A stretch of 64,000 nt of DNA from Pseudomonadota bacterium (lineage in GTDB: Bacteria > Pseudomonadota > Gammaproteobacteria > Pseudomonadales > Pseudohongiellaceae), in contig JAQBSZ010000021.1 of the NCBI GenBank assembly GCA_027623555.1, positions 1-64,000 of the forward strand. Direction: 5' to 3'. The translations under genes were made by a program, and so were the position numbers. Below the pieces are notes generated by a model that saw only the letters and a program-made list of their open reading frames with translations, was not told where the DNA came from and ran no database searches. Below, piece after piece: positions 1-64,000 of this stretch (position 1 is the first letter of the stretch; the number at the start of each line of letters is the position of its first letter).

Positions 1-240
1 CCACCGAAACAAATGCTGAAGGCAGCATGACTTCTACTTTTGAAACTAGTTAAAAAAGGGATGATTACCGGCCGAAAGTGGTAGTTGTCTGACTAACGGT
101 CTTTGCTAAGACTGACTTTTGATCTGGATCTGGCAGCATCCAAGCCCCTGAAAAGGCGGGTGCTGCCACCCAGAAAACCTCCAGAAACATCGAATCCAAA
201 CCTAATTACCCAACACTAATTACAATTAGACGAATCCGTC
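1..240. other. Left-edge stretch without an assigned gene
   Basis: No gene can be supported here. One frame on the plus strand is open from the edge to a TAA at 51-53, which could be the tail of an upstream gene, but 17 codons prove nothing. A hairpin with a 7-bp stem (GGCAGCA at 132-138, TGCTGCC at 161-167) may be extended by CCC/GGG pairing. It is not followed by a T run on either strand, so it is a weak terminator candidate. The remainder is AT-rich and leads into the pilin promoter. Confidence 0.4.
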
Positions 241-268
241 TTGACTCTAAAATAACAACATCGATAAT
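241..268 (+). promoter_or_regulatory. Sigma-70-type promoter of the pilin gene
   Basis: TTGACT (241-246) and GATAAT (263-268) are separated by 16 bp and lie about 60 bp upstream of the pilin start. Each hexamer matches the sigma-70 consensus at five of six positions. A 5-bp dyad, AGACG at 228-232 and CGTCT at 237-241, abuts the -35 box. I see no GG-N10-GC sigma-54 element upstream, although sigma-54 control is common for major pilins. Assignment is by pattern and position only. Confidence 0.5.
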
Positions 269-327
269 CTCTGCTAATTACGCAACTACCTCTCCTCTAC
301 CCACAGGTTCTAAGCAAGGTTTAAGCC

Positions 328-744
328 ATGATTCAGAAGAAACAACAAGGCTTTACACTCATAGAACTGATGATAGTCACCGCCATTATCGGCATCCTGG
401 TCTCAGTAGCACTCCCGGCCTACGATCTCTACCGCAACCGCGCTCGCTTCTCTGAAGCCATACTGGCGATAGGTTTCTATCGCGCTGCAATCCTGGTGCA
501 GGCTCATTCCGACCGGTTTAACTCGCTGGCGGACGTAGATGCCGGCACCAACGGCATTCCACCCACCCAGGCCCAGGCAGCCAGCACTCACGGGATCGAT
601 GTAGTGGATGGGGTAATTACTGTTATCTGGATGGCCGATGGCACTGATCTGGCAGGCACGACTTATACACTGGCTGCTCAAGGTGTAACCCCGCCCGTTC
701 AATGGGTAAGCGGCGGCAGCTGCGAAATTGGTGGCTACTGCTAA
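328..744 (+). CDS. pilA: Type IV pilin (PilA-like major or minor pilin)
   Basis: This 138-residue protein begins with a short basic leader ending in Gly, followed by FTLIELMIV. That is the type IVa prepilin signature: PilD would cut after the Gly, and the Glu at mature position 5 is present. The next 20 residues form the hydrophobic assembly helix. The C-terminal region has two cysteines (SCEIGGYC), consistent with a disulfide-bonded loop. The ATG follows AAGG with 8-nt spacing. It sits just upstream of the pilus assembly genes pilBCD and faces a TfpZ-like accessory gene. Whether it is the major pilin cannot be settled from sequence. At 138 residues it is of ordinary pilin length. Confidence 0.88.
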
Positions 745-780
745 AGAAACGAATCGCTACTCCTTGTCCTTTTCTTGACA

Positions 781-1518
781 TTAATCTTCCTCAACGGCGT
801 CAGTATTCCTGACATACTGATTGCCAAAGAACTCGCGCAGCGACCTTGCTCCACTGTCGTAGCAAACATAGCCACTGGTAATTGAAGAGATGAACTTGGC
901 GAGCCGGCAGGAATCCTGCAATCGATCTATAAGATCTTCGCTTAACGTACTACGCACAGCTGCTTCGCGGCGAAACGCTGCAATAACTTCTGATTCGGAT
1001 TTCGGGAGCGGCCGATAGCGATCGGTTTGTATGTACAAAGGATCACCGATGAACTGGCTGCGAATGGAGACTATATCGGCCTGGATCTCGTTCTCCGGCA
1101 ATTGAGTATACACAAGCTTCGGATAAGGTCCCGGGTAGTCTTCGAGTAATAAAGGATCCTTGCCGAATTCCGCGAAATCCTGTGATGCAACGCTGTAAAT
1201 GGTGTCATAAGCCAGAATCAAAGCGATTGGACGTTCTGTATAAACGATCCACATACCTGCCGCCATGCAGCCTATTTGGGCAATCACTATACAGCTAAGG
1301 TCAAACTTCAGGCCAGGCTTGCCAGCCTTGAAAACAATTAGTGTAAGCAGAGGCCCAAGCACCAGATCCACTCCGATAACGATGCGCAGGCCAGTCCATC
1401 CACCATCGATACTAAAAAGAATCCCGGGATACCAGACGAGCAAGATAACGGCCAGGAGAACTAAAAATACTGCCAGACTGATGGAAAAATGAATCGCAAA
1501 TGCCTTCCATCGACTCAT
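781..1518 (-). CDS. tfpZ: TfpX/TfpZ-family type IV pilin accessory protein
   Basis: This 245-residue protein has hydrophobic segments near residues 10-32, 45-65 and 75-100, then a soluble periplasm-type domain. The N-terminal pattern (MSRWKAF, a membrane span ending in VWYPG, then a [15 protein letters not shown] stretch) is what I recall for TfpX/TfpZ proteins. These are encoded beside their cognate pilin in Pseudomonas and help its assembly or stability. Here the gene faces pilA from the opposite strand with only 36 bp between the stops, so the two are not co-transcribed. Two cysteines near the C-terminus (SCRLAKF and YVCYDSG) could form a disulfide. The family assignment rests on recalled similarity. 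Confidence 0.7.
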   Translation of the reverse strand: MSRWKAFAIHFSISLAVFLVLLAVILLVWYPGILFSIDGGWTGLRIVIGVDLVLGPLLTLIVFKAGKPGLKFDLSCIVIAQIGCMAAGMWIVYTERPIALILAYDTIYSVASQDFAEFGKDPLLLEDYPGPYPKLVYTQLPENEIQADIVSIRSQFIGDPLYIQTDRYRPLPKSESEVIAAFRREAAVRSTLSEDLIDRLQDSCRLAKFISSITSGYVCYDSGARSLREFFGNQYVRNTDAVEED

Positions 1519-1578
1519 AAATTTACCTCAGATCAATGCGTACTGGCCCAAAATTAAGTGAGTCCGAAAAACCACAGC

Positions 1579-1584
1579 TATAAT
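1579..1584 (+). promoter_or_regulatory. Possible -10 box upstream of pilB
   Basis: A perfect TATAAT lies 47 bp upstream of the pilB start, in the gap between the divergent tfpZ and pilB genes. No good -35 hexamer is found 16-18 bp upstream, so this could be an activator-dependent promoter or a chance match in AT-rich DNA. Confidence 0.3.
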
Positions 1585-1631
1585 TATAGAACCCATCTGA
1601 AATCTTTAAAACAACACAGTTATCGGACATC

Positions 1632-3320
1632 GTGTCAGCAATCATGGGGGGACTGGCCAGGAGGCTGGTCACCGACAAACTTCTCGATGAATCCCAAGTC
1701 GCTGCTGCAATTAGTTTAGCGGCAAGGGATAATATTCCTTTCGTGGCTCAGTTGGTGTCCAGCAATCAAATCTCTGAGCGTTCCATTGCTGTCGTGGCTG
1801 CACAGGAGTTTGGAATTCCTGTGCTCGATCTCGATGCGTTTGATCCAAAATTTTTCCCGACTGAATTGGTCGATAACAAGCTACTGAAGAAACATAACGT
1901 ACTTCCCCTTTACCAACACAGCAACAAACTCTATATCGCAGTAGCGGATCCAGCCAACAGCACCGCATTGGATGAAATAAAATTCCACACCGGGATGCCC
2001 GTCGAACCTGTCGTGGTGGAGCAAGATAAACTAAGCCGGATTATTGGAAAACTGCTCACTAGCAGTAAATATGCGCTCGAACCTGCTACCCGGGTAGGGG
2101 CATCGCTAGCACAAACAATAGATTTAGGTGCGGACCTTGAATCTGCCCTGCACAATCCTTCTGAGGAAGCCCCAATTGTAGGATTCGTCAATAACTTGCT
2201 GCAGGATGCCATCCGTAAAGTAGCCTCGGATATTCACATTGAACCCTATGAAAAGGCCTATCGAATCCGGTTTCGCGTGGACGGTATTCTCCAGGAAGTT
2301 AATCGGCCCCCGATCAGTATGGCCAACCGCATTGCCTCCAGGCTGAAAATCATGTCGCAAATGGATATTTCTGAACGGCGCATTCCCCAGGATGGACGTA
2401 TCAAGCTCAAGCTATCCAGCACGCGTGCCATCGATTTCCGAGGCAATACGCTGCCCACGTTATGGGGTGAAAAGATTGTACTTCGATTGTTGGATCCCGC
2501 GTCAACGCGGCTGGGCATCGATGAACTCGGCTATGAAGATTGCCAGAAACAGCTGTATCTCGGGGCCCTGCGTCTGAACCAGGGGCTTATTCTGGTGACC
2601 GGTCCAACCGGTAGCGGCAAGACGGTTTCCCTCTATACCGGTCTAAATATCCTCAACACAGCAGAACGCAATATATCGGCAGCCGAGGATCCAGTGGAGA
2701 TCAATCTGGAAGGCATCAACCAGCTTGCGGTAAACAATAAGATCGGACTGAATTTTGCGGCAGCCCTGCGTGCGTTTCTACGGCAGGATCCCGATGTAGT
2801 CATGGTTGGGGAGATTCGCGACCTGGAGACGGCCGAGATCGCCATCAGAGCTGCCCAGACGGGACATCTGGTGCTCTCAACGCTGCACACAACCAGCGCC
2901 TCAGAGACTATCACCCGGCTGCAGAACATGGGCATTCCGGCATTCAATCTAGCTACTTCCCTGAGCCTGATAATCGCCCAGCGACTGATACGCAGACTCT
3001 GCAATCTTTGTAAAGAAAGCGTGGAAATACCCGAAAAAGTATTGAGAGAAGAAGGATTTACATCAAAATTGCTTTCTGGGGCGCAGCTTTACCAGGCGGT
3101 GGGCTGCAAACACTGTAGCGATGGTTACAAGGGCAGAATCGGAATATATGAAGTAGTTCCCATTACTGACAGCCTGTCCCGGATTATCATGGCAGGCGGA
3201 AATTCCATTCAGATAGCGGACCAGTCCCAGGCTGAAGGTTTTCACAATCTGAGGCACTCAGCACTGTGCAAGGTGGCTCGCAGTCTGACCAGTCTCGAAG
3301 AAGCTAACAGACTGACTTAA
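1632..3320 (+). CDS. pilB: Type IV pilus extension ATPase PilB
   Basis: This cytoplasmic hexameric ATPase powers pilin polymerisation. The 562 residues carry an N-terminal GspE/MshEN domain (about 1-150) and a C-terminal secretion ATPase domain. It has a Walker A GPTGSGKT near residue 324, an Asp box and Walker B (DPDVVMVGEIRD) near 387, and a His box around STLHTT. A tetracysteine zinc site is visible as CNLC and CKHC. The usual RVNTLPT segment reads RGNTLPT here. The GTG at 1632 gives the family's usual N-terminal length; an ATG at 1644 is an alternative, and neither has a strong ribosome site. pilC follows after 83 bp. Confidence 0.95.
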   Translation: MSAIMGGLARRLVTDKLLDESQVAAAISLAARDNIPFVAQLVSSNQISERSIAVVAAQEFGIPVLDLDAFDPKFFPTELVDNKLLKKHNVLPLYQHSNKLYIAVADPANSTALDEIKFHTGMPVEPVVVEQDKLSRIIGKLLTSSKYALEPATRVGASLAQTIDLGADLESALHNPSEEAPIVGFVNNLLQDAIRKVASDIHIEPYEKAYRIRFRVDGILQEVNRPPISMANRIASRLKIMSQMDISERRIPQDGRIKLKLSSTRAIDFRGNTLPTLWGEKIVLRLLDPASTRLGIDELGYEDCQKQLYLGALRLNQGLILVTGPTGSGKTVSLYTGLNILNTAERNISAAEDPVEINLEGINQLAVNNKIGLNFAAALRAFLRQDPDVVMVGEIRDLETAEIAIRAAQTGHLVLSTLHTTSASETITRLQNMGIPAFNLATSLSLIIAQRLIRRLCNLCKESVEIPEKVLREEGFTSKLLSGAQLYQAVGCKHCSDGYKGRIGIYEVVPITDSLSRIIMAGGNSIQIADQSQAEGFHNLRHSALCKVARSLTSLEEANRLT

Positions 3321-3403
3321 CAGATAATTATTCTGGACATGGCGTAGACGTGGTATAGTTGGCGATGTCCATCCTAACACCTGACTAATCGCTGAGGTGA
3401 GCT

Positions 3404-4621
3404 ATGGCAACAGAAGCCGTACAAAATGTTTACTTATGGCAGGGTACCGACAAAAACGGTAACAAGACCAAGGGTGAAATACAGGGCAGTAGCCAGGCAC
3501 TGGTGAAAGCCCAGCTGCGCAAGCAGGGCGTCAATCCAACCAAGGTTCGCAAGAAAACCAAGGAAATCTTCGGCCCTAAAAAGCAGAAGATCAAGCCAGG
3601 CGATATTGCTGTCTTTACTCGGCAATTGGCAACTATGATGAAATCAGGTATTCCTCTGGTGCAGTCGTTTGAGATCGTCGGTGAAAGTCTAGAGAATCCA
3701 TCCATGCGTAAACTGGTTATGCAAATTCGGGATGATGTCGCGGCCGGTAATAATTTTGCCGATTGTATTCGCAAACACCCACGTTATTTCGATGACCTGT
3801 TCTGTAACCTGGTCGATGCAGGTGAACAATCCGGTGCGCTGGAAACCATGCTGGATCGTCTGGCAACTTATAAAGAAAAATCTGAAGCATTGAAAGCCAA
3901 GATCAAGAAGGCTATGAACTACCCCATTGGGGTTGTCGCTGTTGCGGTTATTGTTACCGGAATTTTGTTAGTGAAAGTGGTGCCGCAGTTCGCCGAAACG
4001 TTTTCAAGCTTCGGAGCCGAACTTCCAGCCTTTACCCTGCTGGTACTCAACCTCTCTGACTTTGCAATCGCCAATTGGTGGAAGGTGTTGATAGGCTTGG
4101 GGATTGGAGGCTACGTTTTCAAAGAAGCGAAAATTAGGTCGAAAGCTTTTTCTAATTTCCTGGAAAGACTGTCATTAAAGCTCCCTATCATAGGGCCAAT
4201 CCTGAACAGCTCCTGTTACGCCAGGTTTACCCGTACGCTATCAACTACGTTCTCGGCCGGGGTGCCACTGGTTGATGCTCTCGATTCAGTAGCCGGAGCC
4301 ACGGGTAATATTGTCTATGCAACGGCGACTCATAAGATCAAGGATGATGTCACTACTGGCCAGCAGCTTAACTTCGCGATCAAGAACACCACTTTGTTTC
4401 CTACCATGATTACCCAGATGGTAGGTATCGGCGAGGAATCAGGTGCTCTGGACTCGATGCTCGATAAGTGTGCTACCTTCTACGAAGCTGAGGTTGACAA
4501 CGCTGTCGACGGATTGACTGCGCTCATGGAGCCGATGATTATGGCTGTCCTGGGTGTCCTGGTTGGCGGCCTGATGATTGCGATGTACCTGCCAATCTTC
4601 CAACTCGGCGCAGTGATGTAG
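3404..4621 (+). CDS. pilC: Type IV pilus inner-membrane platform protein PilC
   Basis: PilC is the polytopic inner-membrane protein on which PilB acts to add or remove pilin subunits. The 405 residues contain two GspF/T2SSF repeats: the first around residues 70-195 (FTRQLATMMKSGIPLVQS) and the second around 270-395 (FTRTLSTTFSAGVPLVDAL). Each has the conserved short Gly-Glu-x-Ser-Gly segment (AGEQSGALE and GEESGALD). Hydrophobic spans lie near 170-195, 220-240 and 375-400. The ATG is preceded by GAGGTGA at good spacing. It lies between pilB and pilD, and pilD starts 14 bp after its stop. Confidence 0.96.
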   Translation: MATEAVQNVYLWQGTDKNGNKTKGEIQGSSQALVKAQLRKQGVNPTKVRKKTKEIFGPKKQKIKPGDIAVFTRQLATMMKSGIPLVQSFEIVGESLENPSMRKLVMQIRDDVAAGNNFADCIRKHPRYFDDLFCNLVDAGEQSGALETMLDRLATYKEKSEALKAKIKKAMNYPIGVVAVAVIVTGILLVKVVPQFAETFSSFGAELPAFTLLVLNLSDFAIANWWKVLIGLGIGGYVFKEAKIRSKAFSNFLERLSLKLPIIGPILNSSCYARFTRTLSTTFSAGVPLVDALDSVAGATGNIVYATATHKIKDDVTTGQQLNFAIKNTTLFPTMITQMVGIGEESGALDSMLDKCATFYEAEVDNAVDGLTALMEPMIMAVLGVLVGGLMIAMYLPIFQLGAVM

Positions 4622-4635
4622 ACACGCACTATTGA

Positions 4636-5535
4636 ATGGCAATAATCGATCTCCTCTCGGCGAGTCCTGCTTTCCTCGTTACAATTTGCGTCGTCCTGGG
4701 CCTGCTAGTCGGAAGCTTCCTGAACGTTGTGGTGTATCGCCTGCCGATCATGCTGCAAAGAGACTGGAAGCAGCAGTGCTGCGAATACCTCGAAATAGAG
4801 AACTGCGTTCCTGATAGCAACGAGTCATCGGCAAAATTCGCAACGTTTAACTTACGTAAACCCGATTCCCATTGCCCCAATTGCAATCACAAAATCAAAC
4901 CTTGGGAGAATATCCCGGTACTCAGCTACCTGTTTCTAGGCGGTAAGTGTTCCAACTGCAAGATGTCGATTTCACTGCGTTATCCTTCTGTGGAATTAAT
5001 TAATGGCCTACTCTCGGGATTAGTCGCTTACACCTTCGGTGCCAGCTTGCTCACCCTTGCTCTCTTGATACTCGCATGGTCACTTGTGGCATTGACCCTG
5101 ATTGACTTCGACCATCAATTGCTACCTGATGACATCACGATACCCCTATTGTGGCTGGGATTGCTGGTTAATGCGGTAGACCTGGGCTTCGACGTCAGCC
5201 TGCAGGACGCTGTCATCGGCGCAATCGCTGGCTATCTGGTCTTGTGGAGTTTCTACTGGCTTTTCAAGCTCGCCACTGGCAAGGAAGGAATGGGCTACGG
5301 TGATTTCAAATTGCTGGCAGCGTTAGGAGCCTGGATGGGTTGGCAGAGTCTGCTCCCTATAATCATACTGTCCTCCCTGGTAGGTGCGATTCTCGGCCTG
5401 CTCATGATTGTTGCGATGGGGCGCGATAAGTCGGTACCGATGCCGTTTGGTCCTTTTCTGGCGGGAGCCGGCTTCATCATGCTGATCTGGGGACCGCAGG
5501 TCAGTACATTCTACTTGAACACAGTTGCAGGCTAG
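4636..5535 (+). CDS. pilD: Prepilin peptidase / N-methyltransferase PilD
   Basis: PilD cleaves the leader of prepilins at the Gly-Phe bond and methylates the new N-terminus, acting in the inner membrane. The 299 residues show the N-terminal methyltransferase-linked domain with two CxxC pairs (CPNC and CSNC, about residues 80-110) that bind zinc. The A24 aspartyl peptidase region follows, with its two catalytic aspartates in LIDFDHQLLPDD and GYGDFK. Several hydrophobic spans fill the rest. It follows pilC by 14 bp and would process the pilin encoded at 328-744. Length and motifs are typical. Confidence 0.96.
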   Translation: MAIIDLLSASPAFLVTICVVLGLLVGSFLNVVVYRLPIMLQRDWKQQCCEYLEIENCVPDSNESSAKFATFNLRKPDSHCPNCNHKIKPWENIPVLSYLFLGGKCSNCKMSISLRYPSVELINGLLSGLVAYTFGASLLTLALLILAWSLVALTLIDFDHQLLPDDITIPLLWLGLLVNAVDLGFDVSLQDAVIGAIAGYLVLWSFYWLFKLATGKEGMGYGDFKLLAALGAWMGWQSLLPIIILSSLVGAILGLLMIVAMGRDKSVPMPFGPFLAGAGFIMLIWGPQVSTFYLNTVAG

Positions 5536-5552
5536 ATGTTAGTCGCTTCCTC

Positions 5553-6158
5553 ATGTTTGTAGTTGGACTGACTGGAGGCATAGGCAGCGGAAAGTCGACA
5601 GTGGCACGGCTCTTCGCAGATCAAGGCATAAGCTCGGTGGACGCAGACGAACTGTCTCGTGAAGTTGTAGCACCCGGGTCGCCTGCACTCAGGGCAATTG
5701 CCGAACACTTCGGAACCGAAATCTTACTGGATAGTGGCGCATTGGACAGGAGTCAATTGCGGCATCTTGTGTTTGACGAACCGGAAGAAAGAAAGTGGCT
5801 GGAGAACTTGTTGCACCCGTTAATTGCCGATCTAATACAACTTGGATTACAGCAATGCTCATCCAAATATTGTCTGTTAGTGTCTCCTCTGCTTCTCGAA
5901 ACTGATCAACACAAATTCGTTGATAGAATTCTCGTTGTTGACGTGAATGAAGAGACGCAGATAGGCAGAACCCTGGAACGAGATGGCGGTAATACCACCA
6001 CCACCAGGGCGATAATCACCACACAGATGAAACGCGAAACCAGGTTGCAGAAAGCCGATGATGTACTTAACAACGAGCAATCGCCCGTTACGCTGAGAGA
6101 GGCCGTTGAGCATTTACACAATCGATACTTACAGATGGCGGAGAAAGCCAATGAGTAA
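5553..6158 (+). CDS. coaE: Dephospho-CoA kinase
   Basis: CoaE catalyses the last step of coenzyme A synthesis, phosphorylating the 3'-hydroxyl of dephospho-CoA with ATP in the cytoplasm. The 201 residues begin with a P-loop ([13 protein letters not shown]), followed by the conserved DAD segment and a helical lid. The length is normal for the family. It starts 17 bp after pilD, and the pilBCD-coaE-yacG order is a common gammaproteobacterial operon. The ribosome site is weak, suggesting coupling to upstream translation. The 3' end overlaps yacG by 8 nt. Confidence 0.95.
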
Positions 6159-6351
6159 GGCAAGCATCAGAACAGTGTCTTGTCCGACCTGCCAGCAGAG
6201 CGTTGAATGGTCTGAGAAGTCTGATCACCGACCATTCTGCAGCGCACGCTGCAAGCTAATTGATTTTGGCGAGTGGGCGACTGAGAAACATAATATTCAG
6301 GGCGATCCCCTCCATCCTTCAGACGAAGATGACCCTGAACTACTGCAATAG
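6151..6351 (+). CDS. yacG: DNA gyrase inhibitor YacG (zinc finger protein)
   Basis: This 66-residue zinc protein has the four-cysteine motif CPTC ... FCSARC and the following conserved LIDFGEWA segment. In E. coli the family binds the GyrB C-terminal domain and inhibits gyrase. I chose the ATG at 6151, which overlaps the end of coaE by 8 nt and has GGAG 8 nt upstream. An in-frame upstream ATG at 6106 would add 15 residues unlike the family and lie deep inside coaE. The acidic C-terminal tail is typical. It is the last gene of the pilB-yacG series and ends 8 bp from the stop of the convergent gene. Confidence 0.93.
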
Positions 6352-6359
6352 AGTTTGGT

Positions 6360-8444
6360 TTACAGCGGGGTCCCCATGATAGCGGGCATGGGCATCCAGT
6401 AGAATTTGCTATTCTCAGAATGGACGTCGTTGTTCAGGAAGACGTAGAGTAAATCCCCATCTCTGGAGATGCGGATCTTTCTGATAGTTTCACCTTCAAG
6501 CAGTCCCAACTCAAAGTCTTCCAGAATCAAGTGAGTCTTCACATCGAAGAAATACAGTTTCTGATTATCCGTGGCGATAAACAAGGTGCCATCGGCACTA
6601 AAGGTAGCACTCACCGGCTCACTATTCAGGAACCATTCGCCGTCGTTATTATAATAATTCTCAGGATCCATATCCGCGATTGCGAAATCACCATCTCCAT
6701 AGTTTCCCGTCGGGCAAGTGTAAGCCAATCGGGTTCCATCGGGAGATATATCGAAGTCGGTACAGTTGCTACCAACTGGAATATCCGTACCTTGAACAAT
6801 ACTCAGCGCATTAGTACCGACATTGAAATTAAAGGTAGCCAGGTTGGTCGCATTAGCCAGGAACAAATGGTCGAGTACCGGGTCATACTCCACTCGAATT
6901 GGTTCTTCCAAGGGCAAGCTATTTATCAGAAAAACGCCGTTGCCGGTCATCAGACCTAGCCAGAGTTGTGTATCGGAATGAGGAATTCCATTCTCCGGAT
7001 CGAATCCTGCACCGTCAAACATTATGGCGAAGATGTTGCCGTTTTCGCCCAAAGCCAGGTCTCTGAGTGCAAAGCTATAGACATAGGAAGCACCCATATC
7101 ACCGAATAATTCCTGTGAGATGAAATTGTGACTAATAGCGCCAGTAAGCAAATCGAGCTTGTACAGCCGTTCTGATTCTGGATGTACTGTCATATAGAGC
7201 GAATTGTTCGCTTCATCCAGCGTGAACTGATTCGGAGCTGTATTAAATGAGTAGGTAGCGCCTGTTTCACCGCTAATCAGGTTTCTTTCTACCACGCGGT
7301 TTCGAATCAGGTCACCGACCAGGACCCAGCCATGGCAGAGCGGCACGAAGTCCTGGCTCGGCTCGACAATTAAGCCACCACCTAGTGCTGAAATCAGTGC
7401 ATCCGATGGCCCTGATTGCACAGCACCGAGGGACAGCGTCTCAAATATCCACGGATCAGTGCCCTCGATATATTCCATCCGCAAGGCGATCTGCTCATTA
7501 TTTAGATTAACACTCGGAACATCCAGGATTCCGGAGGTAATGGAATAAGTGGCCACGCCAGCGGCAACGTCGGTAGCAACTGGAGGCGTAAAAGAAGCAC
7601 AATCAAATAACTGGCTCCCGGACAGCGGTGGTGGACCCGGTGTGCCTCCAGTGACAGCCGCGAATGTCAGTTGAAAACGTAACTTATTGGGGTCGACCAG
7701 GCGAAATTGCGCGGCTACTTCCCCAAGAGTAGGTACTTCAATTATGGGCACTTCCAGGGTGAAGCCGTCGAATCGCGTCGTGTCTTTAGCAACCTCTGGT
7801 GGAGCACCTGGAGTAAATTGCAGTTGTGCGGTATCTGTTATCAGCCTTACGCCTACATAAGCGGGAATCTGCGATGTATCTACCGAACCAGGAGAAACAG
7901 TACTCTTGATTCTGAAGCCAACATAACGCCCGGTGCTCAATGCCGAATTTACAGCGCCAGTGACATCGGCCTGAATGACGGTTAGCCCGGCGGCATCGAT
8001 TGCAAGCAGCGGGGTTGCAAAACCAATTGAATAATCCGTGTATTCGATTTTGCCATTGTCAGAGAAGAAGGTCAGCTCAACCGGGGCCGAGCCATTCTGC
8101 ATGTACACGGTCTGGATGGGTAGGGTCAGCGTCGCCTGCGATACGGAACTGGTTTCGAAGAAATCGAATACGAAAGTAGCCGCGTCGATAAACTTCTCGC
8201 CGGTTACTGCCCATCCGCCTGAACTCACATAGGAAGCATTGGTCGCCGCACCGATGGTGCCTGGGGCAACGGGTTCCTCACCTTGGTCTAGGGGCTCAGG
8301 CTCTGGATTAGTCTCAACCAGCACCGCCGCATCTATCAGATCAGCAAAATCAGCGTGCAGGGTACTGGGAATATACAGTGTGGATACGCTCAGCAGGATG
8401 AGTAGCAGAGGAGAAAATCGAGTATAAAAGACTGGTTTCATCAT
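6360..8444 (-). CDS. Secreted protein of unknown function with a predicted beta-propeller C-terminal half
   Basis: I do not recognise this 694-residue protein. Residues 1-31 look like a Sec signal peptide (basic start, hydrophobic core, likely cut after LHA). Residues about 60-215 are beta-rich and rich in Thr, Ser and Val, resembling DNRLRE-type jelly-roll domains (paired ADVTGAVNSAL and GFRIKS segments). Residues about 370-690 hold repeated blade-like units (FTLDEANNSLYMTV, VEYDPVLDHLFLA, DISPDGTRLAYTC, ATFSADGTLFIAT, IRISRDGDLLYVF), typical of WD40/YVTN propellers. Cysteines are few. The gene is monocistronic and convergent with yacG. An extracellular or periplasmic binding or adhesive role is plausible; no function is claimed. 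Confidence 0.75.
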   Translation of the reverse strand: MMKPVFYTRFSPLLLILLSVSTLYIPSTLHADFADLIDAAVLVETNPEPEPLDQGEEPVAPGTIGAATNASYVSSGGWAVTGEKFIDAATFVFDFFETSSVSQATLTLPIQTVYMQNGSAPVELTFFSDNGKIEYTDYSIGFATPLLAIDAAGLTVIQADVTGAVNSALSTGRYVGFRIKSTVSPGSVDTSQIPAYVGVRLITDTAQLQFTPGAPPEVAKDTTRFDGFTLEVPIIEVPTLGEVAAQFRLVDPNKLRFQLTFAAVTGGTPGPPPLSGSQLFDCASFTPPVATDVAAGVATYSITSGILDVPSVNLNNEQIALRMEYIEGTDPWIFETLSLGAVQSGPSDALISALGGGLIVEPSQDFVPLCHGWVLVGDLIRNRVVERNLISGETGATYSFNTAPNQFTLDEANNSLYMTVHPESERLYKLDLLTGAISHNFISQELFGDMGASYVYSFALRDLALGENGNIFAIMFDGAGFDPENGIPHSDTQLWLGLMTGNGVFLINSLPLEEPIRVEYDPVLDHLFLANATNLATFNFNVGTNALSIVQGTDIPVGSNCTDFDISPDGTRLAYTCPTGNYGDGDFAIADMDPENYYNNDGEWFLNSEPVSATFSADGTLFIATDNQKLYFFDVKTHLILEDFELGLLEGETIRKIRISRDGDLLYVFLNNDVHSENSKFYWMPMPAIMGTPL

Positions 8445-8725
8445 GTTCGTTAGAAAACTTCTATAATCTGTATAGTTTCAACAAGTTAGCGAAAATCGCA
8501 GTGAACTGCATCACAAATAGTCCAGATAAGTTTGAAATAGTCGCTTTTGTTGGTTCCACAGTGCTGTATCTGCCCGTCTGGCAAATACTTTATCACAAAA
8601 AGTGTGAAAAAATTGCAAATCGATAAAGGTTAAGTTCATTGATATCAGTAGCTTGCTGGCAATAATGGATTTTTTATCTAAATAAGCATCCATATCTACC
8701 TAGGAAGTATCAATTTTTTGAGATT

Positions 8726-9691
8726 TTACCGGTCCATGAAACAGCGTATTCCAGCGATCCCCTGAGCGCCATGTAGATGAGCGGCAGTAATGTCCGCTAC
8801 GGTCATGCCCCCTAACGCATAAACCGGCAGACTCACCTGCCCGGCTAATCGCTCGAAGCCAGCCCAGCCCAGCGGCGTTGCAGCGGTATGGGTTACGGTT
8901 GGATTCACAGGCGAGAGATATGCGAAATCGGCTCCCAACTGCTCAGCTTGCTGCAGTTCCAGGTAGTTGTGACAGGACGCACTGAAGAGAAAGTCCTGAT
9001 CAACCGGGCGCCCTTGCATCGCAATGAGTTGCTTGCTGCTGGCATGAAATCCCGCAGGAAGGCGCAATTTGCGGAAGCTTTCGATATCGCCATTGAACAT
9101 TAATTGCAATGGGGCTGCAAAGCACAGTTGCTGTGCAAGTTCGAACCAACGCAAATAGTCCTCCGCGTGCAGATGTTGCTGGCGAAACTGGATTAGCGGC
9201 AGATCGGCAGTCGTCAGCACCTTGATCATCCGCTGCATTTGAGCGACGTTTTCGTAGTCGGGTGTGATACAAATTGCTCGCGGCAGGTTCAACAGGCGAA
9301 TGATGGGTACGTTGGCAGGAGGGAAATCTTCGTCTGCCAGGGCACTAACTGGTCGCCATCTAAGCGCCTGACCTTCCAATCCCCTGGCTTCGCCATTAAA
9401 TTCGGTCACCTGCCAGACATCCAGCAAGACAGATTTCTCCGGATAGTGGTAGAGAATTTTCTTTACTGGATGGAAGCGCTGCAATTGCAGACCCAACTCC
9501 TCGGCAATTTCTCGCCGCAATCCATCCTGAACTGATTCGCCTTCTTCCAGTTTTCCGCCTGGAAATTCCCAGCGGCCGCCCTGGTGACTCTCTGGGTGAC
9601 GCTGGGAAATTAGAACCTGCCGCTGGTCATTGACGATTACGGCCACAGCTACATGAAGATATTCTGAGGGCTTGGAGTTTGATTCAGACAA
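8726..9691 (-). CDS. mutT: Nudix hydrolase (MutT-type) fused to a ThiE-like domain
   Basis: The N-terminal half (about residues 10-140) is a Nudix domain with a complete Nudix box, GGKLEEGESVQDG followed by LRREIAEELGL. That points to 8-oxo-dGTP hydrolysis as in MutT. The C-terminal half (about 145-321) resembles thiamine phosphate synthase/TenI (CITPD, QFRQQ, ALGGM segments). Such fusions occur next to argJ and secA in many gammaproteobacteria, and the role of the ThiE-like part is not established. The only sensible start is a TTG at 9691, 12 nt after the argJ stop in the same frame. A TGA upstream blocks a longer reading, and the protein has no early Met or good ribosome site. Confidence 0.87.
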   Translation of the reverse strand: MSESNSKPSEYLHVAVAVIVNDQRQVLISQRHPESHQGGRWEFPGGKLEEGESVQDGLRREIAEELGLQLQRFHPVKKILYHYPEKSVLLDVWQVTEFNGEARGLEGQALRWRPVSALADEDFPPANVPIIRLLNLPRAICITPDYENVAQMQRMIKVLTTADLPLIQFRQQHLHAEDYLRWFELAQQLCFAAPLQLMFNGDIESFRKLRLPAGFHASSKQLIAMQGRPVDQDFLFSASCHNYLELQQAEQLGADFAYLSPVNPTVTHTAATPLGWAGFERLAGQVSLPVYALGGMTVADITAAHLHGAQGIAGIRCFMDR

Positions 9692-9703
9692 GGCGCTGAA
9701 CGC

Positions 9704-10921
9704 TCAGCTTCGATAGTCGGCATTGATTCGCACGTAGTCGTAGGACAAGTCTGAAGTCCAAACTCGTTCAACGTGTTCACCGCGCGCCAGATCTATCTTG
9801 ATGGTTATTTCATCTCGATTCATTTCCGTCTGGCCCTGCTCTTCTGTATAGGTCAGAGCAACAGCCCCGGCGTCGACAATCTGAGTAGCACCAAGAAACA
9901 GGGAGACAGCACTCAGGTCGAGCGCTTCGACTCCAGCACGCCCAACTGCGGCCAGAATCCTGCCCCAGTTTGGATCTGAGGCAAATAAGGCGGTTTTGAC
10001 CAACGGTGATTCAGCCACACAGTAGGCAACTTGCAGGCACTCCTGCGCGCTCTTACCGTGAATCACTTCAATAGTGACAAACTTGCTCGCTCCCTCTGCA
10101 TCCCTGATCAATTCCGTCGCCAATTCCAGAAATACCTGTTGCAGGGCTTTCCTGAACTGCGTTCCCTCTTCGCTTTGCAGGTTTTTAATCTCGACACCAC
10201 TCTGACCAGTGGCTGTCAGCATACAGCTATCGTTCGTGGATGTATCGCCATCTACTGTGAGTCGATTAAACGAATGGCTCACTACCTCTTCTAATAAGCT
10301 ACCTAATTTGTCCTTCGCAATCCTTGCATCCGTAAAGACGAAACTGAGCATGGTTGCCAGGTTCGGTTTCAGCATCCCTGCACCTTTCGCAATGCCGGTG
10401 ATAGTGACTGGCTTATCGTCGATGCAGATCTGGATGGAGCTGAACTTTGGCCGCGTATCGGTGGTCAAAATGCCCTGAGCAGCCGCTTGCCAATTAGAAT
10501 CCTCTAACGTCTGTAAAGCGCGGGGCATGCTGTCGATAATTTTCTCAATCGGTAGCTGTTCGCCTATGACACCGGTAGAGAATGGGAGCACCTCATGGCG
10601 TTCTATTCCAGCCTTGTCGGCCAATGCCTGGCAGCATCGTAAGGCTGCTTCAATTCCGGGATTTCCAGTGCCAGCATTGGCATTGCCGGTATTGATAAGG
10701 AAGTAGCGAGGAGATCCCTCGCCAAGATGTTGCTTGGCAATGGTCACCGGCGCGGCACAGAATGCGTTTTGTGTAAAAACACCCGCTGTTGTTGAATCGA
10801 CTGTCAATTCGATCAGCACCAGGTCGAGACGATCCTGGTAACGAATGTTAGCTGCCAGGGCTGCCAGCTTGATACCGGCAACATTAAAACAATGAAATAT
10901 TTTTGCAGGACCCACGGCCAT
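9704..10921 (-). CDS. argJ: Bifunctional ornithine acetyltransferase / N-acetylglutamate synthase ArgJ
   Basis: ArgJ moves the acetyl group from N-acetylornithine to glutamate in the cyclic arginine pathway, and can also use acetyl-CoA. The 405-residue precursor self-cleaves before a catalytic Thr; the site is visible as KGAGMLKPNLATML. Other family segments present are LINTGNANAGTG, PFSTGVIGE and DGDTSTNDS. The ATG lies 6 nt after the secA stop, so it is translated as part of the secA-argJ-mutT unit. Length and motifs are normal. Activity with acetyl-CoA cannot be judged from sequence. Confidence 0.95.
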   Translation of the reverse strand: MAVGPAKIFHCFNVAGIKLAALAANIRYQDRLDLVLIELTVDSTTAGVFTQNAFCAAPVTIAKQHLGEGSPRYFLINTGNANAGTGNPGIEAALRCCQALADKAGIERHEVLPFSTGVIGEQLPIEKIIDSMPRALQTLEDSNWQAAAQGILTTDTRPKFSSIQICIDDKPVTITGIAKGAGMLKPNLATMLSFVFTDARIAKDKLGSLLEEVVSHSFNRLTVDGDTSTNDSCMLTATGQSGVEIKNLQSEEGTQFRKALQQVFLELATELIRDAEGASKFVTIEVIHGKSAQECLQVAYCVAESPLVKTALFASDPNWGRILAAVGRAGVEALDLSAVSLFLGATQIVDAGAVALTYTEEQGQTEMNRDEITIKIDLARGEHVERVWTSDLSYDYVRINADYRS

Positions 10922-10927
10922 ACCCGA

Positions 10928-13714
10928 TCACCCAATCCTGCCATGGCACATCTTGTATTTCTTGCCAGAGCCACAGGGACAAGGATCGTTCCTGCCAACT
11001 TTCGCTACTTCCCTGACAAACGGGGTCTGCCGTTCTGCACTGCCTGGAGCAGCACCTTCGGGCCCGCCCTGAGCCGACGATTGTCCTGCTTCGGCGGCAG
11101 CAGCAGCTAGTGCTGATACTTCCTGATGCTGATAATTGACTCGAGCGCGAGCTCTCTCCTGCTCGCGCTGTCTTTCGATAGCATCGGCGGGATCCTCCTG
11201 CCGAATCCGTACATGACTCAGCACTTTAATGACTTCTTTTTGTAGTGAAATCATTAGTTCCGAGAACAACGCGAAAGCCTCCCGCTTATATTCTTGACGC
11301 GGGTTCTTGCCTCCATAGCTACGAAGAAAAATTCCCTGCCGCAAATGATCCATCGTTGCGAGATGGTCTTTCCAGAGACCATCGAGAATCTGGAGGGTAA
11401 TCTGTTTCTCAAATGGCCGCATTTTCTCGCCGACTGCAGCACATTTCTGTTCATATTCTTCTGACAACTTCTCGGTAATCCGCTGCTTCAGTTGCTCTTC
11501 GAAGAGCTGATCGTCTTCTTCCAACCATTGTTGTATCGGTTGATTGCTACCGAATTCAGTATCGATAGCCTGCTCCAACCCGGCAGTGTCCCATTGCTCG
11601 GGCACACTCTGGGGTGGAATGTAATCATCTACTAGCTGATCGACTACCTCGGCGCGCATGTCTGAGAGCAGCTCCGAAATGTCGTCACTGGCCATCAATT
11701 CATTGCGCTGGCGATAGATAATAGTTCTCTGGTCATTAGCGACATTATCGTATTCCAGCAGTTGTTTTCTGATATCGAAATTACGCCCCTCAACCTTGCG
11801 CTGAGCATTTTCGATAGAGCGATTTATCATGCCGTGTTCTATGGCTTCTCCGCGTTCCATCCCCAGACGACGCATAAAATTCTTCACTTTGTCTGTCGCG
11901 AAAATCCGCAGAAGATTATCTTCCATAGACAGATAGAATCGTGAATAACCAGGATCACCCTGCCGACCGGAACGCCCTCGTAGCTGGTTATCTATGCGCC
12001 TCGATTCGTGTCGCTCAGTGCCGATGATATGTAAGCCACCGGCAGCAATTACCTGGTCGTGACGCGGTTGCCACTCCTCCTTGATTTTCCGAATCTGCTC
12101 TGCACTGGGATTATCCTGCTCGGCTATCTCGGCTTCCCATTTGCCCCCCAGAACAATGTCGGTACCGCGACCCGCCATGTTTGTCGCGATAGTAACCACA
12201 CCGGGTCTTCCCGCCTGCGCGATTATGTGCGCTTCCTTTTCATGAAATTTTGCATTGAGTACTTCATGCTTGATTTTCTGTTTGGTCAGAAAATTCGAGA
12301 GAATCTCGGAGGTGTCAATAGACGCTGTACCTACCAGTACCGGAGCGCCGCTGTTACTGATTTCGGTAATATCTTTAACGATGGCTTCGAACTTTTCTTC
12401 CATGGTGAGGTAGATAAGGTCGTTGGAATCGTCTCTGATCATTGGCACATTGGTAGGTATTACCACGACACTCAGGCCGTAAATCTGGTTGAATTCAAAT
12501 GCCTCCGTATCTGCTGTTCCAGTCATTCCCGCCAACTTGTCATACAGACGGAAGTAGTTTTGAAAGGTGGTAGACGCCAGGGTCTGGCTCTCACTTTGAA
12601 TCTCGAGCCCCTCCTTCGCCTCCAGGGCCTGATGCAAGCCTTCCGAGAGACGTCGTCCTTCCATCGTGCGACCGGTATGTTCGTCGATAAGAACAATCCG
12701 CTTGTTCTGCACGATGTACTCAATATCTTTATGAAATAGATGGTGGGCCTTGAGCGAGGCATGTATATGGTGAAGCAACGACAAGTTCATTGCGGCGTAA
12801 AGTGATTCCCCTTCATTGAGTAACTTCTTCTGTATCAGAAGTTCCTCAACGAACTCATGGCCCAATTCTGTCAACTCTACCTGCCGACTCTTCTCATCTA
12901 CGCTGAAGTGCCCTGACTCTTCGGGCACATAGTTCTTGTCCATCATTTCCATCTTGGATTTTTCAGCCTTCACACCCTTCTCAAGTCGCGGTATAAGCTT
13001 GTCGATGGCAACATACAATTGGGAACTGCCTTCGGCAGCACCGGAAATAATCAGCGGCGTTCTAGCCTCATCAATCAAGATGGAGTCCACCTCATCCACG
13101 ATGGCAAAATTTAGTTCTCTCTGCATCTTGTCATCGAGTCGAAACGCCATGTTGTCGCGCAAGTAATCAAACCCAAACTCGTTATTGGTACCGTAGGTTA
13201 TAGAAGAATCATAAGCCGCTTTTTTCTCTTCGGGGGTCTGACCTGACTTAATGACTCCCACGCTAAATCCCAGAAACTCAAATATCGGACGCATCCAGTT
13301 GGCGTCTCGTTCTGCCAGGTATTCATTGACGGTAACGATGTGTACCCCTCTTCCTGTCAACCCGTTTAAATAGGCGGGTAATGTCGCGACAAGAGTTTTA
13401 CCTTCACCCGTGCGCATTTCAGAAATACTTCCTTCATGCAGGACCATGCCGCCGATCAACTGCACATCGAAATGGCGCAACTGTATAGTGCGCTTACTGG
13501 CTTCTCGGACAACGGCGAATACTTCAGGTATCAGAGTATCTAATGCGGCACCTTCTTCCAGCTGCTTTCTGAATTCATCAGTCTTCAGTTTCAAAGCCTC
13601 ATCAGACAGTGCCTCGATGGTTGCTTCGAGATTATTAATGCTCGCTACGATGCGCTGCATTTTTTTCAATTTTCTGGAGTTACTGCTACCGAATATTTTG
13701 TTGAGTATGTTCAT
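10928..13714 (-). CDS. secA: Preprotein translocase ATPase SecA
   Basis: SecA drives protein export through SecYEG. The 928 residues contain the DEAD motor with Walker A (MRTGEGKT, near residue 100) and [15 protein letters not shown], the preprotein cross-linking and helical domains, and a C-terminal SEC-C zinc tail ([16 protein letters not shown]). I chose the ATG at 13714, giving MNILNKIFG, which aligns with the family start. A GTG at 13726 would add four residues. Ribosome sites are weak for both. The gene lies downstream of the M23 peptidase and upstream of argJ, as in Pseudomonas. I see no secM-like leader. Confidence 0.97.
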
Positions 13715-13826
13715 GCCGTTAAACACTTGTTCAAGAATTGGAATGATTTCGCCAATGCCAGTACGATGTGGATAACACCGTATCTATCAACAGAGACGAC
13801 AAGAGATGCTTCTGAGTTAGAGAGGA

Positions 13827-14756
13827 TTATCGAGCGGTGCGGTGTATATAGGCAGCAGGATCCACTACCCGACCATTCTTATAGACTTCGAAATGCACAT
13901 GAGGGCCTGTAGATCGTCCAGTGGAGCCAACCAGTGCGATATTTTGTCCTTTATTGACGATATCGCCTACATCGACAATTAGTTTTTCAGCGTGTGCGTA
14001 GCGAGTTGTATAGCCATTACCGTGATTGACTTCGATCATCAAGCCATAGTCCGATCGCGGTCCTGCCCAGGTAATCACACCGGCTGCCACAGTATTTATC
14101 TCGGCGCCTGAGCGCCCAGTGGTAAAATCGATGCCGGCATGAAAACTGAGGCGACCGGTAAACGGGTCTGGTCGTCTGCCAAATCGTGAAGCAATCCATC
14201 CTCGATCAACGGGTCGACCGGCAATAAACACATCTGATTGAATCTTGCGACCAGCCATAAGGCCTTCAAGAATTTCCAATTGTTGCTGGCGGTCTTCCAG
14301 CTGTCTCTCCAATTGCTCTACGGCACCCATGAATCCGGCTGTCGTATAAGGTTCTGAGTTGCTACTGCCCGGGCCACCTATCGCCACGGCTTGGCTGAAA
14401 TCGAACTCGCCATTATCGAGATTGGCGATCGAAGTAATTCGCTCACCGACTGCATCCAGACGTACTAATCTGGCCTGCAACATAGCTAATCGCAGCGTCA
14501 AGGCTTCGAGTTGTTGTTCTGAGTCTACTTTTATATCGGCCAGTTGCTCAGCCTGCAGCTTGATCTCTCTATCCCAGTTTTGCGCCGTTTCTTCGGTGAA
14601 CATACGGGCATTCTGGGATACTGCCAGCTGATAGCCGAAATAACCCAGTGCAACTGGAGCTCCAAGTAAACAAAGCGAGAGCAGGCCTTTCAGCCAGCGA
14701 TTAATAACGATGGTTCTGGTGTGACCGTGACGTTGATCAACGAGGATGACTTTCAT
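13827..14756 (-). CDS. M23 family (LytM) metallopeptidase, membrane-anchored
   Basis: This 309-residue protein has one N-terminal membrane span (about residues 22-45), a periplasmic coiled coil (about 60-110 and 145-175), and a C-terminal LytM domain. The zinc-site residues are intact: HAGID (H-x3-D), RYAHA and HVHFEV. It is therefore probably an active peptidoglycan endopeptidase, unlike the degenerate LytM activators EnvC and NlpD. It occupies the position between lpxC and secA where other gammaproteobacteria carry a similar gene. Its substrate bond is not known from sequence. Cell-wall context suggests a role in growth or septum splitting. Confidence 0.9.
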   Translation of the reverse strand: MKVILVDQRHGHTRTIVINRWLKGLLSLCLLGAPVALGYFGYQLAVSQNARMFTEETAQNWDREIKLQAEQLADIKVDSEQQLEALTLRLAMLQARLVRLDAVGERITSIANLDNGEFDFSQAVAIGGPGSSNSEPYTTAGFMGAVEQLERQLEDRQQQLEILEGLMAGRKIQSDVFIAGRPVDRGWIASRFGRRPDPFTGRLSFHAGIDFTTGRSGAEINTVAAGVITWAGPRSDYGLMIEVNHGNGYTTRYAHAEKLIVDVGDIVNKGQNIALVGSTGRSTGPHVHFEVYKNGRVVDPAAYIHRTAR

Positions 14757-14915
14757 AGTTAAGCGTAATTCTATTCAACCCAGCTATAAGTCTTGGGGTT
14801 AGTGTTGGAAACTTCAACACCTAACTCAGGCTTTCAGAATCATTCCGCGTCGTCGAAAACGCAGACGGTTCACGAAAAATATTAAATATCAAGTAGTTAG
14901 GAGAGTGCCTGGCAA

Positions 14916-15827
14916 TTAAGCCGCCAGCACTGGTTTCATATAGGAAATTGGCACATTCGCTTCATCATCGAAACTGACAATTTCCCATGCGTCTTCATTA
15001 ACTTCGAGCATTCTTAATAAAGCATTATTCAGGGCATGTCCAGATTTATATCCCTTGAACTCGCCGATGAGACTGTTCCCCAAAAGGTATAAATCCCCAA
15101 TAGAATCAAGGATCTTGTGCTTCACAAACTCATCCTCGTAGCGCAGTCCGTCTTCATTCAGCACCTTGTAGTCGCCAACCGCGATGGCGTTATCCATACT
15201 GGCACCGAGTGCCAGATTGCGGTTTCTCAACTCCTCAAATTCATGCATAAAGCCAAAGGTTCTGGCTCGGCTGACTTCTTTGACAAAGGAAGTGCTGGAA
15301 AAATCTATAGTGGCACTCTTGGTGTACTTCTTATAGACAGGATGATCGTACAGAAGGGTATAACTGACTTTGAAACCGTTAAATGGCTCCAGGCTGACGG
15401 ACTTGTCACCCTGTTCCAGGGCGATGGGACGTTTAATTTTTATGAACTTCTTAAGTTCTGATTGTTCTTCGATGCCAGCAGACTGAATCAGGAACACAAA
15501 GGGGCCGGCGCTGCCATCCATTATGGGCACTTCCGGAGCACTTACATCCACAAAGGCATTATCGATACCCAACCCGGACAAGGCTGACATGAGATGTTCG
15601 ATGGTAGAAATTCGGACATCGCCCTTAACCAGTGTCGTCGAGAGCGTTGTGTCACCAACATTGCAAGCTCGGGCCTCAATCTGCACCGGAGAATCGAGAT
15701 CAACCCTGGTAAAAATGATGCCGGAATTAACTGGTGCGGGGCGTAATGTGAGGTAGACTTTCTCACCTGTGTGTAATCCTACACCCGTGGCGCGAATTAC
15801 ATTCTTGAGCGTTCTCTGCTTCAGCAT
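14916..15827 (-). CDS. lpxC: UDP-3-O-acyl-N-acetylglucosamine deacetylase LpxC
   Basis: LpxC catalyses the committed step of lipid A synthesis, removing the acetyl group from UDP-3-O-acyl-GlcNAc. The 303 residues keep the zinc ligand in [10 protein letters not shown] (His78) and the later cluster [14 protein letters not shown], with its His and Asp ligands. The start MLKQRTLKN matches the family. The gene lies at the end of the dcw cluster after ftsZ, but a 363-bp gap separates them, so it probably has its own promoter. Length is normal. Confidence 0.97.
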
Positions 15828-16190
15828 GAGTCTTGGTATCTGGCCTTCTTATAGGGGGAGCAGTAATCGTCGGTGGCTCCACGCCCTGTTGTTTGCTTTT
15901 CCAGAGAATGCAAGCCTGCAATACAGGTCTGTCCTCCAGGCGATTGTGGCTTCATCGCCACTTTACTATCTGCCCTCTATAACAATCACTCAATTGGCCA
16001 GGTATAGTCGCTACGATTTCAATCTACAAGTCAGCAGACCGGGGATACCCAAAATGCTTCCAGAACAATTGGGGTACCAGCCCAATGCGCAAAACTGACG
16101 CATAGTACCAAAATTGATCGAATAACCCAATCAGGGCGATTTACCAAGTCTGGTAAATAATTCCTGATGAAAATCAGACTTCCAGCCCGC
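15828..16190. other. Intergenic region between ftsZ and lpxC
   Basis: This 363-bp gap holds no convincing gene. An 8-bp inverted repeat with a 4-nt loop (ATTTACCA at 16139-16146, TGGTAAAT at 16151-16158) lies just downstream of the ftsZ stop. It lacks a T run, so it is at best a weak terminator. The part near 15830-15870 should contain the lpxC promoter, but I cannot pick out a clear -35/-10 pair. Short open frames here do not look coding. Confidence 0.5.
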
Positions 16191-17342
16191 TTAATCTGCC
16201 TGTCGCCGGAGGAAAGCCGGAATATCCAGATAATCCATATCAGTATCAGCTCCAACGGCCCGGGCCATGATTTTGGCTCTGTCAGCACTTTGACGATTGC
16301 GCATGATGGTTGGCTTATCAAGCTGAGAGTAGTCTGATATCGCTTCCTTGTCAGTATTGTCCACAACTTTCGTGGGGCGCTCGTGAGTACTGCCAAGACC
16401 AGTGGCAACTACTGTTACCCGCATTTCGTCGCCCATACTTGGGTCGATCACCGTGCCAACCACCACGGTGGCATCGTCGGAGGCAAATTCTTCGATGGTA
16501 TCTCCGACATCGGAAAACTCTCCCAATGACAGATTCTCTCCAGCGGTAATGTTCACCAGAATACCTCGCGCCCCCTGCAGATTGACGTCTTCCAAAAGCG
16601 GCGAACGAATCGCTGCCTCGGCAGCTTCTCTGGCACGATTCTCCCCAGTTGCGAAACCCGTACCCATCATCGCCATACCCATCTCCGACATCACTGTTTT
16701 AACATCGGCGAAATCCACATTGATCATACCAGGATGCATAATCAAGTCTGCAATTCCTTTCACTGCTCCAAGCAATACATCGTTAGCTGCTTCAAATGCT
16801 GACAGCAAAGATGCCTCTTTACCTAATACCTCCAGCAATTTCTCATTTGGTATTGTAATCAGTGAGTCAACATTTGCCGATAGTTCGGCAATTCCCTTCT
16901 CGGCAATTGCCGAACGTTTCTTGCCTTCAAATGGAAAAGGTCTGGTAACTACTGCGACCGTGAGAATTCCCATTTCTCTCGCTACTTCCGCAACAATTGG
17001 CGCCCCACCAGTCCCGGTGCCTCCACCCATGCCAGCTGTTATGAAAACCATATCAGCACCCGACAATATATCTGCAATTTCATCCCTGTCTTCGAGGGCA
17101 GCCAGGCGTCCAACTTCCGGATCCGCTCCCGCACCCAGCCCTTTGGTAATTGAACTGCCCATCTGCAGGATTGTTTTCGCTTTGAGATTACTCAGTGCCT
17201 GAGCATCGGTATTGGCGCAAATAAAGTCCACCCCTTCAACCTTGTTCTTAATCATATGGTGAACAGCATTTCCACCGCCACCACCTACGCCGATGACTTT
17301 TATCACAGCGTTTTGTGGAATACTTTCGACTAATTCAAACAT
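16191..17342 (-). CDS. ftsZ: Cell division protein FtsZ
   Basis: FtsZ is the tubulin-like GTPase that forms the division ring. The 383 residues show the GTP-binding signature GGGTGTG near residue 107, the T7 loop (NVDFADVKTVM) that completes the active site between subunits, a variable linker, and the conserved C-terminal peptide DYLDIPAFLRRQAD that binds FtsA and ZipA. The ATG has a strong GAGGGGG ribosome site. It follows ftsA by 55 bp. Confidence 0.98.
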   Translation of the reverse strand: MFELVESIPQNAVIKVIGVGGGGGNAVHHMIKNKVEGVDFICANTDAQALSNLKAKTILQMGSSITKGLGAGADPEVGRLAALEDRDEIADILSGADMVFITAGMGGGTGTGGAPIVAEVAREMGILTVAVVTRPFPFEGKKRSAIAEKGIAELSANVDSLITIPNEKLLEVLGKEASLLSAFEAANDVLLGAVKGIADLIMHPGMINVDFADVKTVMSEMGMAMMGTGFATGENRAREAAEAAIRSPLLEDVNLQGARGILVNITAGENLSLGEFSDVGDTIEEFASDDATVVVGTVIDPSMGDEMRVTVVATGLGSTHERPTKVVDNTDKEAISDYSQLDKPTIMRNRQSADRAKIMARAVGADTDMDYLDIPAFLRRQAD

Positions 17343-17397
17343 ATAGCCCCCTCATAATTTTAGATTCTTAAATTGGTGTTGCTTTATTGACTGTTAA

Positions 17398-18633
17398 TTA
17401 AAAATTTCCCTGAAACCAATTCTTGACCCTATCGACAAGATGCACCTGTAGCTCCCGTTTCGAATCAATTCCATCTCTTTCCTGATACTGTTTCAGCCCA
17501 TACAGCAATAACCCAACACCAGTAGAATAAATCGGGTTTCTTACGATATCGGCTAGGCCATTGACATTATGAGGCGCACCAATTCGCACTGGCGCGTGAA
17601 ATATTTCCTCGGCAAGATCCACTACACCTTCCATCTTGCTGGTACCTCCTGTTAGAACTACTCCGGCCGCTAACAAGTTTTCGAATCCACTGCGTTGTAA
17701 CTCAGCCTGCACGAGAGTGAATAATTCGTCATACCTTGGTTCAACAACCTCAGCCAGCGCCTGTCGCGATAACTCACGTGGTGGTCGGTCTCCTACGCTG
17801 GGAACCTTTATGGTATCGCTAGCGCTCGCCAACTGAGTTAAAGCACAGGCGTATTTAATCTTTATCTCTTCCGCATTTTCTGTCGGCGTTCTCAATGCCA
17901 TAGCTATGTCATTCGTTACCTGGTCACCTGCGATTGGAATTACTCCGGTATGACGAATGGCACCCTCCGTGAAAATTGCAATATCAGTTGTGCCACCACC
18001 GATATCTACGAGGCAAACACCGAGTTCTCTTTCATCTTCGGTAAGAACGGCATAACTGGATGCGAGCTGCTCGAGAATAATTTCATCTATTTCTAATCCG
18101 CATCGCTTGATACATTTTTCAATATTTTGGATCGCATTAATAGCACAGGTAACAAGATGAACCTTTGCTTCGAGCCTGACTCCAGACATACCCAACGGTT
18201 CTTTGACACCTTCCTGGGAATCGATAATGTATTCCTGCGGCAGGATATGAAGTACTTTTTGGTCTGCAGGTATCGCTACCGCCTGAGCAGCATCAATTAC
18301 ACGTTCAACGTCTGGCTTCATCACTTCGCCATCTCGTATCGCAACAATGCCATGAGAATTCATACTACGGATGTGGCTACCAGCGATTCCTGCGAATACC
18401 GAATGAATCTGGCACCCAGCCATAAGCTCGGCTTCTTCAATAGCGCGCTGGATGGATTCCACCGTGGACTCAATATTGACAACGGTGCCTTTCTTGAGGC
18501 CTCGTGACCGATGGCTTCCAATACCGACGATGTCAAGACTACCGTCAGTCCTGATCTCGCCCACAATGGCAACGACCTTGGATGTGCCGATATCCAGACC
18601 AACTATCATGTTTCTGCCGCTTTCATCTTTCAT
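17398..18633 (-). CDS. ftsA: Cell division protein FtsA
   Basis: FtsA is the actin-like ATPase that tethers FtsZ to the inner membrane. The protein has the phosphate-1 segment GLDIGTSKVVAIVG, the SHS2/1C domain, phosphate-2 (LVDIGGGTTDIAIF) and adenosine motif (VVLTGGTSKMEG). A C-terminal amphipathic helix, VKNWFQGNF, is the membrane-targeting sequence. I chose the ATG at 18633 (411 residues); the longer frame begins with TTG two codons upstream. It lies between ftsQ and ftsZ. Confidence 0.97.
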   Translation of the reverse strand: MKDESGRNMIVGLDIGTSKVVAIVGEIRTDGSLDIVGIGSHRSRGLKKGTVVNIESTVESIQRAIEEAELMAGCQIHSVFAGIAGSHIRSMNSHGIVAIRDGEVMKPDVERVIDAAQAVAIPADQKVLHILPQEYIIDSQEGVKEPLGMSGVRLEAKVHLVTCAINAIQNIEKCIKRCGLEIDEIILEQLASSYAVLTEDERELGVCLVDIGGGTTDIAIFTEGAIRHTGVIPIAGDQVTNDIAMALRTPTENAEEIKIKYACALTQLASASDTIKVPSVGDRPPRELSRQALAEVVEPRYDELFTLVQAELQRSGFENLLAAGVVLTGGTSKMEGVVDLAEEIFHAPVRIGAPHNVNGLADIVRNPIYSTGVGLLLYGLKQYQERDGIDSKRELQVHLVDRVKNWFQGNF

Positions 18634-18715
18634 CGCCAAAACACTCCGGTTTTCAATCGTATACTCGGAATACGTCCAGCAACTCTGATAATTCTAGTCA
18701 CACTAATATTTCGTT

Positions 18716-19528
18716 TCACCTGATCGCTACCCCTGGAAAGTCACCTTGCACTTTCTTGATCGCGATCCCATTGTCGTATCTCAAGTCAACCGATCTGTAG
18801 TCGGCTGTTTGTATTGAGGGCTGCGCGGTATAGAAGTCAATGAATCTATGTAACTTCTCAAAAACGTTCGTGCGCCCCACTGCTATTTCCATCTCATTGT
18901 TTACACTCAAAGCCCAACTTCCTCTGGTACTCAGAGTCAATCCTGTTAACTTCATTCCTGCTGGGAACATGAGTCGATTGATAGCCTGAAACTGTTCCAT
19001 AACCTGTATCTGAGTGCCTTCAGGTCCATTGAGAGCTGGTAGCGCAGTCAATTGCACGAAACGCGGATGAAATATTTCACCCTTTTGATTTAACAGCTGC
19101 GATTGACCCCAGCGCGCTATCGCCACTTGCTCTGTTAGTTCTAACGATAGACTATCAGGCCACAGCTTCTTTATAGATGCCCGCATTACCCAGGGATGTT
19201 TTTCGAGCACCTGCTTTACACCCTTGACATCAATATTAAAAAATCCTGATCCCATATAATCTACTAACATTTTGCTCACATCTTCATCGTTAATATGATG
19301 CCATTGATTCTCAATTCGCACTTTAGTAATTGGTCTGTTAACGAACCCATAAACCTGGTCAATATTCTGTATCAGTAAAATTCCAATACTCAGCAACAGG
19401 ATTATTACCAATGCCATGCGACCGCTTTTCCCATTTCTGGGTTTCAATGGTTGCGCACTGGAACTGGAAATTCTGCCAGAGGCACGCATTCCTGATCTTG
19501 GAGGCAGATACACGGCTTCTTGCATCAT
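18716..19528 (-). CDS. ftsQ: Cell division protein FtsQ
   Basis: FtsQ is the bitopic protein that links early and late divisome parts through FtsB and FtsL. The 270 residues have a basic, Ser- and Pro-rich cytoplasmic N-terminus, one membrane span (about 40-58, ALVIILLLSIGILLI), a POTRA domain beginning ITKVRIENQ, and the FtsQ beta domain. The start overlaps the end of ddl by 4 nt (ATGA), so the two are translationally coupled. Length is typical. Confidence 0.95.
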   Translation of the reverse strand: MMQEAVYLPPRSGMRASGRISSSSAQPLKPRNGKSGRMALVIILLLSIGILLIQNIDQVYGFVNRPITKVRIENQWHHINDEDVSKMLVDYMGSGFFNIDVKGVKQVLEKHPWVMRASIKKLWPDSLSLELTEQVAIARWGQSQLLNQKGEIFHPRFVQLTALPALNGPEGTQIQVMEQFQAINRLMFPAGMKLTGLTLSTRGSWALSVNNEMEIAVGRTNVFEKLHRFIDFYTAQPSIQTADYRSVDLRYDNGIAIKKVQGDFPGVAIR

Positions 19529-20469
19529 TGTTTACCTTGCTTGGCTTCAACTTCCAGTATGCGTAGCAACAGTTCGTCGAAATCTATTCCTACTTTTTGT
19601 GCTGCCATGGGAACGAAGCTGTGCCCTGTCATTCCGGGGACAGTATTTAGTTCTAATAAAAAAAACTCGCCGTCATGATTCTGCATTACATCGACCCGGG
19701 CCAACCCTGAACAGTCCAGACTTTCATATGATCGTCTAACCAATTGTTCCAGTTCCGCATATTTATCGTCATCGAGTTCTGGTGGACAAATCATCCGGGT
19801 ATTCTCATCTTTATACTTTGCTTCAAAATCGAAAAACTCCCGGTTCGTTTCCAGTTGAATCGTTGGAAACAATTGATCTTCTAATACACCAGTCGAAAAC
19901 TCTCGACCCTCTATACATTTTTCCGCCATGACCTGTGTATCGAACTGTAATGCCACCTGGAATTCCTTTGCCAAATCTTCAGCATTATCCACGATCGAAA
20001 TGCCGAGACTCGAACCACCGTTTACCGGCTTAACCACCACCTTCCCTAGCTGATCGATTACCGCTTGCCAATCGGTTTTAACATCGAGAGTTAGAAATTC
20101 GGCCGTACTTAATCCCAACCGCTGCCAAATCAATTTGCTCTTGATCTTGTCCATCGCCAGGGCTGAAGCCAGTACCCCACTTCCTGTGTAGGGAATACCC
20201 ATTGTCTCGAGCAACCCTTGGATTACTCCGTCTTCCCCACCCTGACCATGCAACATATTGAATACCAGGTCGGGCCGTGCCTCTATCAGGCGAGCAATGA
20301 CGTCATTACCCACGTCAATTGCGGAACTTTTTATCCCTAATCTCTGCAGTCCATCGAAAACAGCACCGCCACTAATCAGGGAAATTTCCCGTTCCGCTGA
20401 TTTCCCGCCTTTCAGCACAACTATATGCCCCAATCCGGCGAGTATTTCCTTTCTATTTATCGTTCTCAT
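19525..20469 (-). CDS. ddl: D-alanine--D-alanine ligase
   Basis: Ddl joins two D-alanines using ATP to make the terminal dipeptide of peptidoglycan precursors. The 314 residues show the ATP-grasp fold: VLKGGKSAEREISL at the N-terminus, GGSSLGIS in the ATP-binding loop, and the metal and substrate segment ELNTVPGMTGHSFVP. This is the DdlB type normally found between murC and ftsQ. The gene starts 59 bp after the murC stop. The sequence shows nothing to suggest D-lactate specificity, but I cannot test this. Confidence 0.96.
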   Translation of the reverse strand: MRTINRKEILAGLGHIVVLKGGKSAEREISLISGGAVFDGLQRLGIKSSAIDVGNDVIARLIEARPDLVFNMLHGQGGEDGVIQGLLETMGIPYTGSGVLASALAMDKIKSKLIWQRLGLSTAEFLTLDVKTDWQAVIDQLGKVVVKPVNGGSSLGISIVDNAEDLAKEFQVALQFDTQVMAEKCIEGREFSTGVLEDQLFPTIQLETNREFFDFEAKYKDENTRMICPPELDDDKYAELEQLVRRSYESLDCSGLARVDVMQNHDGEFFLLELNTVPGMTGHSFVPMAAQKVGIDFDELLLRILEVEAKQGKQ

Positions 20470-20528
20470 TGGTAGTTTTCTTGACTATCAAATTGCAATT
20501 TCTTCTATAAAAATCAATATATTACTTA

Positions 20529-21953
20529 CTATTGGAATCCTTTCCTGGCAAGGTCTTGAGCGAGCAATCCGACACTCCCCGCGCCCTGGGTTAAGACCAT
20601 GTCCCCACCCTTCAACATATCCTTCAGAATCCCATGCACGTCAGCCTCTTTTTGAACATACACCGGATCTACCTTACCCCTCAGGCGAAGGCTTCGGCAC
20701 AGGCTTCTGGAGTCCGCTCCAGCGATTTTCTTCTCGCCAGCGGAATAGACCTCCAGCAGTAACAACACATCGACCTCGGACAAGACCTCTACAAAATCTT
20801 CATACAAATCCTTGGTTCTGCTATATCGATGTGGCTGATAGATCATGACCAATCTGTTCTTGGGCCATCCATCCCGCAACGCCCTGATAGTTGCCGCTAC
20901 TTCCGTTGGGTGATGACCATAGTCATCAATCAACGTAATAGTGCCATCGGTTACACTAAATTCGCCCTGCACATCAAAGCGTCGACCCACACCGGAAAAT
21001 TTTTGAATGCCAGTGCGAATATTCTTGTCCTTTATTCCTTCATCGGTGGCAATGACTATTGCAGCGGTCGCATTCAATGCATTGTGTCGACCCGGCATAT
21101 TCAGTTTTAGCTTTAGCGGCTGCTTCTTGCCTGGCCGGATGACCTCAAACTCCGTCGTTCTTTCTTTCTGCTGCAAGTTGCGTATTCTGAAATCCGCATC
21201 TGCGGAAAATCCATACGTTAGCTTGGGTCGAGATACCAGAGGAAGAATTTCTCTAACCACCGGGTCATCGATACACAGCACAGCAAGGCCGTAGAAAGGC
21301 AGGTTGTGCAGGAAATCTACAAAGTATTTTTTCAGGTTTTCAAAATCACCTCCATAAGTGCTCATATGATCGGCTTCAATGTTGGTTACTACTGTAACCA
21401 TGGGTTGGAGATGCATGAAAGAAGCGTCACTCTCATCTGCTTCGGCAACCAGATAGCGACTCTCTCCGAGTCGAGCATTAGTGCCGGCGCTGTTTAACAA
21501 ACCACCGATGACGAAAGTCGGATCGAGTCCACCTTCTGCAAGAATGGAGGCAACTATACTGGTCGTTGTTGTCTTACCGTGGGTGCCGGCGATGGCAATC
21601 GAATGCCGGTAGCGCATTAATTCGGCCAACATTTCTGCACGCGGAATCAATGGCTTGGACTGAGCGATTGCAGCCTTCAGTTCTGGATTCTTATTATCAA
21701 CCGCAGAAGAGAACACCACGACATCTGCAAGTTTTACGTTTTTCGAATCATGGCCAATATAAATTTTCACACCCATTGACTCTAGACGTTGTGTATTTGT
21801 AGATTTTTTAATGTCAGATCCGGCGATCTTATAGCCCTGGTTCAGTAATACCTCGGCAATACCGCACATACCCGCACCACCAATACCAACGAAATGAATC
21901 GTCTTGATCCGTCGCATCTCAGGAATTACATGCATTCGTTCAATGCGCGACAT
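20529..21953 (-). CDS. murC: UDP-N-acetylmuramate--L-alanine ligase MurC
   Basis: MurC adds L-alanine to UDP-MurNAc, the first amino acid of the stem peptide. The 474 residues carry the UDP-binding segment [17 protein letters not shown], the ATP loop [11 protein letters not shown] near residue 120, and the Mur-ligase C-terminal domain ([10 protein letters not shown]). I chose the ATG at 21953, which gives MSRIERM before the conserved PEMRR and overlaps murG by 14 nt. A far longer frame reaches into murG and is unlikely. An ATG at 21935 is an alternative without overlap. Confidence 0.96.
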
Positions 21954-23061
21954 TAGCGAACTCCATACACTCCATTGCAATAACTTCACTGGCATCGCAG
22001 ATTGCCAGGGCTCGCGCTCTTCGACTGATTTCCACAAGTTTTTCCCGGTCAGCATCCAACTCAGCAATAATTTCCAATACTGACTTGGCAGACATATCTG
22101 CCTGCTGAAGCAGATAACCGGCTCCCGCGCTTGATAACCATTGCGCGTTCAGGGTTTGTTGATGATCCCTGTGATAGGGGTAAGGAATCAGAATTGCCGT
22201 CTTGCCGGCTGCAGCTAACTCACTCACGGTGCTTGCACCAGCGCGGCAGATCACCAGGTCCGCCCATTTGTAAGCAGTCGCCATGTCGTCAATAAAATCA
22301 ACCACGCGACAATCTTCAGTGAAATCCACTCCGAGAGATTGATAGAGTTTTCGTGACTCTTGTAGGTTTGCACTGCCAGTCTGGTGAAGAACTTTTAGAT
22401 TATTCCTGCCATGCCAATTGACCAGTAATTCCGGAATCAACTGGTTAATTGCTGCTGCACCCTGGCTTCCACCAAGAATGAGAATGTGCAAAGACTTATC
22501 TTTGGCTGATTCGCTGGAAGACTCGGCAAGCTTATGCAGTCGCACTATGTCCTGGCGTAATGGATTTCCGGTATGCCTGACTTTTTTATGCGCGGTGAAA
22601 GTACCCGGGAATGACTCGAAGACACGATTGGCTATTTTGGATAAGAGCCTGTTAGTCAGTCCGGCAACTGCATTCTGTTCATGAATCAGTAATGGCTTCC
22701 TCAGAAACTTCGCTGCGACTCCGGCTGGGCCACAGACAAAGCCCCCCATCCCCAAGACACAATGAGGATTGACACGCCATATAACTACGATCGATTGAAC
22801 GAATGCACCGATTAACATAAATGGCGCCAGAAATTTACGCTGCAAGCAAGCTCCTCTCAGCCCTCGAACTGAGATTTGGTGCAACTTGATGTCGTAATTC
22901 TCTAACAATTTGTTCTCCATTCCTCCAGGTGTTCCCAACCATTCCACATTTACTGATCGGTTTTTCAGGACTTCGGTTATCGATAGAGCCGGAAATACAT
23001 GTCCACCCGTACCTGCTGCCATAACCAGCACCGTTGTCGCCTCGACCGCTATCTCTCTCAT
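21940..23061 (-). CDS. murG: Undecaprenyl-PP-MurNAc-pentapeptide GlcNAc transferase MurG
   Basis: MurG is the peripheral inner-membrane GT-B glycosyltransferase that converts lipid I to lipid II. The 373 residues have the first glycine loop [11 protein letters not shown], a second loop with [11 protein letters not shown], and the UDP-GlcNAc-binding stretch [18 protein letters not shown]. The start overlaps ftsW by 4 nt (ATGA) and the end overlaps murC. All features are those of the standard family. Confidence 0.97.
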
Positions 23062-24245
23062 TCATGCCTTCTCACTCGAGTCACATCGGCACTGTCCAGG
23101 CATTCTGTTTCATATTGAATGCGCACCAGTAGAGCCACCATAAAGCAACTCACAATCAAACTCGCTCCTCCGTAACTAAGAAATGGTAATGTGAGACCCT
23201 TGGTCGGTAGTAAGCCGATATTGACACCGATATTGATCAAGGCCTGACCCGCAAACAGTAACGTCAGGCCATAAGCAAAGAACGCGGCAAACAATTTGTG
23301 TTTTTTTTGTGCAACTTTACCAATCGAGAAACCATAGAAAACCAGCAAACAAAACAACAACACCACGAATGACACGCCAAGCAAGCCGAGCTCTTCGCCA
23401 ATAATTGCCAGTACGAAATCGTTGTGCGCCTCAGGCAAAAAATACAATTTTTGAATGCTGTTACCCAGACCAACTCCTACCCATTCTCCACGACCAAAGG
23501 CAATTAATGCCTGAGTGAGCTGATAACTTCCTCCATAAACATTTTCCGCAGCCCATGGATTCAGATAGGATGAAAATCTGACGATGACGTAGGGCTTGGT
23601 GAGAGCAATATAAGTAGCCGCGCTTACACAGATTGCGAGCATGAGAATGAATCGATAAAGTTTAGCTCCGGCAAGAAAGATCATGCAGAAAGCGGTGAAC
23701 ATAAGAATTACCAGCGCTCCATGGTCTGGTTCGAGTTCGAGCAAGACTGCTGCCGTTCCAATTATCAGCATAGGTTTAAAGAATCCCGACCAATCCTGCC
23801 TTACTTCGTCCAAATGGCGATCCAGAAAGGCAGCGAGATAGATCACGATAAAGACCTTTGCCAGTTCCGACGGCTGCAGGTTAAAGAAACCAAGGTCTAT
23901 CCATCGAGCGCTGCCATTGACGACTTTTCCTACTCCTGGAACGAGTACCAAGAGCAACATGGCATAAGATCCCATTAACAGAAACCAACTCGATTTTTGC
24001 CAGAAACTAAGCGGCACATTCAGGGTAACTACCAATACTGACAATCCTAGTAGGGCGAACAAGCCCTGACGCTTGAAATGATAGAAGGGATCTCCATACT
24101 GGCTGCTGGCAATTTCAACCGAAGCCGAAGTCATCATCAACAATCCACACACCAACAACAGACTGGCGATCAACAACACGGGATTTAGCGACCTGCTATA
24201 TGGCAGTGCAAAATTTGCGGTGCGCGAAATGGCTATTCTGTTCAT
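23058..24245 (-). CDS. ftsW: Septal peptidoglycan polymerase FtsW (SEDS family)
   Basis: FtsW is the polytopic glycosyltransferase that polymerises lipid II at the septum with FtsI. About ten hydrophobic segments are visible, plus the SEDS segments GSARWIDLGFFNLQPSELAK and GLLPTKGLTLPFLSYGG. I chose the ATG at 24245 (395 residues), which overlaps the murD stop by 4 nt. The extended frame begins with a GTG six codons upstream inside murD. It sits in the standard dcw position. Confidence 0.96.
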   Translation of the reverse strand: MNRIAISRTANFALPYSRSLNPVLLIASLLLVCGLLMMTSASVEIASSQYGDPFYHFKRQGLFALLGLSVLVVTLNVPLSFWQKSSWFLLMGSYAMLLLVLVPGVGKVVNGSARWIDLGFFNLQPSELAKVFIVIYLAAFLDRHLDEVRQDWSGFFKPMLIIGTAAVLLELEPDHGALVILMFTAFCMIFLAGAKLYRFILMLAICVSAATYIALTKPYVIVRFSSYLNPWAAENVYGGSYQLTQALIAFGRGEWVGVGLGNSIQKLYFLPEAHNDFVLAIIGEELGLLGVSFVVLLFCLLVFYGFSIGKVAQKKHKLFAAFFAYGLTLLFAGQALINIGVNIGLLPTKGLTLPFLSYGGASLIVSCFMVALLVRIQYETECLDSADVTRVRRHE

Positions 24246-25603
24246 TGCAGCCGCTCCACACATTCAATGAAGACCTGTCCGCGATGTTGGAAGTTATCGA
24301 ACATGTCAAAGCTGGCACAAGCAGGGGAAAGCAGCACGGCATCACCGGGTGAGGCATGATCTAGCGCAACAGAGACTGCGTCCTGCATATCGGTTGCGAA
24401 ATAGGATTGAATATCCTTGTCGAAATGAGCCGCTATCTCTACAGCATCCTGACCGATCAGAATAACCTCCTTACCCCAGCGATTAATCACCGGAACCAGC
24501 GACCGGAAGTCAGCGCCTTTCCCTATACCACCTGCAATCAACAGGATGTGTCCAGAGATTCTCTGGCCCAGCCCTGCTACTGCCGCAACGGTAGCGCCTA
24601 CATTAGTTCCCTTCGAATCGTTATAAAACTCAACACCATTGAGATTAGCCACCCACTGACAGCGATGTGGCAATCCTTCGAATTCTTTTACTGCACTGCG
24701 AATCCATTTCAGATCGATTCCTATCGCCAAAGCCAATCCAACGGCGGCAAGTACATTGGCAATGTTGTGCTGGCCAAAGACCTTCAACTCATTCGTTGAT
24801 ATTATCTTTTCGAATTGAAAAGCCAGATACTGATCGCCATCCTCTTCAAGGAGTCCCAAACCATTTACACCGGGCCTGCTGAAGCCGAAATCCCATACGG
24901 GCACACCCAATTCCACTTGTGGGTAGCTGTGGCTGTCGTCACGGTTTATCACTACTTGTTTACATCCATTGAAGATTCGTAACTTCGCCCGGTGATAATC
25001 TTCCAGGCTCTGGTAACGATCCATATGGTCCTCACTGAGGTTTAAAATTACAGCGACTTCGGCACCCAGGTTGCCAGTTGTTTCTAACTGGAAACTGGAC
25101 AGCTCAAGAACGTAAAAATCCTTCTTTTCCTCTCGCAATAGATCGAGTGCAGGTTTGAAGTTAGCGCCATCCAGATTGCCACCCAACCCGTATCTCTTTC
25201 CGGCTTTACTCAGAATCTTGGCCAGGATCGCAACCACCGTACTCTTACCGTTAGATCCAGTCACCCCAATGATTGGCTGAGCTACCGCCCTTGAGAAAAT
25301 ATCAATGTCACCCGTGATCGGGACACCTGCATTTCTCGCTGCGGCAATTTCAGGTGTCTTTAAACTTACTCCTGGACTCATCACCAACTCCCTTGCATTC
25401 AACAAGGTGTCTGTAGAAAATTCTCCCAGTTCATATCTTGTATCTGGAAACTCTCTGCTCAGCTCTGCCAGGCCTGGCGGATTCACTCGACTATCGACTA
25501 CCTTAAATTCCTTACCAATCGAGGCAAAATACCTGGCACACGACAAGCCAGTACTGCCTAGTCCAACTATGACACTAATAGGATTTGATGCGTCTTCTAC
25601 CAC
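24242..25603 (-). CDS. murD: UDP-N-acetylmuramoyl-L-alanine--D-glutamate ligase MurD
   Basis: MurD adds D-glutamate to UDP-MurNAc-L-Ala. The 453 residues include an N-terminal UDP-binding domain (IVGLGSTGLSCARYF), the ATP loop GVTGSNGKSTVVAIL, the central Mur-ligase domain and a C-terminal domain (LSPACASFDMF). The start is a GTG at 25603: an in-frame TAG lies immediately before it and no earlier ATG exists. AAGGA lies about 10 nt upstream. It begins 22 bp after the mraY stop. Confidence 0.96.
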   Translation of the reverse strand: MVEDASNPISVIVGLGSTGLSCARYFASIGKEFKVVDSRVNPPGLAELSREFPDTRYELGEFSTDTLLNARELVMSPGVSLKTPEIAAARNAGVPITGDIDIFSRAVAQPIIGVTGSNGKSTVVAILAKILSKAGKRYGLGGNLDGANFKPALDLLREEKKDFYVLELSSFQLETTGNLGAEVAVILNLSEDHMDRYQSLEDYHRAKLRIFNGCKQVVINRDDSHSYPQVELGVPVWDFGFSRPGVNGLGLLEEDGDQYLAFQFEKIISTNELKVFGQHNIANVLAAVGLALAIGIDLKWIRSAVKEFEGLPHRCQWVANLNGVEFYNDSKGTNVGATVAAVAGLGQRISGHILLIAGGIGKGADFRSLVPVINRWGKEVILIGQDAVEIAAHFDKDIQSYFATDMQDAVSVALDHASPGDAVLLSPACASFDMFDNFQHRGQVFIECVERLQ

Positions 25604-25625
25604 CTATGGTGAGTCCTTTATACCC

Positions 25626-26708
25626 TCAACGCAGTTTCAATGTGGCCAAGCCGAACAATACCAACATCACCGTGATGATCCAGAAGCGCACAATAACTCT
25701 TGGCTCAGGCCAACCCTTCAATTCGAAATGATGATGCAGGGGTGCCATTCTAAATATTCGTTTTCCTGTGAGCTTGAACGATGCAACCTGCAAGATTACT
25801 GAAACAGTTTCCATGACAAACACCCCACCCATAATAAAGAGCACGATTTCGTGTCTGGAAACAATTGCCATCACCCCAAGGGCAGCACCCAGTGCCAGGG
25901 CACCAACATCTCCCATAAAAATTTGCGCCGGGTAGGTGTTAAACCAGAGAAATCCCATTCCTGCGCCAACCAGTGACCCTGCAAAAATTACGATTTCACC
26001 AGAACCAACAACATTGGGGATATTCAGGTAGGCAGAAAACTCATTGTGTCCGGCAAGGTAAGCGATTACGCCTAACGCACCACCGACCATGACAGTAGGC
26101 AGGATTGCCAGACCATCGAGTCCATCTGTAAGGTTTACCGCATTGCTGAATCCGACGATAACGAACCCACTAATTGCGATATAGAGAATCCCAGTATCGA
26201 TCGCGACATCTTTGAAAAACGGTACGATATATTGCGTCTCAATCGAGCTGATTGCCGTGTCGTAGAGAAAGATGGCCGCGGCTAGTCCAATTATAGTCTG
26301 CCAGAACAATTTCCATCGCGCCGACAACCCAGCCGAGTTCTGCTCGAATACTTTTCGATAGTCATCCACCCATCCGACAGCTCCGAACAACATGGTCACT
26401 AATAACACAACCCACACGTAGTGGTTTGTCAGATCCGACCAGAGAAGGGTGCTCATAGCGATACTAACCAGTATCAGAGCACCGCCCATCGTTGGTGTCC
26501 CTGCCTTACTGAAATGAGTTTCGGGACCATCATCCCTTACTATCTGACCAATTTGATGATAGTTGAGTCGCCTGATCATATATGGACCTATCAACAGCGA
26601 AACTCCCATTGCAGTGAGAATGCTGAAAATCCCCCTCACAGTGATGTACTGCAGAACCGCGAAGTTACTGTCAAATTGCATCAAGTAGTCTGATAACCAA
26701 ACCAGCAT
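25626..26708 (-). CDS. mraY: Phospho-MurNAc-pentapeptide transferase MraY
   Basis: MraY transfers phospho-MurNAc-pentapeptide to undecaprenyl phosphate, forming lipid I in the inner membrane. The 360 residues are strongly hydrophobic, with about ten spans. They carry the catalytic aspartate motifs GWVDDYRKV and [11 protein letters not shown] and the histidine segment [12 protein letters not shown]. The ATG shares one base with the murF stop (TAATG), so translation is probably coupled. Confidence 0.97.
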
Positions 26709-28063
26709 TAGACGCCTCTATCTGCGGCTAATTCCTGTACTACTGTCTCCATTTGCACGCCCCGTGATCCCTTCACGAGAAATACTGTGTCCTTGTTAGC
26801 AATTGCTTTACATGCCTTGACCAATTCTTCCTTACTGTTAAAGAACCGGGCTGATTCTCCAAATGCTTCTACAGCTGGACGTGACTGCTCTCCAACTGCC
26901 CAGAATTTGTTTACGCCTGCGATCGCTGCATATTTCCCTACCATCCGGTGTGCCGACGCCGATTCTGCTCCGAGTTCTCTCATATCCCCAGCTACCACGA
27001 CCCTGGTGCCGGTGAAGTTCATAAGCACATCGATAGCGGCGAAAAACGAATTCGGGCTGGCGTTATAGGTATCATCAATCAGATGACTGCCTTGAATAGC
27101 TGTCTTGGGTTCGAGACGATTCTTCACAGGCTGCAAGGAGCTCAAACCCGCTTCAACATCATCCAGGGTCGCACCTGCTTCCATGGCTGTACTGGCTGCA
27201 GCAACTGCATTACCCACGCTGTGCCAACCCAGCAGATTCAATCTTAACTGCCGCTGTCCTGCCGGAGTATTAAGCACAAACTTCATGCAACCAGATTTGT
27301 CGATAAGCACAGTACTGGCAAAGTAATCTACCGATTCGAGAGTTCTGCAAGCACTGAACAAGACTACTCGCCTGGATCCCGCTCGTTCTATCCATTGACT
27401 CACATTCGGATCAGCGGCATTGAGCACCACGGTGCCGGTCGGAAAAACGCTATCAATAATTTCTCCCTTTGCTTCCACTATTCCCTGCAGACTGCCAAAG
27501 CCTTCGATATGGGCAGCGCTGGCATTCGTAATTAGCGCAATATCCGGCAAAGCTTTATCAGCGCTGAACGCAATTTCACCCGCGCGATTTGCTCCCATTT
27601 CGATAACGGCATACTCGTGATTATCATTCAGCTGCAGAAGCGTTAAGGGTACGCCAATGGTGTTGTTCAAATTTGCATGGGTGACCAGGGTCAGTGCCTG
27701 ATTGCTCAGAATACTGGCAATCATTTCCTTCACAGTTGTCTTACCCTGGCTACCGGTCAGAGCAATAACTATGGCCGAACTGTGCTGGCGATTCAGTTTG
27801 GCGATTTCACCAAGTGCAGCATGGGTATCCGGTACTCGCAGCTGCGAGATATTGGTATCCAGTTCACGTGAGACAATGGCACCGGAGGCCCCTTTGGCGA
27901 CTGCATCAGCAACAAAATCGTTACCATCGAATCGGTCACCACTGAGTGCCAGATACACTTCACCATCCACCAGAGTCCTGGTGTCGGTGGATAATTTGGA
28001 GAAAGCAATATCAGTTCCGATAAGTTCCCCATCCAACTGTTGAGCCAATTTCGAAAAGTTCAT
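26708..28063 (-). CDS. murF: UDP-MurNAc-tripeptide--D-Ala-D-Ala ligase MurF
   Basis: MurF adds the D-Ala-D-Ala dipeptide made by Ddl to UDP-MurNAc-tripeptide. The 451 residues contain the ATP loop [12 protein letters not shown] near residue 108, the central ligase domain ([10 protein letters not shown]) and a C-terminal domain ([10 protein letters not shown]). I chose the ATG at 28063 (MNFSKLAQQ); the extended frame begins with a TTG four codons earlier. It lies 30 bp after murE and abuts mraY. Confidence 0.96.
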
Positions 28064-28093
28064 CGTATTTATCAACGCTCTCTAGAAATCCAA

Positions 28094-29626
28094 TTAGTTT
28101 TTACTGCGTTTCTGCAATGCAAGACGTACCTGATTTGCATCGCTAAAAATTAATTTGTTTCCGCCAATATCCTGGTAAGTCTCGTGGCCTTTTCCGGCAA
28201 CCAGAACTACATCGCCAGGTGCTGCGTTTTCGATTGCAAAATTTATCGATTCAGCGCGATCCCTGATCACTTTCACTTCAGCAGGTTTACGAATACCGCT
28301 AAGTATGTGTTGAACAATCTCGTCGCCGGCTTCATTGCGTGGATTGTCATCAGCAATTATCAACCGGTCTGCATGTGCCTCCGCAATCTCACCCATCATC
28401 GGTCGCTTGCCTTTATCACGATTGCCCCCGCAACCAAAGACGCACCACAGGGTGCCAGTAAAGTGATCGCGTAGGGCGATAAGTGCACTCTTTAATCCAT
28501 CGGGGGTATGGGCATAGTCAACAACCGCGGTGATTTCCTTGCTATTGCCAATGATCTCCATGCGTCCATCCACCGGGCTCAATTCAGAAATTTGTGCGCA
28601 CAGTTCTTCGATACTGATGCTGCGCTTTCCAGGCAAATAGCTGATCAGGGCAGCGACTGTAGCCAGCACGTTGCTGACATTGAAATACCCAATCAACCGA
28701 CCATTGATAGTTCCCTCACCTATGGGTGTCACAATACTGGCCTTGAATCCCTGGCGAGTAAGTTCAAGTTTCTTCGCGTGGATGGAAGCGATTGAGTTAT
28801 GGATGCTGTAGGTGGTGATTTCTACATCACACGCGATGCCATTAATAATTGACAAGGCATAAGGATCGTCCAGGTTGACAATGGCATTTTTGAGTTCTTC
28901 AACTATAAAAAGTTTCTTCTTATTCTCGGCATAGGCCTCCATGCATTCGTGATAGTCAAGATGATCCCGAGTGAGGTTGGTAAATATTGCGGTGGTAAAC
29001 TCCACAGCTTCGACCCGTTTCTGATGCAGACCCACTGACGATACTTCCATTACTACTGGTTCAACGTTCTCCACTACCATTTCCGCCAGAGCCATCTGGG
29101 TAAATACCGCATCTGGAGTCGTCAACTCTGTCTCTTTGAGTCGTCCGTAAGTGCCGTATCCAAGTGTTCCGATTACGCCACATTTGAATTTCAATGCCGT
29201 GAGTGACTGCGCAATAAACTGGCTACAACTGGTTTTGCCATTGGTACCAGTAATCCCGAATACGCTGAGTCTCGCGCTGGGTCTGGAAAAAAAGCGCGCC
29301 GCAATCTCACTGATCTTGGAAGATAAATTGTCGACTGCAATAATAGCAATTCCCGCTTCAACTCTAATGCCTTGCCAGTCCCCACCGGATTCAGCTAACA
29401 CGGCAACGCAACCCTGATTAACCGCATTGCCTATATAATTTCGTGCGTCATGATTACGACCGAAGCAAGCGAGAAATAAATCGCCTTTTGCCAGCAGGCG
29501 ACTGTCCATCTGGACGCCTGTGACAGTTACATTGAGCTCTTTAGGCGCCGCTGCGGGCAGGTCTGCAAGGCCGTCTATCAGGTCTAGCAAGGATGCGTTT
29601 GGGTTCAATTTCTCAGCCGTATTCAT
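28094..29626 (-). CDS. murE: UDP-MurNAc-L-Ala-D-Glu--meso-diaminopimelate ligase MurE
   Basis: MurE adds the third residue of the stem peptide. The 510 residues include the ATP loop GITGTNGKTS, the central ligase domain (TNLTRDHLDYH) and the motif DNPRNEAGDE. The DNPR signature is associated with meso-diaminopimelate specificity rather than lysine, consistent with a Gram-negative wall. The gene begins 2 bp after the ftsI stop and precedes murF. Confidence 0.97.
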   Translation of the reverse strand: MNTAEKLNPNASLLDLIDGLADLPAAAPKELNVTVTGVQMDSRLLAKGDLFLACFGRNHDARNYIGNAVNQGCVAVLAESGGDWQGIRVEAGIAIIAVDNLSSKISEIAARFFSRPSARLSVFGITGTNGKTSCSQFIAQSLTALKFKCGVIGTLGYGTYGRLKETELTTPDAVFTQMALAEMVVENVEPVVMEVSSVGLHQKRVEAVEFTTAIFTNLTRDHLDYHECMEAYAENKKKLFIVEELKNAIVNLDDPYALSIINGIACDVEITTYSIHNSIASIHAKKLELTRQGFKASIVTPIGEGTINGRLIGYFNVSNVLATVAALISYLPGKRSISIEELCAQISELSPVDGRMEIIGNSKEITAVVDYAHTPDGLKSALIALRDHFTGTLWCVFGCGGNRDKGKRPMMGEIAEAHADRLIIADDNPRNEAGDEIVQHILSGIRKPAEVKVIRDRAESINFAIENAAPGDVVLVAGKGHETYQDIGGNKLIFSDANQVRLALQKRSKN

Positions 29627-29628
29627 GG

Positions 29629-31356
29629 TTAGATTGAAGAAAGCTCCAATGTTTGTTCTGCAGGTATCTTGTCGGGGGCAATGTTCAGTACTCGCATGGC
29701 ACCAGATGCAATTCTCGAAAAGACTGGCGCCGCGACTTGCCCGCCATAATGCTCTTCTCCCTTCGACTCATTAATGATCACTATCACCACTACTTTGGGG
29801 TCGGAAGCAGGAATCAATCCCGCAAAGAAGGAGTTATGCAAATTGTCCTCATAACCAAACTCACCGACGACATGAGCTGTTCCTGTCTTTCCGGCAACAG
29901 AATAAAAAGGCACGTTCGCTTCCACGGCGCTGCCGCCCTGACTTTTATCAACAACAGTCTCAAGCATGCCCCGCACCTGAAGCGCAATCTCATGGGACAT
30001 AACCTGTTCCCTGGGCAAGTTTGTTACGGCTTGGCTGTCCAGTTTAAGAAGCGACACTGGCTTCCGAATCCCATCATCAGCAATGACTGAATATGCTTGT
30101 GCCAATTGCAATATTGTGGCCGACAATCCGTAGCCGAATGAAAATGTTGCTGTTGCATGTCGTCCCCATCTCCGCGGATTAGGTAGGACTCCCCCACTTT
30201 CCCCAGGAAATCCAGTGCCCAGTACCTGCCCGAATCCGACGCGCTCAAACAGATTGCGGATTGGTTCTGCACCCAGTTCAAGGGCGATCTTGCTGGATCC
30301 CACGTTGCTGGACTTGGTGATGACTTTTGTTACGGTAAGAGTGCCGTAGTTGAATAAATCCTTAACCTCCTCTCCACTGACCATTATCCAACCGGGGCCA
30401 GTCTCGATAACCGAGTCAGGAGTAAACAACTTTGATTCCAATGCTGCCGCGATAGTAAAGGGTTTAACTGTCGAGCCTGGTTCGAATACATCGGTGATTG
30501 CACGATTTCTCATCACACTGAAGTCGTTAATGATTGCTTTCGAATGCGGGTTATAAGAAGGCTGATTTGCCATTGCCAAAACTTCGCCCGTATCCACATC
30601 CAATACAACGACTGAAGCTGCCTTGGCACGCCTGGTAATAAACTCTTCCTTGAGTTCCCGATAGGCAATATTCTGCAAGCGGAAATCGATACTAAGCTCA
30701 AGGCTCTTGCCTGGTTGCGCAGTCTGAATGGTGTTCAACTCTTCGATAATATGTCCGCGCCGGTCTTTCATAACCTGACGCATGCCAGGCACACCGCGCA
30801 ACCAATCATCGTAGGTCAATTCCAATCCTTCCTGCCCAATATCATCCACGTTGCTGAACCCGACCAGGTGTGCAGTAACTTCCCCTTGCGGGTAGAAGCG
30901 TTGATATTCCTGTTGGGCATAAACCCCATCGATATTGAGTGCAAGGATGCGATTTGCCTCTGTCGGCGGTAAGCGTCTTTTCACATAAAGGAACTCCCGC
31001 GCGGCATTCTTTTTTATATTATTGACGAGTACATCACCGTTGAGCTCCAATTCGAATGCCAGGAGCTGAATCGCACCAGTCTTTCCAAGTATTTCGCGGG
31101 GATTCACCCAAATCGATTGCACTGGTGAGCTAACTGCCAAGGGCTCTCCATTTCTATCCGTAATTAATCCGCGGTTCGCCGCCAACGGTACGGTTCGTAT
31201 TGTGCGTGCATCGCCCTGCCCCTGTAGAAAGTCTCTTTCGAGTATATGCAGGGCACTAGCCTTCCAGCCGATGGCAATGACACACATAAGCATGGCAAAT
31301 AGCACTAGATAGAAGCGCCACTGGTGAAAGAAACTCGTTAGTCTTCCATTACTCAT
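29629..31356 (-). CDS. ftsI: Septal transpeptidase FtsI (PBP3)
   Basis: FtsI cross-links septal peptidoglycan and is a beta-lactam target. The 575 residues have a short cytoplasmic tail, one membrane span (about 12-35), a pedestal domain and a transpeptidase domain. The catalytic motifs are intact: GSTVK (SxxK), SSN and KTGT. It starts 8 nt inside the end of ftsL and would work with FtsW, encoded downstream. Length is normal. Confidence 0.97.
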   Translation of the reverse strand: MSNGRLTSFFHQWRFYLVLFAMLMCVIAIGWKASALHILERDFLQGQGDARTIRTVPLAANRGLITDRNGEPLAVSSPVQSIWVNPREILGKTGAIQLLAFELELNGDVLVNNIKKNAAREFLYVKRRLPPTEANRILALNIDGVYAQQEYQRFYPQGEVTAHLVGFSNVDDIGQEGLELTYDDWLRGVPGMRQVMKDRRGHIIEELNTIQTAQPGKSLELSIDFRLQNIAYRELKEEFITRRAKAASVVVLDVDTGEVLAMANQPSYNPHSKAIINDFSVMRNRAITDVFEPGSTVKPFTIAAALESKLFTPDSVIETGPGWIMVSGEEVKDLFNYGTLTVTKVITKSSNVGSSKIALELGAEPIRNLFERVGFGQVLGTGFPGESGGVLPNPRRWGRHATATFSFGYGLSATILQLAQAYSVIADDGIRKPVSLLKLDSQAVTNLPREQVMSHEIALQVRGMLETVVDKSQGGSAVEANVPFYSVAGKTGTAHVVGEFGYEDNLHNSFFAGLIPASDPKVVVIVIINESKGEEHYGGQVAAPVFSRIASGAMRVLNIAPDKIPAEQTLELSSI

Positions 31357-31714
31357 GATTCACCATCACTATTTTGGACAACTCAGGTACCTGCATCTGC
31401 AATTGCTCGATCGCCTTCTGTTCAATTCGCCCTTCTACTCCGAAGGTGCTTTGTTCAATCAGAAGCTGGCCCCACTCGGTTTCCAACTGAATTGCCTGAT
31501 CTCTCAGTTCCTGTAGCTCATTAAATGCAAAACGGTTTTCGTGGGTTGTGGCCACAACTGACAATCCGGAACTGAGCACGATTGCCAGAAGCACTGTCAT
31601 ATGGAGACTTGCTGGCCGAAAAATTCCAGCCCACTGCAAGATCGACAGCGGCCTGCTGACATATTTGCGTGGCGCCGGTCTCGTTCTCCTCTGGGTCCTG
31701 GTTTTCACCTGCAT
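31349..31714 (-). CDS. ftsL: Cell division protein FtsL
   Basis: FtsL is a small bitopic divisome protein that, with FtsB and FtsQ, relays activation to FtsWI. The 121 residues have a long basic N-terminal tail, one membrane span (about 38-56, HMTVLLAIVLSSGLSVVA) and a periplasmic coiled coil with leucine-type heptads (about 62-105). It lies between rsmH and ftsI and overlaps ftsI by 8 nt. FtsL is poorly conserved, so position and topology carry much of the call. The N-terminal tail is longer than in some relatives. Confidence 0.9.
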   Translation of the reverse strand: MQVKTRTQRRTRPAPRKYVSRPLSILQWAGIFRPASLHMTVLLAIVLSSGLSVVATTHENRFAFNELQELRDQAIQLETEWGQLLIEQSTFGVEGRIEQKAIEQLQMQVPELSKIVMVNHE

Positions 31715-31808
31715 TTGATCTGTTCCTGGCTCTAAGCTGCTGTGTACTTCACCATAATCACGCTTTACTGCTCTTAACTCTGTTTTCTACACTCTTCTAT
31801 ATAGGTCT

Positions 31809-32744
31809 TTACGAAATTTTTTCAGCCACTCTCAGCACGGCACTTCTGGCCCGCGGATTTTTTGCTATCTCGCTTGCGGTTGCCTTGACTCGTTTACCCA
31901 CTGGCTTCATTCGTGGATTCAACATCGAAGTAGTCACTGGGAGATCTCTCGGAAAATTATCACCCTTAGTCTGCTCGGCGATGAATTTCTTGACCCGGCG
32001 ATCTTCCAGGGAGTGAAAGCTGATTGCTACGAGTCGCCCACCGATTTTCAGAATGGGTAGTGACTGTATTAACCCCTTCTCTAGTTCATCGAATTCATTA
32101 TTAATAAAAATTCGAATGGCCTGAAACGCCCGTGTAGCAGGATGCTTGTCTTTCTCCCAGCTGGGATTAGCTTGCTTGATAATTTCAGCGAGCTGCCCCG
32201 TTCTTACCAGGGGGACAGAATTGCGTTCTTTGATTATGCTCTTGGCCATTCGTCTCGAATGCCTTTCTTCGCCGAATCTGTACAGCACATCAGCAATCTC
32301 CAGCTCTGATGCGGAATTAATCCATTCCGACGCACTTATCCCTGAATCCGGGTTCATGCGCATATCCAATGGCCCATCCCTCATGAAACTGAATCCTCTT
32401 TCTGCTGTGTCCAGCTGTGGCGAAGAAACCCCGAGGTCAAACAAGATCCCATCGACTTCTCCATGGATGCCTTCTGATCTAGCCAGTTCTTCGAGTTGAC
32501 TAAATGACGCATGTACTACCTCTAGTCTGGAATCATGCTTTGCCAAGCTTGCAGCTTCTTTAACCGCTTCCGGATCTCTGTCGATAGTGAGAAGCCTGCC
32601 CCCTATCCCCAGTTGCTCAAGAATTGACTTACTGTGGCCACCGCGACCGAAAGTGGCATCGATATAAATACCGTTAGTCTTTATGGCGAGCCCGGTAACT
32701 GCTTCTTCCCTTAAAACTGTTTCGTGAAGCGAGCTCTCGGGCAT
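31809..32744 (-). CDS. rsmH: 16S rRNA (cytosine-1402-N4)-methyltransferase RsmH
   Basis: RsmH methylates N4 of C1402 in the decoding centre of 16S rRNA. Its partner for the 2'-O-methyl on the same base, RsmI, is encoded at 33948-34793 in this window. The 311 residues have the conserved start LHETVLREEAV, the AdoMet loop YIDATFGRGGHS and the later LFDLGVSSPQLD and AISFHSLEDR segments. It begins 12 bp after the mraZ stop, in the standard second position of the dcw cluster. Confidence 0.97.
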   Translation of the reverse strand: MPESSLHETVLREEAVTGLAIKTNGIYIDATFGRGGHSKSILEQLGIGGRLLTIDRDPEAVKEAASLAKHDSRLEVVHASFSQLEELARSEGIHGEVDGILFDLGVSSPQLDTAERGFSFMRDGPLDMRMNPDSGISASEWINSASELEIADVLYRFGEERHSRRMAKSIIKERNSVPLVRTGQLAEIIKQANPSWEKDKHPATRAFQAIRIFINNEFDELEKGLIQSLPILKIGGRLVAISFHSLEDRRVKKFIAEQTKGDNFPRDLPVTTSMLNPRMKPVGKRVKATASEIAKNPRARSAVLRVAEKIS

Positions 32745-32756
32745 GTCCAGCTTCCC

Positions 32757-33212
32757 TTAAAGCGCCAATAACCTTAATTTTTCGGGCAGTTCTCCTTCGG
32801 TTGAAGATTCGGTTAACCATTGATCTCGTTGTTGATTCCAGGCTTCCTGATTCCAGATTTCGAGTTTCTTCCCCTGACCGATCAGGCAGACGTGTTTTTC
32901 CAACTCGGCATAAACGCGTAATTCCTGCGGTAACAAAATTCTTCCGCTGCTGTCTAATTCCAGGTCATTAGCGTGACCAATCAGCAGGTGCTTGACGCGC
33001 TGGGACATAGAGTCGAAACTGGAGAGCGCTTCAATTTGACGCTCGATTTGTTCCCATTCGGCGAGCGGATAGAGGAGCAAGCAACGATGATTGGTATCTA
33101 TCGTCACGACGAGATGCCCGGAACAATGATTAAGCAATTGCTCACGGTAGCGGGCAGGCATGGCCATACGCCCTTTCGCATCCAGGTTTATGGTGTTAAT
33201 GCCGCGAAACAC
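32757..33212 (-). CDS. mraZ: Transcriptional regulator MraZ
   Basis: MraZ is the AbrB-fold DNA-binding protein encoded first in the dcw cluster; in E. coli it represses its own operon. The 151 residues hold two tandem MraZ/SpoVT-AbrB half domains, each with the family's DxxxR core: DAKGRMAMPARYR and DSSGRILLPQELR. The start is a GTG at 33212, giving MFRGINTINLD, which matches the family N-terminus. GGGGA lies about 8 nt upstream. A promoter and a set of GTGG boxes lie just upstream and are listed separately. Confidence 0.96.
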   Translation of the reverse strand: MFRGINTINLDAKGRMAMPARYREQLLNHCSGHLVVTIDTNHRCLLLYPLAEWEQIERQIEALSSFDSMSQRVKHLLIGHANDLELDSSGRILLPQELRVYAELEKHVCLIGQGKKLEIWNQEAWNQQRDQWLTESSTEGELPEKLRLLAL

Positions 33213-33256
33213 ACGTTGTCCCCATTTGTTACCGGAAATGACTCAATGCGAAGATT

Positions 33257-33300
33257 CCACTCTCTCCCACAATAAGACAAATACTTCCACTTTTCGCCAC
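33257..33300 (-). promoter_or_regulatory. Predicted MraZ operator: four GTGG boxes on a 10-bp register
   Basis: Read on the minus strand, GTGG occurs at 33297-33300, 33287-33290, 33267-33270 and 33257-33260. These are two pairs with exact 10-bp centre spacing, separated by 20 bp, as if one box had decayed at 33277-33280. MraZ proteins are known to bind tandem TGGG/GTGG-type boxes with short fixed spacing ahead of mraZ. The boxes fall between the predicted -10 and the mraZ start, where bound MraZ would block transcription. Confidence 0.7.
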
Positions 33301-33308
33301 AAAGATAC

Positions 33309-33337
33309 ACTATAGGCACACAAGTGATGCTGTGCAA
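33309..33337 (-). promoter_or_regulatory. Promoter of the mraZ/dcw operon
   Basis: On the minus strand TTGCAC (33337-33332) and TATAGT (33314-33309) are separated by exactly 17 bp, a strong sigma-70 match. Transcription would start near 33302, just ahead of the GTGG boxes, leaving a leader of about 90 nt before the mraZ GTG. This is the likely main entry promoter for the downstream cell wall and division genes. Confidence 0.7.
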
Positions 33338-33506
33338 GTACTATTTGCCTGATTTATTTCAAGAAATTCCGGTATCTTGCCGCTAAAAGTAGGGAACTTG
33401 CAGGGATCTTGTCGAAAAAAAAATCTATTAAATTTAACAAATACAGACTAATACCACTGGTATTTAATGTGTTTTGTTAAGATTTAATTGAACGAAGAGA
33501 GAAAAA

Positions 33507-33898
33507 GGCGAGTCAGCCTGTAAGCCGGGTTCTGTCGAGGACAATTATTCATCTGCAACCTGTGTCACCACAGGCTTGTAGCGGCCTACCCGAATCCAAT
33601 GCGAGCAACACTGAAGGATTCCTATTTGGCCTTGCTCCGGGTGGGGTTTGCCGTGCCACGAGCTGTTACCAGTCGCGCGGTGCGCTCTTACCGCACCATT
33701 TCACCCTTACCTCGGGTCAAAATCGGAGATTTTGCTACAAGGCGGTATATTTTCTGTTGCACTGCCGTAGGTTCACACCTCCCAGGCGTTACCTGGCACC
33801 CTGCTCTTTGGAGCCCGGACTTTCCTCTATTTGTTCCTCGTAGATCGCCAGGCGATAAACAAAGAGTGGTAAATAGCAATTGTCCAGCTGACTCGCGG
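33507..33898 (-). ncRNA. rnpB: RNase P RNA, bacterial class A
   Basis: This is the catalytic RNA that trims the 5' leader of precursor tRNAs. On the minus strand the conserved 5' core GAGGAAAGTCCGGGCTCC and the following AGGGTGCCAGGTAACGCC are clear. Next come GGTAAGGGTGAAA, GGTGCGGTAAGAGCGCACCG and CCCGGAGCAAGGCCAAATAG, ending with CGACAGAACCCGGCTTA. Helix P1 forms between GCGAGTCAGC at the 5' end (33896-33887) and GCTGACTCGC at the 3' end (33517-33508). A T-rich stretch follows, suitable for termination. The length of about 392 nt is normal. Ends are set from P1 and may be off by a few bases. Confidence 0.96.
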
Positions 33899-33947
33899 CC
33901 AGCCTAATTGAGTTGCCAGATCAATACAATAGCCAGGGATCCACTGA

Positions 33948-34793
33948 TCAAACTTCATTTTTGATAACCTGGTCATAAAGCTGATTCTTGCGGGCACCTG
34001 ACAGTTGACTGGCTATCGCCACCGCCCGCTTCAGAGACAGATCGTTGCGTAGCATGGCCACCAGGTCCAGTGCCCGGGCCTGGCGGCGAGCCTCCAGTTC
34101 CAACTGGTCGCAACCAGCCACTACTAATACGAATTCACCCTTCTGCTGATTCTTACTCTGCAGTATCCAAACCTGTCCATTACCCGCGCTTCCCACGAAA
34201 TGAGACTCGAATTTTTTCGTCAATTCTCGGCCAATGAACAATTGACGATCAGCGCCGAGGGCTTCGACTATTGCTGCCACACACTCAACGATTCTATGGG
34301 GTGACTCGTAAATCACCAGCGAGCGGGCTTCGGTTGCCAATTCGCCTAATCGCTTGAGTCGGGCACCAGCCTTGCTGGGTAGAAACCCTTCGAAGACAAA
34401 CTTGTCAGTCGGCAAACCGGCAACACTTAAAGCGGCGGTAACCGCACTGGCACCAGGGATAGGCAGCACAGGAATAGCAGCATCCCGGGCCAGCTTTACC
34501 AGCCGGTAACCCGGATCAGAAATTAGCGGTGTTCCTGCATCACAGATCAGTGCGATAGACTGTCCAGCTAGCAGTCGTTGCAAGATTTTATTGGTGGTCT
34601 GTTCGCTGCTGAAGTCGTGATAGGCAATCAATGGTGTGGATATACGTAGCTTCTGCAGTAATTTTTGCGAGTGCCGTGTATCTTCAGCTGCGATACTGTC
34701 AACAGTGTTCAATACGTCCACGGCACGTTGGCTAAAATCTCCCAGATTGCCTATGGGCGTTGCTACAATGAACAATATTCCAGATTGATTCAT
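33948..34793 (-). CDS. rsmI: 16S rRNA (cytidine-1402-2'-O)-methyltransferase RsmI
   Basis: RsmI places the 2'-O-methyl on C1402 of 16S rRNA, the same base modified by RsmH. The 281 residues form a tetrapyrrole-methylase-type AdoMet fold: LFIVATPIGNLGD at the start, AEDTRHSQKLL, and CDAGTPLISDPGYRLV. The gene is divergent from lpoA, the arrangement seen in E. coli and Pseudomonas. Length and motifs are typical. Confidence 0.96.
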   Translation of the reverse strand: MNQSGILFIVATPIGNLGDFSQRAVDVLNTVDSIAAEDTRHSQKLLQKLRISTPLIAYHDFSSEQTTNKILQRLLAGQSIALICDAGTPLISDPGYRLVKLARDAAIPVLPIPGASAVTAALSVAGLPTDKFVFEGFLPSKAGARLKRLGELATEARSLVIYESPHRIVECVAAIVEALGADRQLFIGRELTKKFESHFVGSAGNGQVWILQSKNQQKGEFVLVVAGCDQLELEARRQARALDLVAMLRNDLSLKRAVAIASQLSGARKNQLYDQVIKNEV

Positions 34794-34928
34794 GTTCTCA
34801 CTGCACTCCAGTCAGCACGACGATGCGAGCAGTTTTTCTCCGGCTGAGTTGATTTCCCTGAAAAATTGTCCACACTTGGCACATGTACTAGTCTCTTTGT
34901 GGTTTCTCTCAATATATCGCGTACCTTG

Positions 34929-36779
34929 ATGACTTCGTTACTCCTACATAAATTGGTTCGACTTGGCCTGCTCACTGTTGTGGCGCTGAGTATTGGCTGC
35001 GCAACCAGCCCTCCGATCACCGAAGTGTTGGCGCCCGCTGAGGAGTCTACAACAGAGTCTATTGATGAGCTATTAAGCACAGCGCAAGCACGCTCCGGCG
35101 TTACGCGAACCAGTCTGGTCATGGAAGCCGTTGAAGCCCTGATAGAGGCAGATATGTTTGAGCGGGCTGAGAATGAATTGCTTGCTCTAAACCTGCCCGG
35201 GAATACTCCGGCCGAGTTGCAACTACGCTATGCGTTAATCCGAGCCAGCTTCGATTTTAGAAATGACCAGCCACAATCGGCACTGCGCTGGCTGAACGGT
35301 GAACTGACCCGTAGTGTAGACAACCAGTCGCAACTGGGAATGAGATATTACCAGTTATTAGGTGATGTCCTGATTAGCATCGGCCAGATAACAGACGCAA
35401 TCGCCGCCTATGTTCAAATCTCGACTAGTCGTCCCAGCGATGTTGACTCCACACTATTCGATGACATCTGGAGCGCACTGACCAGGCTGCAAGATAGCGA
35501 GCTTTCCTTACTGGCTGAAAGCGCAGGTAACTATGAACTAAGGGGCTGGGTGGAACTCGCTCGCATAGTTAGAGTGGAGCAGTTCAGTATCAGGAGTCAA
35601 CTTGACTCTATCAATCAGTGGCAACGCACCTGGGCACTCCATTCTGCAGTTGATCGACTCCCGGGTCAATTGAACCAGCTACAACAAACCTGGGATCAGC
35701 GCCCGACCCATATTGCCCTTATCTTGCCGCTGCAACGACCAGAAGGTAATGCGATTCAGGAAGGATTCCTGAGCGCCTACTACCAGGCGCTCGAAATCTC
35801 CCGAGAAGTACCTCGCATCTCAGTGTACGACAGCAGCAATCTTACTTCGGTACTTGCCATCTATGCTGAAGCAGTAGCAAGCGGCGCAGATCTGGTGATC
35901 GGCCCGTTGAATAAAAGCCTGGTAAATCAACTTGCAGAACTACCAGAACTCCCGGTTAAAACACTGGCATTGAACTACAGTGATTTCGAACCGCTTGATC
36001 GGGAAAATCTCTTTCAGTTCGGTCTCGCACCTGAAGATGAAATCAACCAGGCTGCCGCTTTGGCCTGGGAATCAGGGTACCGAAATGCTGCCATCATCAC
36101 GCCGCAATCGCCTGACTACCTGCGACTCCAAACCTTTTTTGCAGATTCCTGGCGGGCGCAGGGTGGTGTCTTAGTATCTCAGCAGACCTTCAGCAGCGAC
36201 AGTGACTATGCAGAAGTTATTAAGCAGCTCATGTCCATTGACTCAAGCGAGGCACGTGCTGATCGCCTCCTGGACATTCTGCCGAGAAATAACATGGAAT
36301 TCACACCGAGGCGACGAGAGGATATTGACTTTATTTTTCTCATTGCCAATCCGCGGCAAGGCCGTCAGATCAAACCAACGCTGGCGTTTTATTTTGCAGA
36401 AAACATTCCTGTCTACTCCTTGCCATCAATCTATGACGGTCAAGATAACCAAAGCGAAAATATTGATCTGGAAGGGATCGTATTCACGGATGCTCCCTGG
36501 GTCCTGAACAGGTCTGATGAATTGAGAATTGAAATCGATGCAAGTCTGCGCCGAGCCCAGGGCCCGCTGCAACGGCTACGTGCGATGGGTATAGACAGCT
36601 TTCGCCTCTATCCAAGACTGGAACAGCTTGCCAGTCGCGGTGTCTCAGCTCTTCTGGGCACAACTGGCCGACTGACGATGTCAGATGGGCAGCGCATTCA
36701 TCGCACTCTGCGGGTTGCCCGTTTTGAAAATGGCCTGGTGCGTGAGTGCCGTAAAGAGATCAGCGATTCAGGGATATAA
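34929..36779 (+). CDS. lpoA: Outer-membrane lipoprotein activator of PBP1A, LpoA
   Basis: LpoA is an outer-membrane lipoprotein that spans the periplasm to activate the peptidoglycan synthase PBP1A. From the ATG at 34929 (616 residues) the protein has a lipoprotein signal with lipobox LSIGC, an N-terminal TPR-like helical domain (about 40-260), and a C-terminal periplasmic-binding-protein-like domain starting IALILPLQRPEGN. The frame is open further upstream to 34866, but those 21 residues would precede the signal peptide and are unlikely. It heads the lpoA-yraN-diaA-dolP series. Confidence 0.92.
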   Translation: MTSLLLHKLVRLGLLTVVALSIGCATSPPITEVLAPAEESTTESIDELLSTAQARSGVTRTSLVMEAVEALIEADMFERAENELLALNLPGNTPAELQLRYALIRASFDFRNDQPQSALRWLNGELTRSVDNQSQLGMRYYQLLGDVLISIGQITDAIAAYVQISTSRPSDVDSTLFDDIWSALTRLQDSELSLLAESAGNYELRGWVELARIVRVEQFSIRSQLDSINQWQRTWALHSAVDRLPGQLNQLQQTWDQRPTHIALILPLQRPEGNAIQEGFLSAYYQALEISREVPRISVYDSSNLTSVLAIYAEAVASGADLVIGPLNKSLVNQLAELPELPVKTLALNYSDFEPLDRENLFQFGLAPEDEINQAAALAWESGYRNAAIITPQSPDYLRLQTFFADSWRAQGGVLVSQQTFSSDSDYAEVIKQLMSIDSSEARADRLLDILPRNNMEFTPRRREDIDFIFLIANPRQGRQIKPTLAFYFAENIPVYSLPSIYDGQDNQSENIDLEGIVFTDAPWVLNRSDELRIEIDASLRRAQGPLQRLRAMGIDSFRLYPRLEQLASRGVSALLGTTGRLTMSDGQRIHRTLRVARFENGLVRECRKEISDSGI

Positions 36780-36813
36780 TTTCAACGCAGGCAGCACACA
36801 AGGATTTGGCTAA

Positions 36814-37197
36814 TTGCATCCTGGTAAACTCCAGAATAAGCGGCTTTTCGGCAGCTCTATAGAGGTTGAAGTTGCGCACATGCTGCGCAAACGCGGGCTC
36901 TTGCTCCTGCATCGAAATTATAATTGTCGAGCCGGAGAAATCGACCTCATCATGGTCGATGCTCCTCAGCAACTGGTGTTCGTTGAGGTGCGATTTCGCA
37001 ATAATTGCGATTTTGGTTCCGCACTGGAATCTGTCGACCGGCGTAAACAACGCAAGCTGAAACTCGCCGCGGCAAATTTTCTCAGCAAATATCCGCGTTA
37101 CAATCGCTACCGGTGTCGCTTCGATGTAGTAGCCTTAGGCCCAAATGAAGATGGCGATTTCCAGGGAATAGATTGGATAAAAAATGCATTTGCCTGA
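36814..37197 (+). CDS. yraN: YraN/UPF0102 family protein (endonuclease-like fold)
   Basis: This 127-residue protein has the family core: an N-terminal helix with the GSSIE and MLRKRGL segments, then RAGEIDLIMVD and LVFVEVRFR. That arrangement resembles the Asp, Glu-x-Lys-type sites of Holliday-junction-resolvase-like nucleases. Its biochemical role is not established. The start is a TTG at 36814, supported by AAGGA at 36800-36804; no in-frame ATG gives the conserved N-terminus. It follows lpoA by 34 bp, the usual neighbour order. Confidence 0.87.
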   Translation: MHPGKLQNKRLFGSSIEVEVAHMLRKRGLLLLHRNYNCRAGEIDLIMVDAPQQLVFVEVRFRNNCDFGSALESVDRRKQRKLKLAAANFLSKYPRYNRYRCRFDVVALGPNEDGDFQGIDWIKNAFA

Positions 37198-37306
37198 AAC
37201 TTTTCCGCTCCAGGACAAGTCTATTCAAAACTGAACGGATAAAAAATCCCAGTCTGTTGAGGTAACAATGGACTGAAAATGGCCGATATTAATGAAGGTT
37301 TTTTAG

Positions 37307-38508
<1,202 letters not shown>

Positions 38509-38518
38509 GGGCCTCTGC

Positions 38519-38944
38519 CTATTTAACCAGACGCAGGGGTGGTTTCCCGGTAGCCCTTTCCGGCTTGACCTTGGAAGTACGAGGTTTGGGATCGTCTGAA
38601 CCACCAGGATGAGGTGGTTCAGGCTGGTTGACTTCCACGTCAAACACCATTCCCTGCCCGTTCTCCTTGGCATATATCCCCATTACTGAAGACACCGGGA
38701 CAAAGACTCGTTTCGGAATTCCTGAAAAACGTCCATCGAAGTCAATAGAGTCGTTACAAATCGCGAGATTCTGAACGGCATTCGGCGAGATATTGAGAAC
38801 TATCTGACCGTCTTTGACGTGTTCCTGAGGAACTTCTACAGCATCAGCAAAGGCGTTAACAACAATATACGGGGTGCATTCGTTTTCAATGATCCATTCA
38901 TACAGCGCGCGTATGATATAGGGCCGACTGGACGTCATGCTCAT
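38519..38944 (-). CDS. sspB: ClpXP specificity-enhancing factor SspB
   Basis: SspB binds ssrA-tagged proteins from stalled ribosomes and delivers them to ClpXP. The 141 residues contain the dimeric substrate-binding domain (about 1-105) with RPYIIRALYEW, DGQIVLNISPNAV and the FSGIPKRVFVP strand. A flexible proline-rich tail follows, ending with basic residues and a hydrophobic tip (PPLRLVK) that docks ClpX. It lies directly after sspA, as in E. coli. Two nearby ATGs (38944, 38938) could serve as start. Confidence 0.94.
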   Translation of the reverse strand: MSMTSSRPYIIRALYEWIIENECTPYIVVNAFADAVEVPQEHVKDGQIVLNISPNAVQNLAICNDSIDFDGRFSGIPKRVFVPVSSVMGIYAKENGQGMVFDVEVNQPEPPHPGGSDDPKPRTSKVKPERATGKPPLRLVK

Positions 38945-38983
38945 TGCGATTTCTCACTCACCCCCGGAGAATCCGTGGCAGTC

Positions 38984-39616
38984 CTATACCATTTCTTTTT
39001 CTAACTCGGACAGACTCGCCCTTACCGAATCCCTCTCGAACAATCGATCTCTATAGTCCAATAGAGGTTTAGTGGTTTTATTCTTTGGCAACTCAATGCC
39101 CATAATCGGTAATCGCCACAATATTGGCGTAACACAACAGTCAACTATTGTGAATTCATCACTCATAAAATAAGGTTTCTCACCGAAAATAGGAGCAATG
39201 GAAATTAGACTTTCTCGCAATTCCTTGCGCATCTTCTCTATCTGCGACGGGGTTCCCGATCCAGCCATTATTGGATCGACCAGTTTACACCAGTCATTCT
39301 TAATACGATAAATCCAGAGTCGGCTTTGTGCTCTGGCTACCGGATAGACTGGAAACAAAGGAGGATGGGGGAATCGCTCATCCAGATACTCCATCATGAT
39401 GTCCGCTTCATAAAGAACCAGGTCACGATCTACCAGAGTTGGAAGCGTGTTGTAGGGATTTAGAGACGCCAGGTCTTCTGGTTTGCTATCAAGGTCAACA
39501 TCGATTGTCTCGACAGTTACTCCTTTCTCAGCCAGAACGATTCGTACTCGATGGCTATAATGGCTCGTTCCGTCTGAATAAAACGTCATGGAAGATCTTT
39601 TAGCGACCACACCCAT
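38984..39616 (-). CDS. sspA: Stringent starvation protein A (SspA)
   Basis: SspA is a glutathione-transferase-fold protein that binds RNA polymerase and affects stress and stationary-phase transcription. The 210 residues begin MGVVAKRSSMTFYSDG, matching the family, followed by the thioredoxin-like N-domain (RVRIVLAEKGV, NTLPTLVDRDL) and the helical C-domain. The ATG has a clear AAGGA upstream. The palindromic element at 39669-39930 ends only about 50 bp upstream, so the sspA promoter region may have been altered by that insertion. Confidence 0.95.
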   Translation of the reverse strand: MGVVAKRSSMTFYSDGTSHYSHRVRIVLAEKGVTVETIDVDLDSKPEDLASLNPYNTLPTLVDRDLVLYEADIMMEYLDERFPHPPLFPVYPVARAQSRLWIYRIKNDWCKLVDPIMAGSGTPSQIEKMRKELRESLISIAPIFGEKPYFMSDEFTIVDCCVTPILWRLPIMGIELPKNKTTKPLLDYRDRLFERDSVRASLSELEKEMV

Positions 39617-39668
39617 AGTTTTTCCTTTATTCCTGCTTGGTTATTTGATGTCTGTCCAGTGTCGTTCT

Positions 39669-39930
39669 AGGGAGCCTCTGAACAAGTATATGGCCGCTCT
39701 GCGGGAGTCTGTCGCGCTTTGCCGCTAGGCGACGTGCGCAGGCAATGGCAGTCGTCCTTGGCAAGCGCGTCAACGCCGCGGCGGAGCGCGACAGGCCCCA
39801 CCCGAAGGGGCTTACAGCCAATCCCGCTCTCTACGTTGCACTGGCTTGAAAGGTCGGCCATCCTGCGTGCGCCTTGAGAGCGAAATTGGCTGTAAGCCAG
39901 AGCGGTCATATACTTGTTCAGAGGCTCCCT
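39669..39930. mobile_element. MITE-like palindromic element between sspA and the cytochrome b/c1 gene
   Basis: A 262-bp non-coding element is bounded by 33-bp inverted repeats (39669-39701 and 39898-39930) that differ at one base. Inside are two further inverted pairs: 39709-39725 with 39778-39794 (17 bp, 2 mismatches) and 39811-39831 with 39876-39896 (21 bp, 2 mismatches). Each encloses an 86-bp hairpin. The interior is visibly GC-rich. Flanks read CTAG at the left and CTAA at the right, compatible with a YTAR-type duplication as made by IS5-family transposases. No transposase is present. The IS5 link is inference. Confidence 0.75.
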
Positions 39931-41998
39931 AATGATAGTCTTTCGCGAATTCACGGCCCATAAGCGCTGCGAGAATATAGAGCACGCCAAGAAAGGCCAA
40001 GACCCAGATACCGATCGTTTGCCGGCGGTCGCGAATGGGTTCGCCGATGTAGTAGAGAAAATTAGCCACATCAGCAACAGCGGCATCAAATTCTTCTGCG
40101 CCCATGGAACCGGTGCCTGCCGTATGATGTAACTCACACTGGGCTGGGTCGCCGCTACCATGATCGTCGCAGGTAACATCTCCCTGCAGCTCATGCAAAA
40201 CATTAGGCATCGCAACGTTTGGGAAGATCTTGTTATTGGCTCCGAATGGTCGGCTTGAGTCGTTGTAGAACGATTTGAGATAGGAATATAGCCAATCCGC
40301 ACTATGCACCCTGCCGGCGAGCGTCAGATCTGGAGGTGCTGCGCTGAAATACTGCTCTGCCCTGTCTTTCGTTAATGATGTCTCTATCAGGTCGCCAATT
40401 AGTGATCCATCGAAAATAAGATTATCGATAACGAGTTCATGAGGAATCTCGAGGTCATCGGCAGTTCGCTCATAACGGGCATATCCCAAAGCATGGCAGC
40501 TCACGCAGTAGTTCATATAGTACTTGAAACCCCGTTGCAAAGAATCTTTATCATCAAAATCTGTCTCAACATGCTCGAGATCGAGATTTCCAGCAGACGC
40601 CGCTGTTGCACTTGAAGATGCCAACATCAAAGGCAACACGACCAACAAGATCAACAAAACGATGCTGCCAAGCAATTGAGGAATGCTGATCCAGCGACCA
40701 GTGACACGCTCCGGTGGCTGAGTTGTCTTCTCGGCACGGGTATACCAGGGCATCGCGATGAAATAGGCGAAGTAGATGAAGGTCGTGATCTGGGCTAACA
40801 GTATCTTGGCAGGAGTTGGCGCCTGAGCTCCCAGGACTCCGAGTATGATAAAGCTGACCACGAACATGAGCAGTGCAACACGGCTATACCAACCTTTGTA
40901 GCGCATGGACTTGACAGGACTCTTGTCCAGCCATGGCATAACAAACAGGATAGCAACAGCACCGAACATCACCAACATGCCCCAGAAATTGCCATCAATC
41001 CCAAACATAGTAATTGAGGCCGCACGCAGCATGGAATAGAACGGTGTGTAGTACCAGACCGGAGGAACATGCTCTGGGGTAAGCAGAGAGTTCGCTTCCT
41101 GAAAATTCGGAACCTCGAGGAAGTAGCCGCCCATTTCCGGCGCGAAGAAAACTATCGCACAGAACACAAACAGGAAGAGAATGACCCCTGGAAGGTCGTG
41201 ATAGATCGTGTAGTAGGGATGAAAGGGAACCCCGTCTACGGGGATGCCATCTGAGCCCTTATTCTTCTTGATCTCTATTCCATCGGGGTTATTGGAGCCG
41301 ACTTCATGTAGCGCCAGTATGTGCAATACCACCAGAGCGAGCAGCACGATGGGTAAGGCGACAACATGCAGCGCGAAGAACCGATTAAGTGTGGCGCCGG
41401 AGATCAAGTAATCGCCACGAATCCAAACCAGGAGATCTTCCCCAATGATTGGAATAGAACCGAACAGAGAGACAATTACGTTCGCTCCCCAATAAGACAA
41501 CTGGCCCCATGGCAGGATGTACCCCATGAAGCCTTCCGCCATCAGCACCAGAAAGATGGCCATGCCGATGACCCAGAGCAATTCTCGCGGGCGCTGGTAG
41601 GAGCCGTACATCAGCCCTCGAAACATGTGGATGTAGACTACAAAAAAGAACGCAGAAGCACCGGTGGAATGCAGGTACCTCAGCATCCAACCGTACTCCA
41701 CATCCCGCATGATGTATTCCACCGAAGCGAATGCCGCTTCGGCACTGGGGGTGTAGTTCATGGTCAACCAGATGCCGGTCAACAATTGGATAACCAGTAC
41801 CAGCAATGACAATATCCCAAAGAAATACCAGAAATTGAAATTCTTGGGCGCGTAATATTCGCTCATGTGTTTCTTCCAGGCTGCCACTATCGGCAATCTG
41901 GCGTCAGTCCAGTCACGAAGACCGATTAGTGCTGACATGAAGCGTCCGGGCCTTTGGGTTTCTTCTAAGCCACTCTCTGTGCCGCTCACGTCGCTCAT
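39929..41998 (-). CDS. petB-petC: Fused cytochrome b / cytochrome c1 of the bc1 complex
   Basis: One 689-residue frame joins both cytochromes of ubiquinol-cytochrome c reductase. Residues 1 to about 440 are cytochrome b: two histidine pairs (YLHSTGA ... YIHMF and ALHVV ... VLHIL) for two hemes, and the Qo motif PVWY. A hydrophobic stretch ending ATAASA (about 445-469) looks like a former c1 signal peptide. Cytochrome c1 follows from about residue 470, with heme site CVSCH (498-502), the likely axial Met in NVAMPN (597) and a C-terminal membrane anchor. A comparable fusion (fbcH) in Bradyrhizobium is cut after translation. The start overlaps petA by 4 nt (ATGA). Confidence 0.94.
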   Translation of the reverse strand: MSDVSGTESGLEETQRPGRFMSALIGLRDWTDARLPIVAAWKKHMSEYYAPKNFNFWYFFGILSLLVLVIQLLTGIWLTMNYTPSAEAAFASVEYIMRDVEYGWMLRYLHSTGASAFFFVVYIHMFRGLMYGSYQRPRELLWVIGMAIFLVLMAEGFMGYILPWGQLSYWGANVIVSLFGSIPIIGEDLLVWIRGDYLISGATLNRFFALHVVALPIVLLALVVLHILALHEVGSNNPDGIEIKKNKGSDGIPVDGVPFHPYYTIYHDLPGVILFLFVFCAIVFFAPEMGGYFLEVPNFQEANSLLTPEHVPPVWYYTPFYSMLRAASITMFGIDGNFWGMLVMFGAVAILFVMPWLDKSPVKSMRYKGWYSRVALLMFVVSFIILGVLGAQAPTPAKILLAQITTFIYFAYFIAMPWYTRAEKTTQPPERVTGRWISIPQLLGSIVLLILLVVLPLMLASSSATAASAGNLDLEHVETDFDDKDSLQRGFKYYMNYCVSCHALGYARYERTADDLEIPHELVIDNLIFDGSLIGDLIETSLTKDRAEQYFSAAPPDLTLAGRVHSADWLYSYLKSFYNDSSRPFGANNKIFPNVAMPNVLHELQGDVTCDDHGSGDPAQCELHHTAGTGSMGAEEFDAAVADVANFLYYIGEPIRDRRQTIGIWVLAFLGVLYILAALMGREFAKDYH

Positions 41999-42597
41999 GC
42001 CGCATTCTCCTCGTCGATACCAATCACCAATACATCGTCACCCTCGAAGGAATGGGGAGGTACAGGCATGTTGCGCGAGGCCGGTGATCCTCGATATACG
42101 CGCCCAGCCAGGTCAAAGCGCGATCCGTGGCAGGGACAAAAGAATCCGCCACGCCATTCGTTGTCGAATGGTTCGGGGCGTAACTCAATATGGGGAGTTG
42201 GCGAACAAAACAGGTGTGGACACAAACCAACTAGCACCATGAGTTCCGGGGTTCGGGAGCGGTACTCATTCTGTGCATAGGCAGGTTGCTCCGGCTCCAG
42301 TGAGTCAGGATCGGTCAGTCGGCCGGGATCTTCATTCAAGGCACTCAAGGCCTCGGAACTACGCTTCACGATAAAGATAGGCCTACCGCGCCAGGCCGGA
42401 ATGGGACCGAGCATCTCACCAACCTGCAATCGACTGATATCGATTCTTACCGGAGCGCCAGCGGCACGCGCCTTGGCACTGGGATTCCAGGAACCGACAA
42501 AGGGGACAGCCGCCCCGACGACCCCAGCGGCACATACTACCGAAGTCGAACCCACGAGAAACCGTCTGCGGCCAGCATTAGCACTGTCGTCAGTCAC
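41995..42597 (-). CDS. petA: Rieske iron-sulfur subunit of the cytochrome bc1 complex
   Basis: The Rieske subunit passes electrons from ubiquinol to cytochrome c1. The 200 residues start with a twin-arginine-like signal anchor (RRRFLVG then a hydrophobic span). The cluster-binding boxes are CPHLFC and CPCHGS, containing the two Cys, two His and the disulfide cysteines. The first box reads CPHLFC where CTHLGC is more usual, but the ligands are kept. The start is a GTG at 42597 with AAGGAG 9 nt upstream. It is the first gene of the pet operon. Confidence 0.95.
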   Translation of the reverse strand: MTDDSANAGRRRFLVGSTSVVCAAGVVGAAVPFVGSWNPSAKARAAGAPVRIDISRLQVGEMLGPIPAWRGRPIFIVKRSSEALSALNEDPGRLTDPDSLEPEQPAYAQNEYRSRTPELMVLVGLCPHLFCSPTPHIELRPEPFDNEWRGGFFCPCHGSRFDLAGRVYRGSPASRNMPVPPHSFEGDDVLVIGIDEENAA

Positions 42598-42858
42598 CGT
42601 TACTATCTCCTTGAGAATACGCTAAATTTCAATTGATACTTCCACACCCCCTGGCATCTTGGTCCATAGCGGGTGCGTTTTTACGTCCACTCTTGGCGGA
42701 TAACGTCTACTTCTTAGCAGGGTTGGGTGATGAATCCTGTTCAGGTCAGCAAAACCGCGTGAATGTTAGTCAATCCTGACTTTTTTATCAAGTCCGCCCA
42801 TCCGTAAAATGAGGCATATCCTATTGATAAATATAAATAATATTTTATTTTTTCACCT
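42598..42858. other. Intergenic region upstream of petA
   Basis: This is the leader and promoter region of the pet operon, with no gene visible. The part next to petA holds its ribosome site, and 42763-42791 holds a promoter candidate. The stretch 42780-42860 is very AT-rich. The rpsI terminator follows at 42860-42897. Confidence 0.5.
42763..42791 (-). promoter_or_regulatory. Candidate petA promoter
   Basis: On the minus strand TTGATA (42791-42786) and TAACAT (42768-42763) are 17 bp apart. The -10 matches the consensus at only four of six positions. It would give a leader of about 160 nt ahead of petA. Position and spacing support it, but the match is moderate. Confidence 0.35.
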
Positions 42859-42859
42859 C

Positions 42860-42897
42860 AAAAAAAACGTCGACTCCCGATCCGGAAGTCGACGTTT
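42860..42897 (-). terminator. Rho-independent terminator of rplM-rpsI
   Basis: An 11-bp perfect stem (AGTCGACGTTT at 42887-42897 with AAACGTCGACT at 42865-42875) encloses an 11-nt loop whose ends can pair further. On the minus strand it is followed by a run of eight T (42867-42860), partly in the stem. It lies 18 bp downstream of the rpsI stop and separates the ribosomal genes from petA. Confidence 0.9.
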
Positions 42898-42915
42898 ATT
42901 AAAGTCTCTAATTGC

Positions 42916-43308
42916 TTAGCGCTTCGAGAATTGAGGCTTCTTACGGGCTTTCCGCAAGCCTACTTTCTTACGCTCCACTTCACGCGCATCCCGAGTTACA
43001 AATCCAGCCTTTCTCAGAGTCGGCTTCAAATCATAGTCATATTGCATTAGTGCGCGGGTAATACCGTGGCGAATTGCACCAGCCTGACCGAAGCTCCCAC
43101 CACCTCGTACCGAGATATTGATGTCGAACTTCGCATTCATATCTACCAGTTCGAGTGGTTGACGAACGATCATACGCGCAACTTCACGACCGAAATAACC
43201 GTCCAAGGGACGCCGATTGACCGTTATATTGCCGCTGCCACTGGTCAGATAGACCCTTGCAGTGGAGGTCTTGCGGCGACCCGTACCGTAATATTGCGTA
43301 GTTGGCAT
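42916..43308 (-). CDS. rpsI: 30S ribosomal protein uS9 (S9)
   Basis: S9 is a small-subunit head protein whose C-terminal tail reaches the P-site tRNA. The 130 residues show [31 protein letters not shown] and the basic tail ending KKPQFSKR. It follows rplM by 19 bp and is followed by a strong terminator. All features are standard. Confidence 0.98.
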
Positions 43309-43327
43309 GTGTGTTTATCTGTCTCTT

Positions 43328-43756
43328 TTACAGTTGAATAGTCTGCGGTTGCTGGGCACTGTGAGGATGTTCTGCTCCGGCATAGACTTTCAGTTTCTTG
43401 AACATGGCGCGACCAAGCGGTGTGCGTGGCAACATCCCCTTAACGGCGAGCCTAATTATTTTCTCGGGAGCTTTTTCCTGGAGCTTTTCGAAGGAAATAG
43501 TTTTAAGACCACCAGGAAATCCCGAGTGGGCGTGGTAAAGCTTGTCAGAAGCCTTTTTACCAGTAACCTTAACCTTGTCAGCATTGATCACAACTACGAA
43601 GTCCCCAGTATCAACGTGAGGAGTATATTCGGCCTTGTGTTTGCCACGTAAACGGGTCGCAATCGCAGTAGCCATGCGGCCTAGTGTCAGTCCGTCCGCA
43701 TCCACGAGTAGCCAGTTCTGGTCGACTTCATGAGGTTTTGCACTGTAAGTCTTCAT
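43328..43756 (-). CDS. rplM: 50S ribosomal protein uL13 (L13)
   Basis: L13 is an early-assembling large-subunit protein. From the ATG at 43756 it has 142 residues, the same as E. coli L13, and begins MKTYSAKP. Conserved stretches include [17 protein letters not shown] and [20 protein letters not shown]. An in-frame ATG at 43774 would add six residues (MPRICA) not seen in the family. It heads the rplM-rpsI pair. Confidence 0.97.
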
Positions 43757-43791
43757 TGCACAAATTCTGGGCATAAGTTCAGGGAGCGCGA

Positions 43792-43820
43792 ATACTACCG
43801 GAGAGACTATAATAATTCAA
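43792..43820 (-). promoter_or_regulatory. Candidate promoter of rplM-rpsI
   Basis: On the minus strand TTGAAT (43820-43815) and TAGTAT (43797-43792) are 17 bp apart. Transcription would start near 43785, about 30 nt before the chosen rplM ATG. The -10 is imperfect (four of six). Confidence 0.4.
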
Positions 43821-43919
43821 GGGTCAAGTCCCTATTTTCTCTGGCTTGCAGCGGAATCTGATCGATTCCGGAAAGTCGCTGAATTGGTCCACAGAGTCGG
43901 CATGTGAAGACCTTCACAC

Positions 43920-43991
43920 CCGATGCTCATAGACCAGGTATTCGGCGCACGAGGCAGGACTCACTATTGTGCTTATGCCCGATGCTCATAG
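43920..43991. repeat. Short direct repeat copying the zapE 3' end
   Basis: CCGATGCTCATAG occurs at 43920-43932 and again at 43979-43991, 59 bp apart, with similar bases following each. The second copy encodes the zapE C-terminus (YEHR on the minus strand). The first lies beyond its stop and reads YLVYEHR if translated. It looks like a partial tandem duplication of the gene's end. Confidence 0.5.
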
Positions 43992-45082
43992 CCCAAATAC
44001 TGGAAGGATTGCATTTCCAGCAATCGGGATCTCGTGCGCTCGAACTCAAACGCTAATAACCGTCCCTGATACAGCTGATCGATTGGGGCATCTGCGGCAA
44101 TTATCAGCTTAACTCGACGATCATACAGTTCATCAATCAGGCTCACGAAGCGGCGTGCCTGATCATTAAGAGTGTCATCCAGCACCGGAACTCCACTCAG
44201 GATCAGGGCATGATAAAGCCTGGCGATTTCAACATAGTCAAAGGCGCTGCGCGGACTATTACACAATACCGAGTATTCAAACCAGACCACGTCGTCTCCA
44301 CAGTATCGAGTCTGCAATTGTCTGCCGAGAATCTGGATCTGCTCTTTCTCTGTCACCTCAGATCTGTCAGGTGCGAGCGCGAAGAAGCTTTGCAACAAAC
44401 GCCGATCAATATCAGCATCAATTGGTGTATGGAACAGAGTTGCCTGGGTAAGGCTACGAAGGCGGTAATCCACTCCTGGTTTCAATTCCAATACCTGTGT
44501 ATGGGTTTTTAGCTTCTCTATGGCCGGGATAAATCTTTCCCGCTGTAATCCATTTTCATAGAGCCGGTCGGGGTGAATATTCGACGTGGTTACAAGCACA
44601 ACATTACGCTCAAACAAAGCGGCGAGTAAGCCCGCCATTAACATCGCATCGCCGATATCGACAATGAAGAATTCGTCAAAACAGATCACTTGCGCCTCGC
44701 TTGCGATAGCGTCGGCTACTTTCTGCAGAGGATTCCCCGATCCCTGAAAGCGAGCAAGGTCTGTATGAATCCGCTGCATAAACCGATGAAAATGGGTGCG
44801 GATCATTCGCTGTCGGGGCAGGCAATCACAAAACAAATCCATCAGGTAAGTCTTGCCCCTTCCCACACCCCCCCAGAGATAGATGCCTTTTGGTAACTCG
44901 CTCGATCCTGTCTTACCTTGTATCCAGCGCAGCAAGCGTGAGGTCATTGAGTGAGACGATCCGAATTGTGAACTCAGTTGGGCATGCAACGCGTCGAAGC
45001 AGAGGACTATACGCTGCTGCCCTTCATCCAATGAAATTAACCCGGCATTGGCATCGTTTTGGTACCGCTTTAGAGGGTTCAT
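43973..45082 (-). CDS. zapE: Cell division protein ZapE (AFG1-like ATPase)
   Basis: ZapE is an AAA-type ATPase that associates with the Z ring late in division and affects its stability. The 369 residues carry Walker A (GGVGRGKT near residue 71), Walker B (VICFDEFFIVDI) and the later sensor segments of the AFG1 family (VLVTTSNIHPDRLYENG). It lies upstream of rplM on the same strand and is divergent from zapG, another division-linked gene. The C-terminus ends YLGYEHRA, partly repeated after the stop. Confidence 0.93.
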   Translation of the reverse strand: MNPLKRYQNDANAGLISLDEGQQRIVLCFDALHAQLSSQFGSSHSMTSRLLRWIQGKTGSSELPKGIYLWGGVGRGKTYLMDLFCDCLPRQRMIRTHFHRFMQRIHTDLARFQGSGNPLQKVADAIASEAQVICFDEFFIVDIGDAMLMAGLLAALFERNVVLVTTSNIHPDRLYENGLQRERFIPAIEKLKTHTQVLELKPGVDYRLRSLTQATLFHTPIDADIDRRLLQSFFALAPDRSEVTEKEQIQILGRQLQTRYCGDDVVWFEYSVLCNSPRSAFDYVEIARLYHALILSGVPVLDDTLNDQARRFVSLIDELYDRRVKLIIAADAPIDQLYQGRLLAFEFERTRSRLLEMQSFQYLGYEHRA

Positions 45083-45138
45083 TGACTGCTTACACTCGTT
45101 TGCTTGAAACGCAGTCGCATTCTAGGGATGTTTGTTCA

Positions 45139-45166
45139 CTGAAACCACTTCCGAATCCTTTATAAT
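45139..45166 (+). promoter_or_regulatory. Candidate promoter of zapG
   Basis: A perfect TATAAT at 45161-45166 is preceded by CTGAAA (45139-45144) with 16-bp spacing. It lies in the divergent zapE/zapG gap, 130 bp ahead of zapG. A second -10-like box, TATACT, is at 45235-45240 but lacks a properly spaced -35. Confidence 0.4.
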
Positions 45167-45296
45167 GTGAAATCGCTAGCCTGTTCAAGGATGTTGTCCC
45201 CAATTCGTAGTACAGTGATTGACTGGAATTAAGGTATACTTACGCCCCGCTCATGCTTGATATGGGCGCTAGTTCAGATTGAGGAATTAGATCTAT

Positions 45297-45764
45297 ATGA
45301 TATGGATAACGGCAATCATAAGCTTGGCAATCGGAGTGGTTATTGGCGCTTTATTTGCCAGCAAATTCAACATTAGTCCCTCCCGTGTGCAGGAGTTGGA
45401 GAATCAGATTCGAACTCTCAAAGATAATAATACTGAATATCGCGATAGCGTTAGCGATCATTTCAGTATGACTGCCGAGTTAGTGCAGCATATGACCGAG
45501 AGCTACAAAGAAGTTTATCAGCACCTGGCCAGTGGTGCCCAGGACTTGTGTTCCAACGAAGTTGCCAGCAAATTATTGCCCGCACAAACCGACGCAGTTT
45601 TCGAGAACACTGTTTCCCAGGAAGACGCTAGTGGTTTGGCACCACCCAAAGACTATGCCGCGAAACAAAGCCCTGGACAGAAGGGCGCCTTGTCTGAAGA
45701 CTTTGGAATTGAAAAAGCTAATCCCGCCAGCGAAGATGAAGTTCCAATTCAGCCGGCCAAATAA
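45297..45764 (+). CDS. zapG: ZapG/YhcB (DUF1043) inner-membrane division protein
   Basis: This 155-residue protein has a single N-terminal membrane anchor (about residues 3-22), a cytoplasmic coiled coil (about 28-75) and a low-complexity tail rich in Ala, Pro and Gln. The core around YRDSVSDHFSMTAELVQHMTESYKEVY is the YhcB signature. YhcB/ZapG is linked to coordination of wall synthesis and division in enterobacteria. GAGGAA lies about 10 nt upstream of the ATG. It is divergent from zapE, as commonly seen. Confidence 0.9.
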   Translation: MIWITAIISLAIGVVIGALFASKFNISPSRVQELENQIRTLKDNNTEYRDSVSDHFSMTAELVQHMTESYKEVYQHLASGAQDLCSNEVASKLLPAQTDAVFENTVSQEDASGLAPPKDYAAKQSPGQKGALSEDFGIEKANPASEDEVPIQPAK

Positions 45765-45837
45765 ACCACAAGCAGAACTTCACACATATTGTTGTTGGCA
45801 CGTATTTCAGTGCTGTTGACTCAAGTTACGAATCACC

Positions 45838-46746
45838 ATGTCTGAGTACAATCTCACCCACCTTAAGCAACTCGAAGCGGAAAGTATCCATATCATTCGC
45901 GAAGTTGCTGCCGAATTTGACAAACCAGTCATGCTGTATTCGATTGGCAAAGATTCGTCAGTAATGCTGCACCTCGCACTAAAGGCCTTTTATCCGGGCA
46001 AACCTCCATTCCCGCTTATGCATGTGGATACTACCTGGAAATTTCGCGAGATGATTGAGTTTCGCGATCGGCAGATGGAAAAGCTCGGCCTCGATCTGAT
46101 TGTTCACATAAACACCGAGGGTGTAGAGGCTGGGATTGGGCCATTCACTCACGGTAGTGAAAAACACACCGATGTGATGAAAACCCAGGCACTGAAACAG
46201 GCACTGGATAAGTACCAGTTTGATGCGGCTTTTGGCGGAGCGCGACGCGATGAAGAAAAATCGCGCGCCAAAGAGCGAGTATTTTCTTTTCGAGACAAAA
46301 ATCACGTCTGGGATCCAAAGAACCAGCGTCCGGAGCTTTGGAATATTTACAACGGCAAAGTCAACAAGGGAGAGAGTATTCGAGTTTTCCCTCTTTCGAA
46401 CTGGACGGAACTGGATATCTGGCAATATATCTATCTTAGCAATATAGATATCGTGCCACTCTATTACGCAAAGCCCAGACCCATAGTCAACATCGATGGA
46501 GTGGATATCATGGTTGACGATGAGCGTATGCCCTTAACTGATGAGCAGAAAATTAGAACGAAAACAGTCAGATTTCGGACGCTCGGATGTTATCCCCTGA
46601 CTGGCGCTGTCGACTCCACGGCAACAACCCTCCCGGAAATCATTCAGGAAATGTTGTTGACCACAAGCTCTGAACGACAGGGCCGACTCATTGATTCCGA
46701 TAAGTCTGGTTCTATGGAAGACAAGAAAAGGAAAGGCTACTTTTGA
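45838..46746 (+). CDS. cysD: Sulfate adenylyltransferase subunit 2 (CysD)
   Basis: CysD is the ATP-pyrophosphatase-fold half of ATP sulfurylase, making adenosine-5'-phosphosulfate (APS) from sulfate and ATP. The 302 residues contain the PP-loop segment [18 protein letters not shown], the [16 protein letters not shown] stretch and [10 protein letters not shown]. It precedes cysNC by 85 bp, so the two form the sulfate-activation operon. All features are typical. Confidence 0.97.
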
Positions 46747-46831
46747 TGTCTTACCTATCCAAACTCATGTGCACTTATAATAGTTCGCTCCCTGCGCAAT
46801 GCGTGCGCAAGGACTGGCAAGGCTCATTCCG

Positions 46832-48733
46832 GTGTCTCATAAATCTGAACTAATCAGCACAGATATCAATGCCTATCTTGCGCAGCACGAACGTAAGGAA
46901 TTATTACGCCTGTTGACCTGCGGTAGTGTCGATGATGGCAAAAGCACACTTATAGGCAGGCTATTGCATGATTCGAAAATGATCTACGAAGATCAGCTGG
47001 CTGCCATTGAAGCCGATAGCGTCAAATCGGGCACCACTGGGGGAAAACTGGACCTGGCGCTACTCGTAGATGGACTGCAGGCAGAGCGTGAGCAGGGAAT
47101 TACGATCGATGTTGCCTATCGCTATTTTTCTACCGCCAAGCGTAAGTTCATAATTGCGGACACCCCCGGGCATGAGCAATACACGCGCAACATGGCCACC
47201 GGCGCTTCCACTTGCAACCTGGCAATTATCCTCATCGATGCCAGGAATGGCGTGCAAACACAGACCAAACGTCACAGTTTTATAGCTTCATTGCTGGGCA
47301 TCAAGCACATCATTGTAGCCATCAATAAAATGGACCTGGTGGACTACAAGGAGAGTGTGTACGAAGCAATCAAACAGGACTACCTGGATTTCTCTGAGAA
47401 ATTGGCAGTGGCTGATTTTCACTTTATCCCCATATCCGCCCTGAACGGTGACAATGTAGTGAATGTCAGCGAATATATGCCATGGTATGAGGGTAGTGCT
47501 CTAATGCCAATTCTCGAAACTGTAGAGATCGCTGCGGATAGAAATTATTCAGACTTCCGCTTTCCTGTACAGTACGTAAACCGCCCCAACCTCAATTTCA
47601 GGGGATTCTGTGGCACAGTCGCCTCCGGAGTGATTCGCAAGGGTGATGAAGTCATAGTATTGCCTTCGGGTAAGAGTAGTCGCATTAAATCAATCGTTAC
47701 TTTCGACGAAGAATTGGAATTCGCTCATGCCGATATGGCAATTACATTGACTCTTGAAGATGAGATCGATGTGAGTCGCGGCGACGTATTTGCTCACCCA
47801 GACAATCAGCCGGTCACTCGAGAACACTATGAAGCGACTATGGTGTGGATGACAGAGAGCCCGTTGCTGCCTGGCAAGCTGTACGACTTTAAAATGGGCA
47901 CCAAGACTGTGAGCGGTAAGCTGAAGTCAATTCGCAACAAGATCGATGTAAATAGCCTTCAGGAACTACCAGCTCCTTCCCTGGAATTAAATGAAATCGG
48001 GCTAGTTGAAATTTCTGTTGAGCAGCCAGTGTGTTTCGATAGCTATAAAGACAATCGTGCTACAGGCAGTTTTATCGTCGTAGACCGACTGAGCAACGTC
48101 ACAGTCGGCGCCGGAATGATCAACTGCGAGCAGCAACCCAGAACCAAACCACATGAACGGCACAATATCCATGTCACAAAGGAAGAGCGCGCCGCACGGT
48201 ATGGACAAAAACCCGCCACCATTATGTTCATTGGTGTTTCCGGCTCTGGTAAATCTACTCTCGCGCATGGTCTGGAACGGGAACTGTTTGATCGTGGTCG
48301 GGTAAGCACTGTACTCGACGGCAAAACGATGCGGCTGGGCATTAGCAGAGACCTTCCGCACGATGCCGAAGGACGCGCCGAGAACCTGCGGCGTAGCGCT
48401 CACATTGCACGTTTCCTGAATGATTCCGGAGTAATATGCTGCGCCTCCTTTGTAGCACCCAATGCAGATTCGAGGGAACATGCCCTGAGTGTGATTGGTA
48501 AAGACAATTGTTACATCATCTTCCTGAATCCGCCCATGGAAGTCTGCATTCAGCGAGATCCAAGTGGTTTATATGCAGCAGCAGAAAGCTCAGATTCGAA
48601 GGACATTCCAGGACTCTCTTTTCCGTACAGCCCACCGGAAGTTACCCATCTCAAGCTGGACACAGCAGCCCTGTCCATCGACGAATGTCTGAATGAAGTC
48701 ATCAAGTTAATGGCTACTGAAGGTATTATCTAG
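46832..48733 (+). CDS. cysNC: Bifunctional sulfate adenylyltransferase subunit 1 / APS kinase (CysNC)
   Basis: The N-terminal part (about 1-440) is CysN, the GTPase that drives ATP sulfurylase: [30 protein letters not shown] and NKMDLVDY. The C-terminal part (about 455-633) is APS kinase: P-loop [15 protein letters not shown] and [13 protein letters not shown]. Such fusions are normal in pseudomonads. I chose the GTG at 46832 because it gives an SHKSELIS start aligned with the family and has AAGG upstream. The ATG at 46799 would add 11 unrelated residues. A terminator follows. Confidence 0.95.
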
Positions 48734-48743
48734 AGGACATTAA

Positions 48744-48780
48744 AACCTGCGCTGCTGAAGCAGGTTCTTCTCACTTTTTT
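48744..48780 (+). terminator. Terminator after cysNC
   Basis: A 7-bp stem (AACCTGC at 48744-48750, GCAGGTT at 48760-48766) is followed by a pyrimidine-rich stretch ending in six T (48775-48780). It lies 10 bp after the cysNC stop. The T run is somewhat distant from the stem, which lowers confidence. Confidence 0.65.
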
Positions 48781-48835
48781 ACAGGAATAAGGTCACAAGC
48801 ACGAATGCCACACACTAAGAGTCGCGCACAGTGAA

Positions 48836-49597
48836 TTAAGCTGGATTGTCGATATCGATGAACTGATGTTGAATCGAAAATTTTTCTGCAAGATAATTCC
48901 CGACTGCCTGAACTCCATAGCGTTCGGTGGCGTGGTGCCCCGCTGAAAAGAAATGAATGCCAGATTCGCGCGCAATATGTACCGTAGGTTCGGAAATCTC
49001 ACCGGTGAGGTAGGCATCGACTCCGGCAGCTACCGCCAGTTCAATATAGCTCTGCGCGGCACCAGTGCACCAGGCGATACTCTTGATCTTTTTAGCCCTT
49101 CCTTCAATTGCCAGCGGCACTCTCTGCAACTGTTCTTCGAGCAATTTTTTGAATCCTGCAAAGCTCGCCGGTTGCTTCAGACTCCCGCTAAACACAATCG
49201 GAGTATTGGACCTCTGATCCAGCGAGCCTTCAACTCTTAGACCGAGCACCTTCGCCAGCTGCGCGTTGTTTCCCAGTTCCGGATGAGCATCCAACGGCAA
49301 ATGGTAAGCAAAAAGACTGATGTCGTGCTTCATCAATGCCTGTAAGCGATTCTTTTTCAGTCCTGTAATGGATTGGTCTTCGCCGCGCCAGAAGTATCCG
49401 TGGTGCACCAGAACAACATCAGCCTTCTCATCAATCGCCGCATCGATCAGTGCCTGGCAGGCTGTCACGCCGGTAACAAGTTTGCGCACTTCGGTACGAC
49501 CCTCCAGTTGTAGTCCGTTGGGACAATAATCACTGAATAGTTCTGGCTTAAGCAGATTGCTTAGTTCTGATTCCAGTTTTCTCAGTGCTACTGGCAT
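48836..49597 (-). CDS. Nif3-like dinuclear metal-binding protein (YbgI family)
   Basis: This 253-residue protein belongs to the Nif3/YbgI family, often labelled GTP cyclohydrolase 1 type 2 homolog. Metal-binding segments visible are DVVLVHHGYFWRG, YHLPLDAHPELGNN and FFSAGHHATERYG. The family forms ring-shaped hexamers with two metal ions; its physiological substrate is unsettled. The ATG at 49597 is used, because the longer frame starts with a TTG. It is divergent from degS, an arrangement shared with Pseudomonas. Confidence 0.9.
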   Translation of the reverse strand: MPVALRKLESELSNLLKPELFSDYCPNGLQLEGRTEVRKLVTGVTACQALIDAAIDEKADVVLVHHGYFWRGEDQSITGLKKNRLQALMKHDISLFAYHLPLDAHPELGNNAQLAKVLGLRVEGSLDQRSNTPIVFSGSLKQPASFAGFKKLLEEQLQRVPLAIEGRAKKIKSIAWCTGAAQSYIELAVAAGVDAYLTGEISEPTVHIARESGIHFFSAGHHATERYGVQAVGNYLAEKFSIQHQFIDIDNPA

Positions 49598-49681
49598 TGG
49601 AAAGGATCCCGACAACGTTGTATATTCGGTAAGGCGGCCATAATACCATAGAGTAAACGCGCCGAAATCGGGTACCTGGCG

Positions 49682-50806
49682 ATGCAGCGATTTGGAAAAT
49701 TAGTTCAATTCTTGAGCTGGCCCGTAATAAGCGGTGTGTTAGTCGCTATAGTTTATCTGCAATATCAACAGCTGGATAGAATAAGCCAACAATCCTTGGC
49801 CAATCCATTTATTCAACGACCTGCACCAACATCCCCCTCTTATGCTGATGCCATCAGGAGTGCTGCTCCTTCGGTAGTTAGCATCAATGCCACAAGTGTC
49901 AATGTTGAATCTATTGAGCGCACTGCCGAAGATAGAGTAAACCTGTATCTCGGAGAGAGAGCCAGCCTGGGATCAGGCGTCATTATCAGCGAGCAGGGAT
50001 TCATCCTAACGAACCTACATGTCGTCGATACTTTGTTTGATGCGTTCGATACTGAAGTTACTCTAAACGATGCTCGCAGAACTCCAGCAACTGTTGTTGC
50101 CTGGGACAAGACAAATGATCTGGCAGTTCTTCATGTTAATATGGACGACCTGACTCCTATTCAGATTGGAGATGAAAATACATTACAAGTGGGAGATATT
50201 GTTTTCGCAATTGGTTACCCCCGAAATATTGGTCAATCCGTGTCACAAGGTATCGTAAGTGCGTTGACTCATAATACAGAAGATTCTGTGACAATCATTC
50301 GGACTGATGCAGCAATAAATCCTGGTAATTCTGGTGGCGCGCTAATTGACAGAGAAGGCAAGCTAGTGGGTCTAAATTCTTCGATTTTTTCTGAATCAGG
50401 AAATTTTGAAGGAATTGGATTTGCAACACCTGCAAGTATTGCCGTATCAGCTATGCGCGAAATGGTAGAGCAGGCGATCGAGGCAAATTCTGGTTATCTC
50501 GGGGTGCTTACCGGTGAGGCCTTGAATGAACAATCCAGCCAACTATTCTTCGGAGTGGATCATATTCGAGGAATGCTGGTGGAAAATGTCGATGTGGGTG
50601 GTGCCGCAGAACGGGCCGGCATCGAACCCGGTGATGTAATAACCCGGGTAGAAGAGACACCAGTCATCGACGGTCAAAACATCATGATGGAGATTCGTAA
50701 CAAGAAACCTGGAGACACGATTAACGTGCAAGTGTACCGCGAAGGTCGAACTTTGAATTTTCCAGTTACATTGGGTTTCGGCGAAGCATTGATAATAGAA
50801 CTATAG
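49682..50806 (+). CDS. degS: Periplasmic site-1 serine protease DegS/AlgW
   Basis: DegS-type proteases sense misfolded outer membrane proteins and cut the anti-sigma factor RseA/MucA to release RpoE/AlgU. The 374 residues have an N-terminal membrane anchor (about 10-26), a trypsin-like domain with the catalytic triad in LTNLHVVD, KTNDLAVL and NPGNSGGAL, and one PDZ domain (about 280-370). A single PDZ plus an anchor fits DegS/AlgW rather than DegP. The stop lies 83 bp from the convergent hisD stop. Confidence 0.93.
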   Translation: MQRFGKLVQFLSWPVISGVLVAIVYLQYQQLDRISQQSLANPFIQRPAPTSPSYADAIRSAAPSVVSINATSVNVESIERTAEDRVNLYLGERASLGSGVIISEQGFILTNLHVVDTLFDAFDTEVTLNDARRTPATVVAWDKTNDLAVLHVNMDDLTPIQIGDENTLQVGDIVFAIGYPRNIGQSVSQGIVSALTHNTEDSVTIIRTDAAINPGNSGGALIDREGKLVGLNSSIFSESGNFEGIGFATPASIAVSAMREMVEQAIEANSGYLGVLTGEALNEQSSQLFFGVDHIRGMLVENVDVGGAAERAGIEPGDVITRVEETPVIDGQNIMMEIRNKKPGDTINVQVYREGRTLNFPVTLGFGEALIIEL

Positions 50807-50889
50807 CCAGAAAGGACCGGATATATTCTCTAACCCGAACAGCAATACTGCGGGCTACTTGTATCCTAAATGGCACAATAAGAACTGCG

Positions 50890-52221
50890 TCATTCTTTAC
50901 CTTGCAGCTTCGCGTTGAGACGATATTCTGCCGATAACGCATGTGCCTGAAGATGTTCATTCCGGGCAAGTTCAGCTGCTGTAACCGCCAGTTTGGCAGC
51001 CCCGGAAGGCGAACAAAAAATTATCGAACTACGTTTCTGGAAATCATAAACACCCAATGCTGAGAAAAACCGCGCAGTGCCTGATGTAGGCAGCACATGG
51101 CTTGGCCCGGCACAGTAGTCTCCCAGAGCCTCTGCACTATATCTGCCCAGGAAAATCGCTCCTGCATGATCGATGTAGTTCAACACAGCATCTGGATGCT
51201 CGACTGAGATCTCCAGATGTTCGGGTGCTATCAAGTTGCTGGCCCTCGCCGCCTTCTCGAAATCTTCGGCAAAGATGAATATGCCACGATGCTTGAGTGA
51301 TGACTCGATGATTGACCGCCTATCCATCGTGGGTAAGAGTTTGTCAATACTCGATTGCACAGCAATGAGAAAATCGGCACTTGTACTGATCAAGATTGAC
51401 TGAGCTTGCTCATCATGCTCTGCCTGTGAGAACAGATCCATCGCTATCCAGTCCGGATCAGTCTTGCCGTCACATATAATGGTTAGCTCGGACGGACCCG
51501 CAATCATGTCGATCCCTACTTCTCCGTAGACCTGTTTTTTCGCCACCGTGACATAGATGTTGCCGGGACCGGTTATTTTGTCAACTTGTGGTATTGTTTC
51601 GGTTCCATAAGCCAGCGCAGCGATCGCCTGCGCGCCCCCTATGGAATAGAGACGACTCACCCCGGCAAGGGCGGCTGCTGCAAACACCAGCTTGCCATCT
51701 TCACCGTAAGGAGTGGGCACAGTGGCAATTATTTCTTTCACTCCGGCGACTTGTGCGGGAATTGCCAACATCAGCATAGAAGATGGGTAATTCGCCTTAC
51801 CCCCCGGAACATATACCCCTACTCGTTCAAGCGGACTTACTTTCTGACCATATACCGAACCATCCGGCTCTTCATACTGCCAGGAAGACTGCTTCTGTCT
51901 TTCATGGTAGCGACGGATTCGTTCGGCCGCATGCCTCAAAGCCTGTCGCTGTTTATTCGGTAAGCTTTCCAGGGCATCCGCCATTTGTTCCTGAGTGACT
52001 ATCAAGTCTGTCATCGATTCAGCATTAGTGCCGTCGAACTGGTTCGTGAATTCGACAACTGCTTCATCACCACGATTTCGAACTGCTTTAAGGATCTCGT
52101 TTACTACAGTAGTGACCGTATCTGCAATCAGCATATCTCTGTCAAGCAATTCGAACAGTTTCTGCTCAAAATCAATATCAGACATAGAGAGCTGTTTGAT
52201 TGTAAATTTAGATTTGGTCAT
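50890..52221 (-). CDS. hisD: Histidinol dehydrogenase
   Basis: HisD carries out the last two oxidations of histidine synthesis, histidinol to histidine, with NAD and zinc. The 443 residues show the family segments YVPGGKANYPSSMLM, GPGNIYVTVAKKQV and the catalytic region SPDW-type loop near AEHDEQAQSILIS, with the zinc and catalytic His in APEHLEI and GPSHVLPT. The ATG at 52221 is used; the longer frame starts two codons earlier with TTG. It follows hisG by 42 bp. No hisC follows, unlike in Pseudomonas. Confidence 0.96.
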   Translation of the reverse strand: MTKSKFTIKQLSMSDIDFEQKLFELLDRDMLIADTVTTVVNEILKAVRNRGDEAVVEFTNQFDGTNAESMTDLIVTQEQMADALESLPNKQRQALRHAAERIRRYHERQKQSSWQYEEPDGSVYGQKVSPLERVGVYVPGGKANYPSSMLMLAIPAQVAGVKEIIATVPTPYGEDGKLVFAAAALAGVSRLYSIGGAQAIAALAYGTETIPQVDKITGPGNIYVTVAKKQVYGEVGIDMIAGPSELTIICDGKTDPDWIAMDLFSQAEHDEQAQSILISTSADFLIAVQSSIDKLLPTMDRRSIIESSLKHRGIFIFAEDFEKAARASNLIAPEHLEISVEHPDAVLNYIDHAGAIFLGRYSAEALGDYCAGPSHVLPTSGTARFFSALGVYDFQKRSSIIFCSPSGAAKLAVTAAELARNEHLQAHALSAEYRLNAKLQGKE

Positions 52222-52263
52222 GACCAAGGGATGCGAATATTCGTAAACGGAAGGAGTAGGAAG

Positions 52264-52902
52264 CTAAGCAGAATCAACGGCGGTTCGCAGCTTACAGAGA
52301 ATTTCTCGAATGACAGCGTTCTTTATTTTCATCGAGGCTTTGTTAACGATGACCCGGGATGAAATATTGGCGATCAACTCTCTAGGCTCCAGACCATTGG
52401 CTTTAAGGGTATTGCCGGTATCTACTATATCGACGATGCTATCCGCCAAGCCCAGTGAAGGCGCGAGTTCCAGGGCACCATTCAATTTAATCAATTCGAT
52501 CTGTATGCCCCGTTCTGCAAAATATTTCTTGGCAATATTGGTAAATTTGGTCGCCACCCTGAGTCTATCGGCTACAGGGGAAGCATTAACCGGTTCAGCC
52601 GTCATTAATCGGCATGCTGCAATCTTAAGATCGAGCGGTTCATAGAATCCTTCACTGCCATATTCCAATAGCAGATCTTTGCCGGCCACACCCATGTCAG
52701 CACTTCCAAACTCAACATAGGTTGGCACATCGGAACCACGCATAACTAACAATTTAATGTTGGTGTGATTGGTATCGAATATTAACTTGCGACTTGTGGC
52801 TATATCTTCAGTCGGTACGATATCTGCCTGCTCGAAGAGAGGCAGAGTCTCTTCCAGTATGCGTCCCTTGGTGAGAGCGATGACTAAATTTGAAGTATTC
52901 AT
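52264..52902 (-). CDS. hisG: ATP phosphoribosyltransferase catalytic subunit, short form
   Basis: HisG commits ATP and PRPP to histidine synthesis. At 212 residues this is the short form, which lacks the C-terminal regulatory domain and normally works with HisZ. The family segments [27 protein letters not shown] and the PRPP-binding region ([16 protein letters not shown]) are clear. No hisZ is present in the window, so it must lie elsewhere. The gene is between murA and hisD. Confidence 0.95.
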
Positions 52903-52948
52903 GAGCTTATTCAGCAGAAATTAGATAGTGCATCAAGTTGCAGGAGAC

Positions 52949-54220
<1,272 letters not shown>

Positions 54221-54236
54221 TTACTTGGATTAATAT

Positions 54237-54473
54237 TCAGGAAACGTTGTTTTCAGCTTCGGTCATCAGACGCATAGTGACAGCATGAATAGCTCCACTA
54301 CCGATATGATCATTGAGAATCTGGTAAACAGTTTGGTTGCGCTTGACGGCATTGAGACCTTCGAATACATTCCCTATTGCCGTTACCAAAAATTTTCCAT
54401 CTCCGCCTTCTACAGCGATTTCGCAATCAGGCAAGGCAGTTGCTAATAATTCCTGTATTTGCTCCGAATCCAA
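54237..54473 (-). CDS. ibaG: BolA-family protein IbaG (YrbA)
   Basis: This 78-residue BolA-fold protein has the FEGLNAVKRNQTVYQIL region and a Cys early in the chain (LPDCEIAVEG). The family partners with monothiol glutaredoxins to bind iron-sulfur clusters. Its position directly upstream of murA and after the mla genes is the canonical place for IbaG. It starts 15 bp after the mlaC stop. Confidence 0.93.
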   Translation of the reverse strand: MDSEQIQELLATALPDCEIAVEGGDGKFLVTAIGNVFEGLNAVKRNQTVYQILNDHIGSGAIHAVTMRLMTEAENNVS

Positions 54474-54488
54474 AACGAGTTCTCCGGT

Positions 54489-55091
54489 TTACTTCCAGTT
54501 GTCCAGGACCAGATCGATATCATTATCATACTGGGTCATCAGGGCAGAAAATTGCGTGAAGTATTGGCGCCCCAGATTTATACCCGCCAAGCTCAAATTC
54601 TTCAGTTTCCATTCATCGTTTTCATTCAGGAACATTTGATATTGCAATCTCAAATTAGTGTCTCCACCTCGCAATTCCATTCCAACAACCGTATCAGCCC
54701 GCAGGTCAGAGTTCGGATTACTCGGAGGCAGAAAAATCAGTTCCTCACCGTTATATGAAACCAACGACGCTCCATAAAAACGCGTCAAGGTATTCTCTAA
54801 AATATCTGCGAAGCGTTGTTTCTGCGCAGGTGTTGCAGAATCTGCAAAGCGCGACATAACCACTGCTGCCACGGCATTAAAATCGACAAAGGTATTCAGT
54901 ACGCCTGAAACTTCAGCAAAGTATCGAGCTCTGTCAGTCAGAAAAAATTCCTTGGATTCGGCAACAGTTCGCAACAAAGATTCAACGCCTAACTCGGCAG
55001 TCTCCACCGCAGTCAGGGCCTGACCATGTAGCAAACTTGGCGAAGCCACGAAAATAGTCGAAACCAGAAGGAATTTATTCAATAATTTCAT
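54489..55091 (-). CDS. mlaC: Phospholipid-binding protein MlaC
   Basis: MlaC is the periplasmic shuttle that carries phospholipids between the MlaA-porin complex and the MlaFEDB transporter. The 200 residues start with a cleavable signal (about 1-24), followed by the Tol_Tol_Ttg2/MlaC fold (FVDFNAVAAVVMSRF, LSLAGINLGRQYFTQF). The usual companions mlaF, mlaE and mlaD (normally upstream) and mlaB (between mlaC and ibaG) are absent here. It is divergent from yrbG. Assignment to MlaC is firm from sequence and position. Confidence 0.92.
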   Translation of the reverse strand: MKLLNKFLLVSTIFVASPSLLHGQALTAVETAELGVESLLRTVAESKEFFLTDRARYFAEVSGVLNTFVDFNAVAAVVMSRFADSATPAQKQRFADILENTLTRFYGASLVSYNGEELIFLPPSNPNSDLRADTVVGMELRGGDTNLRLQYQMFLNENDEWKLKNLSLAGINLGRQYFTQFSALMTQYDNDIDLVLDNWK

Positions 55092-55330
55092 CTGCTTATC
55101 TCCAAAATTAGACCAAAGTGAATATTCGATTCACTGACGCAGTAGTGCTCCGATCGGGCTCTCTGCTGCATCCTTTGATTGTGCGTATGTTGACCTTAAT
55201 ACGGACTGAACTATGATTGAGGGAGGCCAGTTTACATGAATTGCCTACGGCAATAAATTATTACTTGCATTGGGAGTCAAACACCCTTCTAATTGTTTGC
55301 TTCATCGAAAGCACTTAGATTCCATCATTT

Positions 55331-56281
55331 ATGCTCGACACAGTCATAATCGTCCTTGGATTTGTTGGACTAATCTGGGGAGCGGACAAGTTTGTGTTCG
55401 GCGCATCAGCATTGGCGCGCAACGTTGGGGTATCTCCCCTGATGATCGGGCTTACGATTGTAGCCTTTGGCACATCCGCTCCTGAAATATTCTCCTCTGC
55501 TGTTGCAGCATGGGAGGATAAACCCGAGCTCGCTATTGGAAACGCTCTGGGCTCCAATCTATTCAATATAGGCGTTGCATTGGGTGTGGCAGCGATCATC
55601 AACCCCTTAAAGCCACCAGATTCCCTGATCAATAAAGAAATCCCAGCATTGTTACTGGTAACATTTGTTACTGGAGTGCTTTTATTCGACTTGTATCTGG
55701 GCATTTTCGATGCTGTGGTGCTCATAGGAATTACAACTTTCTTTGGCTATCGATTGTTTAGAAAAAGAGTTCGAACCGGAGCTATCCCTGATCTTGAAGC
55801 AACCGACTTCTCAGCGGTAAACAGTTTGCAAGCTATTTCATATTTGATTCTCGGATTAGCCTTGCTGGTATTAAGTGCTGAAGCTCTGGTACAAGCGGCG
55901 GTTTCGATCGCAGAATCTCTCGGTGTATCCACGGCTATTATCGGATTAACTATTGTCGCTTTGGGTACCAGTCTGCCGGAGTTGGCTGCCTCCGTAACCT
56001 GTGTCTTAAAGGGGCATCACGATTTAGCCATTGGCAACATAGTTGGTTCAAACATTCTTAATCTGCTTGTAGTTCTTCCCTTCCCTGGTCTGCTCAGCGC
56101 CGGACCCATCGAAGCTGCTCTACTTCATCGCGATTACCTGGTGGTTTTAGTACTCACTGTTCTGCTTGCCTATATTTGTTACCAGGGAATTAGGAAACAT
56201 AAGATGATTGGCCGCACGAGTGGGTTCATTTTCTTGTTAATTTACTGTGGCTGGTTTACGGTAATGATATTGCAGATATAA
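55331..56281 (+). CDS. Calcium/sodium antiporter (YrbG, CaCA family)
   Basis: This 316-residue membrane protein has about ten spans in two inverted halves. Each half carries the family's alpha-repeat: FGTSAPEIFSS near residue 45 and LGTSLPELAASV near residue 215. Both are followed by a GNxxGSN segment (GNALGSNLFN and GNIVGSNILN). These residues bind the exchanged ions. It heads the yrbG-kdsD-kdsC-lptCAB series, as in E. coli. The exact ions exchanged are not shown by sequence. Confidence 0.93.
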   Translation: MLDTVIIVLGFVGLIWGADKFVFGASALARNVGVSPLMIGLTIVAFGTSAPEIFSSAVAAWEDKPELAIGNALGSNLFNIGVALGVAAIINPLKPPDSLINKEIPALLLVTFVTGVLLFDLYLGIFDAVVLIGITTFFGYRLFRKRVRTGAIPDLEATDFSAVNSLQAISYLILGLALLVLSAEALVQAAVSIAESLGVSTAIIGLTIVALGTSLPELAASVTCVLKGHHDLAIGNIVGSNILNLLVVLPFPGLLSAGPIEAALLHRDYLVVLVLTVLLAYICYQGIRKHKMIGRTSGFIFLLIYCGWFTVMILQI

Positions 56282-56314
56282 GTCAGGAAAGAAGCGAAAT
56301 CTCTAGCAAGTACT

Positions 56315-57289
56315 ATGAATACTAATTCATCCCTCATCGCCAGTGCACGCCGAACTATAGAGATCGAAAAAGATGCCATCACCGCATTATTATCGCGGAT
56401 AGGGCCGGAGTTCGAACAGGCTTGTCACCTAATACTCGAATCAGATGGCCGCGTAGTCGTTACTGGAATGGGTAAATCGGGTCACATTGGCAAGAAGATC
56501 GCTGCAACGCTTGCCAGCACTGGAACTACTGCTATGTATGTCCACCCAGGTGAGGCCAGTCACGGCGATATCGGTATGATCTCCAGCAACGATGTAGTGC
56601 TGGCTATATCCAATTCTGGAACTACGGAGGAGATTACTGCCCTACTCCCCGTGCTCAAAAGAAAAGGCATAGCACTTATCAGCATGACTGGTGATAAACA
56701 GTCTGAACTCGCAGCCGCCGCCACTTGTAACCTTGATGTGCATGTCGCGGAAGAAGCCTGTCCGCTTGGACTTGCACCGACGTCCAGTACAACTGCCGCT
56801 CTTGTAATGGGTGATGCCCTTGCAATGGCTTTGTTGGAAGCGCGGGGGTTCACACGGGATGACTTTGCCTTCTCACATCCGGGTGGAAAATTAGGGCGCA
56901 GACTACTAATCAAAGTAAAAGATGTCATGCATTCCGGGAGTGAAATACCTAGAGTAACCGCCGATACTGAGCTCACCAATGCATTGCTGGAAATGACCGA
57001 GAAAGGCTTTGGCCTGACAACCGTTGTCAATGATGCAGGGGACTTAGTGGGTGTTTTTACAGATGGAGACTTAAGGCGAACTATCGATTCTGGTACCAAT
57101 ATCCAGCAGACTCGTATCAAGGATGTAATGTCTGCGAATTTCAAATCTATCAGTAGCAATGCCTTGGCAGCCGAAGCGGCGAAAATAATGCAAGACTCCA
57201 AAATTTATGTGCTTATTGTAAAAGGTGATGATTCTGAGATATGTGGCATCGTTAAGATGCATGATTTACTGCAAGCAAACGTTGTCTGA
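56315..57289 (+). CDS. kdsD: D-arabinose-5-phosphate isomerase KdsD
   Basis: KdsD converts ribulose-5-phosphate to arabinose-5-phosphate, the first step towards Kdo for the LPS inner core. The 324 residues have a SIS domain (GMGKSGHIGKKIAATLASTG, ISNSGTTEE) and two C-terminal CBS domains (about 205-320). The conserved catalytic His region FSHPGGKLGRRLL is present. It is followed by kdsC after 9 bp, in the LPS synthesis and transport cluster. Confidence 0.96.
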   Translation: MNTNSSLIASARRTIEIEKDAITALLSRIGPEFEQACHLILESDGRVVVTGMGKSGHIGKKIAATLASTGTTAMYVHPGEASHGDIGMISSNDVVLAISNSGTTEEITALLPVLKRKGIALISMTGDKQSELAAAATCNLDVHVAEEACPLGLAPTSSTTAALVMGDALAMALLEARGFTRDDFAFSHPGGKLGRRLLIKVKDVMHSGSEIPRVTADTELTNALLEMTEKGFGLTTVVNDAGDLVGVFTDGDLRRTIDSGTNIQQTRIKDVMSANFKSISSNALAAEAAKIMQDSKIYVLIVKGDDSEICGIVKMHDLLQANVV

Positions 57290-57298
57290 AGCTGCGCG

Positions 57299-57832
57299 AT
57301 GATTTTTATTCAAGATGTAACTATTGTTAAATCGCTGGCCAGCAAAATCAAGTTGCTGTTACTCGATGTAGACGGCGTTCTAACCGATGGCAGGCTTTAC
57401 TTCTCTAATTCTGGCGAAGAAATAAAGGCGTTTCATACTCTGGACGGTCATGGCATCAAAATGCTAATGAGTACTGGTATTGAAGTGGGAATAATAACTG
57501 GCCGGACATCAACATTGCTGGAGAAGCGTGCAAGAGATCTGGGCATAGAATTACTTTATCAGGGTCGCGAAGACAAACTTAATGTTTTCCATGAAATATT
57601 AGCAGACAGAAAACTAGCCAGCGAACAAATCTGCTACGCTGGCGATGATCTGCCGGATTTACCGGTGTTAAAAAAGGTTGGGCTTGGATTTACCGTTCCA
57701 TTGGGTCACGTATCAGTCAAATCAGCGGTGCAAGCAATCACTGAATTTCAAGGAGGGCAAGGAGCCGTCCGAGAAATCACCGATTTCATTCTGCAAGCTC
57801 AAGGAAATTACGATCAGTTCCTGGACGACTAA
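57299..57832 (+). CDS. kdsC: 3-deoxy-D-manno-octulosonate 8-phosphate phosphatase KdsC
   Basis: KdsC removes the phosphate from Kdo-8-phosphate. The 177-residue protein is a small C0-type HAD phosphatase with motif I LLLDVDGVLTDG, motif II ITGRTS and motif IV GDDLPDLPVL, and acts as a tetramer in relatives. It sits between kdsD and lptC. The length is typical. Confidence 0.96.
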   Translation: MIFIQDVTIVKSLASKIKLLLLDVDGVLTDGRLYFSNSGEEIKAFHTLDGHGIKMLMSTGIEVGIITGRTSTLLEKRARDLGIELLYQGREDKLNVFHEILADRKLASEQICYAGDDLPDLPVLKKVGLGFTVPLGHVSVKSAVQAITEFQGGQGAVREITDFILQAQGNYDQFLDD

Positions 57833-57918
57833 TCCCCGATTATATCCCCTCCTATTGGATGCCATTGCATTATCGCTTTCATGTTAAGCTGTCGTTGTTC
57901 TTCAGCAGGCTATTTACC

Positions 57919-58506
57919 ATGCAACGATTCTCTCTATTCATAATTCCCGGTTTGATTGCCCTTGCAGTGTTCGTAAGCATCAACACTTTTGAATCTGTCA
58001 CACTTGTTCAGGATGCACATAACTCTGCAGTTTCGCTTGATTATGACGCCTACTCTGAGGGCATTAATTCAGTTCGCTACGATGACGAGGGTGCGATACA
58101 TTACACTTTGCAGGCAATCAGCCAGGTTCACTATAATGACGATCGAACAGAACTCGAAAGACCCTTGATTAGACTATTTCAGCAAGGAGACACACGCTGG
58201 AATATAGTAGCCAATTCGGGCAAAATCTCAGCGACGCAAACCACCACCGATGCTTCCTCACGAATTATTGAGTTATTGGGAAACGTTGAAGTGTACAGCA
58301 TTGATGAGTACGGAAACCGAACTGTGCTTACAACAGATTTTCTATCATTGGACCCGAACCTGGAGACTATGGAAACTGACCAGGCTGTCACCCTGGTAAC
58401 TACAAACCTGCAACAATCGTCTATTGGAATGTTTGCTGATTTAAAATTGGATGAAATTGTGTTTCATCGCGATAACCGAGGCAGCTATGAGAAAATTTCG
58501 AATTAA
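57919..58506 (+). CDS. lptC: LPS export system protein LptC
   Basis: LptC is the bitopic inner-membrane protein that receives LPS from the LptB2FG transporter and passes it to LptA. From the ATG at 57919 (195 residues) there is one N-terminal membrane span (about 5-22) followed by a beta-jelly-roll domain. The frame is open back to 57859, but those 20 residues would precede the anchor and are atypical. It overlaps the start of lptA by 20 nt. Sequence conservation in the family is low, so position carries weight. Confidence 0.9.
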   Translation: MQRFSLFIIPGLIALAVFVSINTFESVTLVQDAHNSAVSLDYDAYSEGINSVRYDDEGAIHYTLQAISQVHYNDDRTELERPLIRLFQQGDTRWNIVANSGKISATQTTTDASSRIIELLGNVEVYSIDEYGNRTVLTTDFLSLDPNLETMETDQAVTLVTTNLQQSSIGMFADLKLDEIVFHRDNRGSYEKISN

Positions 58507-59008
58507 CCGCGAAAATATTTGCCTTTTAGTCGGAATTTTTTTCGTAATGGATACTGTCCTGTCACTAGAATCAGATAATATTCAGCCCGTGCTTTTCAGT
58601 TCAGATGGTAATTCGACAATGAAAATTGAGGGTAATACTCGCATCCTTAAAATGTCCGATAGCGTAAAAGTTACTCAAGGCACCTTAGAAATTTTGGGAA
58701 ACGAAGCGACATTCGAATACAGCATTTCGACAAACGAACTAACTCGGGTTACTGTTCACGGAACTCCTGTGCACTATCAACAACAGCTGGATGAAGACGG
58801 TTCATTGGTAAAGGGTACCAGTGACACTCTTCTTTTTTACACTGACGAGTTTGACAATGAAACCATACTTGAGCTTATTGGCAATGCGAATATCGAGTCT
58901 CCCGACTCTACCATGAGATGTGCTGCGATAACTTATGTCGTCGATCGAGACCTGATCAGGGAAGCTAATGGCCCCTGCGAGGGAATGCTAAGTACAGCTC
59001 AAGAATAA
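58487..59008 (+). CDS. lptA: LPS transport periplasmic protein LptA
   Basis: LptA forms the periplasmic bridge that carries LPS from LptC to LptD. The 173-residue precursor begins with a short basic stretch and a hydrophobic signal (about 10-28), then an OstA/LptA-type beta fold with repeats such as [11 protein letters not shown] and [15 protein letters not shown]. The ATG at 58487 has GAGG 7 nt upstream and lies inside the end of lptC, suggesting coupling. The frame extends upstream to 58451 but without signal-like sequence. lptB follows after 4 bp. Confidence 0.9.
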
Positions 59009-59012
59009 CACT

Positions 59013-59732
59013 ATGCTAAAAGCTGTAAATCTTGCCAAGAGTTACAAAGGCCGCGCCGTAGTACGCGACGTTTCAATCTCCATTGAACGAGGTGAAATTG
59101 TCGGCTTGCTCGGCCCGAACGGTGCTGGGAAAACCACCTGCTTCTACATGATTGTTGGGCTGATACGTGCAGACAGTGGTGAAGTGTCGCTGGAAGAGCA
59201 TGTCCTTACGACCCTTCCGATTCATCAGCGCGCAAACTACGGACTTTCTTATTTGCCGCAAGATTCCTCGATTTTCCGCACACTCAGTATCGAAAATAAT
59301 ATCCTGGCCATTCTTGAAACTCGTAAGGATCTAAGTAGCACGGAGAAGCGAAGAAAGCTCGAATCACTCTTGGAAGAATTCAACATAGAGCATATTCGTC
59401 ATTATAAGGGGATGAGCTTGTCCGGAGGCGAACGGCGCCGCACAGAGATAGCGCGAACTCTTGCCACTGATCCTAAATTTATTCTTCTTGATGAACCCTT
59501 TGCTGGAGTAGATCCGATTTCCGTGAGCGATATTAAACAAATAGTTCAACACCTCAAATCCAGAAATATCGGGATTCTTTTAACTGATCACAATGTCCGG
59601 GAAACTCTGGATATCTGTGAGAAAGCCTATATCGTTAGCGAAGGTCAAATTATTGCGCAGGGTGATTCAGAAGCCATCTTGAAAGATGAAAAGGTGCGCG
59701 AAGTCTATCTGGGCGAACAGTTTAAGATTTAG
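59013..59732 (+). CDS. lptB: LPS export ABC transporter ATPase LptB
   Basis: LptB is the cytoplasmic ATPase that powers LPS extraction with LptF and LptG (not in this window). The 239 residues show Walker [10 protein letters not shown], a Q-loop (LPQDSSIFR), signature [13 protein letters not shown], Walker [13 protein letters not shown] and the switch His in [11 protein letters not shown]. It lies between lptA and rpoN, its usual place. All features are standard. Confidence 0.97.
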
Positions 59733-59792
59733 CGATCGATTTGATCCTGCGCAAACTAAAATTATAAGGCTATGCAATTCGGGCATTGAATT

Positions 59793-59801
59793 TGCTATAC
59801 T
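59793..59801 (+). promoter_or_regulatory. Extended -10 promoter element upstream of rpoN
   Basis: TGCTATACT (59793-59801) is a TGn-extended -10 box, 80 bp upstream of the rpoN ATG in the 149-bp lptB-rpoN gap. The -35 region is weak, as often tolerated when the -10 is extended. It could give rpoN a supply independent of the lpt genes. Confidence 0.4.
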
Positions 59802-59881
59802 CTCGTCTTTACCTACTGAGATTAAGAGTGTCCCATACACTTTAGTTAGATATTGCCTAACCACCAAAAGTTGTACAGTCC

Positions 59882-61384
59882 ATGAAACTTTCGCTACAGC
59901 TCAAGCTCGGTCAGCAATTGACCATGACCCCCCAGCTGCAGCAAGCAATCCGCCTACTCCAACTTTCAACCCTGGATTTACAACAGGAAATTCACCAGGC
60001 ATTGGAATCTAATCCAATGCTGGAACTTATAGAGAACAATGACGAAGAAGAATCGGGATTGCGACAGGATAGCAACACCGATTCGCAAGAAAAATCTATT
60101 CAGCAACTGGCAGAAGAAACCACCGTAGCGAGTAATCTGAATGGAGATGAACAAAGCTGGCAGGAACAGATCCCCAACGACCTGTCTGTAGACAGTAACT
60201 GGGATGACATCTATCCAAATACCTATTCCTCAACTCCTTCGTTCGATTCCGATTCAAGTGATTTCGAGTCCCGCAATACTGCTGTAGATACATTGCAAGA
60301 TCATCTGCTCTGGCAACTGAACCTGACTACTATGTCCGAGCAAGATAATTCCATTGCATTGGCAATTATTGATGCCATAAATGCAAACGGAATGTTAACT
60401 GTAGATATAGAGTCAATCTGCAGCGGATTCGAAGAAGAACTGGAGATCGAACTGGATGAAGTGCTTGCTGTATTGCACCGAATTCAGCAATTCGATCCGA
60501 TTGGAGTTGGATACAGGAGTCTTTCCGAGTGCCTGTTAATCCAATTGAATCAGTTCGATAACCCCGAACAGGCGAAATTGATTCAGAATGCCAAGCTCAT
60601 CATCAAGGAACATTTAAATCTGCTTGGTCATCGGGATTACGCGCAGCTGATGCGTCGCACAAAACTCAAAGAAGCAGAATTAAGAGACATCATTACTTTG
60701 ATTGAAGGGTTGGATCCGCGGCCCGGTGCCAATATCTCACCTCCTTCAACGACATATATAGTGCCGGATGTAATCGTGAGCAAGCAGTCCGATACAGGCA
60801 AGTGGATGGTTGAACTCAACTCGGACACCACACCCAAGATTCGTATCAATAACAATTATGCATCACTGGTAAAGCGAGCCGACTCCAGCACCGATAATAA
60901 CTATTTGAGAGACAACCTCCAGGAGGCACGCTGGTTTATTAAGAGCCTGCAGAGTCGCAATGAAACCTTGATGAAAGTCTCCACGCGGATTGTGGAACAT
61001 CAGCGAGGTTTTCTCGAATACGGCGAGGAGGCAATGAAGCCACTCGTTTTACATGATATTGCCGAAGCAGTAAACATGCATGAATCTACTATTTCTCGGG
61101 TTACTACTCAAAAATATATGCATACACCCAGAGGTATTTTCGAGCTTAAATACTTTTTTTCAAGCCATGTCTCCACTAAAGGTGGTGGTGAGTGCTCTTC
61201 AACAGCAATTCGCGCCATAATCAAGAAACTCATTGCTGCAGAAAATTCTCGCAAGCCACTCAGTGACAGTAAGATCACACAGTTATTGGAAGAGAAAGGG
61301 ATCAATGTTGCCAGACGAACGATTGCCAAATATCGTGAATCCCTTTCTATTCCACCCTCCAATGAAAGAAAACGCCTGATTTAA
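59882..61384 (+). CDS. rpoN: RNA polymerase sigma-54 factor RpoN
   Basis: RpoN directs RNA polymerase to -24/-12 promoters that need enhancer-binding activators; in relatives it controls nitrogen genes, pili and motility. The 500 residues have the Gln- and Leu-rich region I ([20 protein letters not shown]), an acidic region II (about 50-125), the core-binding domain, a helix-turn-helix region and the RpoN box [10 protein letters not shown] (about 477-486). It lies between lptB and ptsN. The hpf gene that usually follows is absent. Confidence 0.97.
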
Positions 61385-61463
61385 TACTTGAATGACGATT
61401 TTTACTCTCAGTAAAGACTGCTTTTTAACGATTGAAATTGACTTGCGAAGAGAAAACTAAGTA

Positions 61464-61928
61464 ATGCAACTTGATAATATACTTACTCCTGAACGCTGCC
61501 ATTGTGGATTAACCGGAGTAAGCAAAAAAAGAATACTAACCAATATCAGCGAGCTGATCGCACAGCAAAATGAGCAGTTGGAAGCAGATGAAATTTTTAA
61601 TGCTCTCATGGCCAGAGAGCAACTAGGAAGTACTGGCTTGGGAAACGGTATCGCAATTCCTCACTGCCGTGTATCCTCTTGTCAGGAGATTATTGGCTCA
61701 CTAATTACCTTAGACAGCCCAGTGGATTTCGATGCTATTGATGGTAAACCAGTAGATATTCTCTTTGCGCTTATCGTACCTGAACTGAAGACAGACGAGC
61801 ATTTAAAGACACTAGCGGGGCTGGCAGAATTATTTCATGATGAAAACTTTTGTGTCAAATTACGCGATACTCACGACAATAACGATCTCTATAATTTGGC
61901 GGTTACTTTTAAGAGTAGAGTAGAGTAG
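61464..61928 (+). CDS. ptsN: Nitrogen-regulatory PTS enzyme IIA (PtsN)
   Basis: PtsN is the final phosphoacceptor of the regulatory PTS-Ntr chain and controls potassium and nitrogen-linked processes. The 154 residues form an EIIA-fructose-type domain with the phosphorylated His in GNGIAIPHCRV (His67). It follows rpoN directly. The stop codon falls within a short AGAGT tandem run (61912-61930) that can pair with TCTCTACT at 61946-61953 to form a weak hairpin. Confidence 0.95.
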   Translation: MQLDNILTPERCHCGLTGVSKKRILTNISELIAQQNEQLEADEIFNALMAREQLGSTGLGNGIAIPHCRVSSCQEIIGSLITLDSPVDFDAIDGKPVDILFALIVPELKTDEHLKTLAGLAELFHDENFCVKLRDTHDNNDLYNLAVTFKSRVE

Positions 61929-62069
61929 AGATAGGATTCTAAAGCTCTCTACTAGAGTCGCTAATTTTGAAACAGTAGAGCTTTCCAGGTAATCGCTGAG
62001 TTCAAATATTCGCGGTAAGATTTTCGATTCCAGTCATGATTCCAATTATAACGATTCGAGTCCTCCAGG

Positions 62070-62924
62070 ATGAAGCTGACGATAATCAGTGGTAGATCAG
62101 GTTCAGGAAAGAGTACCGTACTTCACATCCTTGAAGACCGCGGCTACTATTGTATTGACAACCTTCCGGCAAGCCTGCTTACTTCCCTGGCTGACAGAGT
62201 CCTGTCCGGAACAAGTGGCGTTCCAAATATTGCGGTCAGTGTGGATGCCAGGAATATTTCTGCAGATCTTGAGCTGGTACCAACCATAATCAACGAACTA
62301 AAGACCAAGGATATCCCGACAGAAATTATCTTTATGGACGCAAACAGCCAAACTTTACTCAAAAGATTCAGTGAGAGCCGAAGAAAACACCCACTATCGA
62401 ATCAAAAGATTGGGCTAAAGGAAGCTATTAATAAGGAATCAGAACTACTCGAACCTATTTCTGTGATGGCGAGTCTATCAATTGACACGAGCAATATGTC
62501 GCTGCAACAGTTAAGGGATACGATCAAGAATCGACTGATTGACGGAAAAGAAACAAGATTGGCATTGGCTTTTCAATCTTTTGGCTATAAAAACGGAGTG
62601 CCTGTTGATGCTGACATTATCTATGATGTACGCTGCCTGCCCAACCCGTACTGGGATACTGCATTGCGTTCACTAACTGGACTGGATCAGGCCGTTGTCA
62701 GTTTCTTTGAGGAACAAGATGATGTCTTGGAGATGTATTCTGATATTCAGAAATACTTACAAAAATGGCTTCCTATGTTCGAAGCAAACAATCGCAGTTA
62801 TATTACGGTAGCACTCGGCTGCACCGGAGGACAACACCGTTCAGTTTACCTCTGTGAAAAGCTTTATAAATATTTCCTGGATAAAATTCCCAATGTACAG
62901 GTAAGGCATCGCGAACTCAGCTGA
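62070..62924 (+). CDS. rapZ: RNase adapter protein RapZ
   Basis: RapZ is a nucleotide-binding protein that in E. coli guides RNase E to the sRNA GlmZ, tuning glucosamine-6-phosphate supply for the cell wall. The 284 residues have Walker A GRSGSGKST followed by GYYCIDNLPASLL, and the C-terminal domain with VALGCTGGQHRSVYLCEKL. It lies between ptsN and ptsO, as usual. Whether GlmZ-like RNAs exist in this organism is unknown. Confidence 0.95.
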   Translation: MKLTIISGRSGSGKSTVLHILEDRGYYCIDNLPASLLTSLADRVLSGTSGVPNIAVSVDARNISADLELVPTIINELKTKDIPTEIIFMDANSQTLLKRFSESRRKHPLSNQKIGLKEAINKESELLEPISVMASLSIDTSNMSLQQLRDTIKNRLIDGKETRLALAFQSFGYKNGVPVDADIIYDVRCLPNPYWDTALRSLTGLDQAVVSFFEEQDDVLEMYSDIQKYLQKWLPMFEANNRSYITVALGCTGGQHRSVYLCEKLYKYFLDKIPNVQVRHRELS

Positions 62925-63087
62925 TATCTTCCAGATAAAGGAAAATTCGATAAATTGCTGTACCGGTAATACGAAGACAGTGAAATAATTAATTGAAGGA
63001 ATAGAACAGGCGATTGGGCTGTAGTAAATCTATGCTAAAGGCGAAGGTTACAATAATCAACAAAGTGATGATGCCAGGACTAGTTTC

Positions 63088-63354
63088 ATGGTGAAGGCGA
63101 AGGTCGAAGTGATTAATCGAGCGGGACTTCATGCCCGGGCAGCATCCAAACTCGTTGAATTAACTTCTTCATTTGTCTCCGAAATCAAAATTGGACACGA
63201 AAAAATTGTCGACGGAAAGAGCATTCTGTCATTGATGATGCTGGCCGCAACAAAAGGTACCGAGCTAACCATCGAAGTTCATGGCTCAGATGAACAGGAA
63301 GCGCTCTCTGCCATCGTAAACCTGATAAACGACCGGTTCGAAGAATCTGACTAA
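63088..63354 (+). CDS. ptsO: Phosphocarrier protein NPr (PtsO)
   Basis: NPr is the HPr-like carrier of the nitrogen PTS, passing phosphate from EI-Ntr (PtsP) to PtsN. The 88 residues have the active site RAGLHARAASKLVEL with His15, and the KSILSLMML region that corresponds to the HPr regulatory-serine loop. It follows rapZ after 163 bp. The length is typical. Confidence 0.94.
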   Translation: MVKAKVEVINRAGLHARAASKLVELTSSFVSEIKIGHEKIVDGKSILSLMMLAATKGTELTIEVHGSDEQEALSAIVNLINDRFEESD

Positions 63355-63540
63355 TTATTTTCCTGTAACCCGGGATTTTCTTGCTACTCTGCAAGTTCAC
63401 CTTTCGCTTGCGACGATAAAGGCGGTAATATTGCGCCTGCCCGATGTTTATCCACGGAGCTTTCGTTCAACACCTGGCAAATCTTTCCTGAAACAATTCC
63501 ATCGACTCACCCACAGTAGAGTAGAGGTTGGTTTGCAAGC

Positions 63541-64000
63541 ATGCCCCAATTAACCGGATCACAATTCAAACAAGACACTGTTGAGGCTCTCAGTCAGGCG
63601 ATAGAAAGAGGTTCACTCTACCAAGTGCGGCAGTTGATAAAGACTCTACCAACAGCTGGTATCGCACATTTACTTGAGTCCTCGCCTCCCAAGACGAGTA
63701 ATGTTCTGTGGAAGTTAATCGATAAAAATGATGAGGGCGAAGTAATTCAGTACTTGAACGAAGATTTACAGAAGGACATCCTCAGAGAACTCAACGCAGA
63801 ACAAGTTGCAGAACTAACAGGTGGGTTGGAAACCGACGACCTCGCCGACATTCTTCAACTACTTCCTCAAAAGGTAACCGCTGAAGTTTTCAGGCAATGG
63901 ACAAGCAGGACCGGCGTAGGGTCGAGACGATCCTCTCTTATGACAAAGATACCTCTGGTGGTTTAGTGAATACCGATACCATTACTGTGCGCCGGAACTA
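63541..64000 (+). CDS. mgtE: Magnesium transporter MgtE, N-terminal part, with a frameshift and cut by the window edge
   Basis: The first about 117 residues form the MgtE N-terminal superhelical domain (LEREEL-like repeats such as LLESSPPKTSNVLWKLI and LTGGLETDDLADILQLL). After VTAEVF, near 63888-63893, the frame drifts into unrelated residues and stops at 63966. One base forward, the frame continues the family sequence as AMDKQDRRRVE, then YDKDTSGGLVNTDTIT, to the end of the window. A missing base (TTTTCAGG where TTTCCAGG-like would keep frame) explains this. It could be a real mutation or a sequencing error. The rest of the gene is outside. Confidence 0.82.

Follow-up and report, generated by a model that had tools for sequence, protein, structure and literature searches.

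Directly at the stop codon of petC in a Pseudohongiellaceae genome, between two codirectional genes, lies a short and strongly palindromic sequence, which raises the question of how it came to this site and whether its fold is a by-product of its origin or is kept by selection. We analyzed it within a stretch of 64,000 nucleotides, hereafter the window, belonging to a 4.5-Mb draft assembly (G000). A preliminary description had seen here a MITE-like element with 33-bp terminal repeats (one mismatch) and two internal hairpins of exactly 86 bp, and had suggested mobilisation by an IS5-type transposase encoded elsewhere. Because the flanks are of IS5 type, they were set apart and the element was taken as 39671-39928 (258 bp); its boundary reads CTAG followed by GGAGCC on the left and GGCTCC followed by CTAA on the right. 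The features of the locus are the following.

38984-39616, - strand: open reading frame of 210 aa that we take to be an SspA-like gene, located downstream of the element when the gene strand is read
39667-39670, no strand: left flanking 4-mer CTAG on the target-site side (from the sequence, and from YTAR-like flanks at other copies)
39671-39701, no strand: left terminal inverted repeat, GGAGCCTCTGAACAAG... (repeat detection)
39703-39799, + strand: hairpin 1 helix (fold boundaries and covariation)
39709-39794, + strand: 86-bp arm pair of hairpin 1, with the conserved motif at 39712-39791 (fold and model R1)
39801-39809, no strand: tiny central hairpin, CCC...GGG, between both arms (fold; CCC/GGG recurs in the alignment)
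39811-39896, - strand: hairpin 2, 86 bp (fold; model R1 on the opposite strand)
39818-39889, - strand: motif of hairpin 2 (R1 34.6 bits, E 2.5e-6)
39898-39928, no strand: right terminal inverted repeat (repeat detection)
39929-39932, no strand: right flanking 4-mer CTAA, which on the - strand gives petBC its TAG stop codon
39929-41998, - strand: neighbour gene, an open reading frame of 689 aa that ends at the element, presumably a fused cytochrome b/c1 (petBC)

The terminal repeats, measured at 39668-39701 and 39898-39931, are 34 nt long and 97% complementary with one mismatch, much as initially claimed. When folded as RNA, the region 39660-39940 reaches -187.7 kcal/mol, compared to a mean of -108.2 (sd 5.7) for 200 shuffles, none of which was as low (z -14.0). 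The predicted fold has a closing stem, two long hairpins that coincide exactly with the 86-bp hairpins described earlier, and the tiny central hairpin; the proposed three-way junction with two equal arms thus stands, with the correction that it carries a small fourth arm (39801-39809). The GC content of the element, 0.623, is higher than that of its 500-bp flanks (0.454 and 0.504) and of the window (0.480), in agreement with the GC-rich interior first noted. A search of Rfam 15 found no family at the gathering score, the best sub-threshold hit being a miRNA hairpin model with 30.2 bits versus 90.

Two further observations concern the window itself. Cytochrome b and c1 are seemingly fused in one reading frame of 689 aa (39929-41998), and an RNase P RNA of bacterial class A is located at 33505-33895 on the - strand.

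Insertion at the petBC stop codon and further copies

The SspA-like gene has a match in 33 of the 37 genomes of the genus (own genome counted). Among the 32 relatives with such a match we examined 29 orthologous petC-sspA junctions, 28 of them with a readable upstream gene. The element is absent from all 28, where 53-113 nt separate the upstream gene from the start of the sspA motif, and the copy in the window is therefore a lineage-specific insertion; the same sequence at orthologous loci, which would have indicated a native intergenic region, was not found at any of these junctions. The end of the upstream gene, KDYH before the stop or similar, is also found in relatives; its last nucleotides are YTAR (CTAG, CTAA, TTAG or TTAA) in 20 of the 28, and a TGA stop is present in 8. 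YTAR is the target of IS5-type elements, and the insertion would have taken place where the last codon and the stop codon of petBC together make up such a tetranucleotide. Short, without a gene, bounded by terminal inverted repeats and present in many copies, the element is a true, mobile MITE and not native intergenic sequence.

In the own genome, a blast search with the element gave 87 matches, and a 13-base end pattern was found at 94 sites versus 3 for the reversed control. The 40 of 90 first-look candidates scored represent 40 places, in line with the expectation of multiple copies of about 260 bp with conserved arms; several are at contig ends, so that a broken copy may in some cases be represented by its two halves. 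Contigs of this assembly often end inside the element (e.g. C1, C9, C12, C29, C59, C65), probably owing to assembly breaks at the hairpin, which makes copy number hard to count in such drafts. Beyond the own genome, 12 of 57 relatives have a match, some of them to only part of the hairpins. Plasmid searches with the window element and with a Marinobacter element gave no match, and in the viral contigs searched 0 and 1 stretch matched.

Flanking 4-mers are identical in 16 of the 42 complete elements of the own genome, G025 and G012, and at least one flank is YTAR in 35 of them. In the 21 elements with a left 4-mer that differs from its own reverse complement, direct repeats were counted 6 times and inverted ones once. 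The copies of G025 are near-identical and still include some with mismatched flanks, which weighs against a clean duplication. Judging from these flanks, a 4-bp target duplication appears to be favoured, but it is far from clean.

Shorter forms accompany the complete ones. Eight of the 42 complete Pseudohongiella elements have a single hairpin and measure 162-179 bp (L014, L023, L024, L029, L034, L038, L109, L115), while minimal palindromes of approximately 32-53 bp consist of the two ends only (L059, L064, L073 and L076 in the own genome, L138 1407-1459, L156 1467-1513), some of them flanked by identical 4-mers on both sides. Partnerless single ends are common. In G179, a single contig, 8 of the 14 end-pattern sites belong to four complete elements, and five of the six single ends read CTAG (once CGAG), the same 14 end bases, and CTAG (L365-L368, L375). 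Since CTAA lies inside the element end, just past those 14 bases, these footprints look like nearly precise deletions between short repeats, as palindromic insertions are known to undergo.

Two segments were rejected as ISs: a 612-bp one of the own genome, bounded by terminal repeats and considered as a small IS (L061 7467-8087), holds a native-looking, presumably folA-like gene between two end remnants, and a 1.47-kb one (L087 2660-4135) holds what we take to be a permease-like gene. In both cases end remnants lie right at the stop codons of the genes on either side.

Covariation and strand sense of the hairpin core

The pattern scan yielded 45 paired segments, 23 of which are 235-345 bp long and free of N; the others comprise single-hairpin and mini forms, one segment containing N, and L120 and L189, which are chance pairs. 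An initial alignment of 27 elements combined 19 of these 23 (minus L129, L144, L167 and L177) with the window copy, five other own-genome copies and two of G012. Alignment A1 comprises 17 elements from several genera, namely 12 scan segments, the window, L021, L025, L114 and L116, and leaves out elements with inserts (L135, L185), members of divergent subfamilies (L143, L170, L179, L181) and near-duplicates (L013, L018, L020, L195). Its consensus fold has 93 pairs, 70 of them changed on both sides, and 91.5% of its cells are paired. Sliding the partners by 1-3 columns lowers this share to 34.9-41.1%, and none of 500 shuffles reached 91.5%. The stem sequence varies while complementarity is kept, and the hairpin tips retain motifs such as AAGGCG...GCAG.AATGG...CAAG...CAACGC, with conserved unpaired A bases in AAGGC and CAACGC.

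A covariance model of hairpin 1 (R1, with rough E-values) gave 89.6 bits on hairpin 1 of the window, whose copy is among the 17 building sequences. On the opposite strand, R1 detects hairpin 2 of the window as well, indicating that hairpins 1 and 2 are inverted, paralogous versions of a single motif. We collected a second alignment (A5) from 38 of the 69 model-positive loci besides the window's; two of these repeat places under other ids, leaving 36 distinct ones, and the 59 hairpins that R1 matches in them include 56 distinct sequences. A second hairpin is present in 20 of the 36 distinct places and is always on the opposite strand; the element is therefore a dyad in which the first hairpin is in motif sense from either side. 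Among the 56 distinct hairpins, 26 of 27 pairs covary and 95.4% of cells are paired, versus 33.9-43.5% when slid, although A5 leans to structure because it was selected and aligned by R1; in both covariation tests the sequence counts are not independent events. The equal arms had been ascribed to selection on structure or to an internal duplication, and both ideas are supported: the hairpins are paralogs, and the fold covaries across genera. These alignments strongly suggest that the core is conserved by shape.

Within the order, 45 of 194 genomes from 33 of 96 genera have an R1 match, as have 61 of 398 sampled Pseudomonadota genomes (42 of 213 genera), the window's genome being included in both counts. 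The core also reaches plasmids, as seen from a match of 60 bits between two metabolic genes on a plasmid of a Pseudomonas aeruginosa blood isolate (L379 2545-2622). A divergent subfamily in Wenzhouxiangella and Sulfuricellaceae records (L143, L179, L181) has the same ends and two hairpins with other tips; R1 detects L181 and misses L143 and L179.

If a single strand is selected, it should tolerate G-T (G-U) pairs but not A-C pairs, and on that strand only. With the A1 arms aligned by a score blind to the GT/AC difference, three segments of hairpin 1 had + strand GT:AC ratios of 34:6, 12:1 and 17:1, and the closing stem had 17:12. In hairpin 2 the outer stem gave 28:9 on the - (motif-sense) strand, while its inner stem tended the other way, with 7:16 on the motif-sense strand (p 0.09). 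Counted by column, the ratio was 60:11 in hairpin 1, 27:28 in hairpin 2 and 18:14 in the closing stem. These ratios agree with selection acting on hairpin 1 as a motif-sense single strand; for hairpin 2 the agreement is less firm. The selected strand would more likely be RNA than single-stranded DNA, because wobble pairs cost little in RNA.

Terminal ends, IS5-type transposases and known elements

The element has the ends GGAGCCTCTGA, and since its outer 16-20 bp resemble the ends of IS5-group ISs, an IS5-type transposase acting in trans would be its most likely mover. Compared by eye, no more than 15 of 18 bases are shared between the window's own end and the IS ends. On a Marinobacter plasmid, an annotated IS5-family transposase (P0001) lies between TTAG followed by GGAGACTCTGAATAAGTC and GGAAGGTCTGAATAACTG followed by TTAG; its homologs occur in 24 of the 194 genomes of the order, and at some of 30 IS5 loci a script found ends GGARNCTCTGA with identical flanks. 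An IS5 copy in G224 that has two in-frame stops carries one end, GGAGCCTCTGAATAATTC, identical at 18 of 18 bases to the ends of a MITE there, an agreement that covers one end of a degenerate IS copy in that genome and not the window's own end.

A full IS with matching ends in the own genome, which the preliminary description had named as a supporting finding, was not found in the draft assembly: there is no P0001 homolog at 1e-40, and none of four PF01609 loci has such ends at one mismatch. We therefore infer the identity of the moving transposase. PF01609 loci gave no partner IS in four relatives carrying copies (0/4), an IS701-type transposase (PF13546) was rejected as partner (0/5 genomes), and the IS5 type and the core do not co-occur beyond chance (6 shared genomes versus 5.6 expected). 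The suggestion of IS5-type mobilisation in trans is thus favoured by the similar ends and YTAR-type flanks of IS5-family ISs elsewhere, and weakened by the lack of a partner in the own genome.

A pattern scan of named genomes located the ends in many Gammaproteobacteria, among at least 80 loci; among the matches listed, some records are labelled Burkholderiales, Sulfuricellaceae and others, and some distant ones may be chance. Cultured hosts of the core include Marinobacter xestospongiae and Saccharospirillum impatiens, and such elements also occur in record OX638378.1 (uncultured Pseudohongiella). The elements around R1 matches are mostly 255-280 bp long and have clearly differing terminal repeats. 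Some ends are close to those of the window (GGAACCTCTGA and GGCAGCTCTGA), and others read TGTCCCTTAACATAAG, TGTGGTGTAACGAACT, TACCCTTTCAGGGTGA, GGYCTGTTGACGTTT, GGGGCGTTCCCAAC, GTGTAGTGTATTGAATAG or GAGCGTGTTATGCAC. A script run over 40 core loci found CTAG, CTAA or CAAG duplicated around the element in 11; the remaining loci had another duplication or none, or an inner stem was picked by the script, and two rows had no ends. In a later placement, ends could be positioned at 7 of 12 loci, the other 5 being cut by contig ends. In three elements with other ends (L288, L302, L322), the fold is again made up of two hairpins and the stem that closes them.

On a plasmid of Pseudomonas avellanae, a complete IS of approximately 0.85 kb is bounded by one of these end types, GGTCTGTTCCCGTTTC, and flanked by CTAG at either end; a relative in Aeromonas caviae has the end GGGCTGTTGACGTTT. 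The MITE L288 and the Pseudomonas IS (L380) share 17 and 16 identical bases at the two ends, by eye. The Pseudomonas transposase is 76% identical to the Aeromonas one, which is of type IS5_3, while that of Marinobacter is of type IS5_4; the Aeromonas and Marinobacter proteins are 22% identical over 156 residues. Two end types of core elements therefore go with two IS5-family subgroups; an IS was identified for these two, and for most others none. Plasmid searches with two other end types gave no match in one case, and matches in Streptomyces or Sinorhizobium in the other. In the four IS loci examined (L234, L244, L380, L382), R1 has no match; since the core is absent there and is found under several ends, it does not derive from those ISs as a remnant and belongs to no single end type. 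The core is shared between different end types, and there are good grounds in the sequences to suggest that it has been exchanged between them.

Several known elements resemble this MITE in part. MITEPsy1 of Pseudomonas syringae, observed to transpose, also has IS5-like ends (GGAAGGTCTGAAAAAGCC), a 4-nt duplication of CTAG or YTAA and no gene; it differs in being 100 nt long, with six copies in the studied strain, and the available part of its report, on whose description the comparison is based, does not mention a two-hairpin core (PMC3189936). IS5-family ISs of types IS5_4 (NF033581) and IS5_3 (NF033580) have similar or matching ends and YTAR-type flanks, but encode a transposase and, at the four loci examined, have no hairpin core. 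TIMEs, which are Tn3-derived miniature elements, are mostly 262 bp long with a size that is constant despite sequence change, and have short conserved core stretches and predicted stem-loops; in contrast to the window element, their ends are of Tn3 type and their duplications 5-6 bp, according to the portion of the source at hand (PMC4133298). The window's ends are likewise unlike the Tn3-type GGGG-TGTAAGCC ends of MITEPsy2, as given in the accessible text (PMC3189936), and a TIME identity was rejected for lack of Tn3-type ends. R1 found no match in three plasmid loci with TIME-related ends (L383-L385), one of which holds a 228-bp MITEPsy2-like element; a TIME was confirmed in none of them. 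REP/BIME hairpins and integron attC sites would be comparable in mode of action, with a folded single strand, conserved bulges and variable stem sequence; to our knowledge, they differ in having no 4-bp flanking duplications. The accessible parts of a 2024 review of prokaryotic MITEs (PMC10969869) and of a Coxiella MITE paper (PMC5896051) report stable folding of MITE transcripts and describe no covarying core. Full-text searching of the open-licence literature revealed no description of the hairpin core, which we provisionally regard as novel.

Explanations for the conserved fold

We consider it probable that the element is a MITE moved by an IS5-type transposase and carrying a conserved folded core as constant cargo with exchangeable ends. 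Its interior is built from one bulged hairpin, present in inverted orientation on either side of a small central hairpin, the 5'-proximal copy on each strand being in motif sense. Since MITEs of several end types contain it, the core behaves as structured cargo, whose ends may have been swapped to suit different IS5-family transposases. The fold, selected as a single strand, would help the element to persist or spread in either orientation. More tentatively, and with some doubt on our part, the core could be a distinct and widespread selfish structured nucleic acid, a bulged-hairpin dyad with a working hairpin at the 5' side of each strand that wears the ends of its host's IS5-type transposons, such that the ends are interchangeable and the fold is the element.

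Three other explanations were weighed against exchangeable ends around a selected core. An ordinary IS5-type MITE, that is, an internally deleted IS whose interior folds by chance and whose hairpins are not selected, would account for the terminal repeats, YTAR-like flanks and multi-copy state usual for such elements, and MITEPsy1 has similar ends and target as far as its available description goes (PMC3189936). Given the covariation in A1 and A5, the presence of the same core under different ends and the four IS loci without it, we regard this as very improbable. Long palindromes are prone to template switching and conversion, and copying of this kind within the palindrome might keep the arms complementary with the fold unused. 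The terminal repeats indeed covary as well, in 17 of 29 closing pairs and without wobble bias; palindromic remnants of 32-53 bp exist; and in the closing stem of resident copies compensated changes make up 9 of 30 changed cells in the own genome and 5 of 13 in G025. Copying should act on the hairpins too, yet there the 12 resident copies of the own genome have compensated changes in 0/31 and 0/46 changed cells, and those of G025 in 0/23 and 0/1, an absence that counts against a selected fold as well. Copying should also erase the unpaired A bases that persist in AAGGC and CAACGC, and the wobble biases of hairpin 1 and of the hairpin 2 outer stem, which are opposite, speak against it too; we regard it as unlikely.

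The fold could alternatively serve the host at this site, as a 3'-UTR RNA structure in the petABC-sspAB transcript controlling stability, termination or read-through. The element does lie between codirectional genes, right at a stop codon, and codirectional neighbours are found for 22 of 34 classifiable Pseudohongiella copies (6 of 40 being undecided). Resident copies change at similar rates in paired (0.069) and unpaired (0.064) positions, but columns conserved across genera changed less than variable ones (11/474 versus 78/1122), which contradicts purely neutral decay for the conserved columns, and changed hairpin-1 pairs are GT in 19 cases versus AC in 5. As this variation may partly predate the spread of the copies, host-level and element-level selection are not separable from it. 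Yet the site is empty in all 28 readable relatives, codirectional neighbours are usual in the window (45/55), and outside Pseudohongiella such a placement applies to just 5 of the 12 copies that could be classified (9 of 21 undecided). The half that meets the upstream gene has no firm orientation either (16 versus 8), so that the orientation of copies relative to neighbouring genes gives no firm signal, and a host role at the petC-sspA junction seems to us quite unlikely.

MITEs are commonly regarded as transposons that have shrunk, and their folding as a by-product. For the core carried between exchangeable ends, the stem sequence appears to be free and the fold fixed, and the same fold is reused between the ends of different transposases. 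If this is true, some bacterial MITEs would be structured elements in their own right, and the role of a hairpin inside a transposon, be it in transposition, in replication or in sparing the host transcript, becomes testable.
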